Assembly (NCBI RefSeq): GCF_009741275.1 | Contig: NZ_WOWS01000001.1 | Coordinates: 1 to 64,000, forward strand | Direction of reading: 5' to 3' | Length of the DNA stretch: 64,000 bases | Source: Winogradskyella endarachnes | GTDB lineage: Bacteria > Bacteroidota > Bacteroidia > Flavobacteriales > Flavobacteriaceae | Part shown: one piece after another, positions 1-64,000 of the stretch | Layout: each line of letters begins with the position of its first letter | Position numbering within the stretch: the first letter of the stretch is position 1 | The notes under the pieces: generated by a model | What the model was told of the DNA's origin: nothing | The model's database searches: none | What the model saw: only the letters and a program-made list of their open reading frames with translations | Translations under genes and position numbers: made by a program

Positions 1-41
1 GCCGATGGTACTGCTTGACTGTGGAAGAGTAGGTCGCCGCC
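1..41 (+). rRNA. rrf: 5S ribosomal RNA, 3' end only
   Basis: The first 41 bases match the 3' part of a Bacteroidota 5S rRNA, including the GTGGAAGAGTAGGTCGCCGCC-like tail that pairs with the 5' end of the molecule. The rest lies outside the window. A T-run and a strong terminator follow, so this is the end of an rRNA operon on the plus strand. The exact 3' end is set by analogy with the family. Confidence 0.85.
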
Positions 42-70
42 TTTTTTATCGATTTATTCGATTTAAATTA

Positions 71-104
71 AACCCTTACTAGACAACTAGTAAGGGTTTT
101 TTCG
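71..104 (+). terminator. Intrinsic terminator of the rRNA operon
   Basis: A perfect 12-bp inverted repeat (AACCCTTACTAG, 71-82, against CTAGTAAGGGTT, 87-98) closes a 4-base loop (ACAA) and runs into a T-rich tract. It lies about 30 bases after the 5S rRNA and should stop plus-strand transcription before the convergent genes that follow. Confidence 0.9.
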
Positions 105-181
105 TTTTTATACCGTTTTTGGTGAATGGTTTTTTTTGAATTAAATTATTGTATGATTTAAATCTGAAAATAAATCAGTTA

Positions 182-415
182 TTACTTCTTTTTAAACATA
201 CTTGTCATAATGGTATTTATGCCAATTGCTAGAAATGAAATAGCAAGAACACATAGTACAATGGATATGATGAGGAGTAAAATGTACAAGGGCTTATCTT
301 TATTACTAAAGCTTATATGGAGCATAATTGGCCCCAAAAACATTAATACCAAACAAATAGCTAGTTGTTTTAAGCCTTTTGTTAATATTTCTTTATCTGT
401 TTTATTGTCTTCCAT
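182..415 (-). CDS. DUF6095 family small membrane protein
   Basis: This 77-residue protein has a short charged N-terminus and two hydrophobic segments (about residues 16-34 and 42-68), with the motif FLGPIMLH in the first and a conserved NKDKPLY turn between them. It ends in a lysine tail (FKKK). This pattern matches the DUF6095 family, which in Flavobacteriaceae is commonly the gene after murQ. Its start overlaps the murQ stop region by 14 bases, so the two are very likely translationally coupled. The function is unknown; an inner-membrane location is inferred. Confidence 0.8.
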   Translation of the reverse strand: MEDNKTDKEILTKGLKQLAICLVLMFLGPIMLHISFSNKDKPLYILLLIISIVLCVLAISFLAIGINTIMTSMFKKK

Positions 416-1214
416 TAATGATACTTTGTCTTACGGATTTATATTTAAATAATAATTCTTGAGCCTTAGTTTCGTTGATATTTAATTCTGTCATTATCAT
501 TTTAATTCCACGTTTCACCAATTTATTATTGCTTAATTGCATATCTACCATTTTATTTCCTTTGACTTTGCCCAATTGAATCATACTAGCTGTTGTAATC
601 ATATTTAAGACTAGTTTTTGTGCTGTACCAGCTTTCATTCTGGAACTTCCAGTAACGAATTCAGGACCAACTATTATTTCAATTGGAAAGTTTGACGTTT
701 CTGATAATGGACTGTTTTTATTACATGTAATACATGATGTAGTTATGTTATTTTTATTACACATTTCTAATGCATGAATAACATAAGGTGTTGTTCCTGA
801 AGCTGCAATACCAATAACAATATCATTCTGTGATATATTATAGTCAACCAAATCTTGCCAGCCCTGTTTGATTGAATCTTCTGCATTTTCCACAGCTTTT
901 CTAATTGCTTTATCACCACCTGCTATTAATCCAATAACTAAATCTTGTGAGACTCCAAATGTAGGAGGGCATTCAGATGCATCTAAAATCCCGAGCCTTC
1001 CACTTGTACCTGCTCCTAGATAAAATAATCTTCCTCCCTTTTTTAATTTTAAAACAACTTGGGCGATTACTTTTTCTATTTGAGGTAATGATTTTTCTAC
1101 AGCTAATGGTACTAACTTGTCTTCATTATTAATTGAGGTTATAATCTCATTAATAGACATATCTTCCAAATTATTATATTTAGAATCTTGCTCTGTTGTT
1201 TTTGTAAATGACAT
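402..1214 (-). CDS. murQ: N-acetylmuramic acid 6-phosphate etherase
   Basis: MurQ cleaves the lactyl ether of MurNAc 6-phosphate to give GlcNAc 6-phosphate and D-lactate during peptidoglycan recycling in the cytoplasm. The 270-residue protein has the SIS fold with the sugar-phosphate loop GAGTSGRLG (residues 67-75), then DASECPPTF with the catalytic Glu at about 81, then GIAASGTTPYV and TGSSRMKAGTAQK. I chose the ATG at 1214 because homologues start with MSFTKTTEQDSKY. A longer frame opens at 1262, but its extra 16 residues are not family-like and would overlap the upstream gene. It lies downstream of DUF4249 and overlaps DUF6095, suggesting one operon. Confidence 0.93.
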   Translation of the reverse strand: MSFTKTTEQDSKYNNLEDMSINEIITSINNEDKLVPLAVEKSLPQIEKVIAQVVLKLKKGGRLFYLGAGTSGRLGILDASECPPTFGVSQDLVIGLIAGGDKAIRKAVENAEDSIKQGWQDLVDYNISQNDIVIGIAASGTTPYVIHALEMCNKNNITTSCITCNKNSPLSETSNFPIEIIVGPEFVTGSSRMKAGTAQKLVLNMITTASMIQLGKVKGNKMVDMQLSNNKLVKRGIKMIMTELNINETKAQELLFKYKSVRQSIINGRQ

Positions 1215-1254
1215 ATGTAGGATAATTATATAGGATGTATTACTGTTGGTTGAA

Positions 1255-2070
1255 TTATTCAATAATATAATTTTCTTCTACTACTTCTGATAATCTGAAA
1301 TAGCCAAAAGGGTAGTTATCTTCATTGGTTATGTTTACACAATTTCCTCTTACTGTTGCAGGTTGAGTTTCAAATGGACCGCCTCCATCATCGCTTCCTT
1401 GCTGTAATAATAGATACATATACTCATAAAATTGATTTGAAATACCAAAATGTTTAATTGTGAGTTCGTCTCCAGATTCTAAGTCTTCATCTGAATAAAA
1501 TCCAAATATTTGATTACCATCTATAAATTCGTCTTCGGCTACATCTAAGGAAGGTGGATTTGAAATATTGGTGGAATATTCAAAAAAGTAATAATTATCT
1601 ATGTTTAGCGGATCTGTAAAATATACTTTTACTTCAATCTCATCACCTGTAAACCCTCCATCATTATTCTGCTCAATGTAGTCTATAGGGACAACTGATT
1701 TTAAAGTTTCTGTGGCCGTATAAACTTCATCTTCATAATTTATAAATAATTGATATTCTGCATCGATAACAGGAATAAAATCAAAATTTCTATAGATACC
1801 AGAGTTATTTTCTTCTATAAAATTGAATGTAGTTCCATTATTATCTATAATTTGAACAATAGCATTATTTGCTGGAGGAATTGTTTCATCATAAAAAGGA
1901 GCAGAAAGAGATAATTTTACACTCTGTTCATTCCCAGTTGTATTTTTATACCAGTTTATAGAGGCTTCAATCACTAGTCTTGGCTCTACTTCGTTTAGAT
2001 TTACATCAATGACATCTTCACATGTAAAGCACAAAGAAAGAAATATGATTATGACTATATTTTTTTTCAT
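1255..2070 (-). CDS. DUF4249 domain-containing lipoprotein
   Basis: The 271-residue protein begins with a hydrophobic signal and a lipobox-like LCFTCEDVIDVNLNE start, followed by EPRLVIEASI and Ig-like beta-strand sequence. This matches the DUF4249 family of Bacteroidota outer-membrane lipoproteins. Many members are longer (about 350-400 residues), so this is a short member. It starts 2 bases after the stop of a TonB-dependent receptor, the usual pairing, which suggests the two form a surface uptake complex. The substrate cannot be read from the sequence. Confidence 0.8.
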   Translation of the reverse strand: MKKNIVIIIFLSLCFTCEDVIDVNLNEVEPRLVIEASINWYKNTTGNEQSVKLSLSAPFYDETIPPANNAIVQIIDNNGTTFNFIEENNSGIYRNFDFIPVIDAEYQLFINYEDEVYTATETLKSVVPIDYIEQNNDGGFTGDEIEVKVYFTDPLNIDNYYFFEYSTNISNPPSLDVAEDEFIDGNQIFGFYSDEDLESGDELTIKHFGISNQFYEYMYLLLQQGSDDGGGPFETQPATVRGNCVNITNEDNYPFGYFRLSEVVEENYIIE

Positions 2071-2072
2071 GA

Positions 2073-4448
2073 TTAAAATTTAAAATTATAAGATATAGAA
2101 GGTACCATTCCAAAAATAGCTAATTTAACAGCTTCGTTACGGCCAGTATCGCTATTTTCTCTAAACGAAATACTTGCAGCATTTTTACGTCCATAGATAT
2201 TGTAAATTCCGAAAACCCATTCACCTTTAAAATTGCTTTTACTTTCTGGTTTTGCGTTATAAGTTGCAGAAATATCTAAGCGATGATAAGATGGTAATCT
2301 GCTTGAATTTCTAGCCTCATAATTTGGAATAATAATCCCATTATATTCATATTGACTATTTGGATAGGTTGTTGGTTGACCTGTTTGAAATATGAAATTG
2401 GAACTTAATGACCACTTTTTATTAAGTTCATAACTTGCTGTTAAAGAAATATCATGAGTTTTATCATATGCTGTATTATACCATTCTCCATTATTAATTC
2501 CGGTTTCTATAGGCGTTCTTCCTGGAGTCTTTTGTTCAGATTTTGAAAGCGTATATGCTAACCAACCAGTAAATTTACCTTCATTTTTTCTCAGTAAAAC
2601 TTCTAAGCCATAGGCTCTCGCTTTTCCGTTCAAAATAATTTGTTCTATGGCATCATTTGCAGTTAAATTTGCGCCATCAATATAATCGATTCTATTTTTT
2701 ATGGTTTTATAGAAACTTTCAACCTCTAAAGAGTAGGCGCTATTTTTAAATGTTTTAAAATACCCAATTGCTACTTGATCTAACAATTGTGGTTTAGTGT
2801 ATTTTCCACTTGGAGTCCATACATCTAAAGGTGTAGGCGAATTAGTGTTAGATAATAAATGTAAATATTGACTCATTCTATTATAGCTAGCCTTAACTGA
2901 AGAAACATTGTTTAATTGGTAAGCAATTGCAAACCTTGGTTCTAAATTTGTGAAAGATTCAATGACATCACTTCTATTGTAGGTTTCGGTACCTATAGGT
3001 TCACCTTTTTCATATATACCAATTTCTTCGTTAAAAGTTACGGCTAAATCATCTTCATATATATTGAGTTCATTTTGGCCAAGTCGATGAAACATACTAA
3101 GCCTAGTGCCATAACTAATAGATAGTTTATCACTTATGTTCTGCTCTGCATCTATATATATTGCATTTTCTAATGCGTATTTATCTATTAGTTTATAAGG
3201 GTTAATTCCAGATGTTTCTGTAGTTGGATTAATTTCACCTGGATTAAAATCGTTGTACATACTGTTTAACCCATATTCGAGTTTAAAATTATTATTTATG
3301 TAATGTTTAAAATCGTATTTAAGGTTGAAATTTTTTATACCAGAAACCCAATCAAATTCAACGAAACTCAATTCTAAACCGTAATAATAATCTGAATATA
3401 TTAGTGATAAGTTAGAAAACAGTTTATCTGAAAATAAATGGTTCCATCTAAAGTTTAATACCGTATTACCAAAAGTATTTTGGAAACTATCTGAAATTTC
3501 AAAGACATCGCGCCCAAAATAACCAGATAAATAAACGTTATTATTATTGTTAAGGTTGTAACTTAATTTAGTGTTTAGATCATAAAATAGTGCTTTACTA
3601 TCTATATCAAACAGAGGAAGAAATAAATGTGCATAACTGCTTCTTCCTCCAATTAAAAAAGACCCTTTTTCTTTTTTAATAGGCCCTTCTGCTAATAGTC
3701 TACTGGATATTAGGCCAATTCCGCCATTCATATGAAAAGAATTACTATTCCCTTCTTTCTGATAAATATCTAAAACAGACGATACTCGTCCACCGTATTT
3801 AGCAGGAATTCCGCCTTTATACAATTTTAAATCTTTAATAGCATCTGGATTAAATACAGAAAAGAAACCAAATAAATGTGACGAATTAAAAATTGTAGCT
3901 TCGTCTAATAAGATTAAATTTTGATCGGCAGCTCCACCTCTTACGTTAAAACCAGAGGCTCCTTCGCCAGCATTGGTAACTCCTGGTAGCAGTGTTATAG
4001 ATTTTATAACATCTACTTCACCTAAAACAACTGGCATATTCTTTATGGTTTTAATGGATAAAGAATTAACACTCATTTGAGGTTTTTTAATATTAAGTTT
4101 TTCAATATTTTCTGTAATAACAACTTCGTCTAAATTTTCTGCAGATTCTTCAAGTTTAAAACTGAAAGATTGGTTAGACGTTAGTTCTACGTTCTTTGTT
4201 AATGTTTTAAAACCAAGATAACTTATTTGAATATCATACGTACCGGAAGGTAATGTAATTGAATAGAAACCATATTCATTAGTCATGGTTCCTGTTTGTA
4301 ATTCTGGTATTATAATATTAACACCAATTAGAGTCTCGTTACTAAGTTTATCGGTTATGGTACCACTTATGGTAAATTTTTCTTGAGCTTTTACATTAAA
4401 GCTACTTAATGAGAAACAGAGTAAAAGACCTCTGAAAAATAATTTCAT
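2073..4448 (-). CDS. TonB-dependent receptor with carboxypeptidase-like regulatory domain
   Basis: This 791-residue outer-membrane protein has a signal peptide (about residues 1-21, ending VKAQ), a carboxypeptidase-D-like regulatory beta-sandwich (about 24-110; GTITDKLSNETLIGVNI), a plug domain (about 115-230; NVRGGAADQNLILLD and YKGGIPAKYGGRVSS), and then a long beta-barrel region ending in Phe (SYNFKF). The family imports bound substrates with energy from TonB-ExbBD. It is the first gene of a tight run with the DUF4249 lipoprotein, and murQ and DUF6095 may be cotranscribed. Its substrate is unknown; the link to murQ hints at, but does not prove, a cell-wall sugar or peptide. Confidence 0.9.
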   Translation of the reverse strand: MKLFFRGLLLCFSLSSFNVKAQEKFTISGTITDKLSNETLIGVNIIIPELQTGTMTNEYGFYSITLPSGTYDIQISYLGFKTLTKNVELTSNQSFSFKLEESAENLDEVVITENIEKLNIKKPQMSVNSLSIKTIKNMPVVLGEVDVIKSITLLPGVTNAGEGASGFNVRGGAADQNLILLDEATIFNSSHLFGFFSVFNPDAIKDLKLYKGGIPAKYGGRVSSVLDIYQKEGNSNSFHMNGGIGLISSRLLAEGPIKKEKGSFLIGGRSSYAHLFLPLFDIDSKALFYDLNTKLSYNLNNNNNVYLSGYFGRDVFEISDSFQNTFGNTVLNFRWNHLFSDKLFSNLSLIYSDYYYGLELSFVEFDWVSGIKNFNLKYDFKHYINNNFKLEYGLNSMYNDFNPGEINPTTETSGINPYKLIDKYALENAIYIDAEQNISDKLSISYGTRLSMFHRLGQNELNIYEDDLAVTFNEEIGIYEKGEPIGTETYNRSDVIESFTNLEPRFAIAYQLNNVSSVKASYNRMSQYLHLLSNTNSPTPLDVWTPSGKYTKPQLLDQVAIGYFKTFKNSAYSLEVESFYKTIKNRIDYIDGANLTANDAIEQIILNGKARAYGLEVLLRKNEGKFTGWLAYTLSKSEQKTPGRTPIETGINNGEWYNTAYDKTHDISLTASYELNKKWSLSSNFIFQTGQPTTYPNSQYEYNGIIIPNYEARNSSRLPSYHRLDISATYNAKPESKSNFKGEWVFGIYNIYGRKNAASISFRENSDTGRNEAVKLAIFGMVPSISYNFKF

Positions 4449-4540
4449 ATGTGATGAATATTGAATAGATTGATATCGTTTTTATAATACAACGACTAAC
4501 TGCTATTGATGTTACACTAAAAATAAATTAAAAGCATAAA

Positions 4541-4564
4541 AAAAGCTTCTCGAAAGAAGCTTTT
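4541..4564 (-). terminator. Intrinsic terminator after isocitrate dehydrogenase
   Basis: A perfect 10-bp inverted repeat (AAAAGCTTCT and AGAAGCTTTT) with loop CGAA lies 26 bases after the stop codon of the minus-strand isocitrate dehydrogenase gene. On the minus strand it continues as a T-run. Confidence 0.85.
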
Positions 4565-4589
4565 TAACATAATATTAATCTAACAACTA

Positions 4590-6824
<2,235 letters not shown>

Positions 6825-6857
6825 TTAGTGTAAAATGTTGCTTAAAATTAAGCAGAG

Positions 6858-6865
6858 CAAATATA
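6858..6865 (-). promoter_or_regulatory. -7 promoter element of icd
   Basis: The minus strand reads TATATTTG, a perfect match to the Bacteroidota -7 consensus TAnnTTTG, about 48 bases before the icd start. No clear TTG box was found at the usual distance upstream. Confidence 0.6.
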
Positions 6866-6958
6866 CGAAAACGTTTGATTTTTACAGTTGCTAGATTAAT
6901 AGTAAAGCACACCATTATTTAAGGAATTAATAATTTATTAGTTAATACCACCAATTTA

Positions 6959-7531
6959 TTATTTTATCTTAATATTAAAGCTTTTTAAAAGTCCTGAAAG
7001 GTTGTTTTTTGAAAATAACGCATTTTTAATTTGGTTGTATGATGGATTGATGTTGAAATTAACAGCAGTAGTAAAATTAGCGTGTTCTAGGTTAGTTTTT
7101 TCAAAAATAGATTTGTTTAAATCACAGTTATTAAAGTTTACTTGTTTGGCTTCAGTTTCTGTAAAATCTACTTGGTGCATGGTACAATTGTCAAACTTTG
7201 TTTTGTTAATTTTTAGTTGATAGAAGCTACTTAAATTTAAATTGCAATTTTTGAAATTAAAGGATTGTAAAAATGAATTACAATTTTGAAATAATACACC
7301 TATAATTTTACAACCGGTAAAATTAGCATCGTTAAAAACGGTATGCATAACATTTACGTTACTAAAATTACAGTCTACAAAATCACATTGCATAAAATTG
7401 ATATTAGAAATATCTGAGTTTTCAAAATTACAATTAGTAAATGTACAATCTAAATATTCTGCTTTAGTGAGTAGGTTAGTAGTAAAATCTTTTGAGTTGA
7501 AATACTTATTATCTATTAATGGTAAGTTCAT
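6959..7531 (-). CDS. Pentapeptide repeat-containing protein
   Basis: The 190-residue protein consists almost wholly of A(D/N)LXX-type pentapeptide units such as CTFTNCNFENSDISNINF and CDFVDCNFSNVNVMHT. These predict a right-handed quadrilateral beta-helix. Unusually many Cys and Asn residues occupy the repeat positions. I chose the ATG at 7531: the frame also opens with a TTG at 7546, but that codon lies next to a likely -7 element (TTCTTTTG on the minus strand, 7545-7552, one mismatch). No signal peptide is visible. Some family members mimic DNA and protect gyrase, but nothing here shows that role. Confidence 0.85.
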   Translation of the reverse strand: MNLPLIDNKYFNSKDFTTNLLTKAEYLDCTFTNCNFENSDISNINFMQCDFVDCNFSNVNVMHTVFNDANFTGCKIIGVLFQNCNSFLQSFNFKNCNLNLSSFYQLKINKTKFDNCTMHQVDFTETEAKQVNFNNCDLNKSIFEKTNLEHANFTTAVNFNINPSYNQIKNALFSKNNLSGLLKSFNIKIK

Positions 7532-7610
7532 TTTGCAAGAATACAAAAGAATTAACTGTAATTAAAAATAAAAGTGTATTTAGAATGAAGAATGAAATAG
7601 AATATATTAT

Positions 7611-7660
7611 AAAAAGCAAAAAGCCATATCACTCAGAATAATCTGTGTTGATATGGCTTT
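7611..7660 (-). terminator. Intrinsic terminator upstream of the pentapeptide gene
   Basis: On the minus strand AAAGCCATATC (7660-7650) pairs with GATATGGCTTT (7630-7620). The stem continues into a partly paired inner helix (ACAGA/TCTGA-type, 7632-7648), and a T-rich run follows (TTTTTGCTTTTT). It lies about 80 bases before the pentapeptide gene start, with no protein gene immediately upstream, so it ends a non-coding transcript or acts as an attenuator. Confidence 0.65.
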
Positions 7661-7809
7661 CTTAGAAACAATACTAACTTTATCTATTAGCTTTCGCTTA
7701 TGCAATTAAAACGCAATCGCTTTAATTTAGAAAAAGGTTTTATGTTTCAAAATTCGAAACATTTTATATCTTTCAAAATGTATTGACCTGATATTACTCT
7801 GTTTCTAAG
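7661..7809 (-). ncRNA. Possible structured minus-strand small RNA
   Basis: On the minus strand a 10-base sequence CTTAGAAACA (7809-7800) can pair perfectly with TGTTTCTAAG (7670-7661) to close a region of 149 bases. Inside it are three short perfect hairpins: CATTTT/AAAATG (7760-7780), ATGTTTC/GAAACAT (7742-7762, overlapping the first by three bases) and AATTAAA/TTTAATT (7704-7727). A strong terminator starts directly after the closing stem. This layout suits a small RNA or a long leader of the pentapeptide gene. No match to a named family could be made by eye, and no good promoter was found. Confidence 0.3.
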
Positions 7810-7985
7810 GTTTGTTTTTTTTTGATGTTTTTCTAATTAATTGAATTCACAACAATTAGATATTAACATTGCTCATTTTTTTCATATTAACTTTCGTTTC
7901 CATTACTTTTTTAAGCTTTAAACGTTAATATAATAAACTACATATGTACTTTATTATATCTTTTGTTTATGATTGCTACACAAAC

Positions 7986-8000
7986 ACTTGTTAAACAAGT
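7986..8000. repeat. 15-base perfect palindrome, operator-like
   Basis: ACTTGTT and AACAAGT flank a single central A, a perfect 7+1+7 inverted repeat in a non-coding stretch. The size suits a dimeric regulator site. It lies inside the small 34-codon plus-strand frame at 7969-8073, about 20 bases after its ATG. No regulator can be assigned. Confidence 0.4.
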
Positions 8001-8200
8001 TGCTTTACAATCTCAAAAAACAACCTTAATACATAAAGAACGTGTCTCTATAATAATTAACGCTGATTTGTAAAATAATTCAAATCCTTTTGTTAATTGT
8101 TTTGTAAAAGTATGTGTTTTTTATGAATATCTGTAAATTTTAACAATTTAGATATCAACAATTTATAAACTAGAGTTATTAACAAATGTTTGTAATCAAA

Positions 8201-8226
8201 AAAAGCCTTCTAAAAAGAAGGCTTTT
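8201..8226 (-). terminator. Intrinsic terminator after rplS
   Basis: A perfect 11-bp inverted repeat (AAAAGCCTTCT and AGAAGGCTTTT) with an AAAA loop lies 22 bases after the rplS stop codon. It is followed on the minus strand by a T-run. Confidence 0.88.
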
Positions 8227-8248
8227 AATTATAAAATATAAGTTTGAA

Positions 8249-8599
8249 TTATCTTCTAACTTCTTTGATTCTTGCTTTTTTACCAGTAAGACCTCTAAAG
8301 TAGTATATTCTAGCTCTACGTACTTTACCACGTTTATTAACTTCAATTTTTTGTAAGGCTGGTAAGTTAACCGGGAAGATACGCTCTACTCCAATAGTAC
8401 CAGACATTTTACGAATTGTAAACGTTTCAGAAGAACCAGCTCCTTTACGTTGTAATACTACACCTTTAAAGAACTGTGTACGTGTTTTACTTCCTTCTTT
8501 TATTTCATAGAATACTGTGATTGTATCACCAGCTCCAAATTCTGGTAAGTCTTTACGAGTTACAAATTCGTCTTGTACAAATTTTACTAAAGAATTCAT
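8249..8599 (-). CDS. rplS: Large-subunit ribosomal protein L19
   Basis: L19 lies at the interface of the two ribosomal subunits and helps form an intersubunit bridge. The 116-residue protein has the family signatures FGAGDTITVFYEIKEG, QFFKGVVLQRKGAGSSETFT, GVERIFPVNLP and KRGKVRRARIYYFRG. The length is normal. It has its own promoter (8673-8702) and terminator, so it can be transcribed separately from trmD upstream, although read-through from trmD is possible. Confidence 0.97.
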   Translation of the reverse strand: MNSLVKFVQDEFVTRKDLPEFGAGDTITVFYEIKEGSKTRTQFFKGVVLQRKGAGSSETFTIRKMSGTIGVERIFPVNLPALQKIEVNKRGKVRRARIYYFRGLTGKKARIKEVRR

Positions 8600-8672
8600 T
8601 TTGTTTTATTTATAAAAGTTGATTTAAAGCAACATTCACGATTTTCGCCAGAGGTTAGTCTAAATTGGTTTG

Positions 8673-8702
8673 CAAAAGTAATGCTTTTTATAAAATATGC
8701 AA
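8673..8702 (-). promoter_or_regulatory. Promoter of rplS
   Basis: The minus strand has TTG (8702-8700), a 19-base spacer and TACTTTTG (8680-8673). This fully matches the flavobacterial promoter pattern TTG-N17-23-TAnnTTTG and is the best match seen in the window. The predicted transcript has a leader of roughly 65-70 bases before the rplS start at 8599, long enough for autoregulation by a ribosomal protein, which is not shown. Confidence 0.75.
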
Positions 8703-8737
8703 TGCTTTAGAGTATTATTTTTAATTATGAAATTTAT

Positions 8738-9064
8738 TTATGGTCTAAATTCTTTTTTTGAAAATTCTGTTATCGCTAACATTATTAACCCTATTGCAAA
8801 AATTAAATACGATAAACTCTTAACTATAGAAGAAATACCTTGAATTTGTAACATTGTATCCATGCTACTTCTACCTGCAATGGTTATTATTATAAGACTT
8901 GTTAAATAAGAAATACAAACTAATAAATAACCAATTAATATCATCCATGTTGCTGGCGTTCTTTTTTTTATAAAAAGTATAATTGTAGCAGTTAATATTA
9001 TTAACATTGTAAAACCATACATTGACTGACCTATTGAAAATAAAATTTCTGTTGAATTATTCAT
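8738..9064 (-). CDS. Small three-helix membrane protein, function unknown
   Basis: This 108-residue protein has three hydrophobic segments: about residues 12-32, 40-65 (with a short GRSS break after it) and 83-102. The C-terminus is charged (EFSKKEFRP). No conserved catalytic motif is visible and I do not recognise the family. It begins 6 bases after trmD ends and must be cotranscribed with it. It sits between trmD and rplS, which are usually neighbours. Codon use looks like its surroundings. An inner-membrane location is inferred. Confidence 0.75.
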   Translation of the reverse strand: MNNSTEILFSIGQSMYGFTMLIILTATIILFIKKRTPATWMILIGYLLVCISYLTSLIIITIAGRSSMDTMLQIQGISSIVKSLSYLIFAIGLIMLAITEFSKKEFRP

Positions 9065-9070
9065 AGCGTA

Positions 9071-9751
9071 TTATTTATCTTCTAAAAGGTCAGGCCGTCT
9101 TTCTAGTGTTCTTTTATAAGCTTGTTCTTCTCGCCATTTTTCAATCTTTGCAAAATTTCCGCTAAACAAAACTTCAGGAACCTTCATGCCATCATATTCT
9201 CTAGGTTTTGTATAAATAGGAGGTGCTAATAAGTTATCTTGAAACGAATCGGTTAAGGCAGAGGTTTCATTTCCTAAAACTCCTGGAATTAATCTTATTA
9301 CTGCGTCGCATAGAACTGCAGCTCCTAATTCACCTCCAGAGAGCACATAATCGCCTATTGATATTTCGCGTGTGATAAATTTATCTCTAACACGTTGGTC
9401 TACACCTTTATAATGTCCGCAAAGAATAATAATATTTTCTTTTAAAGATGTTTGGTTGGCAATGCTTTGATTTAATTGCTCACCATCTGGTGTCATGTAT
9501 ATAATTTCGTCATAATTACGTTCTTCTTGTAACTTAGAAATGCATTTATCAATGGGAGCAATAGACATTACCATACCTGCACCACCTCCAAACTGAGTGT
9601 CGTCTACAGATTTATAGTTGCCCGTTGCATAATCTCTTAAATTATGAAAGTGTACTTCTACTAATCCTGCTTCTATAGCACGTTTTAAAATTGAGGCTTC
9701 AAACGGGCTTTTTAAAAGTTCTGGTAAAACAGTAATTATATCTATGCGCAT
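9071..9751 (-). CDS. trmD: tRNA (guanine(37)-N1)-methyltransferase
   Basis: TrmD methylates N1 of G37, next to the anticodon, using S-adenosylmethionine, and so prevents +1 frameshifting. The 226-residue protein has the SPOUT knot motifs: the start [48 protein letters not shown] and [10 protein letters not shown]. The C-terminal helical domain carries [17 protein letters not shown]. Length is normal. A -7 element (TATCTTTG) lies 20 bases upstream. The gene is followed after 6 bases by a small membrane protein. Confidence 0.97.
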
Positions 9752-9770
9752 AGGTATTTTATATAGTTAG

Positions 9771-9778
9771 CAAAGATA
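9771..9778 (-). promoter_or_regulatory. -7 promoter element of trmD
   Basis: The minus strand reads TATCTTTG, a perfect TAnnTTTG match, 20 bases before the trmD start. The leader would therefore be short. No convincing upstream TTG box is visible. Confidence 0.55.
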
Positions 9779-9881
9779 GGGTTAATTGAGGTAAGTTATT
9801 ACAGGTAATTAAGGTGCTGTTTTTTTATTAAAAAAACATAATCATACATTACGGATTAAGTTTAAATTAGATACTGTTAGC

Positions 9882-10490
9882 TTAAGACTTTTGTTTATTT
9901 ATCTCATCTTGAAGTTGACGTCTAACTTTCTGCTCGCGTTCTAAGGCAGTACGTCTATGTTCTTCATACTCTGTTTCTACTTCTTCTAACTTAAATTTTG
10001 CTTGTTTAGTAAGTGAATTACTATTCTTAAATTTATAAATAAAAAACAATAATAATATTGTTATCGCTCCAATAATACTCCACATTAAAACTTTATAACT
10101 AGCCTTACTAGTTTGAACGCCAAATAACGAAATATTATCTTTCTCATCATTTGTTGCGTTTAATGCAGATTTTGTATTTTCTAAATTAGATTTTAAGCTT
10201 TCAATTTCATCAGCTTGTTTTTTAACAACCGCTTGTGTGTCTGATAAATCTTTATGCACAGCTTTTAGGGTATCTGCCACATGAGCTTTTAATGTATATA
10301 ACCATGTTCTCTTTACAACTTTATAATCTTGATACTTACCAGACTTCTGAATTAAATATTCAAACTGATTATCTATTGTACCACTGTTAAGAGATAATTT
10401 CTCTTCTGTTTCTGTTTCAGTTTGAGCTTTAATGGATTGAAAACTAAGTGTAACTAAAAGAATAACAGAGACTTTGGTTAGGAATTTCAT
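9882..10490 (-). CDS. Exported coiled-coil protein with one transmembrane helix
   Basis: The 202-residue protein has a cleavable signal peptide (about residues 1-22, ending IKAQ), a Thr/Glu-rich start, a predicted coiled coil (about 78-118), a transmembrane helix (about 135-151; VLMWSIIGAITILLLFFIY), and a second charged helix rich in Glu and Arg (about 160-200). I do not recognise an enzymatic domain. Flavobacterial proteins of this type are sometimes mislabelled as tRNA (guanine-N1)-methyltransferase because they neighbour trmD; nothing in the sequence supports that. The shape suggests an envelope scaffold or anchor protein, which is inference. Confidence 0.75.
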   Translation of the reverse strand: MKFLTKVSVILLVTLSFQSIKAQTETETEEKLSLNSGTIDNQFEYLIQKSGKYQDYKVVKRTWLYTLKAHVADTLKAVHKDLSDTQAVVKKQADEIESLKSNLENTKSALNATNDEKDNISLFGVQTSKASYKVLMWSIIGAITILLLFFIYKFKNSNSLTKQAKFKLEEVETEYEEHRRTALEREQKVRRQLQDEINKQKS

Positions 10491-10695
10491 CTAAGGTTTG
10501 GTTTTTTATTTTAATGGATTAAACGTTTGCCAAGATAATAATTTTATGAAGATTTATTAAACAATTAGCTTCCTAATTGAGCAAAGCATTTTATATACGA
10601 ATAGTTTTAGAGTTTAGATCTTAGTGCAAGTTAATACTAATAAGGTCTTTAAAATTGAAGAGCTAAAGTATTAATGTTCAAGTATTTTTAAACAA

Positions 10696-10724
10696 AAAAA
10701 TCTTGCCAAAAGACAAGATTTTTT
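10696..10724 (-). terminator. Intrinsic terminator after GAPDH
   Basis: AAAATCTTG (10697-10705) and CAAGATTTT (10714-10722) form a 9-bp stem around CCAAAAGA. On the minus strand this runs into a seven-T tract, just after the GAPDH stop codon. Confidence 0.8.
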
Positions 10725-10745
10725 CTATTTTCTTATTCATATCTT

Positions 10746-12194
10746 CTAATAATACGTAAATCGTCTTACTTTAGAAATATATTTTGCTAAACGTATTACT
10801 TGATGGCTATAGCCATACTCATTATCATACCATATATATAGTATAGCATTTTTTCCGTCTTTTCTAACTATTGTGGCTTTACTATCATAAATAGAAGGCG
10901 CAGAACTACCAACAATATCACTAGAAACTAATTCGTCACTCATTTCATATTTAATTTGTTCTACCAAATCACCTTCTAGTGCATATTTCTTCATTATAGT
11001 ATTTAAACTATCTAAAGAAGTTTCGTTTTTTAATTCTAAATTTAAAATAGCTAAAGAACCATTTGGCACAGGTACTCTAATAGCATTAGATGTTAATTTT
11101 CCTTCTAAAGATGGTAATGCTTTACTTACGGCTTTGCCAGCACCTGTTTCTGTAATTACCATATTTAATGCCGCAGCTCGTCCGCGTCTATATTTACCAT
11201 GAAAATTATCTACTAAATTTTGATCATTGGTATACGCATGGATAGTTTCTAAATGCCCTGTTGCTATACCAAAAGAATCTTCTACGGCTTTTAAAATTGG
11301 TGTTATGGCATTGGTTGTACAAGACGCGGCAGAAAAGATTTTTACTTTATCTGGATTGTGTTCAGTATGGTTTACACCATGTACAATATTTGGAATCCCT
11401 TTTCCTGGTGCTGTTAATAAAACTTTGTCAACACCTTTTGCTTTAAGATGTCTGCTCAGCGCTTCTTTATCTCTAAATGCACCTGTGTTATCAATTATTA
11501 AAGCTTTAGTTATTCCATGTTTAGTATAATCTATGTCTTCTGGCTTATTAGCAGATATTATTTTTACTGTTGTTCCGTTAATAATTAAAGCAGCGTTTTT
11601 TGCATCAACTCCAACCATACCAGAAAAATCGCCATGTACAGAATCGTTTCTTAATAAAGAAGCTCGTTTTTCTAAAACGCTTTCATTAATGTCTCCTCTT
11701 GTAACAATGGCTCTTAATCTTAATTGATTACCTTTACCAGTGCGCGTCATTAACTCACGTGCAACTAAACGGCCAATTCTACCAAAACCGTAAAGAACGA
11801 CATCTTTAGGTTCAATATTTTTGATGTCTTTAGCTTCACCTAGCTTTGCGGCAACAAAGGCTGTTGCATTGCTATACTTTTGGTCTTCTAAATGAAACTC
11901 GTAAGTTAGTTTTCCGATGTCTAACTTAGCTGGTGGAAAATTTAAAGCACTAATGGCTTGTGCAATTTCTACAGAATCGAAAATTGAAATTGGTTTTTGA
12001 ACAAATTCACCTGCATATTCATGCAGATTTAAAATTTCGCTCACATTTCTGTCTATTAATTGATTTCTAAACAGAACAAGCTCAATAGATTTATCGTACC
12101 ATAAATCACTTATAATTTTTATAAATTCTACTGTAGCTCTTCTGCGATCAGCCTGAAACGCTAACTCCTTTTCGTAAGTGGCATTAAAACCCAT
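10746..12194 (-). CDS. gap: Glyceraldehyde-3-phosphate dehydrogenase, long form
   Basis: The enzyme phosphorylates and oxidises glyceraldehyde 3-phosphate in glycolysis, or works in reverse. The Rossmann start VVLYGFGRIGRLVARE lies at about residue 130, and the catalytic motif SAASCTTN has Cys at residue 292, compared with about 150 in ordinary GAPDH. The C-terminus WYDNEYGYSHQVIRLAKYI is classic. The 482-residue protein therefore has an extra N-terminal helical domain of about 125 residues (starting MGFNATYEKELAFQADRRRA), a form common in Bacteroidota. Cofactor preference and direction cannot be read with certainty. The gene is monocistronic, with its own -7 element and terminator. Confidence 0.95.
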   Translation of the reverse strand: MGFNATYEKELAFQADRRRATVEFIKIISDLWYDKSIELVLFRNQLIDRNVSEILNLHEYAGEFVQKPISIFDSVEIAQAISALNFPPAKLDIGKLTYEFHLEDQKYSNATAFVAAKLGEAKDIKNIEPKDVVLYGFGRIGRLVARELMTRTGKGNQLRLRAIVTRGDINESVLEKRASLLRNDSVHGDFSGMVGVDAKNAALIINGTTVKIISANKPEDIDYTKHGITKALIIDNTGAFRDKEALSRHLKAKGVDKVLLTAPGKGIPNIVHGVNHTEHNPDKVKIFSAASCTTNAITPILKAVEDSFGIATGHLETIHAYTNDQNLVDNFHGKYRRGRAAALNMVITETGAGKAVSKALPSLEGKLTSNAIRVPVPNGSLAILNLELKNETSLDSLNTIMKKYALEGDLVEQIKYEMSDELVSSDIVGSSAPSIYDSKATIVRKDGKNAILYIWYDNEYGYSHQVIRLAKYISKVRRFTYY

Positions 12195-12237
12195 ATTTTA
12201 ATTGGTTAAGAGATTAAATTGTTGTTTATTTATTTTG

Positions 12238-12245
12238 CAAAAGTA
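12238..12245 (-). promoter_or_regulatory. -7 promoter element of GAPDH
   Basis: The minus strand reads TACTTTTG, a perfect TAnnTTTG match, 43 bases before the GAPDH start codon. A TTTG lies only 8 bases upstream of it, too close to be the usual -33 box. Confidence 0.55.
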
Positions 12246-12285
12246 CTTTATTTCAAACGTTTTCGTAATACATTTTGTCGAAAAT

Positions 12286-12317
12286 AAAAACCCCTCAAAG
12301 AATAATACTTTGAAGGG
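12286..12317 (-). terminator. Intrinsic terminator after htrA
   Basis: CCC-TCAAAG (12292-12300) pairs with CTTTGA-A-GGG (12308-12317), with one bulged A and a short A+T loop. The minus strand continues as GGGGTTTTTATTTT. It lies about 30 bases after the htrA stop. Confidence 0.75.
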
Positions 12318-12344
12318 CTCTTTTAACCTAATATTTGTTGTATT

Positions 12345-13754
12345 CTAACTAAAATTGTAGACTACTTTTTCACCTCTATTGTTAATAACCTCTATTTGTA
12401 ATGGCTCATTTATTTGCTTTGTTTTATATGCATTCTCGGCATCTTCAATAGTTTTTAATTCTTTTCCATTAATTTTTGAAATAATAGAGCCTTCTTGAAT
12501 ACCATTTTTGTGCCAATAGGCCTCATAGTTTTTATCAAATTTAGAAATCTTTACACCAGAATCTGCATTATACTTTTTAAGGTCTTGTTTAGTAGCATTT
12601 TTTATAAGACCAATAGTTGGTAATATAAATGTTGATGGTTTTAATAGGGTTACGGGTAACGTTTCTTCATCACCATCTCTTAATAATGTAACATTAACAA
12701 CATCATTTGGGCTTTTAGTTTTTAAATAACCTGTTAGGTCAGAAAATTTATGAATCTTAACATTATCTATCTTACTAATAATATCACCAGATTGTATACC
12801 AGCCTTTTCTGCTCCTGTATCTTCTTGTACTTCGCTTACATAGAAACCTTCTGTAGTGTCAGTTCCTAATTCTTCAGCGGCTTCACTATTTAAAGCACCA
12901 CCAACAACCCCTAAAATACCGTTTTGTACGTTGCCATATTCCATAATGTCATTTACAATTTTACGTGCAATATTGCTTGGTACAGCAAATGAATAACCGA
13001 TGTAAGAACCTGTTTGTGATGAAATAGCAGTATTTATACCAATTAAATCACCATTTGTGTTAACTAAAGCACCACCTGAATTCCCAGGGTTTACGGCAGC
13101 ATCAGTTTGTATAAATGATTGCGAATGATTACCAGATAAATCTCTAGACTTTGCACTTATAATACCTGCAGTGACCGTAGAATTAAGATTAAACGGATTA
13201 CCAACCGCTAAAACCCATTCACCAACTTTTGCGTTATCAGAATCGCCAAAAGCCATAAACGGTAGGTCTTCATCAGTATCAATTTTTAATAAAGCAATAT
13301 CAGTAGTTTCGTCTGTACCAATTAATTCGGCCATATACGCTTTATTATTATTTAAGGTAATACTAATTTCATTCGCATTTTTAATAACATGGTTATTGGT
13401 AACAATATAACCCGTTGGCGAAATAATTACACCACTTCCTGTACCTACTTGGGCGCGTTGAGATTGTCGACCATAAAATAAATCTCGCATAGAGGTTGGT
13501 GCAGTAACAATAGATGTGTTTTTAACATGCACAACAGCGTCTAAAGATTTGTCTGCAGCGTCAATAAAATTAGGAGCAATGACGTTATTAGTGTTTAATG
13601 TGTTATGTGTAGATGCTGGTACAAATACCGGAAGGTCAGAGGACGCTTCAACAGCTACTGATTGTGATTCTTGTTCAATAAAAATTTTGTAACCACCTAA
13701 GGTTAAAAGTCCACCTAATGCCGAAACAAATACTAATGTTATAATCTTCTTCAT
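12345..13754 (-). CDS. degP: HtrA/DegP-family periplasmic serine protease
   Basis: This envelope protease and chaperone degrades misfolded exported proteins. The 469-residue protein has an N-terminal signal or anchor (about 4-24), a trypsin-like domain with catalytic His122 (NNHVIK), Asp152 (TDIALLK) and Ser226 (NPGNSGGAL), and two PDZ domains (about 270-360 and 375-469; GFYVSEVQEDTGAEKAGIQ and KNGIQEGSIISKINGKEL). Length is typical of the Do family. It is divergent from dapF. The shared intergenic region holds two 17-base direct repeats that may be a stress-response operator. Confidence 0.93.
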   Translation of the reverse strand: MKKIITLVFVSALGGLLTLGGYKIFIEQESQSVAVEASSDLPVFVPASTHNTLNTNNVIAPNFIDAADKSLDAVVHVKNTSIVTAPTSMRDLFYGRQSQRAQVGTGSGVIISPTGYIVTNNHVIKNANEISITLNNNKAYMAELIGTDETTDIALLKIDTDEDLPFMAFGDSDNAKVGEWVLAVGNPFNLNSTVTAGIISAKSRDLSGNHSQSFIQTDAAVNPGNSGGALVNTNGDLIGINTAISSQTGSYIGYSFAVPSNIARKIVNDIMEYGNVQNGILGVVGGALNSEAAEELGTDTTEGFYVSEVQEDTGAEKAGIQSGDIISKIDNVKIHKFSDLTGYLKTKSPNDVVNVTLLRDGDEETLPVTLLKPSTFILPTIGLIKNATKQDLKKYNADSGVKISKFDKNYEAYWHKNGIQEGSIISKINGKELKTIEDAENAYKTKQINEPLQIEVINNRGEKVVYNFS

Positions 13755-13831
13755 AATTTTTCAGATTTAAGTTTAATTATATTTTTCTTTCTAACGATTA
13801 AAATTAGATAAATATTGAATTCAAATTTCAA

Positions 13832-13871
13832 TTTAACGTGTTTTTAACTTCAACTTTAACGCGTGTTTAAC
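13832..13871. repeat. Two 17-base direct repeats between htrA and dapF
   Basis: TTTAACGTGTTTTTAAC (13832-13848) and TTTAACGCGTGTTTAAC (13855-13871) agree at 15 of 17 positions and are spaced 23 bases apart, about two helical turns. They lie 78 bases before the htrA start and end 25 bases before the dapF -7 element. The layout suits a tandem regulator site, such as a two-component response regulator. No regulator is known from the sequence. Confidence 0.5.
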
Positions 13872-13896
13872 AACTGTTTTTAATCGCTATTATTCT

Positions 13897-13904
13897 TATA
13901 TTTG
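13897..13904 (+). promoter_or_regulatory. -7 promoter element of dapF
   Basis: TATATTTG is a perfect TAnnTTTG match. It ends only 9 bases before the ATG at 13914, so the dapF transcript should have almost no leader. It overlaps an in-frame TTG at 13902, which argues against that codon as the start. Confidence 0.6.
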
Positions 13905-13913
13905 CCTTTAATT

Positions 13914-14693
13914 ATGAATATGACTTTTTACAAATATCAAGGCACAGGAAACGATTTCATTATGGTTGATAATCGTTTACAAATTATAGATAAGACTAAT
14001 ATAAAAGGAATAGAACGGTTATGCGATAGACGTTTTGGCATTGGAGCAGACGGATTTATATTATTAGAGAATGATGAAAAATCAGACTTTAAAATGGTAT
14101 ATTATAATGCAGACGGAAATGAAAGTACCATGTGTGGTAATGGAGGACGTTGCATTGTTGCTTTTGCTAAATTCTTAGGGATTATTGAAAATGAAACAGA
14201 GTTTATTGCCATAGATGGCTTGCATAATGCTAAAGTTGAAGATGGAATTGTTCATCTACAAATGCAAGATGTTTCTAAAATAGAACTGTTTGATACGCAT
14301 CAATTTTTAGATACAGGGTCTCCACATCATGTAGAAATGGTTTCTAATATTTCTAATTATGAAGTGAAATCTAATGGGGAAAAAATTAGATATAATGAGC
14401 CTTATAATGAGGCCGGAAGCAACGTTAATTTTGTAGAGCAATTGTCTAACGATAATTTTGCAGTAAGAACCTACGAAAGAGGTGTAGAAGATGAAACTTT
14501 ATCTTGTGGAACAGGAGTTACAGCAGTTGCTATTGCCATGCATAAGACAGGTAAAACAGAGAGTAATCAAATTAACCTAAACACTCAAGGCGGACAGTTA
14601 AAAGTTACCTTTAATAGTTCTAACGGAGGTTATAATAATATTTGGTTAGTTGGTGCTGCAGACTATGTGTTTAAAGGTGAGATAGAATGGTAA
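13914..14693 (+). CDS. dapF: Diaminopimelate epimerase
   Basis: DapF converts LL-diaminopimelate to meso-diaminopimelate for lysine and peptidoglycan synthesis. The 259-residue protein has the FYKYQGTGNDFIMVDNR start and the two catalytic-cysteine motifs, MCGNGGRC (first half) and LSCGTGVTAVA (second half). I chose ATG 13914; a second ATG at 13920 is equally possible, and the TTG at 13902 lies inside the promoter. The stop overlaps the start of the next gene by 7 bases, so dapF, the GNAT, mltG and DUF2279 look like one operon. Confidence 0.95.
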   Translation: MNMTFYKYQGTGNDFIMVDNRLQIIDKTNIKGIERLCDRRFGIGADGFILLENDEKSDFKMVYYNADGNESTMCGNGGRCIVAFAKFLGIIENETEFIAIDGLHNAKVEDGIVHLQMQDVSKIELFDTHQFLDTGSPHHVEMVSNISNYEVKSNGEKIRYNEPYNEAGSNVNFVEQLSNDNFAVRTYERGVEDETLSCGTGVTAVAIAMHKTGKTESNQINLNTQGGQLKVTFNSSNGGYNNIWLVGAADYVFKGEIEW

Positions 14694-15211
14694 GTCTCAG
14701 AGGAGAATATATACATTTAAGAGCTTTAGAGCCAGAAGATTTAGAGTTTGTTTATGCTATAGAAAACGATACTGATTTGTGGTACTTAAGTGATACACAA
14801 ACACCATACTCTAGATTTTTAATTAAACAATATCTCGAAAATGCACAGCAAGACATCTTTACAGCCAAACAATTACGGTTAGCTATTTGTAGTACCAAAA
14901 ACGAAACTATTGGTTTAATTGATGTATTTGATTTTGATATAAAAAATAAACGCGCAGGTATTGGCATCTTAATTCAAAATAAAGAAAATAGACATCAAGG
15001 ATTTGGTAAAGAGGCATTAGAATTATTGGTAAATTATTGTTTTAAGTCTTTACATTTACATCAGGTTTATGCTAATATTTCAGAAGATAATACAGCAAGT
15101 TTAAATCTATTTGAAGGAAATGGATTTATTAAGATAGGATTAAAAAAAGATTGGAGCTTTAATGGTGAAACATACACTAACGAATTCCTACTACAACGAA
15201 TTAATAAATAA
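14687..15211 (+). CDS. GNAT family N-acetyltransferase, RimJ/RimL type
   Basis: The 174-residue protein starts VSLRGEYIHLRALEPEDLEF, typical of RimJ/RimL-like acetyltransferases. It has the acetyl-CoA pyrophosphate-loop region around NRHQGFGKEALELL (about residues 103-116) and the C-terminal motif NISEDNTASLNLFEGNGF. The acceptor is unknown; protein N-termini and small amines are both possible. It overlaps dapF by 7 bases and ends 2 bases before mltG, so the genes are cotranscribed. Confidence 0.88.
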   Translation: MVSLRGEYIHLRALEPEDLEFVYAIENDTDLWYLSDTQTPYSRFLIKQYLENAQQDIFTAKQLRLAICSTKNETIGLIDVFDFDIKNKRAGIGILIQNKENRHQGFGKEALELLVNYCFKSLHLHQVYANISEDNTASLNLFEGNGFIKIGLKKDWSFNGETYTNEFLLQRINK

Positions 15212-15213
15212 CT

Positions 15214-16257
15214 ATGTATTTTAAAAAAATTCTTTGGGCAATTGCTCTTATAGGCTTAGTAATTTGCGGCTATTTTGCGTATTATATTTACGGAGCCATG
15301 TTTATGCCAAATACAAATTTTAATAATGAAACGGCTTATATTTTGGTGCCTACAAATGCTACGTATCCAGAAGTACGTGCCCAATTAGAGCCCTTGTTAA
15401 AAGATATAAATACGTTTGATGCTTTAGCAAACCAGAAAAAATATAATACCAATTTAAAAGCTGGACGTTTTGCTATAAACAAAGGCATGAATAATAATGA
15501 GATTATCAACTCCATTAGAAGTAAAAACCTGCCAATAAAAATAGCCTTTAACAACCAACATAGTTTAGAAGATTTAGCAGGCAGAATTAGTACGCAGATT
15601 GAAGCAGATAGTTTGTCTTTAATTAATGCAATGACAGATGAGGCATTTTTAGCAAAAAATGATTTTAATTCGGCTACAGCATTAGGAATGTATTTGCCTA
15701 ATAGCTATGAATTCTTTTGGAATACATCAGCAGAAACCTTTAGAGATAGGATGTTAACTGAGTATAAACGTTTTTGGACAGACGCCAGAAAAGCAAAAGC
15801 TAAGAAACTAAATTTAACACCTAATGAAGTGATTACTTTAGCTTCTATTGTACATGAAGAATCTAAGCAAGCCGATGAACAACCTAGAGTTGCTGGTGTT
15901 TATCTAAACCGATTAAAAATTAAAATGCCTTTGCAAGCAGACCCAACTTTAAAATATGCCGCTTATCAATTACCTCAATATGAAAACACTATTATTAGGC
16001 GTGTTTTAAATATTCATAAAGAGATAGAGTCACCTTACAATACTTATAAATATTTAGGTTTACCGCCTGGTTTAATTGCTATGCCAGATTTATCAGCAAT
16101 AAAAGCGGTTTTAAATCCAGAAAGGCATAATTACTTGTATTTTGCAGCAGATGCAAAGCGAATTGGATATCATAAATTTGCCAAAACTTTAGGGCAACAT
16201 AATAATAATGCAAGGCAATATCACAGTTACTTAACCTCTCAAGGTATTAACAAGTAA
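15214..16257 (+). CDS. mltG: Endolytic murein transglycosylase MltG
   Basis: MltG cuts nascent glycan strands inside the chain and helps set their length. The 347-residue protein has one N-terminal transmembrane helix (about 5-27), a LysM-like part, and the YceG/MltG catalytic region. The catalytic acid lies in the motif LASIVHEESKQADE, followed by RVAGVYLNRL, MPLQADPTLKYA and SPYNTYKYLGLPPGLIAMP. Length is usual. The cell-wall role agrees with dapF in the same operon. Confidence 0.95.
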   Translation: MYFKKILWAIALIGLVICGYFAYYIYGAMFMPNTNFNNETAYILVPTNATYPEVRAQLEPLLKDINTFDALANQKKYNTNLKAGRFAINKGMNNNEIINSIRSKNLPIKIAFNNQHSLEDLAGRISTQIEADSLSLINAMTDEAFLAKNDFNSATALGMYLPNSYEFFWNTSAETFRDRMLTEYKRFWTDARKAKAKKLNLTPNEVITLASIVHEESKQADEQPRVAGVYLNRLKIKMPLQADPTLKYAAYQLPQYENTIIRRVLNIHKEIESPYNTYKYLGLPPGLIAMPDLSAIKAVLNPERHNYLYFAADAKRIGYHKFAKTLGQHNNNARQYHSYLTSQGINK

Positions 16258-16260
16258 TTT

Positions 16261-17163
16261 ATGAAGCAATCAATTGGGCTAATTATTTTCTTTTTGGCAA
16301 GTGGAATACTTTTTTCACAATCTAAAAGTAATCAGTTTTTAAAACCCAGTGATTCTTTAAATACGAAACGTCGTAATGCTGTTGTAATTTCAGAATCTGT
16401 ATTAGCTTCTGCAACTTTAATTGGTCTTAACCAGTTATGGTATGCAGATTATCCACGTTCTAGTTTTAAAACTATAAACGATAGTGGAGAATGGCTACAG
16501 ATGGATAAAATGGGACATATGTTCTCTTCTTATCAATTAGGTAGGTTAGGAGCTAATACATTAAACTGGTCTGGTGTTAGTAAAAAAGACCAAATAATAT
16601 ATGGTTCTACATTAGGTTTAGGGTTTCTTACTGCAGTTGAAGTTTTAGATGGTTTCTCAGAAGAATGGGGGTTTTCATGGACAGATATGGCAGCTAATAC
16701 AGCAGGTACAGGTTTATATGTTGGTCAAGAATTACTATGGAAAGAACAGCGTATGGTTTTAAAATATTCATTCCATAGAACTAAATATGCCCAACAACGA
16801 CCAAATAAATTAGGAGATGGTTGGCCTGAAGAGTTTTTAAAAGATTATAACGGACAAACCTATTGGCTAAGCGTTAATATTAATTCGTTTTTAAAAACAG
16901 AAAAAATTCCTAATTGGTTAAACCTAGCTTTTGGTTATGGAGCTGAAGGAATGTTAACAGGAGATAATAATGATTCTCTATTTTTAAATCAGAATAGAAG
17001 GCGTCAATTTTACCTAAGTTTAGATATTGATTTAACCAGAATTAAGACAAATTCTCACGTCTTAAAAACCATTTTTGATGTTTTTAATGTTATAAAGGTG
17101 CCTTTCCCAACATTTCAGATAAATGACAATGGACGTGTAAAATGGCATTATATCTACTATTAA
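16261..17163 (+). CDS. DUF2279 domain-containing envelope protein
   Basis: The 300-residue protein has a signal peptide (about 1-19) and the DUF2279 core with MDKMGHMFSSYQLGR, GFLTAVEVLDGFSEEWGFSWTD and MAANTAGTGLYVGQE. The conserved His, Asp and Glu residues resemble those of VanZ-like or phosphatase-like membrane families, but no activity is known. It starts 3 bases after mltG and is the last gene of this operon. An outer-membrane or periplasmic location is inferred. Confidence 0.82.
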   Translation: MKQSIGLIIFFLASGILFSQSKSNQFLKPSDSLNTKRRNAVVISESVLASATLIGLNQLWYADYPRSSFKTINDSGEWLQMDKMGHMFSSYQLGRLGANTLNWSGVSKKDQIIYGSTLGLGFLTAVEVLDGFSEEWGFSWTDMAANTAGTGLYVGQELLWKEQRMVLKYSFHRTKYAQQRPNKLGDGWPEEFLKDYNGQTYWLSVNINSFLKTEKIPNWLNLAFGYGAEGMLTGDNNDSLFLNQNRRRQFYLSLDIDLTRIKTNSHVLKTIFDVFNVIKVPFPTFQINDNGRVKWHYIYY

Positions 17164-17215
17164 GTTAAAATTTTAACACTTAAAAGCTTGATTTTCAGTA
17201 ATTGAAAAAATGTTG

Positions 17216-17223
17216 TATGTTTG
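17216..17223 (+). promoter_or_regulatory. -7 promoter element of the SLT-like gene
   Basis: TATGTTTG is a perfect TAnnTTTG match 58 bases before the ATG at 17282. A TTG lies at 17188-17190, 25 bases upstream, slightly beyond the usual spacing. Confidence 0.5.
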
Positions 17224-17281
17224 CACGCGAATTTTGTGAGACGGTTTGGGGAAACTTTTTCACAGTAAAAATTTAGCTGTT

Positions 17282-17938
17282 ATGACTAAAAATAGTGTTA
17301 AGAACTTTGTTGTACCATTTACAGTTTGTTTGCTTTTAGCGTTGGCTTTGTATCCTGATACCAGTTTAAATCCTGATACATATTCTACAGAAGGATTAGA
17401 GCTAAATTATAATTTTTCTGAAGATTTAGCAATGGTAGAAATCCAAGATGAATCTAAATCTAATACATTCTCACCACATTTAGGGAAGTCTTTTGAAGGG
17501 TTTAAAGAGGCTATAGCGTTTAAAGAATCTCAAGGTGATTATTTTACTGTAAATACATTAGGTTATTTAGGGAAATATCAATTTGGAAAAGAAACCTTAA
17601 AATTACTTGGTATATACACACCAAACCAGTTTTTATATAATCCTGAATTACAAGAAAAAGCATTTATAGCTAATGCTCAACGTAATAAATGGGTGTTAAG
17701 AAAAGACATTAAACGATTTGAAGGTAGAAAAATTGCAGGTATTAAAGTTACCGAGTCTGGTATATTAGCTGCAGCACATTTAGCGGGTCCTGGAAGTGTA
17801 AAGAAATTTTTGCGTAGTTACGGTGCAAACAATGTTGCAGATGCTTACGGTTCTACAGTAAAAGCATACATGAAAAAGTTTTCAGGGTATGATACATCTA
17901 TAATAACTCCAGACAAGAAAGCAAAAGTTACATTATAA
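17282..17938 (+). CDS. Lytic-transglycosylase-like exported protein
   Basis: The 218-residue protein has a short cytoplasmic N-terminus, one hydrophobic segment (about 8-26) and then a C-terminal domain (about 75-200). The sequence AIAFKESQGDYFTVNTLGYLG, followed by KYQFGKETLKLLG, resembles the Glu-Ser (ES) motif region of SLT-type muramidases. Further on are EKAFIANAQRN, GILAAAHLAGPGSVKKFL and DAYGSTVKAYM. I chose ATG 17282; a TTG at 17246 is in frame but adds unlikely residues. A role in cutting peptidoglycan is inferred from the motif. It has its own promoter. Confidence 0.75.
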   Translation: MTKNSVKNFVVPFTVCLLLALALYPDTSLNPDTYSTEGLELNYNFSEDLAMVEIQDESKSNTFSPHLGKSFEGFKEAIAFKESQGDYFTVNTLGYLGKYQFGKETLKLLGIYTPNQFLYNPELQEKAFIANAQRNKWVLRKDIKRFEGRKIAGIKVTESGILAAAHLAGPGSVKKFLRSYGANNVADAYGSTVKAYMKKFSGYDTSIITPDKKAKVTL

Positions 17939-17955
17939 AATCTACGTTCTTATTA

Positions 17956-18672
17956 TTAACTTTTTTGGATAATAAAAATCGCTGGTCTTTTGTGAAAATC
18001 CTCTTTATTGTGTTTCCAGTCCTTAGCTGTTTTTGTTTTAATATACTCTGAAGGTAAGGTTAAATCACAGGCAACACAAATGTGTGTGTTAGGGTGTAGA
18101 GTGTTTGCTAAATCTTCAAGCATCCTCATATTTCTATAGGGCGTTTCAATAAAAATTTGAGATTGATTTTGTTCAAAAGATATACGCTCTAGTGTTTTTA
18201 ATTTAGCTTTTCTTTCGCTTTTATCTATTGGTAAATAGCCATTAAATGTAAAGCTTTGGCCATTCATGCCAGATCCCATTAAAGCTAATACTATTGAAGA
18301 TGGTCCAACTAAAGGTACTACTTTTATATCCATTTGATGCGCTAAAGCCACAATGTCGGATCCAGGATCTGCAATTGCAGGACATCCAGCTTCAGATAAC
18401 AGTCCTATAGAATTACCTTCTAAGCAACTATCTAAAAATGTATTTCGCTCTTGTTCTGTAGTATATTTATTTAAAACTTGTAGCTTTAAAGAAGGTTGAG
18501 ATTTACTTGGTGATACACGTTTAATAAAACGACGTGCAGTTTTTTCATTTTCAACAATATAATAATCTAACTCTTCTATTGTTTTTTTTATTGCAATAGG
18601 TAAAACTTCTAATGGTGGATTATCACCTAATCGTGTTGGTATAAGATATAAAATCCCTTTTGAATTACTCAT
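17956..18672 (-). CDS. SAM-dependent methyltransferase, tetrapyrrole methylase fold (RsmI-like)
   Basis: The 238-residue protein begins GILYLIPTRLGDNPPLEVLP and has IGLLSEAGCPAIADPGSDIV, VPLVGPSSIVLALMGSGMNG and FIETPYRNMRM. These are the motifs of the RsmI branch of the tetrapyrrole methylase family, which 2'-O-methylates 16S rRNA C1402. Bacteroidota often carry this form in addition to a standard RsmI, so its target may differ. It lies 102 bases after the tyrosine phosphatase on the same strand. Confidence 0.8.
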   Translation of the reverse strand: MSNSKGILYLIPTRLGDNPPLEVLPIAIKKTIEELDYYIVENEKTARRFIKRVSPSKSQPSLKLQVLNKYTTEQERNTFLDSCLEGNSIGLLSEAGCPAIADPGSDIVALAHQMDIKVVPLVGPSSIVLALMGSGMNGQSFTFNGYLPIDKSERKAKLKTLERISFEQNQSQIFIETPYRNMRMLEDLANTLHPNTHICVACDLTLPSEYIKTKTAKDWKHNKEDFHKRPAIFIIQKS

Positions 18673-18773
18673 TAGTGTTTAGTTAGTTTAAGGTATAGTT
18701 TTAGCTATGTATAGTTTATGAGGATAAAGTCTCTAAATTACAAAAAAGAGTTGATACTCTTAAAATGTAACGT

Positions 18774-19229
18774 TTACTTATATAATTCGGTAACCAAAAT
18801 ATCACAGGTTTCAATTACTAAGTTGTAAACGTATTCAAAGCCATCTTTTTCGCCATAATAAGGGTCTGGCATATTTTTATTCTGAATTGATGGATTCGCT
18901 TCCAAAAACAACTTTACTTTGTCAATGTCTTTTTGGTTTCTGGCTAAGTTAATTATATTTCTATAATTTGACGAGTCCATAGCATAGATGTAATCAAATG
19001 CATCAAAGTCAGCAACAGTAAACTGTCTTGCACTTTGTGTGCTAATATCTAATCCGTATTTTCTGGCTACTGCAATAGAGCGTCTATCAGGCATGTTACC
19101 AACATGATAAGCGGCTGTTCCGGCAGAATCTACATAAAAAAGGTCTTCAGGAAGTTTAGACTGCATAATACCATGTGCCAATGGTGAACGACAAATATTC
19201 CCCAAGCAAACCATTAAAATACGAGTCAT
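18774..19229 (-). CDS. Low-molecular-weight protein tyrosine phosphatase
   Basis: The 151-residue enzyme has the active-site loop VCLGNICRS near its start (Cys8 and Arg14, the CX5R motif) and the general-acid motif DPYYG near residue 120. Length and motif spacing are typical. Such enzymes remove phosphate from tyrosine and sometimes arginine residues. The gene begins 12 bases after dnaA ends, so it is probably cotranscribed with dnaA, an arrangement also seen in other flavobacteria. Its substrate is unknown. Confidence 0.92.
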   Translation of the reverse strand: MTRILMVCLGNICRSPLAHGIMQSKLPEDLFYVDSAGTAAYHVGNMPDRRSIAVARKYGLDISTQSARQFTVADFDAFDYIYAMDSSNYRNIINLARNQKDIDKVKLFLEANPSIQNKNMPDPYYGEKDGFEYVYNLVIETCDILVTELYK

Positions 19230-19241
19230 AATAAAAGGTAA

Positions 19242-20669
19242 TTAAAGGGCTAACTTTTTAGATAAATCTTCAACGTATTTTCTAAATTGCTTATCTGTTG
19301 AAGATAAATTATCTACGGTTTTACAGGCATGTAAAACTGTAGCATGATCACGCTGACCAATTTGAGAACCTATACTTGCTAAAGATGCTTTAGTGTATTT
19401 TTTAGCAAAAAACATGGCTAATTGACGTGCTTGTACAATATGACGTTTTCGTGTCTTAGATTGAAGTGTATTGACATCCATTTGGAAATAATCAGAAACT
19501 ACTTTCTGTATATAATCAATAGAAACTTCACGTTTTGTATTCTTAACAAACTTCTCAACAATGTCTTTTGCAAGATTTATAGTAATTTCCTTTTTGTTAA
19601 AAGAAGACTGTGCAATTAAAGAAATGATAGCGCCTTCTAGTTCTCTAACATTAGTTTTAATATGCTTAGCGACATATTCTATAATATCATTTGGCATTTC
19701 AACACCATCTCTGTAAAGCTTATTCTTTAAAATAGAAACTCTAGTTTCAAAATCTGGAGATTGCAATTCAGCAGAAAGTCCCCATTTAAAACGAGATAAT
19801 AAGCGTTGCTCAATATCTTGCATGTCTACAGGTGCTTTATCACTTGTTAAAATAACTTGCTTTCCGTTTTGATGTAAGTGATTAAATATATGAAAGAATA
19901 CATCTTGAGTACCTGTTTTACCAGATAAGAACTGTACATCATCAATAATTAAAACATCTATAATTTGATAGAAGTGAATAAAATCGTTTCTATTATTCTT
20001 CTTAACTGAATCTATATATTGTTGTGTGAATTTTTCAGCGGAAATATATAACACTGTTTTCTCAGGATACTTATCTTTAATGTCAACACCAATAGCGTGT
20101 GCCAAGTGTGTTTTTCCTAAACCTACACCTCCAAAAATTAAAAGTGGGTTAAAAGATGTTCCTCCAGGTTTGTTAGCAACAGCAATTCCGGCATTTCTAG
20201 CTAAACGATTAGAGTCACCTTCAAGAAAATTTTCAAAACTATAACTCGGATTTAGTTGCGATTCAATTTTTACGTTTCTAATTCCAGGTATAATAAATGG
20301 ATTTCTTAATTCTGGACTTTTATTATTAAAAGGAACGTCTACATCTTGCGATTTTACGGCAGAACGATTAGAACTAGGAATCTTCTCAGTAAAAGGTTGT
20401 CTATTACCATAGGTGTTTTCCATTTTAATAACGTAAACCAATTTAGCATCTTCTCCGAGTTCTTTGGTAAGTGCAACTTTAAGAATTTTAACATAATGTT
20501 CTTCTAACCACTCGTAGAAAAACTTACTAGGCACCTGAATACTCAATGCGTTACCAGAAAGTTTAACAGCATCTATAGGTTCAAACCAAGTTTTATAGGC
20601 TTGTGGTTGTATATTATCCTTTATAAAAGCGAGACAATTACTCCATACAGATTGCGCTGTGTTCTCCAT
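19242..20669 (-). CDS. dnaA: Chromosomal replication initiator protein DnaA
   Basis: DnaA binds the replication origin and melts it. The 475-residue protein has an N-terminal interaction domain (about 1-85; NCLAFIKDNIQPQAYKTWFE), a linker, an AAA+ domain with Walker A GGVGLGKTHL (about residue 178), Walker B VLIIDDVQFL and sensor ILTSDKAP, and a DNA-binding domain IV with the signature GQRDHATVLHACKTV. Length is normal. The leader has a terminator-like hairpin (20706-20731). No cluster of DnaA boxes was seen next to the gene. Confidence 0.98.
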   Translation of the reverse strand: MENTAQSVWSNCLAFIKDNIQPQAYKTWFEPIDAVKLSGNALSIQVPSKFFYEWLEEHYVKILKVALTKELGEDAKLVYVIKMENTYGNRQPFTEKIPSSNRSAVKSQDVDVPFNNKSPELRNPFIIPGIRNVKIESQLNPSYSFENFLEGDSNRLARNAGIAVANKPGGTSFNPLLIFGGVGLGKTHLAHAIGVDIKDKYPEKTVLYISAEKFTQQYIDSVKKNNRNDFIHFYQIIDVLIIDDVQFLSGKTGTQDVFFHIFNHLHQNGKQVILTSDKAPVDMQDIEQRLLSRFKWGLSAELQSPDFETRVSILKNKLYRDGVEMPNDIIEYVAKHIKTNVRELEGAIISLIAQSSFNKKEITINLAKDIVEKFVKNTKREVSIDYIQKVVSDYFQMDVNTLQSKTRKRHIVQARQLAMFFAKKYTKASLASIGSQIGQRDHATVLHACKTVDNLSSTDKQFRKYVEDLSKKLAL

Positions 20670-20705
20670 GCGTTGAGTTGAATTTTTGTTGTTAGATTTA
20701 TTAGC

Positions 20706-20731
20706 AAAAAAAAAGAGAAGTAGAATTCTCT
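20706..20731 (-). terminator. Terminator-like hairpin in the dnaA leader
   Basis: On the minus strand AGAGAA (20731-20726) pairs with TTCTCT (20719-20714) around a 6-base loop, followed at once by nine T residues (20714-20706). It lies about 37 bases before the dnaA start codon, between dnaA and a near-consensus -7 element (CATATTTG on the minus strand, 20746-20753). It could attenuate dnaA transcription. The stem is short and weak, so the call is tentative. Confidence 0.45.
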
Positions 20732-20868
20732 AATAGTTTTGAACGAGGCAAATATGTGAACAAAATTCTTAATAAAAAAATTAAAAAGTTTTGAATATTT
20801 AGAAATTTTTCCTCATGTTTAAAACGGAAATAAATTTACAAAATAATTCGTAATTAAATTTAATAGTA

Positions 20869-21276
20869 TTGATTTATAATGAAACTAAATTAACTGTACG
20901 TTACGGCGAAACTGACCAAATGGGTGTTGTGTACCACGCTAACTACGCTGTGTATTTTGAAGTAGGTAGAACTGAATGGTTACGAGAGTTTGGATTGAGT
21001 TACAGGGAAATGGAAGCTGAAGGTATTATGCTTCCTGTTGTTTCGTTAACTGTAAATTACAAAAATTCAGCACGTTATGATGATGTTGTTAAAGTAAAAA
21101 CTACACTAAAAAAAATGCCTACAGCATCTATAGAATTTGAATATGAATTAAGAAATGAATCGGATATTTTATTAGCAACTGGCAATACAATTTTAGCGTT
21201 TATAGACGTCGAAAAAAATAGACCTACTCGGTGTCCGAAATATCTTTTAGATAAACTGCAAAATTATTCGTTATAA
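20869..21276 (+). CDS. Acyl-CoA thioesterase, YbgC/FadM hotdog family
   Basis: The 135-residue hotdog-fold protein has the 4-hydroxybenzoyl-CoA thioesterase signature VRYGETDQMGVVYHANYAVY, with the catalytic Asp in ETDQMG, then FEVGRTEWLREFG and LPVVSLTVNY. The start must be the TTG at 20869, since there is no in-frame ATG before the conserved motif and homologues begin a few residues before it. The gene overlaps the end of the convergent YigZ gene by 6 bases. The natural substrate is unknown. Confidence 0.88.
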   Translation: MIYNETKLTVRYGETDQMGVVYHANYAVYFEVGRTEWLREFGLSYREMEAEGIMLPVVSLTVNYKNSARYDDVVKVKTTLKKMPTASIEFEYELRNESDILLATGNTILAFIDVEKNRPTRCPKYLLDKLQNYSL

Positions 21277-21876
21277 TTGTACGATTTCAACACCGTAAAA
21301 TTGCTTGAAAATTTCATAAATTTTAGAACTGTTACTTTTTCTGACAGATATTTCTAACAGGCAAGTTAATTCCATAGATTGATCTATGATTTTAACGTCA
21401 TTCTCTTTTATCAACCGCATTACTTTACTCATGTTTTTGTACTCAAATTTGAGTTGAAATTCTTTATTAATAGTTCGTTCTACTATTTTTGAGGCTTCCA
21501 TAGCTAATTGTGCTCCAGTTCTGTAGGCGTTAATTAATCCGCTAACTCCCAATTTAACACCTCCATAATATCTAACAACAACTATTAATATATTGGTGAC
21601 ATCAAAAGATTGAATTTGTCCAAAAATAGGCATACCTGCTGAGTTGCTAGGCTCACCATCATCGTTAGCCCTGTATTTTTTGGTTTCTATGCCTATTTGA
21701 TAGGCATAACACCAATGTCTGGCGGAATAATGTGTTTTCTTTATAGCTTCAATATGTTGCTTTACTTGGTCTTCATTAGTAACTGGGAAAGTAAAGCCAT
21801 AGAACTTACTATTCTTATCTTTAAACAATTCGCCCTCGGCTGGTTCGGTAATAGTTTTGTATATATCGTTTTCCAT
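21271..21876 (-). CDS. YigZ/IMPACT family protein
   Basis: The 201-residue protein has the UPF0029 N-terminal domain with FKDKNSKFYGFTFPV, HYSARHWCYAYQIG and RANDDGEPSNSAGMPI, and then VVVRYYGGVKLGVSGLI, all typical of YigZ. The C-terminal DUF1949 part follows. Eukaryotic IMPACT regulates translation through Gcn2; the bacterial role is unclear. It is the last gene of a tight minus-strand series and its start shares one base with the stop of the transporter gene before it. Confidence 0.92.
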   Translation of the reverse strand: MENDIYKTITEPAEGELFKDKNSKFYGFTFPVTNEDQVKQHIEAIKKTHYSARHWCYAYQIGIETKKYRANDDGEPSNSAGMPIFGQIQSFDVTNILIVVVRYYGGVKLGVSGLINAYRTGAQLAMEASKIVERTINKEFQLKFEYKNMSKVMRLIKENDVKIIDQSMELTCLLEISVRKSNSSKIYEIFKQFYGVEIVQL

Positions 21877-22727
21877 TACGCAAGTGTAACTAATAGTATA
21901 GCAATAAAAGCTAGTCCAATACCAATCCAGTTTTTATGGGATAATTTTTCTTTAAATAATGCCAATCCTAATAAAGTTGATAAAGCTAAAATACCTATAT
22001 TATTAATGGTAAATATAGTTGAGCTTTCTGTATTTTCTACTTGTAGAGCTAATATTAAAAAGTACATGGAGCAGTAGTTAACTAAACCTAATATAAAACC
22101 AAAAGGTACACTTTTTACTTGCAATGCCTTCTTTGTGTTAATTGATTTGTATATCAATAAAAAGAATCCCATTAGACCAGCAATTCCAAATATGGTAGAT
22201 AAGAACATAGAAAAATTTCCTTCAGGTGCAAAATGATTTACAGAGGTATCTATAATGCCAGAACCTATAAAAAGAATTATTGGTAAATAGATTGATTTTG
22301 TTAATACGGTTGTTTCTTTTTTCTTAATAGAGGTTAAATAAACAGCAACTAAAGCTAGAGCAATTCCAATTAATTTTTGAGCTTCTGTACTTTCGTTGTG
22401 CACGTATATTCCAAAAATTACCGGAATTACTAAACTCATTTTACTAGCCACCGAAACTACGGAGAGTCCATTTTTTTGCGCTGTGAGCGCCATAACGTTA
22501 AATATTGCAATAAACAGAAAACCTAAGCCTATGGCAGCAATAAACCAATTGGTTTCAATAATTTGAGTAGGTGAAATGTCGCCGTCATATAAAATATATC
22601 CACAAACAAAGGCTGTAGCGTAGTTAACCACAATAGCTTGTAATGTATCTACATTGTATTTGCTAAATAGTTTAAACAAAACAAATATAGCCGTAGAGGA
22701 TAATACGCTTAAAAATAAATATATCAA
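21876..22727 (-). CDS. EamA/DMT family transporter
   Basis: The 283-residue protein is almost wholly hydrophobic, with about ten predicted membrane helices arranged as two EamA repeats, typical of the drug/metabolite transporter superfamily. Examples of conserved segments are VVSVASKMSLVIPVIFGI and STLLGLALFKEKLSHKNWIG, the latter ending the second repeat. The substrate cannot be told. It overlaps the upstream HAD phosphatase gene by 4 bases and touches YigZ, so translation is probably coupled. Confidence 0.88.
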   Translation of the reverse strand: MIYLFLSVLSSTAIFVLFKLFSKYNVDTLQAIVVNYATAFVCGYILYDGDISPTQIIETNWFIAAIGLGFLFIAIFNVMALTAQKNGLSVVSVASKMSLVIPVIFGIYVHNESTEAQKLIGIALALVAVYLTSIKKKETTVLTKSIYLPIILFIGSGIIDTSVNHFAPEGNFSMFLSTIFGIAGLMGFFLLIYKSINTKKALQVKSVPFGFILGLVNYCSMYFLILALQVENTESSTIFTINNIGILALSTLLGLALFKEKLSHKNWIGIGLAFIAILLVTLA

Positions 22728-23341
22728 AAGAGTTCTTTTTTAGTTTCAAAAAGTGTTACCACATCTTCAGTGGTTTCATCAATATTCCAAGTATGGAATC
22801 CCATTTGGTCTGCTGTAGCGGTGTTTTCTTTAGTGTCGTCTATAAATAGACATTCATTCGCGTTAAGTTTATTTTCATTTAACACAAAATCAAAAATATC
22901 TTTATTTGGTTTTCTAAAATGAATTTGCTGTGATAAATAAAAGGCATCAAAACACGACTTAAATTCTTCAAAAAACGGCACTGTTTCCTTTACATAATCA
23001 ATATGCATATCATTTGTATTACTCAGTAATATGAGTTTGTATTCTTTATGAAGCGCTAAGTTTTTAATAAACGCTAAGCGATGCTCTGGGAAATCTTTAA
23101 TGATACAATTCCAAGCCTTAATAAGTTCTATGTCGCTAATATGTGGAAATTTCGATTTGTAGAATGTAATAAATTCTGAAGTCGTAATCTTTCCGACTTC
23201 ATATAATTCGTTGATTCCAATCATGTCAACTTCAAAAGTTTCTAAGTTGAATAAATCTAAGGCATGCTGCATAGCACCTTGCTTATCAAGGTTGATGAAT
23301 ACATCACCAAAATCGAAAATTAAAGTTTTAATTTTTTGCAT
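22724..23341 (-). CDS. HAD family phosphatase
   Basis: The 205-residue protein has HAD motif I as FDFGDVFINLD near residue 10, motif II LLSNTND, a conserved Lys in FRKPNKDIFDFV, and motif IV FIDDTKENTATA. The helical cap (about residues 20-85) suits the YihX-type subfamily, whose members act on sugar phosphates or similar small molecules. It overlaps ribD by 14 bases and EamA by 4, so it belongs to the ribD-HAD-EamA-YigZ operon. Since some HAD enzymes dephosphorylate the RibD product, a role in riboflavin synthesis is possible but unproven. Confidence 0.88.
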   Translation of the reverse strand: MQKIKTLIFDFGDVFINLDKQGAMQHALDLFNLETFEVDMIGINELYEVGKITTSEFITFYKSKFPHISDIELIKAWNCIIKDFPEHRLAFIKNLALHKEYKLILLSNTNDMHIDYVKETVPFFEEFKSCFDAFYLSQQIHFRKPNKDIFDFVLNENKLNANECLFIDDTKENTATADQMGFHTWNIDETTEDVVTLFETKKELF

Positions 23342-24332
23342 ATAGTTTTAAAGTATCATTTTTAATAGTGGTTTCAGATATTAAATTCCCGCTAAATTGT
23401 GGTGCTTTAATACCTGATTTAAATTCGGTTTTCCCAATAAAAACTCTGGCTTCATCCCAAAGATTTTCGTCTATAAATGTTTGAAGCGTTTGCGAGCCAC
23501 CTTCAATAATTACAGAGTTTATATTGTCGTTGTATAATAATGTTGCAATTTGAATGGCTATCGGTTTTTTAAAATCAATAGTTTCAGACGTAATTCTAAT
23601 GGTTTTTGCGTCCTCATTAAAAATAGCATAATCAGTATCTAATTTTGAAGTGCTATCTAAAACCACTCTAATGGGGTTTTCGCCAGACCAATCTCTAACG
23701 GTTAAACTCGGATTGTCGGCAATAACCGTATTGGTTCCTACTAAAATGGCTTGTTCTTTAGCACGCCATTTATGGACTAATTGGCGTGAATACTGGTTGG
23801 TAATCCAAACAGGTTTTTGTTTATCCTTTTTTAAAGGTGCAATAAAACCATCAGCCGTTTCTGCCCATTTTAAAATAATATAAGGACGCTTTTTATTATG
23901 AAATGTAAAAAATCGTTGGTGATGCGTTTTGCATTCGGCTTCTAAAACACCTACAATAACATTACAACCAGAAGCTCTTAGTTTTGCAATGCCTTTGCCT
24001 GCCACTTCCGGATTATCATCAATGCAACCAATAACCACATTGGGTATGTTATGTCTTATAATTAAATCGCTACAAGGTGGTGTTTTCCCAAAATGGCTGC
24101 ATGGTTCTAGTGTAACATAAATGGTGCTTTTAGCTAATAGCGATTGGTCTTTTACGGCATTAATGGCATTAACTTCGGCATGTGGTCCGCCATAAGGGTT
24201 TGTAAATCCTTCTGCAATAATTTGATTGTTATAAACAATCACAGCACCAACCATTGGGTTAGGCCTTGTGGTTCCTAATCCGTTTTTGGCAATTTGCAAA
24301 CAGCGTTTTATATAGGTTTCGTGAGCAGTCAA
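23328..24332 (-). CDS. ribD: Bifunctional riboflavin deaminase/reductase RibD
   Basis: RibD carries out two successive steps of riboflavin synthesis. The 334-residue protein has an N-terminal deaminase domain (about 1-145) with the zinc ligands in HAEVNA and PCSHFGKTPPC, and a C-terminal reductase domain (about 150-334) with ILKWAETADGFIAP, GTNTVIADNPSLTVR and the nucleotide-binding IIEGGSQTLQTF. Length is a little short but complete. It directly follows the LEA-type lipoprotein gene (no gap) and overlaps the HAD phosphatase gene. Confidence 0.96.
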   Translation of the reverse strand: MTAHETYIKRCLQIAKNGLGTTRPNPMVGAVIVYNNQIIAEGFTNPYGGPHAEVNAINAVKDQSLLAKSTIYVTLEPCSHFGKTPPCSDLIIRHNIPNVVIGCIDDNPEVAGKGIAKLRASGCNVIVGVLEAECKTHHQRFFTFHNKKRPYIILKWAETADGFIAPLKKDKQKPVWITNQYSRQLVHKWRAKEQAILVGTNTVIADNPSLTVRDWSGENPIRVVLDSTSKLDTDYAIFNEDAKTIRITSETIDFKKPIAIQIATLLYNDNINSVIIEGGSQTLQTFIDENLWDEARVFIGKTEFKSGIKAPQFSGNLISETTIKNDTLKLYAKN

Positions 24333-24791
24333 CTAAAGTTTAATTTTTACATCTTGGATTTCATCTACAGCGTAAGTAGACGAATAGCCCATAATTTTAT
24401 ATTTAATATCGCCTTTGTATTGCACTTTTAAATTTTGAGAAATAAGGCTTCCCAATAAGCCACCTAAACTACTTTTGTCAACTAGTTTCTCGGTATCAAC
24501 CGCAACGGTTAATGGGATGGTGAATTTTTCGCGTTTAGGAACGTCAAATTCATCCGATACAATTTTAGCGACTTCAATTTCATTGATATAAACTCTAAAA
24601 TCGTCCGTTTTTAATGTGCCACCAACATGATTTTTGTTTAGAAACAAAGCATCTACTTTTAAAGTAATGGATTTAGAACTAGAGTCTACTATTTCAACGT
24701 TGTCGAGTCTTACAAATTCTGGCTTTTTTGTAATTGCACAGTTGAAAAGTAATGTAAAAGTCAGTAAAAACATTAAGCGTCTTATAAACAT
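24333..24791 (-). CDS. LEA type 2 family lipoprotein
   Basis: The 152-residue protein begins with a signal peptide and lipobox-like TLLFNCAITKKPEF, with the acylated Cys at about residue 18, followed by a beta-sandwich of the LEA14/WHy type (VDALFLNKNHVGGTLKTDDF and FTIPLTVAVDTEKL). The position suggests attachment to a membrane facing the periplasm. Its role is unknown. It is the first gene of the ribD series and abuts ribD directly. Confidence 0.78.
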   Translation of the reverse strand: MFIRRLMFLLTFTLLFNCAITKKPEFVRLDNVEIVDSSSKSITLKVDALFLNKNHVGGTLKTDDFRVYINEIEVAKIVSDEFDVPKREKFTIPLTVAVDTEKLVDKSSLGGLLGSLISQNLKVQYKGDIKYKIMGYSSTYAVDEIQDVKIKL

Positions 24792-24840
24792 AAAAGTGTT
24801 TTTATACGTATTTTTGAAATTGCTAAAATCTAACTATTAA

Positions 24841-25332
24841 GTGCGTAAAGATACTATTGTTATTCGAGAAATTGAAGCTAAGGATAATCCTAAAATTGCT
24901 AAGGCTATTCGTAATGTTTTAATAGAAATGGGTGTGCCTAAAGTTGGTACAGCCTATGAAGATGTGGCTTTAGATTGTATGACCGAAACGTATGATGCAC
25001 CAAATAAATCCTATTTTGTAGTAGTTGATGGCGACGCGATTATTGGTGGAGCAGGAATTTCGCCGTTAGATAATTACGAAGGTAACATCTGCGAATTACA
25101 AAAAATGTATTTTATGCCAGAAGCTAGAGGTAAAGGTTTGGGCTCAGAAATGATGCAGAAATGTCTCAATTTTGCCAAGCAAGCAGGTTTTAAGCAATGT
25201 TATTTAGAAACCTTGCCTTATATGGATGATGCGCGTAAATTATACCGAAAAGTAGGATTTAAGTCCATTGATAAACCATTAGGAAACACTGGTCATTACT
25301 CGTGTACGGTTTGGATGCTTAAAGATTTGTAG
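24841..25332 (+). CDS. GNAT family N-acetyltransferase
   Basis: The 163-residue protein starts RKDTIVIREIEAKDNPKIAK and has the acetyl-CoA loop PEARGKGLGSEMMQKCL (about residues 98-114) and the late motif MDDARKLYRKVGFK. It resembles the flavobacterial acetyltransferases near prmC. The start appears to be GTG at 24841, with no ATG nearby in frame. It lies 3 bases before prmC and is likely cotranscribed. The acceptor substrate is unknown. Confidence 0.88.
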   Translation: MRKDTIVIREIEAKDNPKIAKAIRNVLIEMGVPKVGTAYEDVALDCMTETYDAPNKSYFVVVDGDAIIGGAGISPLDNYEGNICELQKMYFMPEARGKGLGSEMMQKCLNFAKQAGFKQCYLETLPYMDDARKLYRKVGFKSIDKPLGNTGHYSCTVWMLKDL

Positions 25333-25335
25333 GTT

Positions 25336-26208
25336 ATGGTTTTAAAAGAACTTCAGAATATATTTCATATTGAATTAGATGCTATTTATGGAAACCATGA
25401 AGTGAATAGTTTTTTCTATTTGTGTACAGAACATTATTTAAATGTACCAAGAATTCAATTAACGTTAGAACCAGAATTAGCCATTACAAAACCGGAAACA
25501 GAATCCTTTTTTAAAGCATTAGAACATTTAAAACAACAAAAACCAATTCAGTATTTATTGGGTGAAACCGAATTTTTTGGATTGCCCTTTAAAGTGAATG
25601 AAAACGTATTGATTCCACGACCTGAAACAGAAGAGTTGGTCGATATGATTATCCGAGCTTTAGAATCGCGTTCAGTGCAATCGTCCTTAAAGATTTTGGA
25701 CATTGGTACAGGTTCGGGTTGCATAGCGATTTCATTAGCTAAACATATTCCGAATGCTGAAGTTTATGCATTAGATGTCAGTCCGGAGGCTTTAAAGGTT
25801 GCAAAACAAAATGCGGAACTAAACAATGTTGATATTAATTTTATCGAAGCAAATATTTTAGACCAGACTTGTCATTCCGCACTTGATGCGGAATCTAATT
25901 TTGACATCATCGTTTCCAATCCACCATACGTTAGAAACTTAGAAAAAGTAGAAATTAAACCTAATGTTTTAGACAACGAACCGCATTTGGCTTTGTTTGT
26001 AGAAGATGATAATCCGTTGATTTTCTATAAAGCCATAACAGAATTCGCTATAAATAACTTAAAACCAAAAGGGCAACTCTATTTTGAAATTAATCAATAT
26101 CTTGGAGAAGAAACAAAGGCTTTATTAACTAATGTTGAATTTGAAGCTATTGAGTTATTGAAAGACTTAAATGGAAATGATAGAATGTTGAAGGGAACTA
26201 GAATTTAA
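25336..26208 (+). CDS. prmC: Peptide chain release factor N5-glutamine methyltransferase
   Basis: PrmC methylates the glutamine of the GGQ motif of release factors. The 290-residue protein has an N-terminal helical domain (about 1-85), VLIPRPETEELV, the SAM loop ILDIGTGSGCIAISLA, and the catalytic SNPPYV motif. About residues 179-188 carry the insert CHSALDAES, encoded by a palindromic repeat (25874-25894) just before the NPPY motif; most homologues lack it. The frame is kept and all other motifs are intact, so activity is likely retained. Confidence 0.93.
   Translation: MVLKELQNIFHIELDAIYGNHEVNSFFYLCTEHYLNVPRIQLTLEPELAITKPETESFFKALEHLKQQKPIQYLLGETEFFGLPFKVNENVLIPRPETEELVDMIIRALESRSVQSSLKILDIGTGSGCIAISLAKHIPNAEVYALDVSPEALKVAKQNAELNNVDINFIEANILDQTCHSALDAESNFDIIVSNPPYVRNLEKVEIKPNVLDNEPHLALFVEDDNPLIFYKAITEFAINNLKPKGQLYFEINQYLGEETKALLTNVEFEAIELLKDLNGNDRMLKGTRI
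25871..25895. repeat. Palindromic repeat inserted in the prmC coding region
   Basis: ATTCCGCA (25874-25881) and TGCGGAAT (25887-25894) form a perfect 8-bp stem around loop CTTGA. From memory, this kind of short palindrome, read as CHSALDAES, is scattered in flavobacterial genomes. Here it sits in frame in prmC. Its G+C content is above that of the surrounding gene. Confidence 0.6.
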
Positions 26209-28230
<2,022 letters not shown>

Positions 28231-28300
28231 ATTCTTACGATAATTTAATTATTTACACGATAAAATGTAATTTTTATTCGTTAAAGTGTTGAAAAATGAT

Positions 28301-28308
28301 TATGTTTG
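28301..28308 (+). promoter_or_regulatory. -7 promoter element upstream of the multi-pass membrane protein
   Basis: TATGTTTG is a perfect TAnnTTTG match 24 bases before the ATG at 28333. No TTG at the usual spacing is visible. Confidence 0.5.
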
Positions 28309-28332
28309 GCCTCGTTAATAAGGGATTAATTA

Positions 28333-29079
28333 ATGTTGGTAAATAAAATTTATAAGATTACACTCTTTCTTTTAGGGTTAGTCTACATTTTGCTTCAAGG
28401 CTTTGGAATGGAGTTACAAGGTGCTGTTATAGCTACAGTGACCTTAGTATTGCTTACCTTATTTTACAGTAAAAGCACTAAATATATTTCAAAATTTTTT
28501 CTATCCTTTTTAGTTATTTTTACATTAGCTGAGAGTATAAATGCCGTTTATTGGTTTTTACCTGCTGTAGATGATAATAAAATAGACTATTTGTATTATA
28601 TATCTAATATACTTTTTATCATTTCTTATTTGGTGTTAATATATAAAATGATTAGACAACTCAATTTAAAAGTTGTATTTTCTGAATTAACTATTCCTAT
28701 TATAGTTCTTATTGCCTTAGATATTTTTTGTGTATCTCTAATATCTAGTACAACAGTAGAAACGTTAACATACCAACAGTATCTACTAGAATATATTTAC
28801 AATGCTGTTGTTATGGCGTTATTATCTTTTGCTTTAATTGACTATATGTACAGAAACAATTCAAAGTCAATGTTGTTTTTATTAGGTTGTATTTTTATGA
28901 CCTTTTCAGAAATTATTCAGCTTGCTTATTTTTACATATTAACTGATGATAATTTAGGTTTTGTTTATTCTTTTTTCTTAGTTGTGGCCTTCTTCTTTTT
29001 TTACATGCAATCACAATATAAAGTTACTGAACCAGAATTAGCTTATGAAGATGAAGCATTTAAAATTGAAAAGACCTAA
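28333..29079 (+). CDS. Multi-pass membrane protein, function unknown
   Basis: The 248-residue protein has about seven or eight predicted membrane helices (from KITLFLLGLVYILLQGFG to SFFLVVAFFFFYMQSQYK) with few charged residues, and ends in a short acidic tail. The overall size and helix layout recall YhhN-like proteins, but I see no diagnostic motif and do not assign a family. It has its own -7 element and stands between ligA (same strand) and the convergent metallophosphatase gene. Confidence 0.7.
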   Translation: MLVNKIYKITLFLLGLVYILLQGFGMELQGAVIATVTLVLLTLFYSKSTKYISKFFLSFLVIFTLAESINAVYWFLPAVDDNKIDYLYYISNILFIISYLVLIYKMIRQLNLKVVFSELTIPIIVLIALDIFCVSLISSTTVETLTYQQYLLEYIYNAVVMALLSFALIDYMYRNNSKSMLFLLGCIFMTFSEIIQLAYFYILTDDNLGFVYSFFLVVAFFFFYMQSQYKVTEPELAYEDEAFKIEKT

Positions 29080-29099
29080 ACTATCCTATTATATTTTTA

Positions 29100-30011
29100 C
29101 TACACTACTATTGAAGCTCCATTAGAGCCTACTTGTTTGCCATGGCTAAAGTAAAAATCTACTTTACCTAAGTATAAGCCGTAACACCCTACCTGATTCA
29201 CTAATACATTCTTGCCTACGCTATTTGTTTCTATTGTAGGTTCGGGTAAAAATGTATGTGTATGGCCACCTATTATTAGATCTATATCCTTTGTTGCTCT
29301 AGCGAGCTTAATATCGCTAACCTTGTCTGGTTTATTTTTATATTCATATCCTATATGAGAAAGACATATAATTAAATCACATTTTTCATCTTCTTTTAGA
29401 ATTCTAGACATGTCTTGAGCTTTTTCAATTGGGTTGTGATAAACCGTTTCTTTGTACATGTTTTTATCTACTAAACCTTCTAATTTAATACCTAATCCAA
29501 ATATGCCTATTTTAATACCGTCTTTTATAATGATTTTGTAAGGTTTAACATGTGTGTCCATTACTGTCTTAGAGAAATCATAATTGGCAGAAACAAACTC
29601 AAAATCAGCGTGTGGAATTTGCGCATATAGTCCGTCAATACCATTATCAAAATCGTGATTACCTATAGTTGCAACATCGTATTTAAGCATGCTCATTAGT
29701 TTAAATTCTAATTCGCCACCATAATAATTAAAATATGGTGTGCCCTGAAAAATATCACCTGCATCCAATAACAGGGTATTAGGATTTTCTTGTCTAATCG
29801 CTTCCACTAAAGTGGCACGCCTAGCAACACCACCTTTATTGGCATTTCTACCATCTTCTGGTCCAAAAGGATCTATATGGCTATGCACATCATTGGTGTG
29901 TAAAATAGTTATTTTCTTTGCTTTAGAGCCAAAAGATTGTAAGCTAAGTCCACCAATACCTGCTAAAACTGTTGCAGCTGTAGATTTTTGTATAAATTGT
30001 CTTCTTTTCAT
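29100..30011 (-). CDS. Metallophosphatase, N-terminal half of a 5'-nucleotidase
   Basis: The 303-residue protein begins with a twin-arginine-like signal (KRRQFIQKSTAATVLAG) and carries the metallophosphoesterase motifs of 5'-nucleotidases: TILHTNDVHSH, LDAGDIFQGTPYFNYYGG, IGNHDFDNG, LSHIGYEYK and GGHTHTFLPEP. It lacks the C-terminal nucleotide-binding domain, which is encoded by the gene directly before it (4-base gap). The two products together make up the usual bimodular enzyme that removes phosphate from nucleotides in the periplasm. Confidence 0.9.
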   Translation of the reverse strand: MKRRQFIQKSTAATVLAGIGGLSLQSFGSKAKKITILHTNDVHSHIDPFGPEDGRNANKGGVARRATLVEAIRQENPNTLLLDAGDIFQGTPYFNYYGGELEFKLMSMLKYDVATIGNHDFDNGIDGLYAQIPHADFEFVSANYDFSKTVMDTHVKPYKIIIKDGIKIGIFGLGIKLEGLVDKNMYKETVYHNPIEKAQDMSRILKEDEKCDLIICLSHIGYEYKNKPDKVSDIKLARATKDIDLIIGGHTHTFLPEPTIETNSVGKNVLVNQVGCYGLYLGKVDFYFSHGKQVGSNGASIVV

Positions 30012-30015
30012 GTTT

Positions 30016-30774
30016 TTAATCGTTAAGCTGAATAAATCGGTTGTCTTGTTTAGGGTTTAAAGTGTCCTTCTTTTTAAAATTATCTATTAAGACATCTCTT
30101 ATTTTATAATTTAGAACATGTAGTCCTTCATTTTTACTAAAAAAAACCATCCCGTCACCTCCATTGTATAGGTAGTCATTTGTGGCTACATTATAAGTTT
30201 TAGAAGTATCTATAGGTTCGCCATGTATTGTTGCAGAAATAATGTTACCATCTTTACCTAAAGTTAACTGTAATTGTTTAGAAACAGGATGTGCGCGTTT
30301 TGCTTTAGATAAATATTGCATCATTTCGTTAACCTGTTCACCTTTTAATTCTGCTACAACTACAGAGTTTTCAAAAGGCATAATTTCATAAGCAGTTCTC
30401 GTGGTTACATTTCCTTGAGATAAGATAGAGCGAATACCACCATGATTAAGTAAAACAAAGTCGATATCTTTGCCTGTTCGTTTATTAAAAACAGGGTTGC
30501 TTTCACTAAAAACGGCATCTGCCATTAAATTACCAATTGCTGTATTGTATTGTCCATCTCTTTTGGTATATGTTTGAGAAGCATAAGAGATAACATTCTC
30601 CATGTCTTTATTAACGTGTTCTCTATATGGTTTAATAAAAGCGTCAACAGCTTCATTAGGCTTTAGGTCTTGGTCTATATTGAGTCGTTTACCTTCAATT
30701 TTTGATATTTTTGGTGATGCACATGTAAAAATGAGCAACAAAAGACAAAGTTTTAATGTGTGTTTAATAGTCAT
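30016..30774 (-). CDS. 5'-nucleotidase C-terminal domain lipoprotein
   Basis: The 252-residue protein has a lipoprotein signal (LLLLIFTCASPK, Cys at about residue 17) and the 5'-nucleotidase C-terminal domain with AIGNLMADAVF, NHGGIRSILSQGNVTTR, MPFENSVVVAELKGEQV and YNVATNDYLYNGGDGM. It has no metallophosphatase domain. I chose ATG 30774; a longer frame to 30861 would overlap the divergent gene and lacks a sensible signal. It lies upstream of the catalytic half, the reverse of the domain order in the fused enzyme. Confidence 0.9.
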   Translation of the reverse strand: MTIKHTLKLCLLLLIFTCASPKISKIEGKRLNIDQDLKPNEAVDAFIKPYREHVNKDMENVISYASQTYTKRDGQYNTAIGNLMADAVFSESNPVFNKRTGKDIDFVLLNHGGIRSILSQGNVTTRTAYEIMPFENSVVVAELKGEQVNEMMQYLSKAKRAHPVSKQLQLTLGKDGNIISATIHGEPIDTSKTYNVATNDYLYNGGDGMVFFSKNEGLHVLNYKIRDVLIDNFKKKDTLNPKQDNRFIQLND

Positions 30775-30819
30775 TGAATAACTTCTGTAAAGTTTATAAT
30801 AAAATGTGAGTGCTTTTAT

Positions 30820-30827
30820 TAAATTTG
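30820..30827 (+). promoter_or_regulatory. -7 promoter element of the DUF6913-dapA operon
   Basis: TAAATTTG is a perfect TAnnTTTG match 18 bases before the ATG at 30846. It lies in the short region between the divergent lipoprotein gene and DUF6913. Confidence 0.55.
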
Positions 30828-30845
30828 CACAAAGGCTAAAGATAA

Positions 30846-31364
30846 ATGATTTTAAAAGCATTTAAAGAAAAATCAAATCGAAAATATGTCAACAAATTGT
30901 TGGCAGAACGTAAACCTACTGTGAATAATGAAAAAATTAAGACAGTAGCTGTGCTTTTAAATGCAAGTGAGTTTCATGAGTTTGAGGTGTTTAGAGTTTA
31001 TTTTAAGTCATTAGGTTTAACTTCTCCAAAGCACAAAATAGTAGCATTTACAATGGATGATAAATTAGAGCATAACCAATGGAATGCCCATTATAGTCCT
31101 AAAGATTTTGGTTGGAAGGGTAAGATTAAAAATCCGGATTTAGAAGATTTTATAAATGAACCATTTGATATGATGATTTGTTTTTATAAAAATTCGGTTT
31201 TACAAATAGATCAAATTGCTGCAGCATCTAAAGCCCTTTTTAAAGTAGGAATATCTAATGTAGATGAAAGAATTTACGATTTAATAATTGATGTAGAATT
31301 AAAGGATATCAATATTTTTAAACAAGAACTGAAGAAATATTTAAACATACTAAAAAAATTATAA
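30846..31364 (+). CDS. DUF6913 domain-containing protein
   Basis: The 172-residue cytoplasmic protein has no signal peptide. It has a basic N-terminus (KEKSNRKYVNKLLAERK), an alternating alpha/beta pattern, and the conserved stretches AVLLNASEFHEFEVFRVYF and INEPFDMMICFYKN. This matches the DUF6913 family of Flavobacteriaceae, often found beside dapA. Its stop overlaps the dapA start by one base, so translation is coupled. The function is unknown; a link to lysine or cell-wall precursor synthesis is only suggested by position. Confidence 0.78.
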   Translation: MILKAFKEKSNRKYVNKLLAERKPTVNNEKIKTVAVLLNASEFHEFEVFRVYFKSLGLTSPKHKIVAFTMDDKLEHNQWNAHYSPKDFGWKGKIKNPDLEDFINEPFDMMICFYKNSVLQIDQIAAASKALFKVGISNVDERIYDLIIDVELKDINIFKQELKKYLNILKKL

Positions 31365-32248
31365 TGACCAAGTTTATAGGGACTGGTGTAGCATTAATAA
31401 CACCATTTAACGCAGATTTAAGTATCGATTTTGATGCTTTAGAGCGTCTTGTTGAATATAATATAGAAAATGGAACTGATTATTTGGTAATTAGTGGTAC
31501 TACTGGCGAGAGTGTTACCGTTACTGCAGATGAAAAAACGGAACTGATTGCTTTTATATCTAAAGTGAATAATGGAAGATTACCTTTAGTATTAGGTATT
31601 GGAGGAAATAATACTGCTAGCGTTATAAATGAAATAAAGAACACCGATTTTACTAGCATTGATGGTATACTGTCAGTTTCACCTTATTATAGTAAACCAA
31701 CGCAAGAAGGCATATATCAGCATTTTAAAGCTATAGCTGAGGTATCTCCAAAACCAATAATATTGTATAATGTTCCTGGTAGAACATCGTCTAACATGGC
31801 TCCAGAAACAACCCTAAGACTTGCTAAAGATTTTGATAACATTGTAGCTGTAAAAGAAGCAGGTAATAATGTACATCAATATTTAGAGTTATTAAGGACA
31901 AAACCAAAAGACTTTTTAGTATTATCTGGTGATGACGATTTAGCCTTAGGCGTTGCACTAGCAGGTGGCTCTGGTGTAATATCTGTAATAGGGCAGGCCT
32001 TACCAAAAGAATTTTCAGAAATGATACGTCTTGGTATAGCCCGTAAAGCCAAAGAAGCTTATGATATTCATTTTAAATTAATGCCAATTACAGCGATGAT
32101 TTTTTCTGAAAATAACCCGTCTGGAATAAAAGCAGTTTTAGAAGGTTTAAATATTTCAAAATCTCATGTGCGTTTGCCATTAGTAGAAGCAACAGAAGGT
32201 TTAAAAACAAGCATTAAAAATGAATTAAAAGCATTAGGTAAAAGTTAA
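31364..32248 (+). CDS. dapA: 4-hydroxy-tetrahydrodipicolinate synthase
   Basis: DapA condenses pyruvate with aspartate semialdehyde in the diaminopimelate and lysine pathway. The 294-residue protein is a TIM barrel with GTGVALITPFNADLSID, the substrate loop ISGTTGESVTV, the catalytic Tyr in ILYNVPGRTSSNM, and the Schiff-base Lys in IVAVKEAGNN. The end GIKAVLEGLNI is also typical. Length is normal. It shares one base with the DUF6913 stop. Confidence 0.97.
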   Translation: MTKFIGTGVALITPFNADLSIDFDALERLVEYNIENGTDYLVISGTTGESVTVTADEKTELIAFISKVNNGRLPLVLGIGGNNTASVINEIKNTDFTSIDGILSVSPYYSKPTQEGIYQHFKAIAEVSPKPIILYNVPGRTSSNMAPETTLRLAKDFDNIVAVKEAGNNVHQYLELLRTKPKDFLVLSGDDDLALGVALAGGSGVISVIGQALPKEFSEMIRLGIARKAKEAYDIHFKLMPITAMIFSENNPSGIKAVLEGLNISKSHVRLPLVEATEGLKTSIKNELKALGKS

Positions 32249-32304
32249 ACTTTATATAAATAACATTTTAGCCTATAAACAACGTTTAATTTAGCTAATA
32301 ATAA

Positions 32305-32339
32305 TTGTTTTTAAATTCCGTTAATAATGTTTACTTTTG
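32305..32339 (+). promoter_or_regulatory. Promoter of the bamD operon
   Basis: TTG (32305-32307), a 24-base spacer and TACTTTTG (32332-32339) closely match the flavobacterial pattern; the spacer is one base longer than the usual range. The -7 element ends 17 bases before the bamD ATG at 32357, and it overlaps an in-frame ATG at 32327, ruling that out as the real start. Confidence 0.6.
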
Positions 32340-32356
32340 CATCCTGTTTAAAATTT

Positions 32357-33157
32357 ATGAAGAAAGGTTTATACATACTCTTATTAAGTGTCTTATTTAT
32401 TTCTTGTAGTGATTTTCAGAAAACATTAAAGTCTGAAGATACTGCTGCGAAGTATGAAATGGCAGAAGAACTATACGACGCTGGAAAATGGGCAAAATCA
32501 TATAGATTGTTGGATCAAATTCTTCAGAAATATAGAGGAAAACCGCAAGCAGAAAAGCTTACATTTATGCATGCCATGTGTTCTTATAACCTAGGTGATT
32601 ACTACATTGCTAGTTATCATTTATCAAAGTTTACAGATATTTATCCTCAAAGTGAAAAAACGGAACAAGCTTCTTTTTTGTCTGCTAAAGGGTATTATCA
32701 TAACTCACCAGTATATTCTAAAGAGCAAAAGGAAACTGTAGAAGCCATTGAGAAATTACAATTGTTTGTAAATGCATATCCTAATTCACAATATTTAGAA
32801 GAAGCTAACACTTTAGTAAAAGAATTAGATTTTAAATTAGAAAAAAAGGCTTTTGAAATTGCAAAACAATATGATTTAATCAGGGATTTTAAAGCTTCAA
32901 TTAAATCATTCAATAACTTTTTATTAGAGTTTCCTGGTACGTCTTTAAGAAGTGAGGCCTACTACTACAGATTAGATGCTGCCTATAATTTAGCCATTTT
33001 AAGTGTAGATTATTTAAAAGAAGAACGAATTAATGAAGCTATAGAATATTATAACACATTGAAGAAAACATATCCTAATTATGAAAATTTAGAGAGTGCT
33101 ACTTTAATGTATGAAAAATTACAAGAAGAATTAAAGATATTAACGACTAAAAGTTAA
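32357..33157 (+). CDS. bamD: Outer membrane protein assembly factor BamD
   Basis: BamD is a lipoprotein of the BAM complex that inserts beta-barrel proteins. The 266-residue protein has a lipoprotein signal (LLLSVLFISCSDFQK, Cys at about residue 17) and five TPR-like helical pairs, for example AEELYDAGKWAKSYRLLDQI, YYIASYHLSKFTDIYPQSE and FVNAYPNSQYLEEAN. I chose ATG 32357 because the earlier in-frame ATG falls in the promoter. It leads the run bamD, rpoZ, coaBC, DUF4835, possibly also recN and fabI. Confidence 0.95.
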   Translation: MKKGLYILLLSVLFISCSDFQKTLKSEDTAAKYEMAEELYDAGKWAKSYRLLDQILQKYRGKPQAEKLTFMHAMCSYNLGDYYIASYHLSKFTDIYPQSEKTEQASFLSAKGYYHNSPVYSKEQKETVEAIEKLQLFVNAYPNSQYLEEANTLVKELDFKLEKKAFEIAKQYDLIRDFKASIKSFNNFLLEFPGTSLRSEAYYYRLDAAYNLAILSVDYLKEERINEAIEYYNTLKKTYPNYENLESATLMYEKLQEELKILTTKS

Positions 33158-33168
33158 AACATTATATA

Positions 33169-33498
33169 ATGATGGATTTAAAAAAAACAGATGCACCAGT
33201 AAGTACTGTAACTTACAACAGAAATGAATTAGATGCTCCAACAGATAATATATATGAAGCAATTTCTGTTATAGCTAAACGTGCAGAACAAATTAATACA
33301 GATATTAGACGTGAGTTAATAGACAAACTAGAAGAGTTTGCAACATATAACGATAGTTTAGAAGAGATTTTTGAAAACAAAGAACAAATTGAAGTTTCTA
33401 AGTTTTACGAAAAATTACCTAAGCCACACGCTTTAGCGGTAAAAGAGTGGTTAGATGATAAAATCTATCATAGAAATACTGACGATTCTCAGTCGTAA
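33169..33498 (+). CDS. rpoZ: DNA-directed RNA polymerase omega subunit
   Basis: Omega helps assemble and stabilise RNA polymerase. This 109-residue protein is the diverged Bacteroidota version (RpoZ/Rpb6 family), with the conserved DNIYEAISVIAKRAEQIN, RRELIDKLEEFATYNDS and FYEKLPKPHALAVKEWL. Two ATG codons lie in a row at 33169 and 33172; the second gives the MDLKK start seen in homologues. It stands 11 bases after bamD and 3 bases before coaBC. Confidence 0.9.
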   Translation: MMDLKKTDAPVSTVTYNRNELDAPTDNIYEAISVIAKRAEQINTDIRRELIDKLEEFATYNDSLEEIFENKEQIEVSKFYEKLPKPHALAVKEWLDDKIYHRNTDDSQS

Positions 33499-33501
33499 TA
33501 A

Positions 33502-34713
33502 ATGTCTATTTTAAAAGACAAAAATATTCTTTTAGGCATTACCGCAGGTATTGCCGCCTATAAATCTGCTAGTTTAGTAAGATTATTCATAAAAGCAGGT
33601 GCCAACGTGAAGGTCGTTATGACACCTGCTTCTAAGGATTTTGTAACACCCCTCACACTTTCTACTTTATCTAAAAACCCAGTTTATTCTTCATTTGTAG
33701 ATGAAGATGATGACAATGAGGTATGGAACAATCATGTAGATTTAGGATTATGGGCTGACCTTATGGTTGTTGCACCTGCAACCGCCAATACTATGGCAAA
33801 AATGGCGAATGGTGTTTGCGATAACCTTTTATTAGCTGTATATCTCTCTGCAAAATGTTCTGTATATTTTGCGCCTGCAATGGACTTGGATATGTATAAA
33901 CACGAAACAACTCAAGTCTCATTTAATAAATTAACATCTTTTGGAAACAAACTAATACCTGCAGGAACAGGAGAACTTGCTAGTGGTTTAGTAGGAGAAG
34001 GGCGTATGGCAGAGCCAGAAGATATTGTGTCTTTTATAGAAAAAGATATATTAGATCAATTGCCATTAAGAGGGAAACGCGTATTGATTACAGCTGGCCC
34101 AACTTATGAAGCTATAGACCCAGTACGTTTTATAGGTAACCATTCTAGTGGTAAAATGGGATTTGAAATAGCCAAGGCAGCTTCAAACTTAGGTGCTGAG
34201 GTGATTTTGGTTACAGGTCCAACACATCAAACGGTTACAAGTAGTTTCATAACTGTTAAACACGTTGTTAGTGCAGAAGATATGTATAATGAAGTGCATA
34301 AACATTTTGCAATTAGTGATATTGCTATACTTTCTGCTGCGGTAGCTGATTATAAGCCAAAGAATGTTGCTAGTGAGAAAATAAAAAAGAAAGATTCTAC
34401 GTTTACTATAGAGTTAGAAAAGACAAAGGATATATTAAAATCTCTTGGAGAGATTAAAGAAAAACAATATTTAGTTGGTTTTGCGTTAGAAACTAATAAC
34501 GAGTTAGAGCATGCTCAAGGAAAATTAAAATCTAAAAATTTAGACCTAATTGTTTTAAATTCGTTACGAGATAAAGGTGCTGGTTTTGGAGTATCAACAA
34601 ATAAAGTTACATTTATAACATCTGCTAACCTTATTATTGAAAATGAATTAAAATCTAAGGCAGATGTGGCTAAAGATTTAATGCAACATATATTAAAACA
34701 AACTCATGCGTAA
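33502..34713 (+). CDS. coaBC: Bifunctional phosphopantothenoylcysteine decarboxylase/synthase
   Basis: CoaBC performs two steps of coenzyme A synthesis. The 403-residue protein has an N-terminal FMN-dependent decarboxylase domain (about 1-185; GITAGIAAYKSASLVRLF, VAPATANTMAKMANGVCDN and PAMDLDMY) and a C-terminal CTP-dependent ligase domain (about 190-400; ITAGPTYEAIDPVRFIGNHS, SAAVADYKPK and FALETNN). Length is standard. It overlaps the next gene by 8 bases. coaE, the last step of the pathway, lies about 10 kb downstream in this window. Confidence 0.96.
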   Translation: MSILKDKNILLGITAGIAAYKSASLVRLFIKAGANVKVVMTPASKDFVTPLTLSTLSKNPVYSSFVDEDDDNEVWNNHVDLGLWADLMVVAPATANTMAKMANGVCDNLLLAVYLSAKCSVYFAPAMDLDMYKHETTQVSFNKLTSFGNKLIPAGTGELASGLVGEGRMAEPEDIVSFIEKDILDQLPLRGKRVLITAGPTYEAIDPVRFIGNHSSGKMGFEIAKAASNLGAEVILVTGPTHQTVTSSFITVKHVVSAEDMYNEVHKHFAISDIAILSAAVADYKPKNVASEKIKKKDSTFTIELEKTKDILKSLGEIKEKQYLVGFALETNNELEHAQGKLKSKNLDLIVLNSLRDKGAGFGVSTNKVTFITSANLIIENELKSKADVAKDLMQHILKQTHA

Positions 34714-35593
34714 AATATTTCTTTTATTTACTTTATTAGCATCAACTATTTCGTTTGCTCAAGAATTAAATTGTTCGGTAAGCGTTATCGCTCAGTTAAC
34801 AGGTAATGAGAATGATTTGGTTTTTAAAACTTTAGAAAAACAATTAACAGAGTTTATAAATAATACAAAGTGGACCAATAAAGTATTTAAACCTAATGAG
34901 CGTATTAATTGTAGTATGCTTATTAATGTTACAGAAAACAATAATGATACGTTTTCGGCTACACTTCAGGTGTCTTCATCACGTCCTGTATTTAATTCTA
35001 CTTATAGTTCTCCTATTTATAACTATAATGACAAGGATTTTAATTTTCAATATTTAGAATTTCAGAATTTAGTATTTAACGAAAATCAGTTCGAATCTAA
35101 TTTAGTCTCCGTTTTATCATTTCATGTGTATATGATTTTAGGTATGGATGCAGATTCATTTGAGTTAAAGGGAGGAGATGATTATTTTAAACAAGCCCAA
35201 ACAATTGCAGGTTATTCTCAGCAACTTAGTGGGCAAGGTTGGAAATTAGAAGATGGATTACAATCTCGTTTTGCTTTAATAGATAATTTAATGTCGCCTT
35301 CGTACAGTGGTATGCGTTCTGCAATGTATAAATATCATATAGAAGGATTAGATATTATGAACGAAAACCAAAAGGAAGGTAAAAACCAAATTATTTTGGT
35401 TTTAGACGAGTTAAAAAAAGTACATTCTGTTAGACCTAACTCGTATTTAATGCGCGTGTTTTTTGATGCTAAAGCAGATGAAATGACTGATATACTTTCT
35501 GGTGGACCAACCTTAAATACTGCTGACGCTATAGACACTTTAAATAGAATTGCGCCAATGTATTCTCAGAAGTGGAGAAATATTAAACGTTAA
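34706..35593 (+). CDS. DUF4835 family exported protein
   Basis: The 295-residue protein has a signal peptide (about 1-18, ending SFAQ) and the DUF4835 core beginning ELNCSVSVIAQ. Other motifs are CSMLINVTENNNDTF, SSRPVFNSTY, FHVYMILGMDADSFELKGGD and YKYHIEGLDIM. This family is restricted to Bacteroidota and typically follows coaBC. Its role is unknown; a periplasmic or outer-membrane location is inferred. It overlaps coaBC by 8 bases, so it belongs to the bamD operon. Confidence 0.88.
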   Translation: MRKIFLLFTLLASTISFAQELNCSVSVIAQLTGNENDLVFKTLEKQLTEFINNTKWTNKVFKPNERINCSMLINVTENNNDTFSATLQVSSSRPVFNSTYSSPIYNYNDKDFNFQYLEFQNLVFNENQFESNLVSVLSFHVYMILGMDADSFELKGGDDYFKQAQTIAGYSQQLSGQGWKLEDGLQSRFALIDNLMSPSYSGMRSAMYKYHIEGLDIMNENQKEGKNQIILVLDELKKVHSVRPNSYLMRVFFDAKADEMTDILSGGPTLNTADAIDTLNRIAPMYSQKWRNIKR

Positions 35594-35681
35594 TACTTTA
35601 ATTAGGAAACCCATTGTTTTAAGAAAATTAAAATTCCTTTTTTATTTTTCTTGTACTTCATAATTATAAATACTTAATCCT

Positions 35682-35689
35682 TAATTTTG
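35682..35689 (+). promoter_or_regulatory. -7 promoter element of recN
   Basis: TAATTTTG is a perfect TAnnTTTG match that ends 20 bases before the recN start. It suggests that recN and fabI can be transcribed apart from the bamD operon. Confidence 0.5.
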
Positions 35690-35709
35690 TCGTATCTAAA
35701 ACTAAGTCG

Positions 35710-37362
35710 TTGTTAACATCACTTTACATAAAAAATTACGCACTTATAGACGAATTAAATGTTTCATTTAATAACGGACTCTCTATTATAACAGGAGAAA
35801 CAGGTGCAGGGAAATCTATATTATTAGGAGGTTTATCTCTTGTTTTAGGAAAACGAGCAGATTTAAGTCAGGTAAAAACAGCTGATCAAAAATGTATAAT
35901 AGAAGCCGTTTTTGATATATCAAATTATGAGCTACAAGCCTTGTTTCAAACGTTAGATTTAGATTATGAAGTGCACACCATAATTAGACGAGAAATTTTA
36001 CCCTCTGGTAAATCTAGAGCCTTTATAAATGATACACCCGTAAACTTAGAAAGTTTAGCTTCTTTAAGTAGTTATTTAATAGACATTCATTCACAACATC
36101 AAACACAACAGCTAACACAAGACGATTACCAATTTAATGTTATTGATGCATTAGCTGATAATAAAGAATATTTACAAGAGTTTTCAAAACGACTGTTAGA
36201 GTATAAAAAACTTCAAAAGGATTTAGATGAATTAAAAGTATCTAAAGCGGAATTAATTAAGGAATACGACTATAATCTCTTTTTATCTAATGAACTCAAT
36301 GAAATCAATTTAGAAAAAATTAATCTTGAAGAATTAGAAGCACAATATGAAGAGCTTAACAATGTAGAAGTGATAGGAGAGAAGTTGAGTAGTGCAAAAT
36401 CAATTTTAAGTTCAGAATCGTTAGGAGTTTCCGATCAAATTAATACGGTTAAACAAGAACTATCTAAAATTACTAGTTTTGGTAAAACCTATGAAACGTT
36501 AAGAGAACGAATTACTAGTATAGGAATTGAAATTGATGATATCTTAACAGAATTAGATGATTTAGAAGAAAATTTATCATCAGATCCAGAAGCATTAGAA
36601 CGTGTGAGCAATACACTTCAAATTATAAATAATTTATTTCAAAAACATTCGGTTAAGGAAATAGAAGACTTAAAAGAAATTAAAAATGACTTGCAGTCTA
36701 AAATTAATAATACCGAAAGTTTAGATGCATCTATACAGCTTAAAGAAGAAGCCATATTAAAGCAAAATGAAAAGTTAAATGAAATTGCAATAAAGATTCA
36801 CAAAAAACGAAAGAAAGTTATTCCTGTATTTGTTTCAAAATTAGAGGCTATTTTATCTGAGCTAGGAATGCCAAATGCTAAATTTAAAGTAGAGCTTGAA
36901 ACGTTAGCGAAATTTACCAAAAAAGGAAAAGATAATTTACAATTTTTGTTTATGGCAAACAAAGGCTCTAGTTTCAATGAGCTAAAAAAATCAGCATCAG
37001 GTGGTGAATTATCTCGTATAATGTTGGCGATTAAATCTATATTGGCAGAGTACATTCAGTTGCCATCCATAATGTTTGATGAAATTGATACAGGTGTTTC
37101 AGGTGAAATTTCAAACAAAATGGGAGAAATTATGAAGAAAATGAGTTGTAAAATGCAAGTCTTCACTATTACACATTTACCTCAAATTGCGGCTAAAGGA
37201 GATGCGCATTATAAAGTTTTTAAAACAGATATAGATAATACTACACATACACAACTTAAAAAGCTTGAAGAAGAAGAGCGCATTTTAGAAATTGCACAAA
37301 TGTTAGGAGGCCTAAATGTTACAGATTCTGCATTGGCACATGCAAAACAATTATTGAATTAA
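35710..37362 (+). CDS. recN: DNA repair protein RecN
   Basis: RecN is an SMC-like ATPase in repair of double-strand breaks. The 550-residue protein has Walker A GETGAGKSILLGG, a long coiled-coil centre (about 150-390) and, near the end, the signature SASGGELSRIMLAIK and Walker B IMFDEIDTGVSGE. The start is TTG at 35710: no ATG lies before the conserved LTSLYIKNYALIDELNV. The gene has its own -7 element and is followed by fabI after 42 bases. Confidence 0.96.
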   Translation: MLTSLYIKNYALIDELNVSFNNGLSIITGETGAGKSILLGGLSLVLGKRADLSQVKTADQKCIIEAVFDISNYELQALFQTLDLDYEVHTIIRREILPSGKSRAFINDTPVNLESLASLSSYLIDIHSQHQTQQLTQDDYQFNVIDALADNKEYLQEFSKRLLEYKKLQKDLDELKVSKAELIKEYDYNLFLSNELNEINLEKINLEELEAQYEELNNVEVIGEKLSSAKSILSSESLGVSDQINTVKQELSKITSFGKTYETLRERITSIGIEIDDILTELDDLEENLSSDPEALERVSNTLQIINNLFQKHSVKEIEDLKEIKNDLQSKINNTESLDASIQLKEEAILKQNEKLNEIAIKIHKKRKKVIPVFVSKLEAILSELGMPNAKFKVELETLAKFTKKGKDNLQFLFMANKGSSFNELKKSASGGELSRIMLAIKSILAEYIQLPSIMFDEIDTGVSGEISNKMGEIMKKMSCKMQVFTITHLPQIAAKGDAHYKVFKTDIDNTTHTQLKKLEEEERILEIAQMLGGLNVTDSALAHAKQLLN

Positions 37363-37404
37363 GTAATTAGTTTAAGAAAAACGAACCAACATAAATAAAA
37401 CAAC

Positions 37405-38223
37405 ATGTCATACAATTTACTAAAAGGAAAACGAGGAATCATATTTGGAGCATTAGATGAAAATTCTATAGCATGGAAAACTGCTATTCGTGCACATGAA
37501 GAAGGAGGTGCATTTGTTTTAACAAATGCGCCAGTTTCTATAAGAATGGGCCAAATAGATCAATTAGCAAAAATTACAGGTTCTGAGGTGATACCTGCAG
37601 ATGCAACATCAGAAGATGATTTAAAAAATCTTGTTGAAAAATCTATGGAGATTTTAGGTGGAAAAATTGATTTTGTTTTACACTCTATAGGTATGTCTAT
37701 TAATGTTAGAAAAGGTAAACATTATACGGATCAAAACTACGCATGGACCCAAAAAGGAACAGATGTTTCAGCGATATCTTTTCATAAAGTAATGCAAACT
37801 TTATACAAGTCAGATGCAATGAATGAATGGGGCAGTATTGTAGCATTAAGCTATATGGCGGCACAACGTGTGTTCCCAGATTATAATGATATGGCAGATA
37901 ACAAAGCCTATTTAGAAAGTGTAGCCCGTAGCTTTGGTTATTTCTTTGGAAGAGATAAAAAAGTTAGGGTTAATACAATTTCTCAATCGCCTACAGCAAC
38001 TACAGCTGGTAGTGGTGTAAAAGGGTTTGATGGTTTTATAGCTTACGCTGAAAAAATGTCGCCATTAGGTAACGCATCTGCAATAGATTGTGCTAATTAT
38101 ACAATTACATTATTCAGTGATTTAACAAAACGTGTAACACTTCAAAACCTATATAACGATGGTGGTTTTAGCAATATGGGAGTGAGCGATGCCGTAATGG
38201 AAGCTTTTATAGATAAGCAGTAG
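37405..38223 (+). CDS. fabI: Enoyl-[acyl-carrier-protein] reductase FabI
   Basis: FabI reduces enoyl-ACP in the last step of each fatty-acid elongation cycle. The 272-residue protein has the NAD-binding start LKGKRGIIFGALDENSIAW, the region FVLHSIGMSINV, and the catalytic pair Tyr160 and Lys167 in FPDYNDMADNKAYLE. Then comes INTISQSP-type sequence followed by TATTAGSGVKGF. It is a short-chain dehydrogenase of normal FabI length. A strong terminator follows. Confidence 0.95.
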   Translation: MSYNLLKGKRGIIFGALDENSIAWKTAIRAHEEGGAFVLTNAPVSIRMGQIDQLAKITGSEVIPADATSEDDLKNLVEKSMEILGGKIDFVLHSIGMSINVRKGKHYTDQNYAWTQKGTDVSAISFHKVMQTLYKSDAMNEWGSIVALSYMAAQRVFPDYNDMADNKAYLESVARSFGYFFGRDKKVRVNTISQSPTATTAGSGVKGFDGFIAYAEKMSPLGNASAIDCANYTITLFSDLTKRVTLQNLYNDGGFSNMGVSDAVMEAFIDKQ

Positions 38224-38248
38224 GAAACTTTTATATTTTATTTTAAAA

Positions 38249-38286
38249 AAAGCCGTTTTTGAATTATACAAAACGGCTTTTTTTTG
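38249..38286 (+). terminator. Intrinsic terminator after fabI
   Basis: AAAGCCGTTTT (38249-38259) and AAAACGGCTTT (38270-38280) form an 11-bp stem around a 10-base loop, and eight or more T residues follow. It ends the fabI transcript. Confidence 0.9.
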
Positions 38287-38490
38287 TTACAATAAATTAC
38301 CGATTTTGTAACATTATAGTATAACAAGTTAAGTAAAGTAATATAAAAAGTTAAGTCTGGATTATTAAATTTTAAAATTTATGTTTCTTGACGAGTTATT
38401 TTACATTTCAACGATTCAAAAGTTAAACCTTATCTTCTTCTAAAGAATTAACATATTTTTAGAAAATTACTAACTTTTAATCCATTTTTT

Positions 38491-41400
38491 ATGAGAAAAA
38501 TTACTTTGCTATTATTGACTATGGTGGTATCTACCATTTCATGGTCGCAATGTATTGTAGGTACTTCATATGGATCAGAATCTGATCCAAATGATGGTTC
38601 TGTTACAGGTATTTCTACATGTACTTATGCAGGAGAATACAATACAATTACCAATGTTAATGTAGGTGATGATTATGTTTTTACAAATACTTTGTCAGGT
38701 GTAGATAATTACGTTACTATAACTGATGCAGCTGATAGTGTCATTGCACACGGAATGTCGCCTTTAACAGTCACGGCTATAACGAGTACTGAAGTTAGAC
38801 TTCATGTAACAATTGATGCGGCTTGTACAACAGATTCATCTTGTCACACTACAACAGTTCAAAACACAACGGTAGCGATGAATTCATGCCCTGAACCTTC
38901 TAATGTTACTGTATCTAACTTAACCGATTCTTCAGCAGATTTATCATGGGATGATAATGGTTTTGCTACTGTGGATTTTAATGTAGAAGTATATCTATTA
39001 GGAGAAAGTGCTGCAGGAGGAAATACTCCTGTATTTTCAAATTCTAACGTAGTAGGTACGTCACTATCTTTATCTGGTCTTACAGAATCTACAGATTACG
39101 ATGTATACATAACTGCTGCTTGTAGTGGAGCAACATCTAATAGTAATATAGTTGGACCTATCAGTTTTGCAACAACAGCATCCTGTGCTGAAGTTTCAGC
39201 TATAATGGTTTCAAATATAACAATTACAGAAGCAGATATAACTTGGACTATTGGTACAGGAAATGATTCTGCCTTAGTTGAAGTATATTTAGCTGGTGAA
39301 AGTGCTGCTAATGGAGATACACCTGTTTATTCTAACCCTTCAGCATCAGCAGGTAGTGATATGGCTCTGGGATTAACAGGAACAACTGCTTATGATGTTT
39401 ATGTAACTGGTTTATGTGGTGGATCTAGTAGCAATGTTGCTGTAGGACCAGTAACTTTCACAACAGATTGTAACGCTTTTATGGCTCCATATACGCAAGA
39501 TTTTGAAACTGCTAGTCTTCCGACGTGCTGGGAAGATACTGGAGCAGAAGATTGGGATTATGACAACGATGGTGGTGACCATGTTGGAGATGGAGGTACA
39601 ATTACCGGTTCTACAGCGTCTGGAGGTTATTATGCATTTGTTAACGCCAGTGGAACAGATGCTGATGCTATTTTAAATAGTCCATTCGTAGATATAACAA
39701 CGCTTAGTGCTCCTTCTTTAAGTTTTTATTTGATTAGTGATGCAGAAGATTCTGATAATTCTCAGTTAGATGTAGAAGTATGGGATGGAGCAGCATGGAA
39801 TAATGTAGGTACATATAATACTAATACCTCAGGTTGGGAACTTAAAATTATTGATTTAAGTGGATTAACAATTACAGGATATGTACAAGCTAGGTTTACG
39901 GTAACTGAGCCTACTCCAGCAGATTATGATGACGATATTGCAATTGATGATGTTACATTTGATGAGGCTCCAAGTTGTTTTGCTCCATCTGATTTAACTG
40001 CAGCTTCTATTACTGATACTTCTGCAGTATTATCATGGGTTGATAATGCAGGAGCATCCGCTTGGAATGTAGAAGTATATGAAGTAGCTGGAGGTAGTCT
40101 AGTCTATAATGGAACCGGTTTAACTTCTAACACTGTAACAATTAGCGACTTATCGTCGTTAACAGAATACGAATTTTATATTCAAGCAGATTGTGGAGGA
40201 GGTGATGCTAGTAGTTGGGTTGGTCCTATCACATTCACTACAACTTGTAGTACTTTTGTTGCTCCATATACTCAAGATTTTGAAAATGGTGGTTCTATAC
40301 CTGATTGTTGGGAAGATACTGGAGCAGAACCATGGATATATGATGATAATGGTGGTGGACATGTTGGAAATAATGGTACAATTACGGGTACAACTACTTC
40401 ACAAGGTTATTATACATACGTAGATGCAAGTGGTACGCAGGCTGATGCAGTTTTAACTAGTCCTTTTGTTGATGTGTCAGGTCTTATGGTTCCTTCTTTA
40501 ACTTTTTATTTGATTAGTGATGCCGAAGATTCTGCTAATTCTCAATTAGATGTAGAAGTTTGGGATGGTGCGGCATGGAACAATGTAGGTATTTATAATA
40601 CCAATACCTCAGGTTGGGAATTACAAATTATTGATTTAAGTGGTCTTACAATCACAGGTGATGTAAGAGCTAGGTTTACGGTAACTGAGCCTACTCCAGG
40701 AGATTTTGATGACGATATTGCAATTGATGATGTAACATTTGATGAGTTACCGTCGTGCAGTGCTCCTGTTGCAACATTTACTGTGGTTGAAGATTGTACT
40801 GTAGGATTTTCAGTTGATATAGATGTTACGGATTTAGGGTCTGGTATGTCATATGATGTACAAAGTGATGGTGTAAGTGTTGGAACAATTACAGCTACAG
40901 GTGTAACTACGGTTGGTCCATTTACAAATGATGTTGAGATTGATTTATTAATAGTACATCCAGATGACACTCTATGTAGTTTATCAGAATCTGGTTTAGT
41001 AAATCCTAATATATGTCCTATTTATGTAACGTGTGGAACACCATCAAACATAAATGGAGTATGTTACTCAAGTGGTGTAAATGAAGAATGGTTATTTACA
41101 AGTACTGATGGTGTAAGTTTATTAAACATTACGGTTAATGCAGGTCAAGTTGAAAGTGGCTGGGATGAATTTATAGTTTATGATGGTGCAGATGCAACAG
41201 CTACAGAATTATATAATGGTTATGGAAACTCAGGTGATTTAACAGGATTAACCTTTAATTCAACAGGTACATCGTTATTTATTCAAATAACACCAGATGG
41301 TAGTGTAGATTGTGGAACTAGTGGTTATACTAATTTAGATTTTGATGTGAATTGTTTAACTTGTGATGCTCCAGTAGCAACATTCACTGTTGTTGAAGAT

Positions 41401-42225
41401 TGTACAGCAGGTTTTTCAGTTGATATTGATGTAACAGATTTAGGAAGTGGAGCATCTTATGATGTACAAAGTGATGGCGTAAGCGTGGGTACAATTACAA
41501 CTACAGGCGTAACTACAGTGGGTCCATTTACAAATGATGTTGCAGTAGATTTATTACTTGTACACCCAGATGATTCTGTTTGCGACGTATTAGAAACAGG
41601 TTTAGTAAATCCTAATTTATGCCCTACAATAGTTACATGTGGTACTCCTTCAAATGTTAGTGGTGTTTGTTATACAAGTGGTGTCACCGAAGAATGGTTA
41701 TTTACGAGTGCTGACGGAGTAAGTTCATTAAATATTACAGTAAATGCAGGTCAAGTTGAAAATTCTTGGGATGAATTCATTGTTTATGATGGTGCAGATG
41801 CAACCGCTACAGAATTATATAATGGTTATGGAAACTCAGGTGATTTAACTGGTTTAACCTTTAATTCAACTGGTTCATCGTTATTTATTCAAATTACGCC
41901 AGATGGTAGTGTAGATTGTGGAACAGAAGGTTATACTAATTTAGATTTTGATGTATCTTGTTCACAGGATCTTAGTACTACAGGTTTTGATAACGAAACA
42001 GCATTCTCATACTTCCCTAATCCAGTTAAAAATACGTTAACATTAAATGCTCAAAATACTATAGAGCATGTTGCAATGTATAATATGCTAGGACAAGAAG
42101 TATTAAGAGCTACACCTAATGCTATTGATAGCGAATTAGATATGTCTCAGTTGCAAAGTGGAGCATATTTTGTAAAAGTTACTATTGCAAATAGTATACA
42201 AACTATTAAAGTGATTAAGCAGTAA
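38491..42225 (+). CDS. Secreted multidomain protein with T9SS sorting domain
   Basis: The 1244-residue protein has a signal peptide (1-20), an N-terminal beta-domain (about 21-130), fibronectin III-like domains (about 134-230, 231-325 and 495-585), two choice-of-anchor J/MAM-like domains (about 327-494 and 586-755; APYTQDFE and CWEDTGAE), two 202-residue units (about 756-957 and 958-1160) that each end in a CUB-like domain (FIVYDGADATATELY), and a C-terminal T9SS signal (about 1168-1244; YFPNPVKNTLTLNAQ and GAYFVKV). It is expected at the cell surface or outside the cell. It is Cys-rich for a Bacteroidota protein and has no recognisable enzyme domain, so adhesion or matrix binding is the best inference. 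Confidence 0.9.
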   Translation: MRKITLLLLTMVVSTISWSQCIVGTSYGSESDPNDGSVTGISTCTYAGEYNTITNVNVGDDYVFTNTLSGVDNYVTITDAADSVIAHGMSPLTVTAITSTEVRLHVTIDAACTTDSSCHTTTVQNTTVAMNSCPEPSNVTVSNLTDSSADLSWDDNGFATVDFNVEVYLLGESAAGGNTPVFSNSNVVGTSLSLSGLTESTDYDVYITAACSGATSNSNIVGPISFATTASCAEVSAIMVSNITITEADITWTIGTGNDSALVEVYLAGESAANGDTPVYSNPSASAGSDMALGLTGTTAYDVYVTGLCGGSSSNVAVGPVTFTTDCNAFMAPYTQDFETASLPTCWEDTGAEDWDYDNDGGDHVGDGGTITGSTASGGYYAFVNASGTDADAILNSPFVDITTLSAPSLSFYLISDAEDSDNSQLDVEVWDGAAWNNVGTYNTNTSGWELKIIDLSGLTITGYVQARFTVTEPTPADYDDDIAIDDVTFDEAPSCFAPSDLTAASITDTSAVLSWVDNAGASAWNVEVYEVAGGSLVYNGTGLTSNTVTISDLSSLTEYEFYIQADCGGGDASSWVGPITFTTTCSTFVAPYTQDFENGGSIPDCWEDTGAEPWIYDDNGGGHVGNNGTITGTTTSQGYYTYVDASGTQADAVLTSPFVDVSGLMVPSLTFYLISDAEDSANSQLDVEVWDGAAWNNVGIYNTNTSGWELQIIDLSGLTITGDVRARFTVTEPTPGDFDDDIAIDDVTFDELPSCSAPVATFTVVEDCTVGFSVDIDVTDLGSGMSYDVQSDGVSVGTITATGVTTVGPFTNDVEIDLLIVHPDDTLCSLSESGLVNPNICPIYVTCGTPSNINGVCYSSGVNEEWLFTSTDGVSLLNITVNAGQVESGWDEFIVYDGADATATELYNGYGNSGDLTGLTFNSTGTSLFIQITPDGSVDCGTSGYTNLDFDVNCLTCDAPVATFTVVEDCTAGFSVDIDVTDLGSGASYDVQSDGVSVGTITTTGVTTVGPFTNDVAVDLLLVHPDDSVCDVLETGLVNPNLCPTIVTCGTPSNVSGVCYTSGVTEEWLFTSADGVSSLNITVNAGQVENSWDEFIVYDGADATATELYNGYGNSGDLTGLTFNSTGSSLFIQITPDGSVDCGTEGYTNLDFDVSCSQDLSTTGFDNETAFSYFPNPVKNTLTLNAQNTIEHVAMYNMLGQEVLRATPNAIDSELDMSQLQSGAYFVKVTIANSIQTIKVIKQ

Positions 42226-42248
42226 TAGCTTAACCCAATATTTATTTA

Positions 42249-42274
42249 AAAAGCCGCTATTTAGCGGCTTTTTT
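42249..42274 (+). terminator. Intrinsic terminator after the T9SS protein gene
   Basis: AAAAGCCGCT and AGCGGCTTTT form a perfect 10-bp stem around an ATTT loop, followed by further T residues. It lies 24 bases after the stop codon. Confidence 0.9.
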
Positions 42275-42381
42275 CATTTATAAATTTAAGTATAATTTCG
42301 GTGTTCTGCACTCATAATATTGCCCTATTATAATTTTTATTTATGATGTAATAAAGAAGTAACTTTTGTCTTTGGTTTATT

Positions 42382-42389
42382 TACCTTTG
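42382..42389 (+). promoter_or_regulatory. -7 promoter element of the glycosyltransferase gene
   Basis: TACCTTTG is a perfect TAnnTTTG match ending just 6 bases before the ATG at 42396. The predicted transcript is leaderless or nearly so. Confidence 0.6.
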
Positions 42390-42395
42390 TAACTT

Positions 42396-43397
42396 ATGAA
42401 GGCAATAAATTTTTCTTTTATAATACCCGTTTACAACAGACCTGAAGAAATTGAAGAGCTACTCAATAGTTTTTTAAATTTTGAAGGTACTGACCTCTTC
42501 GAAATTGTGATTATTGAAGATGGTTCTACCGAAACTTCAGAGCATGTTGTAGAAAATTTTAAAAATAATTTAAATATTTCTTATTATTTTAAGCCAAATT
42601 CTGGCCCTGGAGATTCTAGAAATTATGGAATGCAGAAAGCAAAAGGAAACTACTTTATTATTTTAGATTCTGATGTTATTATGCCTCCAAATTATTTAAA
42701 AGAAGTAAAGAGTTTTTTACAGAAGAGTTATTTTGATTGTTTTGGAGGTCCAGATGCTGCACATCATACCTTTTCAAATTTACAGAAAGCTATAAATTTT
42801 GCTATGACTTCTTTCATAACAACAGGAGGAATACGAGGAGGTAAGCAACAAATAGACAATTTTCAACCAAGAAGTTTTAATATGGGTTTGTCTAAAGAAG
42901 CATTTTTAGCTTCTGGTGGTTTTGGAAAAATTCATCCTGGTGAAGATCCAGATTTGTCTTTAAGATTGCATAATTTAGGATTTAAAACAACTTTAATAGC
43001 AGATGCGTACGTATATCATAAAAGGCGTGTGTCTTGGTCTAAATTTTATAAACAGGTTAATAAATTTGGTATGGTAAGACCAATACTCAATCAATGGCAT
43101 CCTAAATCTAAGAGTATTATTTATTGGTTTCCTTCAGTATTTAGTTTAGGTCTATTAGTTTCTTTACTATTAATGTTGGTGAATTTTTATTTGCCTATCT
43201 ATTTATACAGTTTGTACTTTTTGTTAGCATTTGTATTAGCTTTAGTTTCAAATAAAAATATTGTAATTGCAGTACAAGCATTATTAGCCATAATCATACA
43301 ATTTTTTGGATATGGAGTTGGGTTCTTAGTCGCTACATTTCGTATTATAATTTTAAGAGAAAACCCTAAGGAGGCATTTCCGAAATTGTTTTTTTAG
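42396..43397 (+). CDS. Family 2 glycosyltransferase with C-terminal membrane helices
   Basis: The 333-residue protein has a GT-A fold with FSFIIPVYNRPEEIEELLNS, a first acidic motif FEIVIIEDGSTETS, GPGDSRNYGMQKAKG, the DxD-type metal motif ILDSDVIMP, the acceptor-site motif HPGEDPDLSLRL, and a late RRVSWSKFY. At the C-terminus (about 245-315) lie two to three membrane helices. It transfers a sugar at the cytoplasmic face of the membrane, for example in polysaccharide or lipid glycosylation; the exact substrate is unknown. It begins the group with YbbR and coaE. Confidence 0.9.
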   Translation: MKAINFSFIIPVYNRPEEIEELLNSFLNFEGTDLFEIVIIEDGSTETSEHVVENFKNNLNISYYFKPNSGPGDSRNYGMQKAKGNYFIILDSDVIMPPNYLKEVKSFLQKSYFDCFGGPDAAHHTFSNLQKAINFAMTSFITTGGIRGGKQQIDNFQPRSFNMGLSKEAFLASGGFGKIHPGEDPDLSLRLHNLGFKTTLIADAYVYHKRRVSWSKFYKQVNKFGMVRPILNQWHPKSKSIIYWFPSVFSLGLLVSLLLMLVNFYLPIYLYSLYFLLAFVLALVSNKNIVIAVQALLAIIIQFFGYGVGFLVATFRIIILRENPKEAFPKLFF

Positions 43398-43404
43398 TTA
43401 ACAA

Positions 43405-44367
43405 ATGAAATCAAATAAGAATACAAACATTTTTGACTATGTAAAAAAGAAAAACTACAAGCGTTTTGGTTTATTCTTTATTGCAGCATTTGTGTTGCTT
43501 ATTTTTTCTAAACTTTCTAATGATTATAAGGAAACCATTAAATTGAAAGTGAGTTTAATAAATGTTGAAGACGAAATTATAATTAAAAATGATTCATCCA
43601 ATTATATAGAGGCTTATGTTAAAGCTAAAGGCTTTGCTTTGGTACCTTTTCTTTTTAAGAATAGTAAAGAGTTAATACTAAACTCTAAGGATGATGTAAC
43701 CATAAAAGACAATCAGTTTATATTTGATGCTCAAAAACAAAAGTATTTGTTAGAGGACCAATTAGGTACTGCCTATGAACTGTTGTCTGTTAGACCAGAC
43801 ACACTTTTAATTTCATTTTCAAAAAGAGCATCTAAAATAGTACCATTAGAATTGGTTGAAAACATTACTTATGCCGTTGGCTATGATTTAAAAGATGCGT
43901 TTAAATTTAATATAGATAGCGTAAAAATCGTTGGGTCATCTGCAGTAGTAGATAATATTTCATCTTTATCTACAAAAGAGTTAAAACTAACAGACGTTAA
44001 CCAATCTATTGATAAGACAATTGATATAGATATCTCAGAATTTGATGATATTGAAGTATTTCCTAAATCAGTAAAAGTTGCTGGTGAAGTAACAAGGTTT
44101 ACCGAAGGTACTTTAGATATACCAGTTGTAATAACTAATCAGCCTAAGAGTGTAAATATTAATTACTTTCCTAAAACCGTTAGTGTTTCTTTTTATGTAG
44201 ATTTAGAAAATTACAATGCCGTAAAACCCGAAGATTTTAGAGTAGAATGTAATTATAAAGATTTAAATAAAAACCTAACGTATCTACAACCAAAAGTGGT
44301 AAAGAAACCATCTTTTGTAAAACGTGTAAATATTAGGCAAAAACGAATTGATTATATTAGATTGTAA
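43405..44367 (+). CDS. YbbR-like domain-containing protein
   Basis: The 320-residue protein has a short basic N-terminus, one membrane helix (about 20-37; RFGLFFIAAFVLLIFSKL) and then repeated YbbR-like beta-domains (about 45-300), for example NISSLSTKELKLTDVNQ and FPKSVKVAGEVTRFTEG. In Firmicutes the YbbR protein CdaR controls a di-AMP cyclase, but no cyclase gene lies beside it here. It stands 7 bases after the glycosyltransferase and 1 base before coaE, the usual flavobacterial arrangement. Confidence 0.85.
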   Translation: MKSNKNTNIFDYVKKKNYKRFGLFFIAAFVLLIFSKLSNDYKETIKLKVSLINVEDEIIIKNDSSNYIEAYVKAKGFALVPFLFKNSKELILNSKDDVTIKDNQFIFDAQKQKYLLEDQLGTAYELLSVRPDTLLISFSKRASKIVPLELVENITYAVGYDLKDAFKFNIDSVKIVGSSAVVDNISSLSTKELKLTDVNQSIDKTIDIDISEFDDIEVFPKSVKVAGEVTRFTEGTLDIPVVITNQPKSVNINYFPKTVSVSFYVDLENYNAVKPEDFRVECNYKDLNKNLTYLQPKVVKKPSFVKRVNIRQKRIDYIRL

Positions 44368-44368
44368 T

Positions 44369-44959
44369 ATGGTAGTAGTTGGACTCACAGGAGGCATTGG
44401 TAGCGGAAAAACCACTATTTTAGAATATTTTAAAACCTTAGGAATACCGGTTTACATAGCAGATGTTGAAGCCAAGGCATTAATGAATCGTTCTAAAATT
44501 ATAAAACGAAAGTTAATTGATTTATTTGGAGAAGAGGCTTATAAAAATAATCGATTGAATAAGCCTTATTTATCTTCAAAAATATTTAATAATAGAGAAT
44601 TGTTATCTAAAATGAACGCTATAGTTCATCCAAAAGTAGCCTCTCATTTTAAAAGGTGGTTAAAAAAACAAAATGCCGACTACGTTATAAAAGAAGCGGC
44701 TATTATCTTTGAAAATCAGCTTCAAAATCAATATGATTTTATCATCACAGTGGTTGCAGATGAAGATTTAAGAATTCAACGCGTAATAAATCGTGACCAA
44801 ACAACTGCAGAAAAGGTTAAATCTGTAATAAAAAACCAATTATTGGATGCCGAAAAAGTTAAAATGTCAGATTTTGTAATTATCAATAATGATTTAGATG
44901 ACGCTAAAAAACAGGCAGTTAAAGTACATAAAAAAATTCTTCAAAAAATAAAAAGTTAA
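44369..44959 (+). CDS. coaE: Dephospho-CoA kinase
   Basis: CoaE adds the 3' phosphate in the last step of coenzyme A synthesis. The 196-residue protein begins with VVVGLTGGIGSGKTTIL, which holds the P-loop. It then has IPVYIADVEAKALMN, HPKVASHFKRWL, the region VIKEAAIIFENQ, and VVADEDLRIQRVINRD. I chose ATG 44369, one base after the YbbR stop, since the longer frame to 44348 adds residues not seen in homologues. Length is standard. Confidence 0.96.
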   Translation: MVVVGLTGGIGSGKTTILEYFKTLGIPVYIADVEAKALMNRSKIIKRKLIDLFGEEAYKNNRLNKPYLSSKIFNNRELLSKMNAIVHPKVASHFKRWLKKQNADYVIKEAAIIFENQLQNQYDFIITVVADEDLRIQRVINRDQTTAEKVKSVIKNQLLDAEKVKMSDFVIINNDLDDAKKQAVKVHKKILQKIKS

Positions 44960-45019
44960 TTATTACTTATCTAATGTTAACGTTTGGTTAAACCTAATTA
45001 GTGCTATATGTTAAAATGT

Positions 45020-45027
45020 TAAATTTG
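45020..45027 (+). promoter_or_regulatory. -7 promoter element of the two-component system
   Basis: TAAATTTG is a perfect TAnnTTTG match that ends only 4 bases before the histidine kinase ATG at 45032, so the predicted transcript would start at or next to the start codon. Confidence 0.5.
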
Positions 45028-45031
45028 GCTG

Positions 45032-46600
45032 ATGGGTAAAAAGCTATTCGTCTTATTGGTAGTTCTTATGAGTTTATCTCTCTTAGGGATTATTTTTGTA
45101 CAATCTTATTTTATAAACAATAGTTTAGAAAATGAAAAGAAGAACTTTTCGCGTAGTGTAAAACGTTCTTTAAGCTTTGTATCAAATACTATTGAAGAAA
45201 ATGAGTTTAGAGATTACGTTAACAAACTTAAACCTTATTTAAAAGATGATAATAAGGCCAGTTCTTCAATAATAAAAGAGTTATTTATAGCTACAGAAGA
45301 CGATATTAATGATAAGACTATAATACATCGTAATACGGTTTTTGAAGAGCTTTACAAAGTGCCCTCAATGTTCATTGAAATTGATGCAGATAGTTTTAAT
45401 ATAAGCAAACTATATAGTGAGCGAGTTACAGAATACTACAATAAAACAACTATTGATGGTATCAAAAGAACAGACCCAGAAACAAGTCTAAAAGAATATT
45501 CTACTCTAGGAGATTTAGATAAACAAGTTTATGAAGAATCAATTAAAACAATCTTAAAAGATAAACCTGTTTATAAAAGAATTACAGTACAACAGGTAGA
45601 AACACTTTTGAGAAGAGAGCTTAGAAAAGAAGGAATAGATTTAAATTTTGAGTTTGCTATATACGATCAAGATTTGGCAACTAAGGTAATGTCTCCAAAT
45701 TTTGAAATGATGAATGAAGCGAGAGGTGTGCCCATTTTTTTGGATAACAATAATGAAAGTGACTTTAACCTGTGGGTAGAATTTCCAGAGCGTAAAAAGT
45801 ACTTGTATAGATCCATTTTAGGAATGATTATACTTTCTATTGTATTTACAAGTATTATTATAGTTGCATATGCTAGTGCTATCTATCAATTAATTAAACA
45901 ACGTCAAATATCACAGATTAAAACAGATTTTATAAATAATATGACGCATGAGTTTAAAACACCAATTGCAACAATCAATTTGGCATTAGACTCTATTAAA
46001 AATCCTAAAATAATTGCAGATCAAGAAAAGGTATTACGTTATTTAGGTATGATAAAAGATGAGAATAAACGTATGCATGCGCAAGTAGAAAATGTATTAC
46101 GTATTTCTAAATTAGAAAAAAACGAATTAAATATTAGTAAGGAAAGACATGAGTTACACGACTTAATAGAAGACGCTATTACACATGTAGAACTTATAGT
46201 AGAAGATAGACAAGGTTATGTTAAAACACATTTAAATGCAGAGCATTCATCGGTTTTAGCTAACGAAACACACTTTACAAATGTGTTGGTTAATATTTTA
46301 GATAATGCTATCAAATACTCGGATGATGAACCTAAAATAGATGTTTATAGTGAAAATGCAGGTAATAATATAATTGTAAAAATTGCTGATCAAGGTAACG
46401 GAATGTCTAAAGCAGTTGCAAAACGAGTTTTTGAAAAATTTTATAGAGAGCATACAGGAAATGTGCATAATGTAAAAGGTCATGGTCTAGGTTTAGCCTA
46501 TGTAAAAAGAATAGTAGATGACCATCATGGTCATATATCAGTAGAAAGTGAAAAGGGGAAAGGCAGTACTTTTATTATAAAGATGCCATTAATATCATAA
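45032..46600 (+). CDS. Sensor histidine kinase, RprX-like
   Basis: The 522-residue protein has a first membrane helix (about 5-27), a periplasmic sensing region (about 28-262), a second helix (about 264-286), the phospho-acceptor His306 in NNMTHEFKTPIATINLALDS, and an ATP-binding domain with NILDNAIKYSDDEP, IADQGNGMSKAVAKRVFEKF and GHGLGLAYVKRIVDDH. It resembles the RprX sensors of Bacteroidota; the stimulus is unknown. A response regulator gene follows after 10 bases. Confidence 0.93.
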   Translation: MGKKLFVLLVVLMSLSLLGIIFVQSYFINNSLENEKKNFSRSVKRSLSFVSNTIEENEFRDYVNKLKPYLKDDNKASSSIIKELFIATEDDINDKTIIHRNTVFEELYKVPSMFIEIDADSFNISKLYSERVTEYYNKTTIDGIKRTDPETSLKEYSTLGDLDKQVYEESIKTILKDKPVYKRITVQQVETLLRRELRKEGIDLNFEFAIYDQDLATKVMSPNFEMMNEARGVPIFLDNNNESDFNLWVEFPERKKYLYRSILGMIILSIVFTSIIIVAYASAIYQLIKQRQISQIKTDFINNMTHEFKTPIATINLALDSIKNPKIIADQEKVLRYLGMIKDENKRMHAQVENVLRISKLEKNELNISKERHELHDLIEDAITHVELIVEDRQGYVKTHLNAEHSSVLANETHFTNVLVNILDNAIKYSDDEPKIDVYSENAGNNIIVKIADQGNGMSKAVAKRVFEKFYREHTGNVHNVKGHGLGLAYVKRIVDDHHGHISVESEKGKGSTFIIKMPLIS

Positions 46601-46610
46601 AAAGCGACTT

Positions 46611-47318
46611 ATGGAAGAGCAAAATAAAAAAATACTATTAGTTGAAGACGATCCAAATTTCGGAACCGTTTTAAAGGATTATTTAATGATGAATGACTAC
46701 GATGTAGTACATGCTAAAAACGGTATGGAAGGCTTTGAGAAATTCAAAAAAGATGATTACGATCTTTGTATTCTAGATGTTATGATGCCATATAAGGACG
46801 GATTTACATTAGCTAAAGAGATTCGTGAAAAAAACACGGAAGTGCCAATTATTTTCTTAACTGCAAAAGCAATGAAAGAAGATGTGTTAAAAGGATACAA
46901 AGTAGGCGCAGACGATTATTTAAATAAACCTTTTGATAGTGAGGTTTTATTAATGAAGATTAAAGCGATTATGCAACGTAAAGCAACAGATACAGTTGCT
47001 GATAGTAAACAATTTGAATTTAAAATTGGCCGTTTCGATTTAAACTCTAAACTTAGATTCTTAAAATTTGATGGAGGTGAGCCTACAAAATTATCACCAA
47101 AAGAGAATGAATTATTACGTTTATTAGCGTTACACGAAAATGATTTAATGCCAAGAGAATTAGCATTAACTAAAATTTGGAGAGACGATAATTACTTTAC
47201 ATCACGTAGTATGGATGTATATATAGCTAAATTGCGTAAGTATTTAAAACCAGATACTAACGTAGAAATATTAAACATACATGGTGAAGGCTTTAGATTA
47301 GTCGTTAATAACCAATAG
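46611..47318 (+). CDS. OmpR-family response regulator, RprY-like
   Basis: The 235-residue protein has a receiver domain (about 5-120) with the acidic pair in LLVEDDPNF, phospho-acceptor Asp56 in CILDVMMPYKDG, and the conserved Lys in DDYLNKPFDSEVLLMK. A winged-helix DNA-binding domain follows (about 135-232; LSPKENELLRLLALHEND and SMDVYIAKLRKYLKPD). It is the partner of the sensor kinase encoded just before it. Its targets are unknown; RprY relatives act on stress and redox-related genes. Confidence 0.95.
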   Translation: MEEQNKKILLVEDDPNFGTVLKDYLMMNDYDVVHAKNGMEGFEKFKKDDYDLCILDVMMPYKDGFTLAKEIREKNTEVPIIFLTAKAMKEDVLKGYKVGADDYLNKPFDSEVLLMKIKAIMQRKATDTVADSKQFEFKIGRFDLNSKLRFLKFDGGEPTKLSPKENELLRLLALHENDLMPRELALTKIWRDDNYFTSRSMDVYIAKLRKYLKPDTNVEILNIHGEGFRLVVNNQ

Positions 47319-47343
47319 TAGTTTTTTAGTTTATAAATATTAA

Positions 47344-47376
47344 AAAATCCAGTTCTTAATATGAGCTGGATTTTGT
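47344..47376 (+). terminator. Intrinsic terminator after the two-component system
   Basis: AAAATCCAG (47344-47352) and CTGGATTTT (47366-47374) pair, with three further inner pairs, around a 7-base loop. It follows the response regulator gene by 25 bases and has A and T runs on both sides, so it may work in both directions. Confidence 0.8.
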
Positions 47377-47395
47377 TATTTAGACATTTTAATAG

Positions 47396-47803
47396 ATGAA
47401 AAATTGGTTTAAATGGGTGGCATTAATATTTCTCTTATTTATAGTGTACATTGTGTATTCTGCAAATACAGGACACAATATTATAGTATTTCAGTTTGTA
47501 AATTACCTGCCTTTTGGAGATAAAATGGGGCACTTTTTTCTATTTGGTTTTTTTAGTCTTGTGGTTAATATTGCACTAAAATTTAAACCATTTAAATATT
47601 TTAAATCTATACCATTAGGCACATGTTTAGTTTTAATTTGTTTGATTTTAGAAGAATTAAGTCAGGCATATTTTCCTAATAGAACATTAGATTTTGTAGA
47701 TTTAATAGCAGACAGTTTAGGAATTGCAGTGTTTACGTTAATAGGAATTTATTTTAATAATAAAGGTTGTTTCACTCAGAATAAAGCAGAAGATTTACTT
47801 TAA
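47396..47803 (+). CDS. VanZ family membrane protein
   Basis: The 135-residue protein has about four membrane helices and the VanZ-like motifs GDKMGHFFLFGFFSLVVNI and LEELSQAYFPNRTLDFVDLIADSLG. The conserved His, Glu and Arg-Asp residues in these motifs mark the family. VanZ itself gives low-level teicoplanin resistance, but most family members are uncharacterised, and nothing links this one to resistance. Its stop codon lies directly against that of the convergent miaA. Confidence 0.88.
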   Translation: MKNWFKWVALIFLLFIVYIVYSANTGHNIIVFQFVNYLPFGDKMGHFFLFGFFSLVVNIALKFKPFKYFKSIPLGTCLVLICLILEELSQAYFPNRTLDFVDLIADSLGIAVFTLIGIYFNNKGCFTQNKAEDLL

Positions 47804-48715
47804 TTAATTTATCTGAGAATTGATATATGTAACTATATCTTTAAAATCTGTTTTAAAATCGAACCATTCAATTGTTTCATCTTTTCTAAACCAGGTTAGT
47901 TGTCTTTTTGCAAAACGTCTGGTGTTTTTCTTAATTTCTGAAATGGCAAAATTTAAGGTCCAATCACCTTCAAAATATTTAAATAGTTCTTTGTAACCAA
48001 CTGTATTAAGCGCGTTAAGATGCTTATAAGGTATAAGAGACTTTACTTCATCTAACAACCCGTTATCCATCATTAAATCTACCCGCTGATTAATTCTGTC
48101 ATAGATTATAGAACGTTCAGCATTAAGACCAATACTAATTGTTTTAAACTCTCTATTTTTTTCAGGATTAGTAAGAAAAGAAGAGTATGGTTTACCAGTG
48201 CCAATACAAATTTCTAATGCTCTTATAACGCGTTGCGGATTGTCTATTGCAATTGTATTGTAAGTTTCTGAATCTAAGTCTTTAAGCTTGTTTTGTAACT
48301 TGGTTAATCCGTTATTTTCTAATTCTTCATTTAGTTGTGTTCTTATTTCGTCATCAACTGCTGGGAAATAATCTAAACCTTTAGTAACGGCTTTAACATA
48401 TAAACCAGAGCCACCAACCATTATGGCTATAGGATTTTTTTTATGTAGTTGTTTAAGTTCTGAAATGGCATCTCGTTCAAAATCACCGACGTTATAATAA
48501 TCTTCAATAGATTTATTTTGAATAAAATGATGTGGTGCAGCATTTAATTCTTCTTTAAACGGTACAGCTGTACCAATAGACATTTCTTTATAAAACTGAC
48601 GAGAATCTGCTGAAATTATTTCGGTATTAAAATGTTGAGCAAGTTTTATACTCAATGCCGTTTTACCAATTGCTGTAGGACCAACAATAGAAATGAGAAT
48701 TTTTTTATTAATCAT
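47804..48715 (-). CDS. miaA: tRNA dimethylallyltransferase MiaA
   Basis: MiaA adds a dimethylallyl group to A37 of tRNAs that read codons starting with U. The 303-residue protein has the P-loop IVGPTAIGKTALSIKLA, EIISADSRQFYKEMSIGTA, HHFIQNKSIEDYYNVGDFE, MVGGSGLYVKAVTKGLD, NPQRVIRALEI and the end TRRFAKRQLTWFRKDE. I chose ATG 48715: the longer frame to 48757 lies in the upstream ion-channel gene. It overlaps that gene by 8 bases. Confidence 0.97.
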   Translation of the reverse strand: MINKKILISIVGPTAIGKTALSIKLAQHFNTEIISADSRQFYKEMSIGTAVPFKEELNAAPHHFIQNKSIEDYYNVGDFERDAISELKQLHKKNPIAIMVGGSGLYVKAVTKGLDYFPAVDDEIRTQLNEELENNGLTKLQNKLKDLDSETYNTIAIDNPQRVIRALEICIGTGKPYSSFLTNPEKNREFKTISIGLNAERSIIYDRINQRVDLMMDNGLLDEVKSLIPYKHLNALNTVGYKELFKYFEGDWTLNFAISEIKKNTRRFAKRQLTWFRKDETIEWFDFKTDFKDIVTYINSQIN

Positions 48716-49583
48716 GATGCATTTTATGTCCACAATTATGACAATACTCGGCACCATCTTGATGCGTAGTGTTTAAACAATTAATACAACACTGAGAATT
48801 AAGATGTAATTTTTGTTCTGTTGAATAAGACTCATTATTGTTATTACTTTCATTAGATTTAGAACTGCTTTTTGCGTATTCTGCAGATACAATGCCTGTT
48901 GGAACTGCAATAATACCATAACCTAAAATCATAATAATAGTAGTAATAAATTGTCCTAAAGGTGTTTGCGGTGCGATATCGCCAAAGCCTACCGTGGTAA
49001 GTGTTACAATACACCAATAAACACTTTTAGGAATATTTGTAAAGCCATTAGCTTCGCCTTCTACTAAATACATAATGGTACCAAACACAACAGATGAAAC
49101 CATAACAGCAAATAAGAAGACTAAAATTTTTACACGACTCGCAATAATAGAATCTTTTAACTGGTTAGACGCACCTAAATAGCGCGCTAACTTTAAAATT
49201 CTAAAAACTCTAAGCAATCTCAATGCTCGCAAAGTAACTAACGCTTGGGCACCACCAAAAAAGAAAGTGAGATACATTGGTATGGTAGAAAGAAAATCAA
49301 TAACACCAAAAAAACTAAATAGATATTTAAATGGTTTTTTTACAGTAATGATTCGTAATATAAATTCTATTGAAAATAAGATGGTAACAATCCATTCACA
49401 GAAATAAAGAAAATCATGATATTTATTATCAATGCTAGAAACGCTTTCGAGCATTACTAAAACAATACTTATTAAAATGAAAAATAAAAGTAAGACATCA
49501 AATAATTTTCCTGAAGGTGTATCTGCTTCATAGATTATTTCATGGAGTTTAGTTTTCCAGTTATGTTTTTGATTTGATTCCAA
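48708..49583 (-). CDS. Voltage-gated-type potassium channel with zinc-ribbon tail
   Basis: The 291-residue protein has six membrane helices. An S4-like helix carries regularly spaced arginines (VTLRALRLLRVFRILKLARY, about residues 118-137), and the selectivity filter is LTTVGFGDIAP (about residue 195), as in Kv-type potassium channels. After the last helix lies a soluble tail with two Cys pairs, CCINC and CHNCG, that should bind zinc. It overlaps miaA by 8 bases. Ion selectivity for K+ is inferred from the filter. Confidence 0.9.
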   Translation of the reverse strand: MESNQKHNWKTKLHEIIYEADTPSGKLFDVLLLFFILISIVLVMLESVSSIDNKYHDFLYFCEWIVTILFSIEFILRIITVKKPFKYLFSFFGVIDFLSTIPMYLTFFFGGAQALVTLRALRLLRVFRILKLARYLGASNQLKDSIIASRVKILVFLFAVMVSSVVFGTIMYLVEGEANGFTNIPKSVYWCIVTLTTVGFGDIAPQTPLGQFITTIIMILGYGIIAVPTGIVSAEYAKSSSKSNESNNNNESYSTEQKLHLNSQCCINCLNTTHQDGAEYCHNCGHKMHHD

Positions 49584-49607
49584 GGTATAAAAATACGAAA
49601 AGTAAAA

Positions 49608-51554
49608 TTATTGTTTTTCTAATACAATAACGGAGTTGTTTTGAAGCTCTACTACTTTATCCATAAACAGTTTTAAATAAGGATAATAATCTGGTGCATA
49701 GATAGGTAAATTAAACTTAACTTTAAAATAAACAATTATCGTATTATCTTTTTGTTCTAAATTAAAAATAACACTACCTGCGCTATTTGGTAAAGAGTAG
49801 TTGATTTTTTCTGGGATTTCTAGTATTTTAAATCCCTCATCTATTTTAATTTGCATATTGTAACTATAGATATCTTTATATCCAAAATCAATAGGATATG
49901 ATCGTTCTTGTAATTTAAAAGGATTTTCTTCAAAGAACTTAATTATAAATGGATTTAAGTAAATCTTATCTCCAATAAACTCTGGCTCTATAGTTATATT
50001 GTAGGTTTCTGAAAAATTAGATTTACTGGTTTTAAAATCTATGACTTCATGATCTTCAATAGTAATTTCGGTTAAATCATTTATTTTATCGTTTAAATAA
50101 CTTGTAGGGTTTTCATCATAGTCTTGTTTTGGCTGATGAGAATGATAGCCAGTATATCTGCTTTGCACTCTCCCTGTAAACTCATTGTCTAAAGACGAAT
50201 TTATTTCTACTCTATGGGTTTGGCTAGAGTACGGTTTAACCTCAATATCTTCCCAATAACTACCAATTTCAAAGTCTATTAGTCGTCCATATTGATTAAG
50301 TGCTCTAAAGGGTAGTTCTCCAAAGGTATGATACTTATTTGTTGCATCTATAAAGTAATTTTTCTGATCTATTGTTGTTTTTAAAATGAGGTAATTAAAG
50401 TCTGTAAGAACAGGATAAATTTTGGTGGCAAAGCCATTTCCTCTTGTAGACATTAAAACCGGAAAGGTCTCAATTCCTTGGCTAGTAAGTAAGTTTTCTA
50501 ATAACATATTAATTTCAAATACACTGCCTACTTTTTCTTTTATTAAATTTTTTACAGAAACATCATAGCGTTCAGTTTTCCTATTCCAAATGTAGTTGTC
50601 TAAAACAAATTGATAAATAGCTTTTGCTTTTTTTAGTTGATCTGTAATAGAAGTTATAGACATTGGTAATACATCTTTTACAAGGCTATTTTTACTTAAT
50701 TGTTTACCGAAATCTGGGTCAACTTTTAATTCTTTATCAGCATCTTTCCAAGTTTTGGTTATTTTATCAATTCTACCATCAAAGCCATTAAAAACACTTA
50801 ATTCATATTCTATTCTAGAGGTGTAATTAAGAGAAGTGGTTGTATAATCTTCGGGTTTATATGCAGGTATATTTTCCATTACATATTTAGAAACACCACA
50901 ATCTGCACTTGCGCCACGACCTGTTTCTAAACAATGTTTCTCTAAACTCGTTTTGTGATCTGTAAACGGAATACTTCCTACCAATTTGATATGATAGATA
51001 TAATTACCAGGAATACTAGTATTATATTCACTGTATAAAACAGGATCTTGCCCCTGAAAATACCATGGTTGGTATTTTGCCATAAAACGTGATTGCTTTT
51101 CATAACTAACAGTGATAATACTGCCTACTTTTACATTTGGTAAAACAAACTTAACACGTGTAAATTTTTCATTTTCTTCTCTAAAAACGGCTTTTTCTGT
51201 TAAATGGGTTTTTACAATTTTACCATTTTCTAAATTGTATGTTGTGCCCTTTATGTCTTCAATTTTTTCTTCAGTAGATTTTCCTTTGTAAAGGATAATT
51301 TCAAATTCACCTCTGTCAATACCTTCGGGTTTCAATATTTTTATTTTTTGCTTAAACTGAGAATTTAACCAAAATGTTTTTTTGTTTACAAAGCTATTTC
51401 CATAGTCGTAAATTACCAAAGCATTGGCTGTAGAATCTTTAGAATACGTTGTTGCTTGGAGTTCACTTTTTCTAATTAACATATCTGCTACGTAGCTTTG
51501 TGAAAAACTAAAAAATGAACTAATTAAAGCTATAATTAGTATATGGTGTTTCAT
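49608..51554 (-). CDS. DUF3857 domain-containing exported protein
   Basis: The 648-residue protein has a signal peptide (about 1-18, SFFSFSQ), a DUF3857 N-terminal beta-domain (about 50-240; FEIILYKGKSTEEK and VRFKLPN-like KFVLPNVKVGSIITVSYEKQ), and then a transglutaminase-like region (about 270-400; AIYQFVLDNYIWNRKTERYD and NMLLENLLTSQGIETFPVLM). The catalytic Cys usual in transglutaminases is not evident, so it may be inactive as an enzyme. It is a Bacteroidota periplasmic protein of unknown role. Its start shares one base with the stop of the exonuclease gene. Confidence 0.85.
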   Translation of the reverse strand: MKHHILIIALISSFFSFSQSYVADMLIRKSELQATTYSKDSTANALVIYDYGNSFVNKKTFWLNSQFKQKIKILKPEGIDRGEFEIILYKGKSTEEKIEDIKGTTYNLENGKIVKTHLTEKAVFREENEKFTRVKFVLPNVKVGSIITVSYEKQSRFMAKYQPWYFQGQDPVLYSEYNTSIPGNYIYHIKLVGSIPFTDHKTSLEKHCLETGRGASADCGVSKYVMENIPAYKPEDYTTTSLNYTSRIEYELSVFNGFDGRIDKITKTWKDADKELKVDPDFGKQLSKNSLVKDVLPMSITSITDQLKKAKAIYQFVLDNYIWNRKTERYDVSVKNLIKEKVGSVFEINMLLENLLTSQGIETFPVLMSTRGNGFATKIYPVLTDFNYLILKTTIDQKNYFIDATNKYHTFGELPFRALNQYGRLIDFEIGSYWEDIEVKPYSSQTHRVEINSSLDNEFTGRVQSRYTGYHSHQPKQDYDENPTSYLNDKINDLTEITIEDHEVIDFKTSKSNFSETYNITIEPEFIGDKIYLNPFIIKFFEENPFKLQERSYPIDFGYKDIYSYNMQIKIDEGFKILEIPEKINYSLPNSAGSVIFNLEQKDNTIIVYFKVKFNLPIYAPDYYPYLKLFMDKVVELQNNSVIVLEKQ

Positions 51555-52924
51555 TAGTTTTTATATAAATCGATTACTTTTAAACGTTTATTTCTTCTAA
51601 GATAACTTTGAATAATATGTTGAGAATCTCTATCATTTTGCATTGGTGTAATAACAGATTTTAAAATTTTGCTATTATTTATTTGAAGGTTTAGGTTAAA
51701 GTATCCCATACCTTTAAAAATCCCATTTTCAATTAAGAATACTACCTTTTCGCTTATTTCTCTTCCTTTATCTATAATAAGCATGTTTTTATTATCGTAA
51801 CTATATTTATCCTTTAGCTGCTCTATACGTTTGTTATAGTCTTCGGCAGACTCTTTGTTAATGCATGCACCTTCACATTCTTTAACTTCATATTTAAAGC
51901 AACTAGTTTTGGTATTATATAAACCTGTAAGTTTTTGGCATAAATTATAATCTTCAACCGCTTTAAACAAAAAATGTTTACCACTAGCTCTGGTTGTAAA
52001 CGTGGTAATTGGTGCATCGTCGCGGTCCGATTTATCTATTTGTAAATTAATATAACCTTTACTATCTGTAAAAGCATACAGTGCATGTGTAAAAATACTT
52101 CTACGCAAAGCTCTATTAAAAATAGGCTTATTCTTTTTTATTTCTGCGCTTTCTTTAAGTAATGCAGCCAATTCGCTTCCCGTTTTTTCATAAGTTACTG
52201 TACTCACTAACTTCTGAATTTTCTTAGATTTAGAATTAGTTCCAGTAAAATGCTGAATAATCCGTTTTCTTATATTCTTGCTCTTACCAATATATATAAT
52301 TTCACCATCTGCATTATGTATGTAATAAACACCTGTGTCTGATGGCATTTCATCTACTATATTGTTAAGATTTGGAGCCATTTTAGATTTCTGTTCTATT
52401 TTAACAGCATCTTTAATTATAGTTTTGTCCAAATCTTTGTTCAACAACATTTTAAATAGCTTTACAGTAGCTAAAGCATCACCACTTGCTCTATGTCTAT
52501 CACTCATTGGTATACCAAGAGCCTTTGTTAATTTACCCAAACTGTAAGATTCCATATCAGGAATCAATTGTTTAGATAATTCAACCGTACAAATGGTTTT
52601 CCGTTTGTATGTAAAGCCTAAACGTTTAAATTCGGTTTTAAGAATTCTATAGTCAAAAGCAGAATTATGAGCGACTATAATACAATCTTCTGTAATTTCT
52701 ACAATACGTTTGGCAACTTCGTAAAATTTAGGCGCATTTCTAAGCATATTAGAATTTATGCCAGTAAGATTAACCACAAAAGGTTGAATTTCGCGTTGCG
52801 GATTAATTAAAGAAATAAATTGGTCTGTTATTTCATGACCATTATAACGATAAATCGCAATTTCTGTGATACCTTCTTCATTGAACTTTCCACCAGTGGT
52901 TTCTATGTCTACAATTGCGTATAT
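51554..52924 (-). CDS. DnaQ-like exonuclease fused to a GIY-YIG nuclease domain, apparent ATA start
   Basis: The gene encodes about 456 residues. The N-terminal DEDDh exonuclease domain has YAIVDIETTGGKFNEEG (Asp6, Glu8), AHNSAFDYRIL and RHRASGDALAT. After a linker comes a GIY-YIG domain (TGVYYIHNADGEIIYIGKS) with a UvrC-like part that follows. Homologues start MYAIVDIETTGG; here the matching first codon is ATA (52922-52924), and the frame has a stop 10 codons upstream with no ATG, GTG or TTG between. The next normal start (GTG 52777) would remove the first catalytic motif. Either ATA serves as start or the gene is damaged at its start. It likely acts in DNA repair or proofreading. Confidence 0.8.
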   Translation of the reverse strand: MYAIVDIETTGGKFNEEGITEIAIYRYNGHEITDQFISLINPQREIQPFVVNLTGINSNMLRNAPKFYEVAKRIVEITEDCIIVAHNSAFDYRILKTEFKRLGFTYKRKTICTVELSKQLIPDMESYSLGKLTKALGIPMSDRHRASGDALATVKLFKMLLNKDLDKTIIKDAVKIEQKSKMAPNLNNIVDEMPSDTGVYYIHNADGEIIYIGKSKNIRKRIIQHFTGTNSKSKKIQKLVSTVTYEKTGSELAALLKESAEIKKNKPIFNRALRRSIFTHALYAFTDSKGYINLQIDKSDRDDAPITTFTTRASGKHFLFKAVEDYNLCQKLTGLYNTKTSCFKYEVKECEGACINKESAEDYNKRIEQLKDKYSYDNKNMLIIDKGREISEKVVFLIENGIFKGMGYFNLNLQINNSKILKSVITPMQNDRDSQHIIQSYLRRNKRLKVIDLYKN

Positions 52925-52982
52925 AGTGTTAGGGTATTTGGAGTTTTTAAGTTAGTTGTATGTACTGAAACTATAATAGCAA

Positions 52983-53645
52983 CTAAATATTGTAATTTCT
53001 TACACCAAATATACTACTTCCTACGCGAATCATAGTACTTCCGCAGTTAATTGCTAACTGATAATCTCCACTCATTCCCATGCTTTTAATTTTTAAATCT
53101 GGATTGAAGTTTTTAAGGTCTGAAAACGTGTTGTTTAGAAATTTAAATTCTTGTTCAACCTGTTTCATATTATCGGTAAAAGTGGCCATTCCCATTAGGC
53201 CAACAACTTTTATGTTTTTTAATTCTGAAAATTCCTCAGATTGAAGTAACTGAGAAGCATCATTTACAGACATCCCAAATTTGCTATCTTCTTCAGCAAT
53301 TTTAATTTGAAGTAAACAATCTATGGTTCTATCGTATTTTTTGGCTTGTTTGTTTATTTCTTTTAATAGTTTAAAACTGTCTACACCATGTATTAAATTT
53401 ACAAACTCAGCCATATATTTAACTTTATTTCGCTGCACATGACCAATCATATGCCACTCAATATCTTTGGGCATTTCTGCATGTTTGTCTGCCATTTCTT
53501 GAATTTTGTTTTCTCCAAAAATACGCTGACCAGCATTGTAGGCTTCCATTAGGTCTGAAACAGGTTTTGTTTTAGAAACAGCAACCAAGGTTACATGTTC
53601 TGGAATGGTTGATTTTATTTGCTGAAGGTTTTGTTCTATGCTCAT
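52983..53645 (-). CDS. YggS family PLP-binding protein
   Basis: The 220-residue protein has the PLP-binding Lys25 in VAVSKTKPVSD, then GENKIQEMADKH, WHMIGHVQRNKVKYMAEFV, VVGLMGMATFTDN and the late phosphate-binding region SMGMSGDYQLAINCGSTMIRVG. YggS proteins keep pyridoxal phosphate balanced in the cell and have no known catalytic reaction. I chose ATG 53645; a longer frame to 53726 would enter the upstream gene. It lies 55 bases after DUF1015. Confidence 0.95.
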   Translation of the reverse strand: MSIEQNLQQIKSTIPEHVTLVAVSKTKPVSDLMEAYNAGQRIFGENKIQEMADKHAEMPKDIEWHMIGHVQRNKVKYMAEFVNLIHGVDSFKLLKEINKQAKKYDRTIDCLLQIKIAEEDSKFGMSVNDASQLLQSEEFSELKNIKVVGLMGMATFTDNMKQVEQEFKFLNNTFSDLKNFNPDLKIKSMGMSGDYQLAINCGSTMIRVGSSIFGVRNYNI

Positions 53646-53700
53646 TAATCTGCTTGCTTTTATTTTAACGCTGTTTAAAGATTTAGAAATGCAAAAGTAT

Positions 53701-54939
53701 TTAATACTCATAAATAGTAATAGCACTTCGTAATTTAGGTAAAATATAAGTACTTTTTGGTGGCATGGTTAAACCTTCGTCTGCAATTTGTTTCATTTGT
53801 TCAACATTTGAAGGACACATACCAAAACCAACTTTAAATTCGCCACTATCTACGCTACTTTTAATGGTAATCATTTCGTGTTTACCGTTAACATAAGAAA
53901 TCCGATTATTTTGTCGTAAATCTTCAATGCCCAAAATAGGTTGCAATATAGTTTTGTACAATAATTGTGCATCTAATTCATCTAATGCTGTTTTAAAGTC
54001 GTAGCTTGTTTTTCTTAAATATAATGAATAAAATTCGCCATCTAAATACATACTAAAATGATGTGGTTTTGATGGGTTATAAGGCATTATGCCTCTGTTT
54101 TCAATACGATAAAAAGTATCTAGCTTTATTAAAAATTCTTCTTTTGTTAAACCGTTTAAATCTTTGATGAGTCTATTAAATTCGTGAATTACTAAATCCG
54201 ATTCCGGAATTAAATAAGACATAAAATAGTTGTAAGACTCGCTACCATTATGGTTTGGGTTTTTCGCCTTTTCATCTTTATAAAGTAAATAAGAGGATGA
54301 CGATCTATGATGGCCATCTGCAATATAAACCGTATCCATTTTACTAAATTCTGTTTGAATTGTAGCAATGGTTTCTTCATCATCTACTTTCCATAAATAA
54401 TGTGTGTCTCTATAGGTCATAGTAAACTCAAATTCCGCATACGTTTTTTGAGTTTCAGTTATTATATCAGCAATAACGCAATTATCAGGATAGGTAAGTA
54501 GCACAGGTTCTGCATTAAAACCTACAGTTTGTAAATATTTTTTAAAGGTTTCTTCGCGTTTTGCTATGGTGTCTTCGTGTTTTTTAATGAAGTTTTTTTC
54601 ATAATCCTCGGCACTTGTTGCAGCAATGATGCCACAAAATTCTTGACCTTGTCTATTTACAATTTTATAAACATAGAAAGAAGGCTTTTCATCTTGTACA
54701 AAAACACCATCTTCCTTAAATTCTAAATATCTATTTCTTACAAGTTTATAGCGTTCTTCGCCAGTTACTTCTTGGGCATATTTATAACCAGGATTTATAA
54801 CATGAAGAAAACTATATGGATTATAAGCCATACGAGATTCGCGTTCATCTAAAGTATAACTTTGATAAGGTCGTGAGGCCACAAGACCAACAATAGCTCT
54901 GGTTGGTTTTACAGCTTTAAACGGAATAATATTTACCAC
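53701..54939 (-). CDS. DUF1015 domain-containing protein
   Basis: The 412-residue cytoplasmic protein begins IIPFKAVKPTRAIVGLVASR and has the family stretches YNPYSFLHVINPG, YIADGHHRSSSSYLLY, MSYLIPESDLVIHEFNRL, and the end FGMCPSNVEQMKQIADEG followed by PPKSTYILPKLRS. The start is GTG at 54939. The GHHR motif is strongly conserved but the function is unknown. It is the third gene of the hydroxyacyl-CoA dehydrogenase, M23, DUF1015, yggS series and begins 1 base after the M23 stop. Confidence 0.92.
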   Translation of the reverse strand: MVNIIPFKAVKPTRAIVGLVASRPYQSYTLDERESRMAYNPYSFLHVINPGYKYAQEVTGEERYKLVRNRYLEFKEDGVFVQDEKPSFYVYKIVNRQGQEFCGIIAATSAEDYEKNFIKKHEDTIAKREETFKKYLQTVGFNAEPVLLTYPDNCVIADIITETQKTYAEFEFTMTYRDTHYLWKVDDEETIATIQTEFSKMDTVYIADGHHRSSSSYLLYKDEKAKNPNHNGSESYNYFMSYLIPESDLVIHEFNRLIKDLNGLTKEEFLIKLDTFYRIENRGIMPYNPSKPHHFSMYLDGEFYSLYLRKTSYDFKTALDELDAQLLYKTILQPILGIEDLRQNNRISYVNGKHEMITIKSSVDSGEFKVGFGMCPSNVEQMKQIADEGLTMPPKSTYILPKLRSAITIYEY

Positions 54940-54940
54940 T

Positions 54941-55585
54941 CTAGTTTCTGTTTTTATTAATAAATTCGGTAGGATTTAAATAACCAGTAGTATCCTTAGA
55001 ATAACCTCCTCCAATATCTAAATCTACGTCATTTCTAATTTCAAAATGAAGGTGTGCAAAATATGTACCGTTACAATTACCTATTGTTGCAATTTGTTCT
55101 CCTTTTTTAATAAGTCTATCTGATTTTACTAGAATAGAGTCGCAATGCGCATAAAGAGATTCGTATAATTTATTATTATGTAAATGAACTATTCTTACTA
55201 CATTTCCCCAACCTCCTTTATAGTCTTTAGCTTCACTTATATATCCATTTGCTATGGCATAAATTGGGTCGCCTAAATCTGAATTTCCACCACCAACACC
55301 ATTCCAATCGTCGCCTAAATGGTTGTTTTCTTGAAACTTTTGAGCGTTATAATAACCACTTCCATTGGGTTTACCAACAGGGAAATCAAAACCATTTGAT
55401 ATGAAAGAAGAATCCTTTTCTATTAGTGATTTATAATCTTTCTGTAAATCGATTTCTGATGTTAAATCATTAAGTTCCTCTGAGACATTGACATCAATAT
55501 AGCTATTTGGTGTATTGCTCGTTTTATTATTACAAGAAATAAGTAAAATGTAGAAAAGACAGTATATTATTTGATATTTTATCAT
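54941..55585 (-). CDS. M23 family metallopeptidase, lipoprotein
   Basis: The 214-residue protein has a lipoprotein signal (FYILLISCNNK, Cys at about residue 17) and an M23 (LytM) domain with the zinc ligands in NHLGDDWNG (His-x3-Asp) and FAHLHFEIR. The Gly-rich stretch GVGGGNSDLGDPIYAIANG is typical. It probably cuts peptide cross-links in peptidoglycan from the outer membrane side. I chose ATG 55585; a TTG two codons earlier is less likely. A six-copy heptamer repeat lies just upstream. Confidence 0.92.
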   Translation of the reverse strand: MIKYQIIYCLFYILLISCNNKTSNTPNSYIDVNVSEELNDLTSEIDLQKDYKSLIEKDSSFISNGFDFPVGKPNGSGYYNAQKFQENNHLGDDWNGVGGGNSDLGDPIYAIANGYISEAKDYKGGWGNVVRIVHLHNNKLYESLYAHCDSILVKSDRLIKKGEQIATIGNCNGTYFAHLHFEIRNDVDLDIGGGYSKDTTGYLNPTEFINKNRN

Positions 55586-55599
55586 TTTCAATTACTTTC

Positions 55600-55641
55600 T
55601 TTACACTTTACACTTTACACTTTACACTTTACACTTTACAC
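55600..55641. repeat. Tandem array of six TTTACAC heptamers
   Basis: Six perfect copies of the 7-base unit TTTACAC lie head to tail, filling nearly all of the gap between the hydroxyacyl-CoA dehydrogenase stop (55645) and the M23 peptidase start (55585). On the minus, transcribed strand the unit is GTGTAAA. The 7-base unit can slip during replication and would change the distance between the two genes. Confidence 0.9.
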
Positions 55642-55644
55642 TTT

Positions 55645-56535
55645 TTACTTTATAAACTGCGTCGCAATTTTCTCAGCCTTTCGACTTTCAGAATAATCGT
55701 AAAAACCTTCTCCGGATTTTACACCTAATTTTCCAGCCATAACCATATTAACAAGTAGAGGGCAAGGTGCATATTTAGGATTCTTGAAACCATCATACAT
55801 CACATTTAAAATAGATAAACAAACATCTAAACCAATAAAATCGGCCAACTGTAATGGACCCATTGGATGTGCCATTCCTAATTTAATAACCGTATCAATT
55901 TCTGCAACACCAGCAACGCCATTGTATAAGGTTTCAATAGATTCGTTAATCATAGGCATTAAAATACGGTTAGCTACAAAGCCAGGATAATCGTTAACCT
56001 CAGTTGGTACTTTACCTAAAGTTTTAGACAGATTCATTATAGTAGAAGTTACATCATTACTTGTACTGTACCCTCTAATGATTTCTACTAATTTCATAAT
56101 TGGTACAGGATTCATAAAGTGCATACCAATAACTTTTTCTGGTCTAGAGGTTGCTGCTGCAATTTGTGTAATAGAAATTGAAGATGTGTTTGTAGCGAGA
56201 ATAGTGTTTTCAGCACAAATAGCGTCTAGTTGCTTAAAAATCTTAAGTTTTAAATCTAGGTTTTCGGTTGCCGCTTCAACGACTAAGTCTACATTTTTTA
56301 CACCATCTTCAGTAGTGGTAAATGTAGAAATGTTTCCTAAAGTTTCAGTTTTTTCAACTTCAGTAATCTTTTCTTTGGCGACCATTCTATCTAAATTTCT
56401 AGAAATGGTATCCATGCCTCGTTTTAAAGACGCTTCACTAATATCTATAAGTTGAACATTAAATCCTGATTGTGCAAATGTGTGTGCAATGCCATTTCCC
56501 ATGGTTCCTGCACCTATAACTGCTATGTTTTTCAT
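55645..56535 (-). CDS. 3-hydroxybutyryl-CoA / 3-hydroxyacyl-CoA dehydrogenase
   Basis: The enzyme oxidises 3-hydroxyacyl-CoA with NAD+ in fatty-acid or butanoate metabolism. The 296-residue protein has the Rossmann start NIAVIGAGTMGNGIAHTFAQ, the region ATNTSSISITQIAAAT, VIGMHFMNPVPIMKLVEII (with the catalytic His) and GFVANRILMPMINESIE, then GPLQLADFIGLDV. I chose ATG 56535. An upstream in-frame extension to 56583 (MLSAVEVGRLGWAFLIM) is the translation of a repeat element, not family sequence. Confidence 0.95.
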   Translation of the reverse strand: MKNIAVIGAGTMGNGIAHTFAQSGFNVQLIDISEASLKRGMDTISRNLDRMVAKEKITEVEKTETLGNISTFTTTEDGVKNVDLVVEAATENLDLKLKIFKQLDAICAENTILATNTSSISITQIAAATSRPEKVIGMHFMNPVPIMKLVEIIRGYSTSNDVTSTIMNLSKTLGKVPTEVNDYPGFVANRILMPMINESIETLYNGVAGVAEIDTVIKLGMAHPMGPLQLADFIGLDVCLSILNVMYDGFKNPKYAPCPLLVNMVMAGKLGVKSGEGFYDYSESRKAEKIATQFIK

Positions 56536-56545
56536 AATTAAAAAA

Positions 56546-56612
56546 GCCCATCCTAACCTTCCTACTTCGACTGCGCTCAGCACAAGCTTTAGGAAGGAAC
56601 TCTTACTTGGGC
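56546..56612. repeat. Nested inverted-repeat element with a Bacteroidota dispersed motif
   Basis: Outer arms GCCCA (56546-56550) and TGGGC (56608-56612) enclose inner arms CCTTCCTA (56557-56564) and TAGGAAGG (56590-56597). In the loop lies CTTCGACTGCGCTCAGCAC (56565-56583), a motif I recall as scattered between genes of many Bacteroidota. Its G+C content is well above the surroundings. Confidence 0.7.
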
Positions 56613-56634
56613 GGAATAAGAAAAGCCACTTTAA

Positions 56635-56649
56635 TTCCCCAAAGGGGAA
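56635..56649. repeat. Short palindrome TTCCCC-AAA-GGGGAA
   Basis: A perfect 6-bp inverted repeat with an AAA loop lies 22 bases from the nested repeat element. Such TTCCCC/GGGGAA hairpins accompany the dispersed repeats of flavobacteria. It also lies after the oxidoreductase stop and may work as a weak terminator on the minus strand. Confidence 0.6.
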
Positions 56650-56748
56650 AACTGAAGCGTTTATGTTAATACTAATTTTATGGTTTCAAATTTAATTTCT
56701 AGCCGTAACCGTTTTCACTTGCTTATTGAAAGGGCTAGAGATGGACTA

Positions 56749-57708
56749 TTAAAACTGATTAATAATCATGTTAGCCACACGCAAAGCCTCAGTGCCATCG
56801 TGCAATGTTACAATAGGTTTAGTGTTGTTACTAATAGCATCTGCAAAAGTTTCTAACTCATCTAAAATAGCGTTGTTATTGGCTATTTCTGGATTGTCAA
56901 AGTAGATTTGTTTTTTTACGCCTTCTGCATTCTGTAGTATCATATCAAAATCGCCAGGATTATCTGGTGCATCTTTCATTTTAACAACTTCACATTTTTT
57001 TTCTAAAAAGTCTACAGAGATGTAAGCATCTTTTTGAAAGAAACGCGTTTTACGCATATTTTTTAATGAAATTCTACTTGCTGTAAGATTGGCAACACAG
57101 CCATTTTTAAATTCAATACGAGCATTGGCAATATCTGGTGTTTCACTTACTACAGAAACTCCACTAGCAGAAATATGCTTTACAGGCGATTGTACAACAG
57201 AAAGAATGATATCAATATCATGAATCATTAAATCTAAAACTACAGGCACATCTGTACCACGAGGGTTAAACTCGGCCAATCTGTGACACTCAATAAACAT
57301 TGGGTTGTTAATTTGGTCTTTTACACCAATAAAAGCAGGATTAAAACGCTCTACATGACCCACTTGTCCTTTAACACCATGTTCTGCAACTAACGTCCTA
57401 ATAGTTTCAGCCTCTTCAACAGTATTGGTTATTGGCTTTTCAATAAAAATATGTTTACCTTTTTTAATGGCTTGTTTAGCACAATCATAGTGAGAAAGGG
57501 TAGGTGTAACAATATCTACAACATCTACAGCTTCAATTAAATCGTCTATAGAATCATAGTATGTATAACCAAATTCTTCAACAACACGTTTTGCGTTTTC
57601 TGGATCTGCATCGTAAAAACCGACTAGATCATATTTATTAGATTGGTTAAGTAACCTTAAATGAATTTTACCAAGGTGTCCAGCACCAAGAACTCCAGCT
57701 TTTAGCAT
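56749..57708 (-). CDS. Gfo/Idh/MocA family oxidoreductase
   Basis: The 319-residue protein has an N-terminal NAD(P) fold (AGVLGAGHLGKIHLRLL), the conserved EKPITN motif in HIFIEKPITNTVEEAE, and GQVGHVERFNPAF. Further on, MIHDIDIILSVVQSP carries the usual His and Asp of the active site, and VANLTASRISLKNMR follows. The family acts on sugars, inositol or related compounds; the substrate is unknown. I chose ATG 57708; a TTG at 57726 overlaps the -7 element. It leads the minus-strand series that continues to miaA. Confidence 0.9.
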   Translation of the reverse strand: MLKAGVLGAGHLGKIHLRLLNQSNKYDLVGFYDADPENAKRVVEEFGYTYYDSIDDLIEAVDVVDIVTPTLSHYDCAKQAIKKGKHIFIEKPITNTVEEAETIRTLVAEHGVKGQVGHVERFNPAFIGVKDQINNPMFIECHRLAEFNPRGTDVPVVLDLMIHDIDIILSVVQSPVKHISASGVSVVSETPDIANARIEFKNGCVANLTASRISLKNMRKTRFFQKDAYISVDFLEKKCEVVKMKDAPDNPGDFDMILQNAEGVKKQIYFDNPEIANNNAILDELETFADAISNNTKPIVTLHDGTEALRVANMIINQF

Positions 57709-58018
57709 ATTATCAATTTTTACCAAAAATAAATGTTTTCGATTAGAAATTGAAAAAAGAAAATATAAAATAATGCGAAATTCATAAGGCTTTTAATTAT
57801 TGGAAATTCAAAATATTTATGTTTTCAATATTCAATTTTAATTGACTTTAATTTTGAATTAAAATGAAGTGATTCTAATAATTTAAAACTCAGTTTGTAA
57901 TCTAAAATGTACTACAGTGATTATAGACTTTTATGCACTATGATTGAAAAAATCTGGAACTTTCAATTTGAAAATTGTAATATTTTGAAGTATTTTTACC
58001 TTAAACTAAACTACGCTT
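57709..58018. other. 310-base A+T-rich divergent intergenic region
   Basis: The region separates the oxidoreductase gene (minus) from pcm (plus). Besides the -7 element at 57724-57731 it holds a loose A+T inverted repeat (ATTCAA at 57830-57835 and TTGAAT at 57854-57859). I see no open frame, RNA gene or repeat in it. Confidence 0.5.
57724..57731 (-). promoter_or_regulatory. -7 promoter element of the oxidoreductase gene
   Basis: The minus strand reads TATTTTTG, a perfect TAnnTTTG match 15 bases before the ATG at 57708. Confidence 0.5.
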
Positions 58019-58660
58019 TTGAAAGATACATTTAAGCATCAAGGAATGCGCCAACAACTTGTTGATACGCTTGTAAAAAAAGGAATTAAAGACCAAAACG
58101 TCTTAAAGGCAATAAATAAAATTCCTAGACATTTGTTTATGGATTCTGGCTTTATAGACCATGCTTACCAAGATAAAGCATTTCCTATTGCTGCTGACCA
58201 AACGATTTCACAACCTTATACTGTAGCATTTCAATCTGAATTATTACAAGTAAAACCAGGCGATAAAGTTTTAGAAATTGGTACTGGTAGTGGTTACCAA
58301 ACCGCTGTGCTTTTAGAACTTGGCGCAAAAGTTTATAGTATAGAGCGACAGCAAGAATTGTTTAAAAAAACCTCTAAATTTTTGCCTAAAATAGGATATC
58401 GTGCTAGAAAACTAATTTTTGGTGACGGTTATAAAGGTCTGTTAGATGAGGCACCTTTTCAAAGTATTATTGTAACAGCTGGTGCACCTTATGTTCCTAA
58501 TCCATTACTTAGTCAGTTAGCCGTTGGAGGACGTTTGGTAATCCCAGTTGGTGAAGATGTGCAAGTAATGACTATGTTTATAAGAAAAGGTTCTAAAGAA
58601 TTTGAAAAACACGAATTTGGTGATTTTAGATTTGTTCCAATGTTAGAGGATAAGAATTAA
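58019..58660 (+). CDS. pcm: Protein-L-isoaspartate O-methyltransferase
   Basis: PCM methylates damaged isoaspartyl residues so that they can revert. The 213-residue protein has IPRHLFMDSGFIDHAYQDKA, the conserved TISQPYTVAFQSELLQ, the SAM-binding VLEIGTGSGYQTAVLLE, FGDGYKGLLDEAPF and IIVTAGAPYVPNPLL. The start is TTG at 58019, since homologues begin with KDTFKHQG and no ATG precedes it. Length is normal. It stands alone on the plus strand. Confidence 0.96.
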   Translation: MKDTFKHQGMRQQLVDTLVKKGIKDQNVLKAINKIPRHLFMDSGFIDHAYQDKAFPIAADQTISQPYTVAFQSELLQVKPGDKVLEIGTGSGYQTAVLLELGAKVYSIERQQELFKKTSKFLPKIGYRARKLIFGDGYKGLLDEAPFQSIIVTAGAPYVPNPLLSQLAVGGRLVIPVGEDVQVMTMFIRKGSKEFEKHEFGDFRFVPMLEDKN

Positions 58661-58680
58661 AGAATATTCTAAAAAAGGTA

Positions 58681-59202
58681 TTAATCCGTAGTTAAATATT
58701 TCTCAGGAATTGGGTTTTCTTCAGATTCTTGAGTCCAATAAATATTAATAATCCACCAACGTTTACCGTCGTTAAATAACTGAACACTATTAATACCTCT
58801 CATAAAAGGTGTTGTGTCGTCTTTACTTTTAAAGGCTTGATAGGTTGTAAAAACATGAGCTATATTACCAAAGGTTTGCGTTTTTCTGCTGATTTCTACT
58901 TCGTGAAAACCGTTTTCTACTAGCCAATTTCCTGCAGTAGAAATGTAATCGTCTGGAGACATATACTTAACAACGCTTTCACCATTTTTATTTTTATTAG
59001 TAGCAATGAGCTTTGCGTCTTTTTGAAAGAGGTGCTTAAATAAATCCCAATCGCGTTTAACGCCTTTATCTCCTGATATTACGGAGTATAATGTGGCAAT
59101 TGTACTATCTATTGTTGCAACTTTACTTGAATAATCTTTTTTTTCTTCTTGTGCAGAGAGACTAATTGAAAAAAGTAATAGGATTAATGTGATTTTTTTC
59201 AT
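58681..59202 (-). CDS. NTF2-like exported protein
   Basis: The 173-residue protein has a signal peptide (about 1-17, SISLSAQ) and one NTF2/SnoaL-like domain (about 28-165), with the stretches DWDLFKHLFQKDAKLIATN, YISTAGNWLVENGFHEVE and VQLFNDGKRWWIINIYW. This is a common periplasmic fold in Bacteroidota and does not define a reaction. It begins 9 bases after the DUF5686 protein gene and is cotranscribed with it. Confidence 0.8.
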   Translation of the reverse strand: MKKITLILLLFSISLSAQEEKKDYSSKVATIDSTIATLYSVISGDKGVKRDWDLFKHLFQKDAKLIATNKNKNGESVVKYMSPDDYISTAGNWLVENGFHEVEISRKTQTFGNIAHVFTTYQAFKSKDDTTPFMRGINSVQLFNDGKRWWIINIYWTQESEENPIPEKYLTTD

Positions 59203-59211
59203 GTTATAAAC

Positions 59212-61677
59212 TTAAAAGAATTTTAAACCAAATACAACCGCATCACTTATAAATCCGCTTTGGTAAGATCGTAAATAATCGACTCTTAAGAAACGCCATT
59301 TTCCCCAGCCAATATTATCTAATCCAATAGAATATTCTTGATAAGGTTTAAAATCTGGCTGTGCTAAGACGTGTGCCCCAACTACTAAATTAAAATTTAG
59401 TTTGTTTAATAAAGGTACTTTTCCGAGTATAAAGCCATTAAAATCGTGTTCTGCATGTGCTTCAAAATAAGAATCGTTTGTACTTGCGCCATAATAATCT
59501 AAATTATTAAATACATTGGTGTAATTACCTTCTGTACTCACATGCGTAAGGTTGCCATTAAAGTGCTGGTAGTCTACAAAAGCGATGTCTTCTCCATTAA
59601 AGAATTTTCCGGCTTTTAGATTGTAGTTAAATCTACCTTTATCTTTTACGTTGAAAGATTGTGTTAAACGTATTTTAATTTGGTCAAAATTATAGGCACT
59701 GTTGGTGGCTCCAAATCCTTTTTCGTACCCTAAATACAAAGTAGGGTAATTATCGTTACCAATATTGTATTTAGCATCTGGATAACTCATGTATTCTTGT
59801 CCAAAGTTAATTCGCGCGTTTATGGTTCCTTTTAAAATATTATGGGTTTGGAATGGTTCAATGCCATAGGCCAATTCATTTAACGGATTATTACTTGTGT
59901 AAGCATCATTATCATCATTAATGTAAACTTGGTCTGAAGTATTAAACAATGCTTTTCGTCTTTGATAACTTATGCCTGCATATAATCTAAAACCGTTAAA
60001 AAGTTCTTCTGAATAGTTTAAAGATAAGTGGCTTTTATCATATAACTTCATATAATTATCTTCAAAAAACAAAGAACTCACACCATTTATTAAGGGTGTA
60101 ATTGGGTTTGAAGGATTAAATTGAGATGTAATTACACCTCCTGATAATGTTAAAAAAGGGTAGGAGGTATTATTAAATTTGTATGTAATTGCGCCTGTAG
60201 CACGCAATCTATCATCTGAAAATCCGTATTGTAAATCGCCATTAACACTTATGTACCTGTTATAGTCATCAAACCCTTTTGTGTAGAAAACATTTGCACC
60301 AATGGTGTATCCTTGAACCGTATTAAATTGTGTTGAAGTAGGAGGAATGTTAAATCCTAATCGATAATTTTTATATGAATTTTGATAGGTATAACCTAAA
60401 ATGTTTCCGAGTTTAAATTTGTTTTTTACAGCATCAATAGAGTCTAAATAAGGTTTAGATTCTCTTACTATTTGTATACTGTCTTTGGTGATGTAATCTG
60501 TACGTTCTTCTAATGTTAATGGAACAGGTCTAATTTTGTTCCAGAAAATTGAATCCTTTTTGTTGGCTTCATCTTCAAAAGACACAATTTCTTTATTAAA
60601 ATCTTTTCTTGTTAACGAGGTATTGAACTCGTAATTACTGTAAACTGCCGTAAAACGTCCATCGCCTTTAATGCCAAATAAACCATACTTAAAATCGATA
60701 CTTTGAGATATTCTCGCCCAAATATCATCGCTTTCAGAATACGAGAAACTTTGTTGTAAAGAAATCACATCTACAGCCGGAATCCTTGCTTGTATGCCTG
60801 TAATATCTAACTCTAAAGCATAAATATCCCATTGATTTTCTACAATATAAATAAAGCCTGAAAAAACAGGGTCGTTTTTACGTTTTGGTGTTACTTTAAT
60901 CTTGTTAATGAGGTTGCCTCTGTTATCATAGAAAACACCATCTAGTTTGTATTTGTAGTAACTAAAGGCGTTGTTGGCAATTGGAGATATAATTTCGTTT
61001 CCAAAATTAATGGTGTTATTATAAAAATTAAAGTCAACTTCTAATGCTGTGTTAAAGCTAAATCCATTACTGTTTCCGCTAATTTTTGAAGCAGAAATTC
61101 GTTCTTTAAGTTTATCTGGACTTAAAAACTGAATTTTAGAAATGGTTTCAGATAAATAGATAATGCCACTTCTTGTAGAATCTAATCCGCCTCCTAAATC
61201 GCCAACTTCTTGACCCATTATTTTCTCTGGAGCATCTTTAATTTTAATTAAACCTCTAGAGTAGAAGTCGGCTTTAAAAGATTCAATTTTATCGAGATTA
61301 GCTTGTCGTTGTGCCATAGCTTGCCGCATTATAGCATTGGCAGGATCGTTAGTGGCATCTACCAAAACTTCGCCTAGAGAAACAGATTCTTCTTCTAAGA
61401 CAATATCTAATTGATATGGAAATTTAGAAATTGACACCGATTTTTTAACCGTCTTATAACCCAAATAACTATATATAATTACATAGTCTTTGGGTTGTGA
61501 GATGTTGAGTTCGTAATAACCATCGTCATTACTTGTTGTCCCTTTGTATGTATTTTCTATTAAAATATTTACAAAAGGTAATGGATTATTGTTTTGGTCT
61601 GTGATGTTTCCGGTGATTTGTGCCGAAATTGAAGAACTGATCGCGATTAGAAAGATGAAGAGTAGTTTTTTTTGCAT
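59212..61677 (-). CDS. DUF5686 outer-membrane protein with carboxypeptidase-like regulatory domain
   Basis: The 821-residue protein has a signal peptide (about 1-19), a carboxypeptidase-regulatory-like domain (about 20-105; GNITDQNNNPLPFVNILIE and YNIS-type sheet) and the long DUF5686 region (about 115-821), which reads as an outer-membrane beta-barrel with many alternating aromatic strands and ends in FGLKFF. A conserved stretch is MRQAMAQRQANLDKIESF. It lacks a plug domain, so it is not a TonB receptor. The role is unknown. Confidence 0.88.
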   Translation of the reverse strand: MQKKLLFIFLIAISSSISAQITGNITDQNNNPLPFVNILIENTYKGTTSNDDGYYELNISQPKDYVIIYSYLGYKTVKKSVSISKFPYQLDIVLEEESVSLGEVLVDATNDPANAIMRQAMAQRQANLDKIESFKADFYSRGLIKIKDAPEKIMGQEVGDLGGGLDSTRSGIIYLSETISKIQFLSPDKLKERISASKISGNSNGFSFNTALEVDFNFYNNTINFGNEIISPIANNAFSYYKYKLDGVFYDNRGNLINKIKVTPKRKNDPVFSGFIYIVENQWDIYALELDITGIQARIPAVDVISLQQSFSYSESDDIWARISQSIDFKYGLFGIKGDGRFTAVYSNYEFNTSLTRKDFNKEIVSFEDEANKKDSIFWNKIRPVPLTLEERTDYITKDSIQIVRESKPYLDSIDAVKNKFKLGNILGYTYQNSYKNYRLGFNIPPTSTQFNTVQGYTIGANVFYTKGFDDYNRYISVNGDLQYGFSDDRLRATGAITYKFNNTSYPFLTLSGGVITSQFNPSNPITPLINGVSSLFFEDNYMKLYDKSHLSLNYSEELFNGFRLYAGISYQRRKALFNTSDQVYINDDNDAYTSNNPLNELAYGIEPFQTHNILKGTINARINFGQEYMSYPDAKYNIGNDNYPTLYLGYEKGFGATNSAYNFDQIKIRLTQSFNVKDKGRFNYNLKAGKFFNGEDIAFVDYQHFNGNLTHVSTEGNYTNVFNNLDYYGASTNDSYFEAHAEHDFNGFILGKVPLLNKLNFNLVVGAHVLAQPDFKPYQEYSIGLDNIGWGKWRFLRVDYLRSYQSGFISDAVVFGLKFF

Positions 61678-61884
61678 AAACTAATTGATTGATGATTAGG
61701 TAATGGTTTTAAGATTGATTTTACATCACAAACTTTGTGCCTTTTATAATTAAAGACGTTATTATATTAAAAAAGGTTGCTTTAATTGTAAAATTTTATA
61801 TGCTGTCTTCAAACTTAGGCTAATAAATAAAACGAAAAAGTTATAGGAATCTTAAAGTTATTTAAATAAATGAAAATAAAGAGG

Positions 61885-62721
61885 TTAATAGTTTTCAATT
61901 TTATTTAAAATTGTTCTAGGATTTGGAGTGAGCTTATTGTCTTCCCATTTTAAATTTATTTTAATAGAATTAGTTTCTTCCCAAATAGGATCATCATTAG
62001 ATTCTATATCTTCAGGGAATTGTCCATGTTCTTTCAAAAATAAAATCTTGTCTTTTTCTCCGTTAGGATTATTAGGAAAAATTAATATTTCGGATTCCCA
62101 AAACCCAATATCTGCACTAGAAGTTAAATCTAAAACTTTGTGTAAACCACTGTCATTTAAAAATAGATAAAAACCACCTGTATTTGCTTCACAAGATTCA
62201 GGTAAATAATTAAAGTAGAGAATATGATTTACATTTTCAATTCCTAGATTATCATGTAAGAAGATTCTAAAAAGGTAATTGTCACCCTTAAATTCCGTTA
62301 TGTTTTCTAAATAGTCAGAAGATTTATTTGTTAAAACTCGTGTAATGACGTACAATTTAGAGTTATCCATTTTAAAACTAAATAAAAATCTAGTTTCGTT
62401 ACTCTTCTTTTCAGTTATAGAGATTAAACCGCCAACGAGATACCCTTGTTTATCGTTATATTCTACTTTATACCATGGAGATTCAATGCCATTGTATAGG
62501 TAAGTTTTATCTGTAACTTCAATTATTTTTAGAGTTGTTCCAATTTTTAAAAGTGAAATAGTTTTAGCATCTGTAGATGGCTCATTTCTTAATTTTACAT
62601 TGTCTCCAAAAAGAAAAACAGTTTGATTGATTTTAAATTCCTGATCATATTCAAATTGACTAGAATTTTGGCCAATAACAATGTTGCAAATAAAAAATAC
62701 TAATAATATTATCTTTTTCAT
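61885..62721 (-). CDS. Exported SH3-domain protein
   Basis: The 278-residue protein has a signal peptide (about 1-18, ending VIGQ) and a bacterial SH3 domain (about 35-105) with VKLRNEPSTDAKTISLLKIG and WYKVEYNDKQGYLVGGLIS. The rest (about 110-278) is beta-rich with few known motifs. Such SH3 domains bind peptidoglycan peptides or other ligands in the envelope. I do not recognise the C-terminal part. It is a single gene with about 200 bases of plain A+T-rich sequence downstream. Confidence 0.8.
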   Translation of the reverse strand: MKKIILLVFFICNIVIGQNSSQFEYDQEFKINQTVFLFGDNVKLRNEPSTDAKTISLLKIGTTLKIIEVTDKTYLYNGIESPWYKVEYNDKQGYLVGGLISITEKKSNETRFLFSFKMDNSKLYVITRVLTNKSSDYLENITEFKGDNYLFRIFLHDNLGIENVNHILYFNYLPESCEANTGGFYLFLNDSGLHKVLDLTSSADIGFWESEILIFPNNPNGEKDKILFLKEHGQFPEDIESNDDPIWEETNSIKINLKWEDNKLTPNPRTILNKIENY

Positions 62722-62800
62722 CTTGAATTATTTACAAGTGAAGATAATAAAATAGGTTTAATTTGAAATAGAAAACAATAGATATAAAAAGGGATTTTTA

Positions 62801-63259
62801 TTACCTAAAATCTTTCTTAATACGAGCTAAATTACGCTTGTTGTCGCGATCTTTAATAGTTTCGCGCTTATCGTAGAGTTTTTTACCTTTTCCTAAGCCA
62901 ATAATCATTTTGGCATAACCTCTATCATCAACAAAAAGTTTTAAAGGAATAATGGCATTGCCTTTAACGTCAATTTCTTTTTTAAGCTTTTTAAGCTCTT
63001 TTTTATTAAGAAGTAATTTGCGCTCTGCCTTTGGTCTGTGGTTGTAGTAATTACCGTAAGCGTATTCTTCAACCGTCATGTTAATAACAAAAAGCTCTCC
63101 ACGGTCATTAAACTCACAAAAGCTTTCGGCAATAGACGCTTTACTGGCTCTAATAGATTTAATCTCTGTGCCGGTAAGAACAATTCCAGCCGTATATTTA
63201 TCTAATATTTCGTACTGAAATTTGGCTTTCTTATTAAGTATGTTGACCTTATTTTGCAT
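62801..63259 (-). CDS. smpB: SsrA-binding protein SmpB
   Basis: SmpB binds tmRNA and brings it to stalled ribosomes for trans-translation. The 152-residue protein begins VNILNKKAKFQYEILDKYTAG and has VLTGTEIKSIRASKASIAES, HRPKAERKLLLNKKEL and a basic C-terminal tail (GKGKKLYDKRETIKDRDNKR). I chose ATG 63259; the frame extends to a TTG at 63268, which lies in the -7 element. Length is normal. No tmRNA gene lies next to it in this window. Confidence 0.97.
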   Translation of the reverse strand: MQNKVNILNKKAKFQYEILDKYTAGIVLTGTEIKSIRASKASIAESFCEFNDRGELFVINMTVEEYAYGNYYNHRPKAERKLLLNKKELKKLKKEIDVKGNAIIPLKLFVDDRGYAKMIIGLGKGKKLYDKRETIKDRDNKRNLARIKKDFR

Positions 63260-63265
63260 GGTTGG

Positions 63266-63273
63266 CAAAGATA
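63266..63273 (-). promoter_or_regulatory. -7 promoter element of smpB
   Basis: The minus strand reads TATCTTTG, a perfect TAnnTTTG match ending 6 bases before the smpB ATG. The predicted transcript is leaderless or nearly so. Confidence 0.6.
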
Positions 63274-63368
63274 GGTTTTTAGTGAAAATTGTAAAAGTTT
63301 AAAGCTTGAAATGTTTTCTCTATGAATTAAGAATTTGTTAATACGTCATTAATTTGAAATCTAAACTT

Positions 63369-63376
63369 TAGTTTTG
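63369..63376 (+). promoter_or_regulatory. -7 promoter element of the DUF6503 gene
   Basis: TAGTTTTG is a perfect TAnnTTTG match 29 bases before the ATG at 63406. No TTG at the usual distance was found. Confidence 0.5.
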
Positions 63377-63405
63377 CGACTGTGTTTTTAGAAAATAAGT
63401 AACCC

Positions 63406-64000
63406 ATGAAAAATTATATTTTACTCCTATTAATTGCGGTTTGTTTTAGCTGTAAAAATGAAAATACTACAATTGATACATCTGTTATTGAAGGGCATAA
63501 AACGAAATTGACAGCAAATGATATTGTAAACAAATCAATTGAAGTTTCTGGTGGTGAAAAGTTTAAACAATCGAGTTTAAAATTTGAATTTAGAGATGTT
63601 TATTACCAAGCACTTCGTAAAAACCATGAGTTTCTTTTAGTTAGAATTTTAGTAAAAGATAACGATTCTATTTTTGATATGTTAAGTAATGTTGGTTTTG
63701 AACGTTACGACAATAAAGACTTCGTAAAGCTTGAAGATTCTATTGCCAAAACCTACGAAGCCTCTGTAAATTCTGTACATTATTTTTCAGTTTTACCTTA
63801 TGGATTAAATGACGAGGCTGTGAACAAAACATTATTAGCTGATGAGCAAATAAAGGGCAAAGATTATTATAAAGTAAAAGTGACTTTTAATAAAAATGGA
63901 GGAGGAGAAGATTTTGAAGATGTGTTTGTGTATTGGTTTGATAAGCAGAACTTTAAGATGGATTATTTAGCATACTCATATAACGAAGCATTTGGTGTGG
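63406..64000 (+). CDS. DUF6503 family lipoprotein, cut by the window end
   Basis: The frame opens with ATG at 63406 and stays open for 198 codons to the window end. It starts with a lipoprotein signal (LLIAVCFSCKN-type, Cys at about residue 16) and then IVNKSIEVSGGEKFKQSSLKF, FRDVYYQALR, SVHYFSVLPYGLNDEAVNK and VYWFDKQNFKMDYLAYSYN. This matches the DUF6503 family of flavobacterial lipoproteins, some of which are mislabelled as an aldolase. Its role is unknown. The C-terminus lies outside the window. Confidence 0.82.
   Translation, partial: MKNYILLLLIAVCFSCKNENTTIDTSVIEGHKTKLTANDIVNKSIEVSGGEKFKQSSLKFEFRDVYYQALRKNHEFLLVRILVKDNDSIFDMLSNVGFERYDNKDFVKLEDSIAKTYEASVNSVHYFSVLPYGLNDEAVNKTLLADEQIKGKDYYKVKVTFNKNGGGEDFEDVFVYWFDKQNFKMDYLAYSYNEAFGV

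Follow-up and report, generated by a model that had tools for sequence, protein, structure and literature searches.

The window analyzed here, 64,000 nucleotides from the genome of the marine bacterium Winogradskyella endarachnes, carries on its minus strand a gene for a nuclease in which an exonuclease domain is followed by a GIY-YIG endonuclease domain (Table 1). In the window sequence, an in-frame TAA (52954-52952) is followed by nine codons (CTT AAA AAC TCC AAA TAC CCT AAC ACT) and then by ATA (52924-52922), 3' of which come TAC GCA ATT GTA GAC ATA GAA ACC ACT GGT GGA (YAIVDIETTGG). Between this TAA and the GTG at 52777-52775, the first in-frame canonical start and 49 codons past the ATA, there is no in-frame ATG, GTG, or TTG. 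The first-pass annotation had described a frame open from this GTG up to the ATA that encodes the first catalytic motif, with no ATG, GTG, or TTG between the upstream stop and the motif, and the window sequence bears out both statements. At the other end of the gene, the nuclease stop overlaps the start of the next gene, and this downstream gene may therefore be translationally coupled to the presumably weakly initiated nuclease.

Table 1. Features of the nuclease locus (coordinates in the window)
Feature	Position	Strand	Basis
Putative full CDS, 456 amino acids plus stop, DEDDh exonuclease-GIY-YIG endonuclease fusion	51554-52924	-	Frame, profiles, dN/dS
Predicted ATA start codon (near-cognate)	52922-52924	-	Window sequence and orthologue comparison
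Codons 2 to 9, synonymous sites strongly conserved in the genus	52898-52921	-	Genus comparison
DEDDh exonuclease domain (Pfam RNase_T, residues 4 to 157), first motif DIE at codons 6 to 8	52454-52915	-	
GIY-YIG endonuclease domain (residues 198 to 267)	52124-52333	-	Pfam
First in-frame canonical start (GTG); initiation here would lose the motif I Asp and Glu	52775-52777	-	Sequence, Pfam
In-frame TAA stop on the 5' side, separated from the ATA by nine codons	52952-52954	-	Sequence
Stretch of 58 nt separating the upstream gene (52983-53726) from the ATA, with no motif resembling a Shine-Dalgarno site	52925-52982	-	Sequence
TAATG, in which the nuclease stop and the ATG that starts the following gene overlap	51552-51556	-	Sequence

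The 456-amino-acid protein matched RNase_T (6e-32) and GIY-YIG (8e-10), both above the Pfam cut-off, and beyond residue 267, where a UvrB-binding or a Cho-type domain would be sought, no Pfam domain was found at an E value of 0.001. Translated from the ATA, it covered positions 2 to 164 of the RNase_T profile; translated from the GTG, it covered positions 54 to 164 and was deprived of positions 2 to 53 and, with them, of the motif I Asp and Glu, as had been foreseen in the warning that an annotation starting at 52777 would lose the active site. Proteins of the Cho+Exo and Cho-like+Exo types have been found in Actinobacteria and Betaproteobacteria (PMC1564403), and a role in the repair of damaged DNA has been proposed for Exo-GIY-YIG relatives (cited in PMC1564403). 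Their domain order is identical to that of the nuclease described here, which differs in falling below the cut-offs of the NCBIfam exonuclease/GIY-YIG fusion models (best score of 261 bits versus 495); the passages of PMC1564403 that deal with these proteins do not discuss their start codons. A paralogue in the same genome (G000:C1:260097-261461), 39% identical to the nuclease, starts with ATG-ATG, and two other loci (L182 and L183) have ATC or ATA as the second codon, behind a normal ATG.

To compare the start codon among relatives, 68 genomes of the genus were sampled, and the orthologous column could be read in 66 of them (two, G040 and G049, gave no orthologue match). All 66 had a near-cognate codon there, ATT in 42, ATA in 15, and ATC in 9, and none had ATG, GTG, TTG, or CTG. 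A check of sister strains, as the first-pass annotation had suggested, therefore gave a near-cognate codon in every genus genome read, with ATA itself in 15 of them. These counts include one genome with a frameshift further on (G026) and one in which the gene is cut by a contig end (G051), both left out of the tree and of the dN/dS estimates; in the former, the gene with the frameshift still starts with ATT. Among named Winogradskyella loci, which overlap with the genus genomes, the 31 of 32 that reach the start had only ATA, ATT, or ATC.

In other genera of the family, the column was read in 148 genomes drawn from 297 searched, taken by similarity rank together with 30 weaker matches, so that percentages derived from them are biased. 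Here we found TTG (51 genomes), ATT (50), ATG (32), ATC (7), GTG (6), and two other codons, AAC or TTA, each with a TTG directly upstream. An AUH codon (AUA, AUU, or AUC) was therefore present in 57 of the 148; counted by genus, 48 of 132 sampled genera had AUH, 32 had AUG, and none had both. The assertion that homologues have ATG at this position holds only for more distant relatives (32 of 148 sampled, all from other genera) and not for close ones (0 of 66). The ATG of these distant relatives falls in the same column as the nuclease ATA, which identifies the column as the start, and the presence of TTG, ATG, or GTG there in other genera means that the isoleucine codons of Winogradskyella are best read as starts rather than as internal isoleucines. 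In Epilithonimonas, Chryseobacterium, and related homologues, a mini-ORF made only of a start and a stop (ATG-TAG) lay immediately before the start ATG in 11 of 20 loci (L063, L066, L068-L075, and L078 among L062-L081).

The codons that follow the ATA show the signature of a translated protein. In 64 of the 66 genus genomes, with 400 random pairs drawn and 146 to 334 usable per region, dN/dS was 0.033 for codons 2 to 50 and 0.036 for the rest of the exonuclease domain, rising to 0.074 and 0.098 in later regions of the gene. Such strong purifying selection on codons 2 to 50 indicates that they are translated. The most constrained stretch of the whole gene was codons 2 to 13. Within codons 2 to 9, conservation extended to synonymous sites, with GAC at codon 6 and ATA at codon 7 in 66/66 genomes and TAC in 64/66. 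We considered whether this early conservation marks a special element and rejected the idea, since the value for the nuclease (0.80), like that of infC (0.90), is comparable to those of some neighbors with canonical starts (0.77 for 56752-57792 and 0.71 for 58010-58657; 0.50 for 55648-56685).

As a control, we aligned the 20-kb regions around the nuclease gene from 20 genomes of the same genus and the window. Seven neighbor genes had ATG at the start column in every aligned row (six of them, including the upstream gene, in 21/21 and the downstream gene in 15/15), which indicates that the near-cognate start of the nuclease is not a product of chance. The first conserved column of the nuclease in this alignment held ATA in 10 rows, ATT in 7, and ATC in 4, and the column richest in canonical starts was an internal ATG (21/21) located 59 columns after it. 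These seven genes form the cleaner control. Other neighbors gave a less tidy picture, in part because their start columns had been chosen automatically; the choice is uncertain for 47807-48772, 53704-54975, and 58010-58657, and 59215-61680 gave no clear start column (ATG in 6 of 17 rows and gaps in 11).

A wider screen set 400 kb of the genome of the window against the same length from each of two relatives. It required that an ORF match at least one of the two and that eight or more conserved residues precede any canonical start, settings that can miss cases. After removal of overlaps, 5 of 226 orthologous ORFs were flagged for residues conserved ahead of the first canonical start (before it, 21 of 240 ORFs were flagged, many apparently antisense), and on inspection the nuclease was the only one of the 226 for which every genome compared lacked a canonical start. 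Three of the other flagged ORFs (226958, 80825, and 199511) had a shared ATG just downstream. The fourth, G000:C1:88570-89022, on the same contig but outside the window, had ATT where its nearest relatives have ATG, an apparent start change in one genome; this ATT (G000:C1:88612-88614; L358 and L444) belongs to a lipoprotein-like ORF, with ATG in L445 (79%), L446 (75%), and others.

Shine-Dalgarno-like motifs (GGAG, AGGA, or GAGG at positions -20 to -4) were scarce upstream of the start column, appearing in 1 of the 66 genus genomes (L149), 3 of the 57 other AUH members, 3 of the 51 UUG members, and 6 of the 32 AUG members. This is expected, because the phylum Bacteroidota has been reported not to use Shine-Dalgarno pairing (PMC6847099). 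Adenine was frequent in the upstream sequence, with a frequency of 0.55 at -3 (where T had only 0.03), 0.67 at -5, and 0.59 to 0.71 at -10 to -14 (0.71 at -12 and 0.67 at -13), against a mean of 0.39; in Flavobacterium johnsoniae, attention has been drawn to positions -3, -6, -12, and -13 (PMC6847099). The ATG starts of the seven neighbors had a similar A-rich stretch (0.52 at -3, 0.81 at -10, and 0.75 at -11 in 141 sequences), so the context of the nuclease is that of an ordinary start, with nothing special about it. Predicted secondary structure was slightly more open near the start (0.56 to 0.59 unpaired from -25 to +19, compared with 0.39 to 0.54 elsewhere and 0.60 at +185 to +199), and we set it aside as evidence.

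We reconstructed a gene tree with 212 of 214 sequences. Its largest clade without AUG or GUG comprised 159 genomes from 79 genera, with ATT in 88, TTG in 40, ATC in 16, and ATA in 15, and within it the four codons replaced one another at least 46 times, or at least 26 times if only changes between AUH and UUG are counted. Within Winogradskyella, AUA, AUU, and AUC were interchanged at least 15 to 16 times. A weak start is not universal, though: a wider clade, spanning all AUH members but one (L319), also included 6 AUG and 5 GUG members, and one reconstruction contained three changes from UUG to AUG. Only 8.4% of fourfold third positions are G, which makes the absence of ATG among the changes between AUA, AUU, and AUC weak evidence if taken alone. 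The raw counts of GAC at codon 6 (66/66 in the genus, 56/57 for AUH elsewhere, and 46/51 for UUG, versus 8/32 for AUG) had hinted at an association with weak starts, which failed a tree-aware test of independent pairs (six pairs, the second trait differing in about one), and shared ancestry suffices to explain them.

The gene of initiation factor IF3, infC, offers a second near-cognate start in the same cells. It started with ATA in all 30 genus loci read (from 30 of 64 matching genus genomes) and in all 27 family loci read, including that of the genome of the window (30 loci were fetched from 59 matching genomes, three of which, L419, L435, and L440, were not parsed). The infC ATA (L434 in G000:C54, L274-L303, and L414-L443) had GCC or GTC before it in most cases and GCA AT(A/T) after it. 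With ATA in every locus read, these cells seem to initiate at AUA regularly. In three genomes (G079, G121, and G094), the nuclease starts with ATG and infC still with ATA, so the nuclease start varies independently. Near-cognate infC starts are known elsewhere, ATT in Escherichia coli and ATC in Streptomyces (PMC5472188) and AUA in Staphylococcus aureus (PMC13009471), and IF3 has been shown to destabilize initiation on such codons in infC and in sigR, whose start is GTC (PMC5472188). The likeness between both genes lies in the near-cognate start; they differ in that infC had ATA in all loci read while the nuclease codon varies (ATA, ATT, ATC, or TTG). They also differ in product: the nuclease is not IF3, so any effect of IF3 on it would not be autoregulation. 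The remark of the first-pass annotation that rare starts are usually tied to autoregulation need not apply to this gene, for which, if IF3 discriminates against the codon, control would be exerted by IF3 and not by the nuclease itself.

Three explanations in which the ATA does not serve as a start were weighed against these data. Damage to the gene by a single base change had been proposed as the alternative to an ATA start, and a sequencing error could likewise have removed an ATG; ATA is indeed one base away from ATG, and the lipoprotein-like ORF of the same genome does have ATT where the nearest relatives have ATG. However, an intact frame, a near-cognate codon in 66/66 genomes of the genus, and the low dN/dS of codons 2 to 50 leave this explanation with practically no probability, and we regard it as ruled out by the genus comparison. 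A shorter protein without motif I, starting at the GTG at 52777 or at a later ATG, would begin at the first canonical starts in frame, one of which a gene finder limited to ATG, GTG, and TTG would pick. Against it, the column where canonical starts are most numerous in the 21-genome alignment is an internal ATG 59 columns past the ATA column, and the 49 codons before the GTG are constrained like the rest of the exonuclease domain and supply RNase_T positions 2 to 53; this constraint rules out the GTG start for practical purposes, and the whole alternative is very improbable.

Equally improbable is that ribosomes arrive from the upstream gene by frameshifting or stop readthrough and read the codon as an internal isoleucine. 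All three codons of the genus do encode isoleucine, and the upstream gene is close, with a gap of 8 to 99 nt (median of 58) in the 60 of 66 genomes where its end was recognized. Against it, this gap varies widely; in 33 of the 66 genomes, the start codon is preceded by an in-frame stop at a distance of at most four codons (directly adjoining it in one), and the TTG, ATG, or GTG found in the same column in other genera fits a start and not an isoleucine. In addition, in 47/66 there was no canonical start within 150 nt in any frame open to the codon. Frameshifting and readthrough are thus unsupported, whereas termination followed by reinitiation at the AUH codon itself is compatible with a start at this codon.

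The first of the two options of the first-pass annotation, that ATA is used to start translation, is the one supported by the AUH codons in all readable genus genomes, the protein-level selection on the codons after it, and the ATA of infC in the genus. Counting against it, 5/66 genus genomes do have an ATG, GTG, or TTG in frame upstream of the codon; 61/66 have none. From these comparisons, it is very likely that an AUH codon is the nuclease start. To the reading as a whole, i.e., an intact gene that starts at the ATA at 52924-52922 and whose product is kept scarce through a weak start, IF3 discrimination, and selection, we assign a probability of about 0.6. Translation would start at this ATA with the initiator tRNA. 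Since the initiator anticodon has only a near-cognate match in AUA, AUU, and AUC, most of the initiation complexes would be rejected by IF3, and the nuclease output would be low and would rise when IF3 becomes limiting. Selection would keep the start within a weak set (AUA, AUU, or AUC, with UUG as a further option in sister genera) and would bar AUG from one large clade, probably because an enzyme with two DNA-cutting domains is harmful in excess. In place of Shine-Dalgarno pairing, the site would be found through the A-rich upstream context and the constrained early codons. Selection for a weak start is probable on the comparative evidence, and for control through IF3, suggested by analogy with infC and sigR, we see about even odds.

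The explanation that competes with this selective one accepts the start itself: the AUH codon would be used, the weak start being simply tolerated because little depends on the amount of nuclease, and control by IF3 would not have been selected. The free swapping of AUA, AUU, and AUC within the genus, the repeated alternation with UUG in the 159-genome clade, and the AUG or GUG of some lineages outside this clade speak for a neutral start. However, AUG and GUG are missing from 159 genomes in 79 genera, even though AUG is one step away from each AUH codon, and the seven neighbor genes checked keep ATG in every row. We therefore hold neutrality to be rather unlikely and favor selection for a weak nuclease start.

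Conserved near-cognate starts outside infC are already known (sigR, ccpN, cvfC1, rnhC, and pcnB). In E. coli, pcnB encodes an enzyme kept scarce by its AUU start; it is a different gene, from a different phylum, than the nuclease. The sigR gene of Streptomyces, with a GTC start repressed by IF3, is a case outside infC of a product kept scarce by a rare start (PMC5472188). It differs in having an extended Shine-Dalgarno sequence (AGGAGGTG) and experimental proof (PMC5472188), while the nuclease start is known from sequence and has a Shine-Dalgarno-like motif in only 1/66 genomes. In S. aureus, ccpN (AUA) and cvfC1 (AUU) have conserved near-cognate starts that limit translation and can be likened to that of the nuclease; in reporters, AUA and AUU reached ca. 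10% of AUG in poor medium, and ccpN up to 30% in rich medium (PMC13009471). These genes belong to unrelated families and have extended Shine-Dalgarno motifs at their sites, while the bacteria carrying the nuclease are reported to lack Shine-Dalgarno use. The rnhC gene of Listeria has an ATC start (PMC13068326). The nuclease fits this class of conserved near-cognate starts, with a codon conserved among relatives, a canonical start mostly absent, and a translated downstream sequence. A compensating Shine-Dalgarno motif, which sigR, ccpN, and cvfC1 have and which does not define the class, was found in only 1/66 genus and 3/57 other AUH members. What sets the nuclease apart from sigR, ccpN, and cvfC1 is the lack of a compensating Shine-Dalgarno site, the spread over tens of genera, and the free movement among AUA, AUU, AUC, and UUG. 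In a search of open-access literature, we found no prior report of a near-cognate start for the nuclease or of an infC ATA in Flavobacteriaceae.

Characterized near-cognate starts are few, and those of sigR, ccpN, and cvfC1 lean on strong Shine-Dalgarno sequences (PMC5472188 and PMC13009471). The nuclease and infC appear to use such starts in a family reported to lack this pairing and so provide a natural test of how such ribosomes choose a start. On the practical side, a gene finder limited to ATG, GTG, and TTG would strip the active site from the nuclease of many species. A large clade in which AUA, AUU, AUC, and UUG replace one another and AUG is absent is also a ready comparative set for the study of selection for weak initiation. 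Tentatively, and at less than even odds, we propose that across this large Flavobacteriaceae clade (159 genomes, 79 genera sampled) selection may hold the nuclease start within the weakest codons that can still be used (AUA, AUU, AUC, and UUG), never AUG, and that near-cognate starts, including that of infC, may be recognized by context alone, with no help from Shine-Dalgarno pairing. If this is true, DNA repair capacity would be tied throughout the clade to IF3 and to how faithfully translation is initiated.
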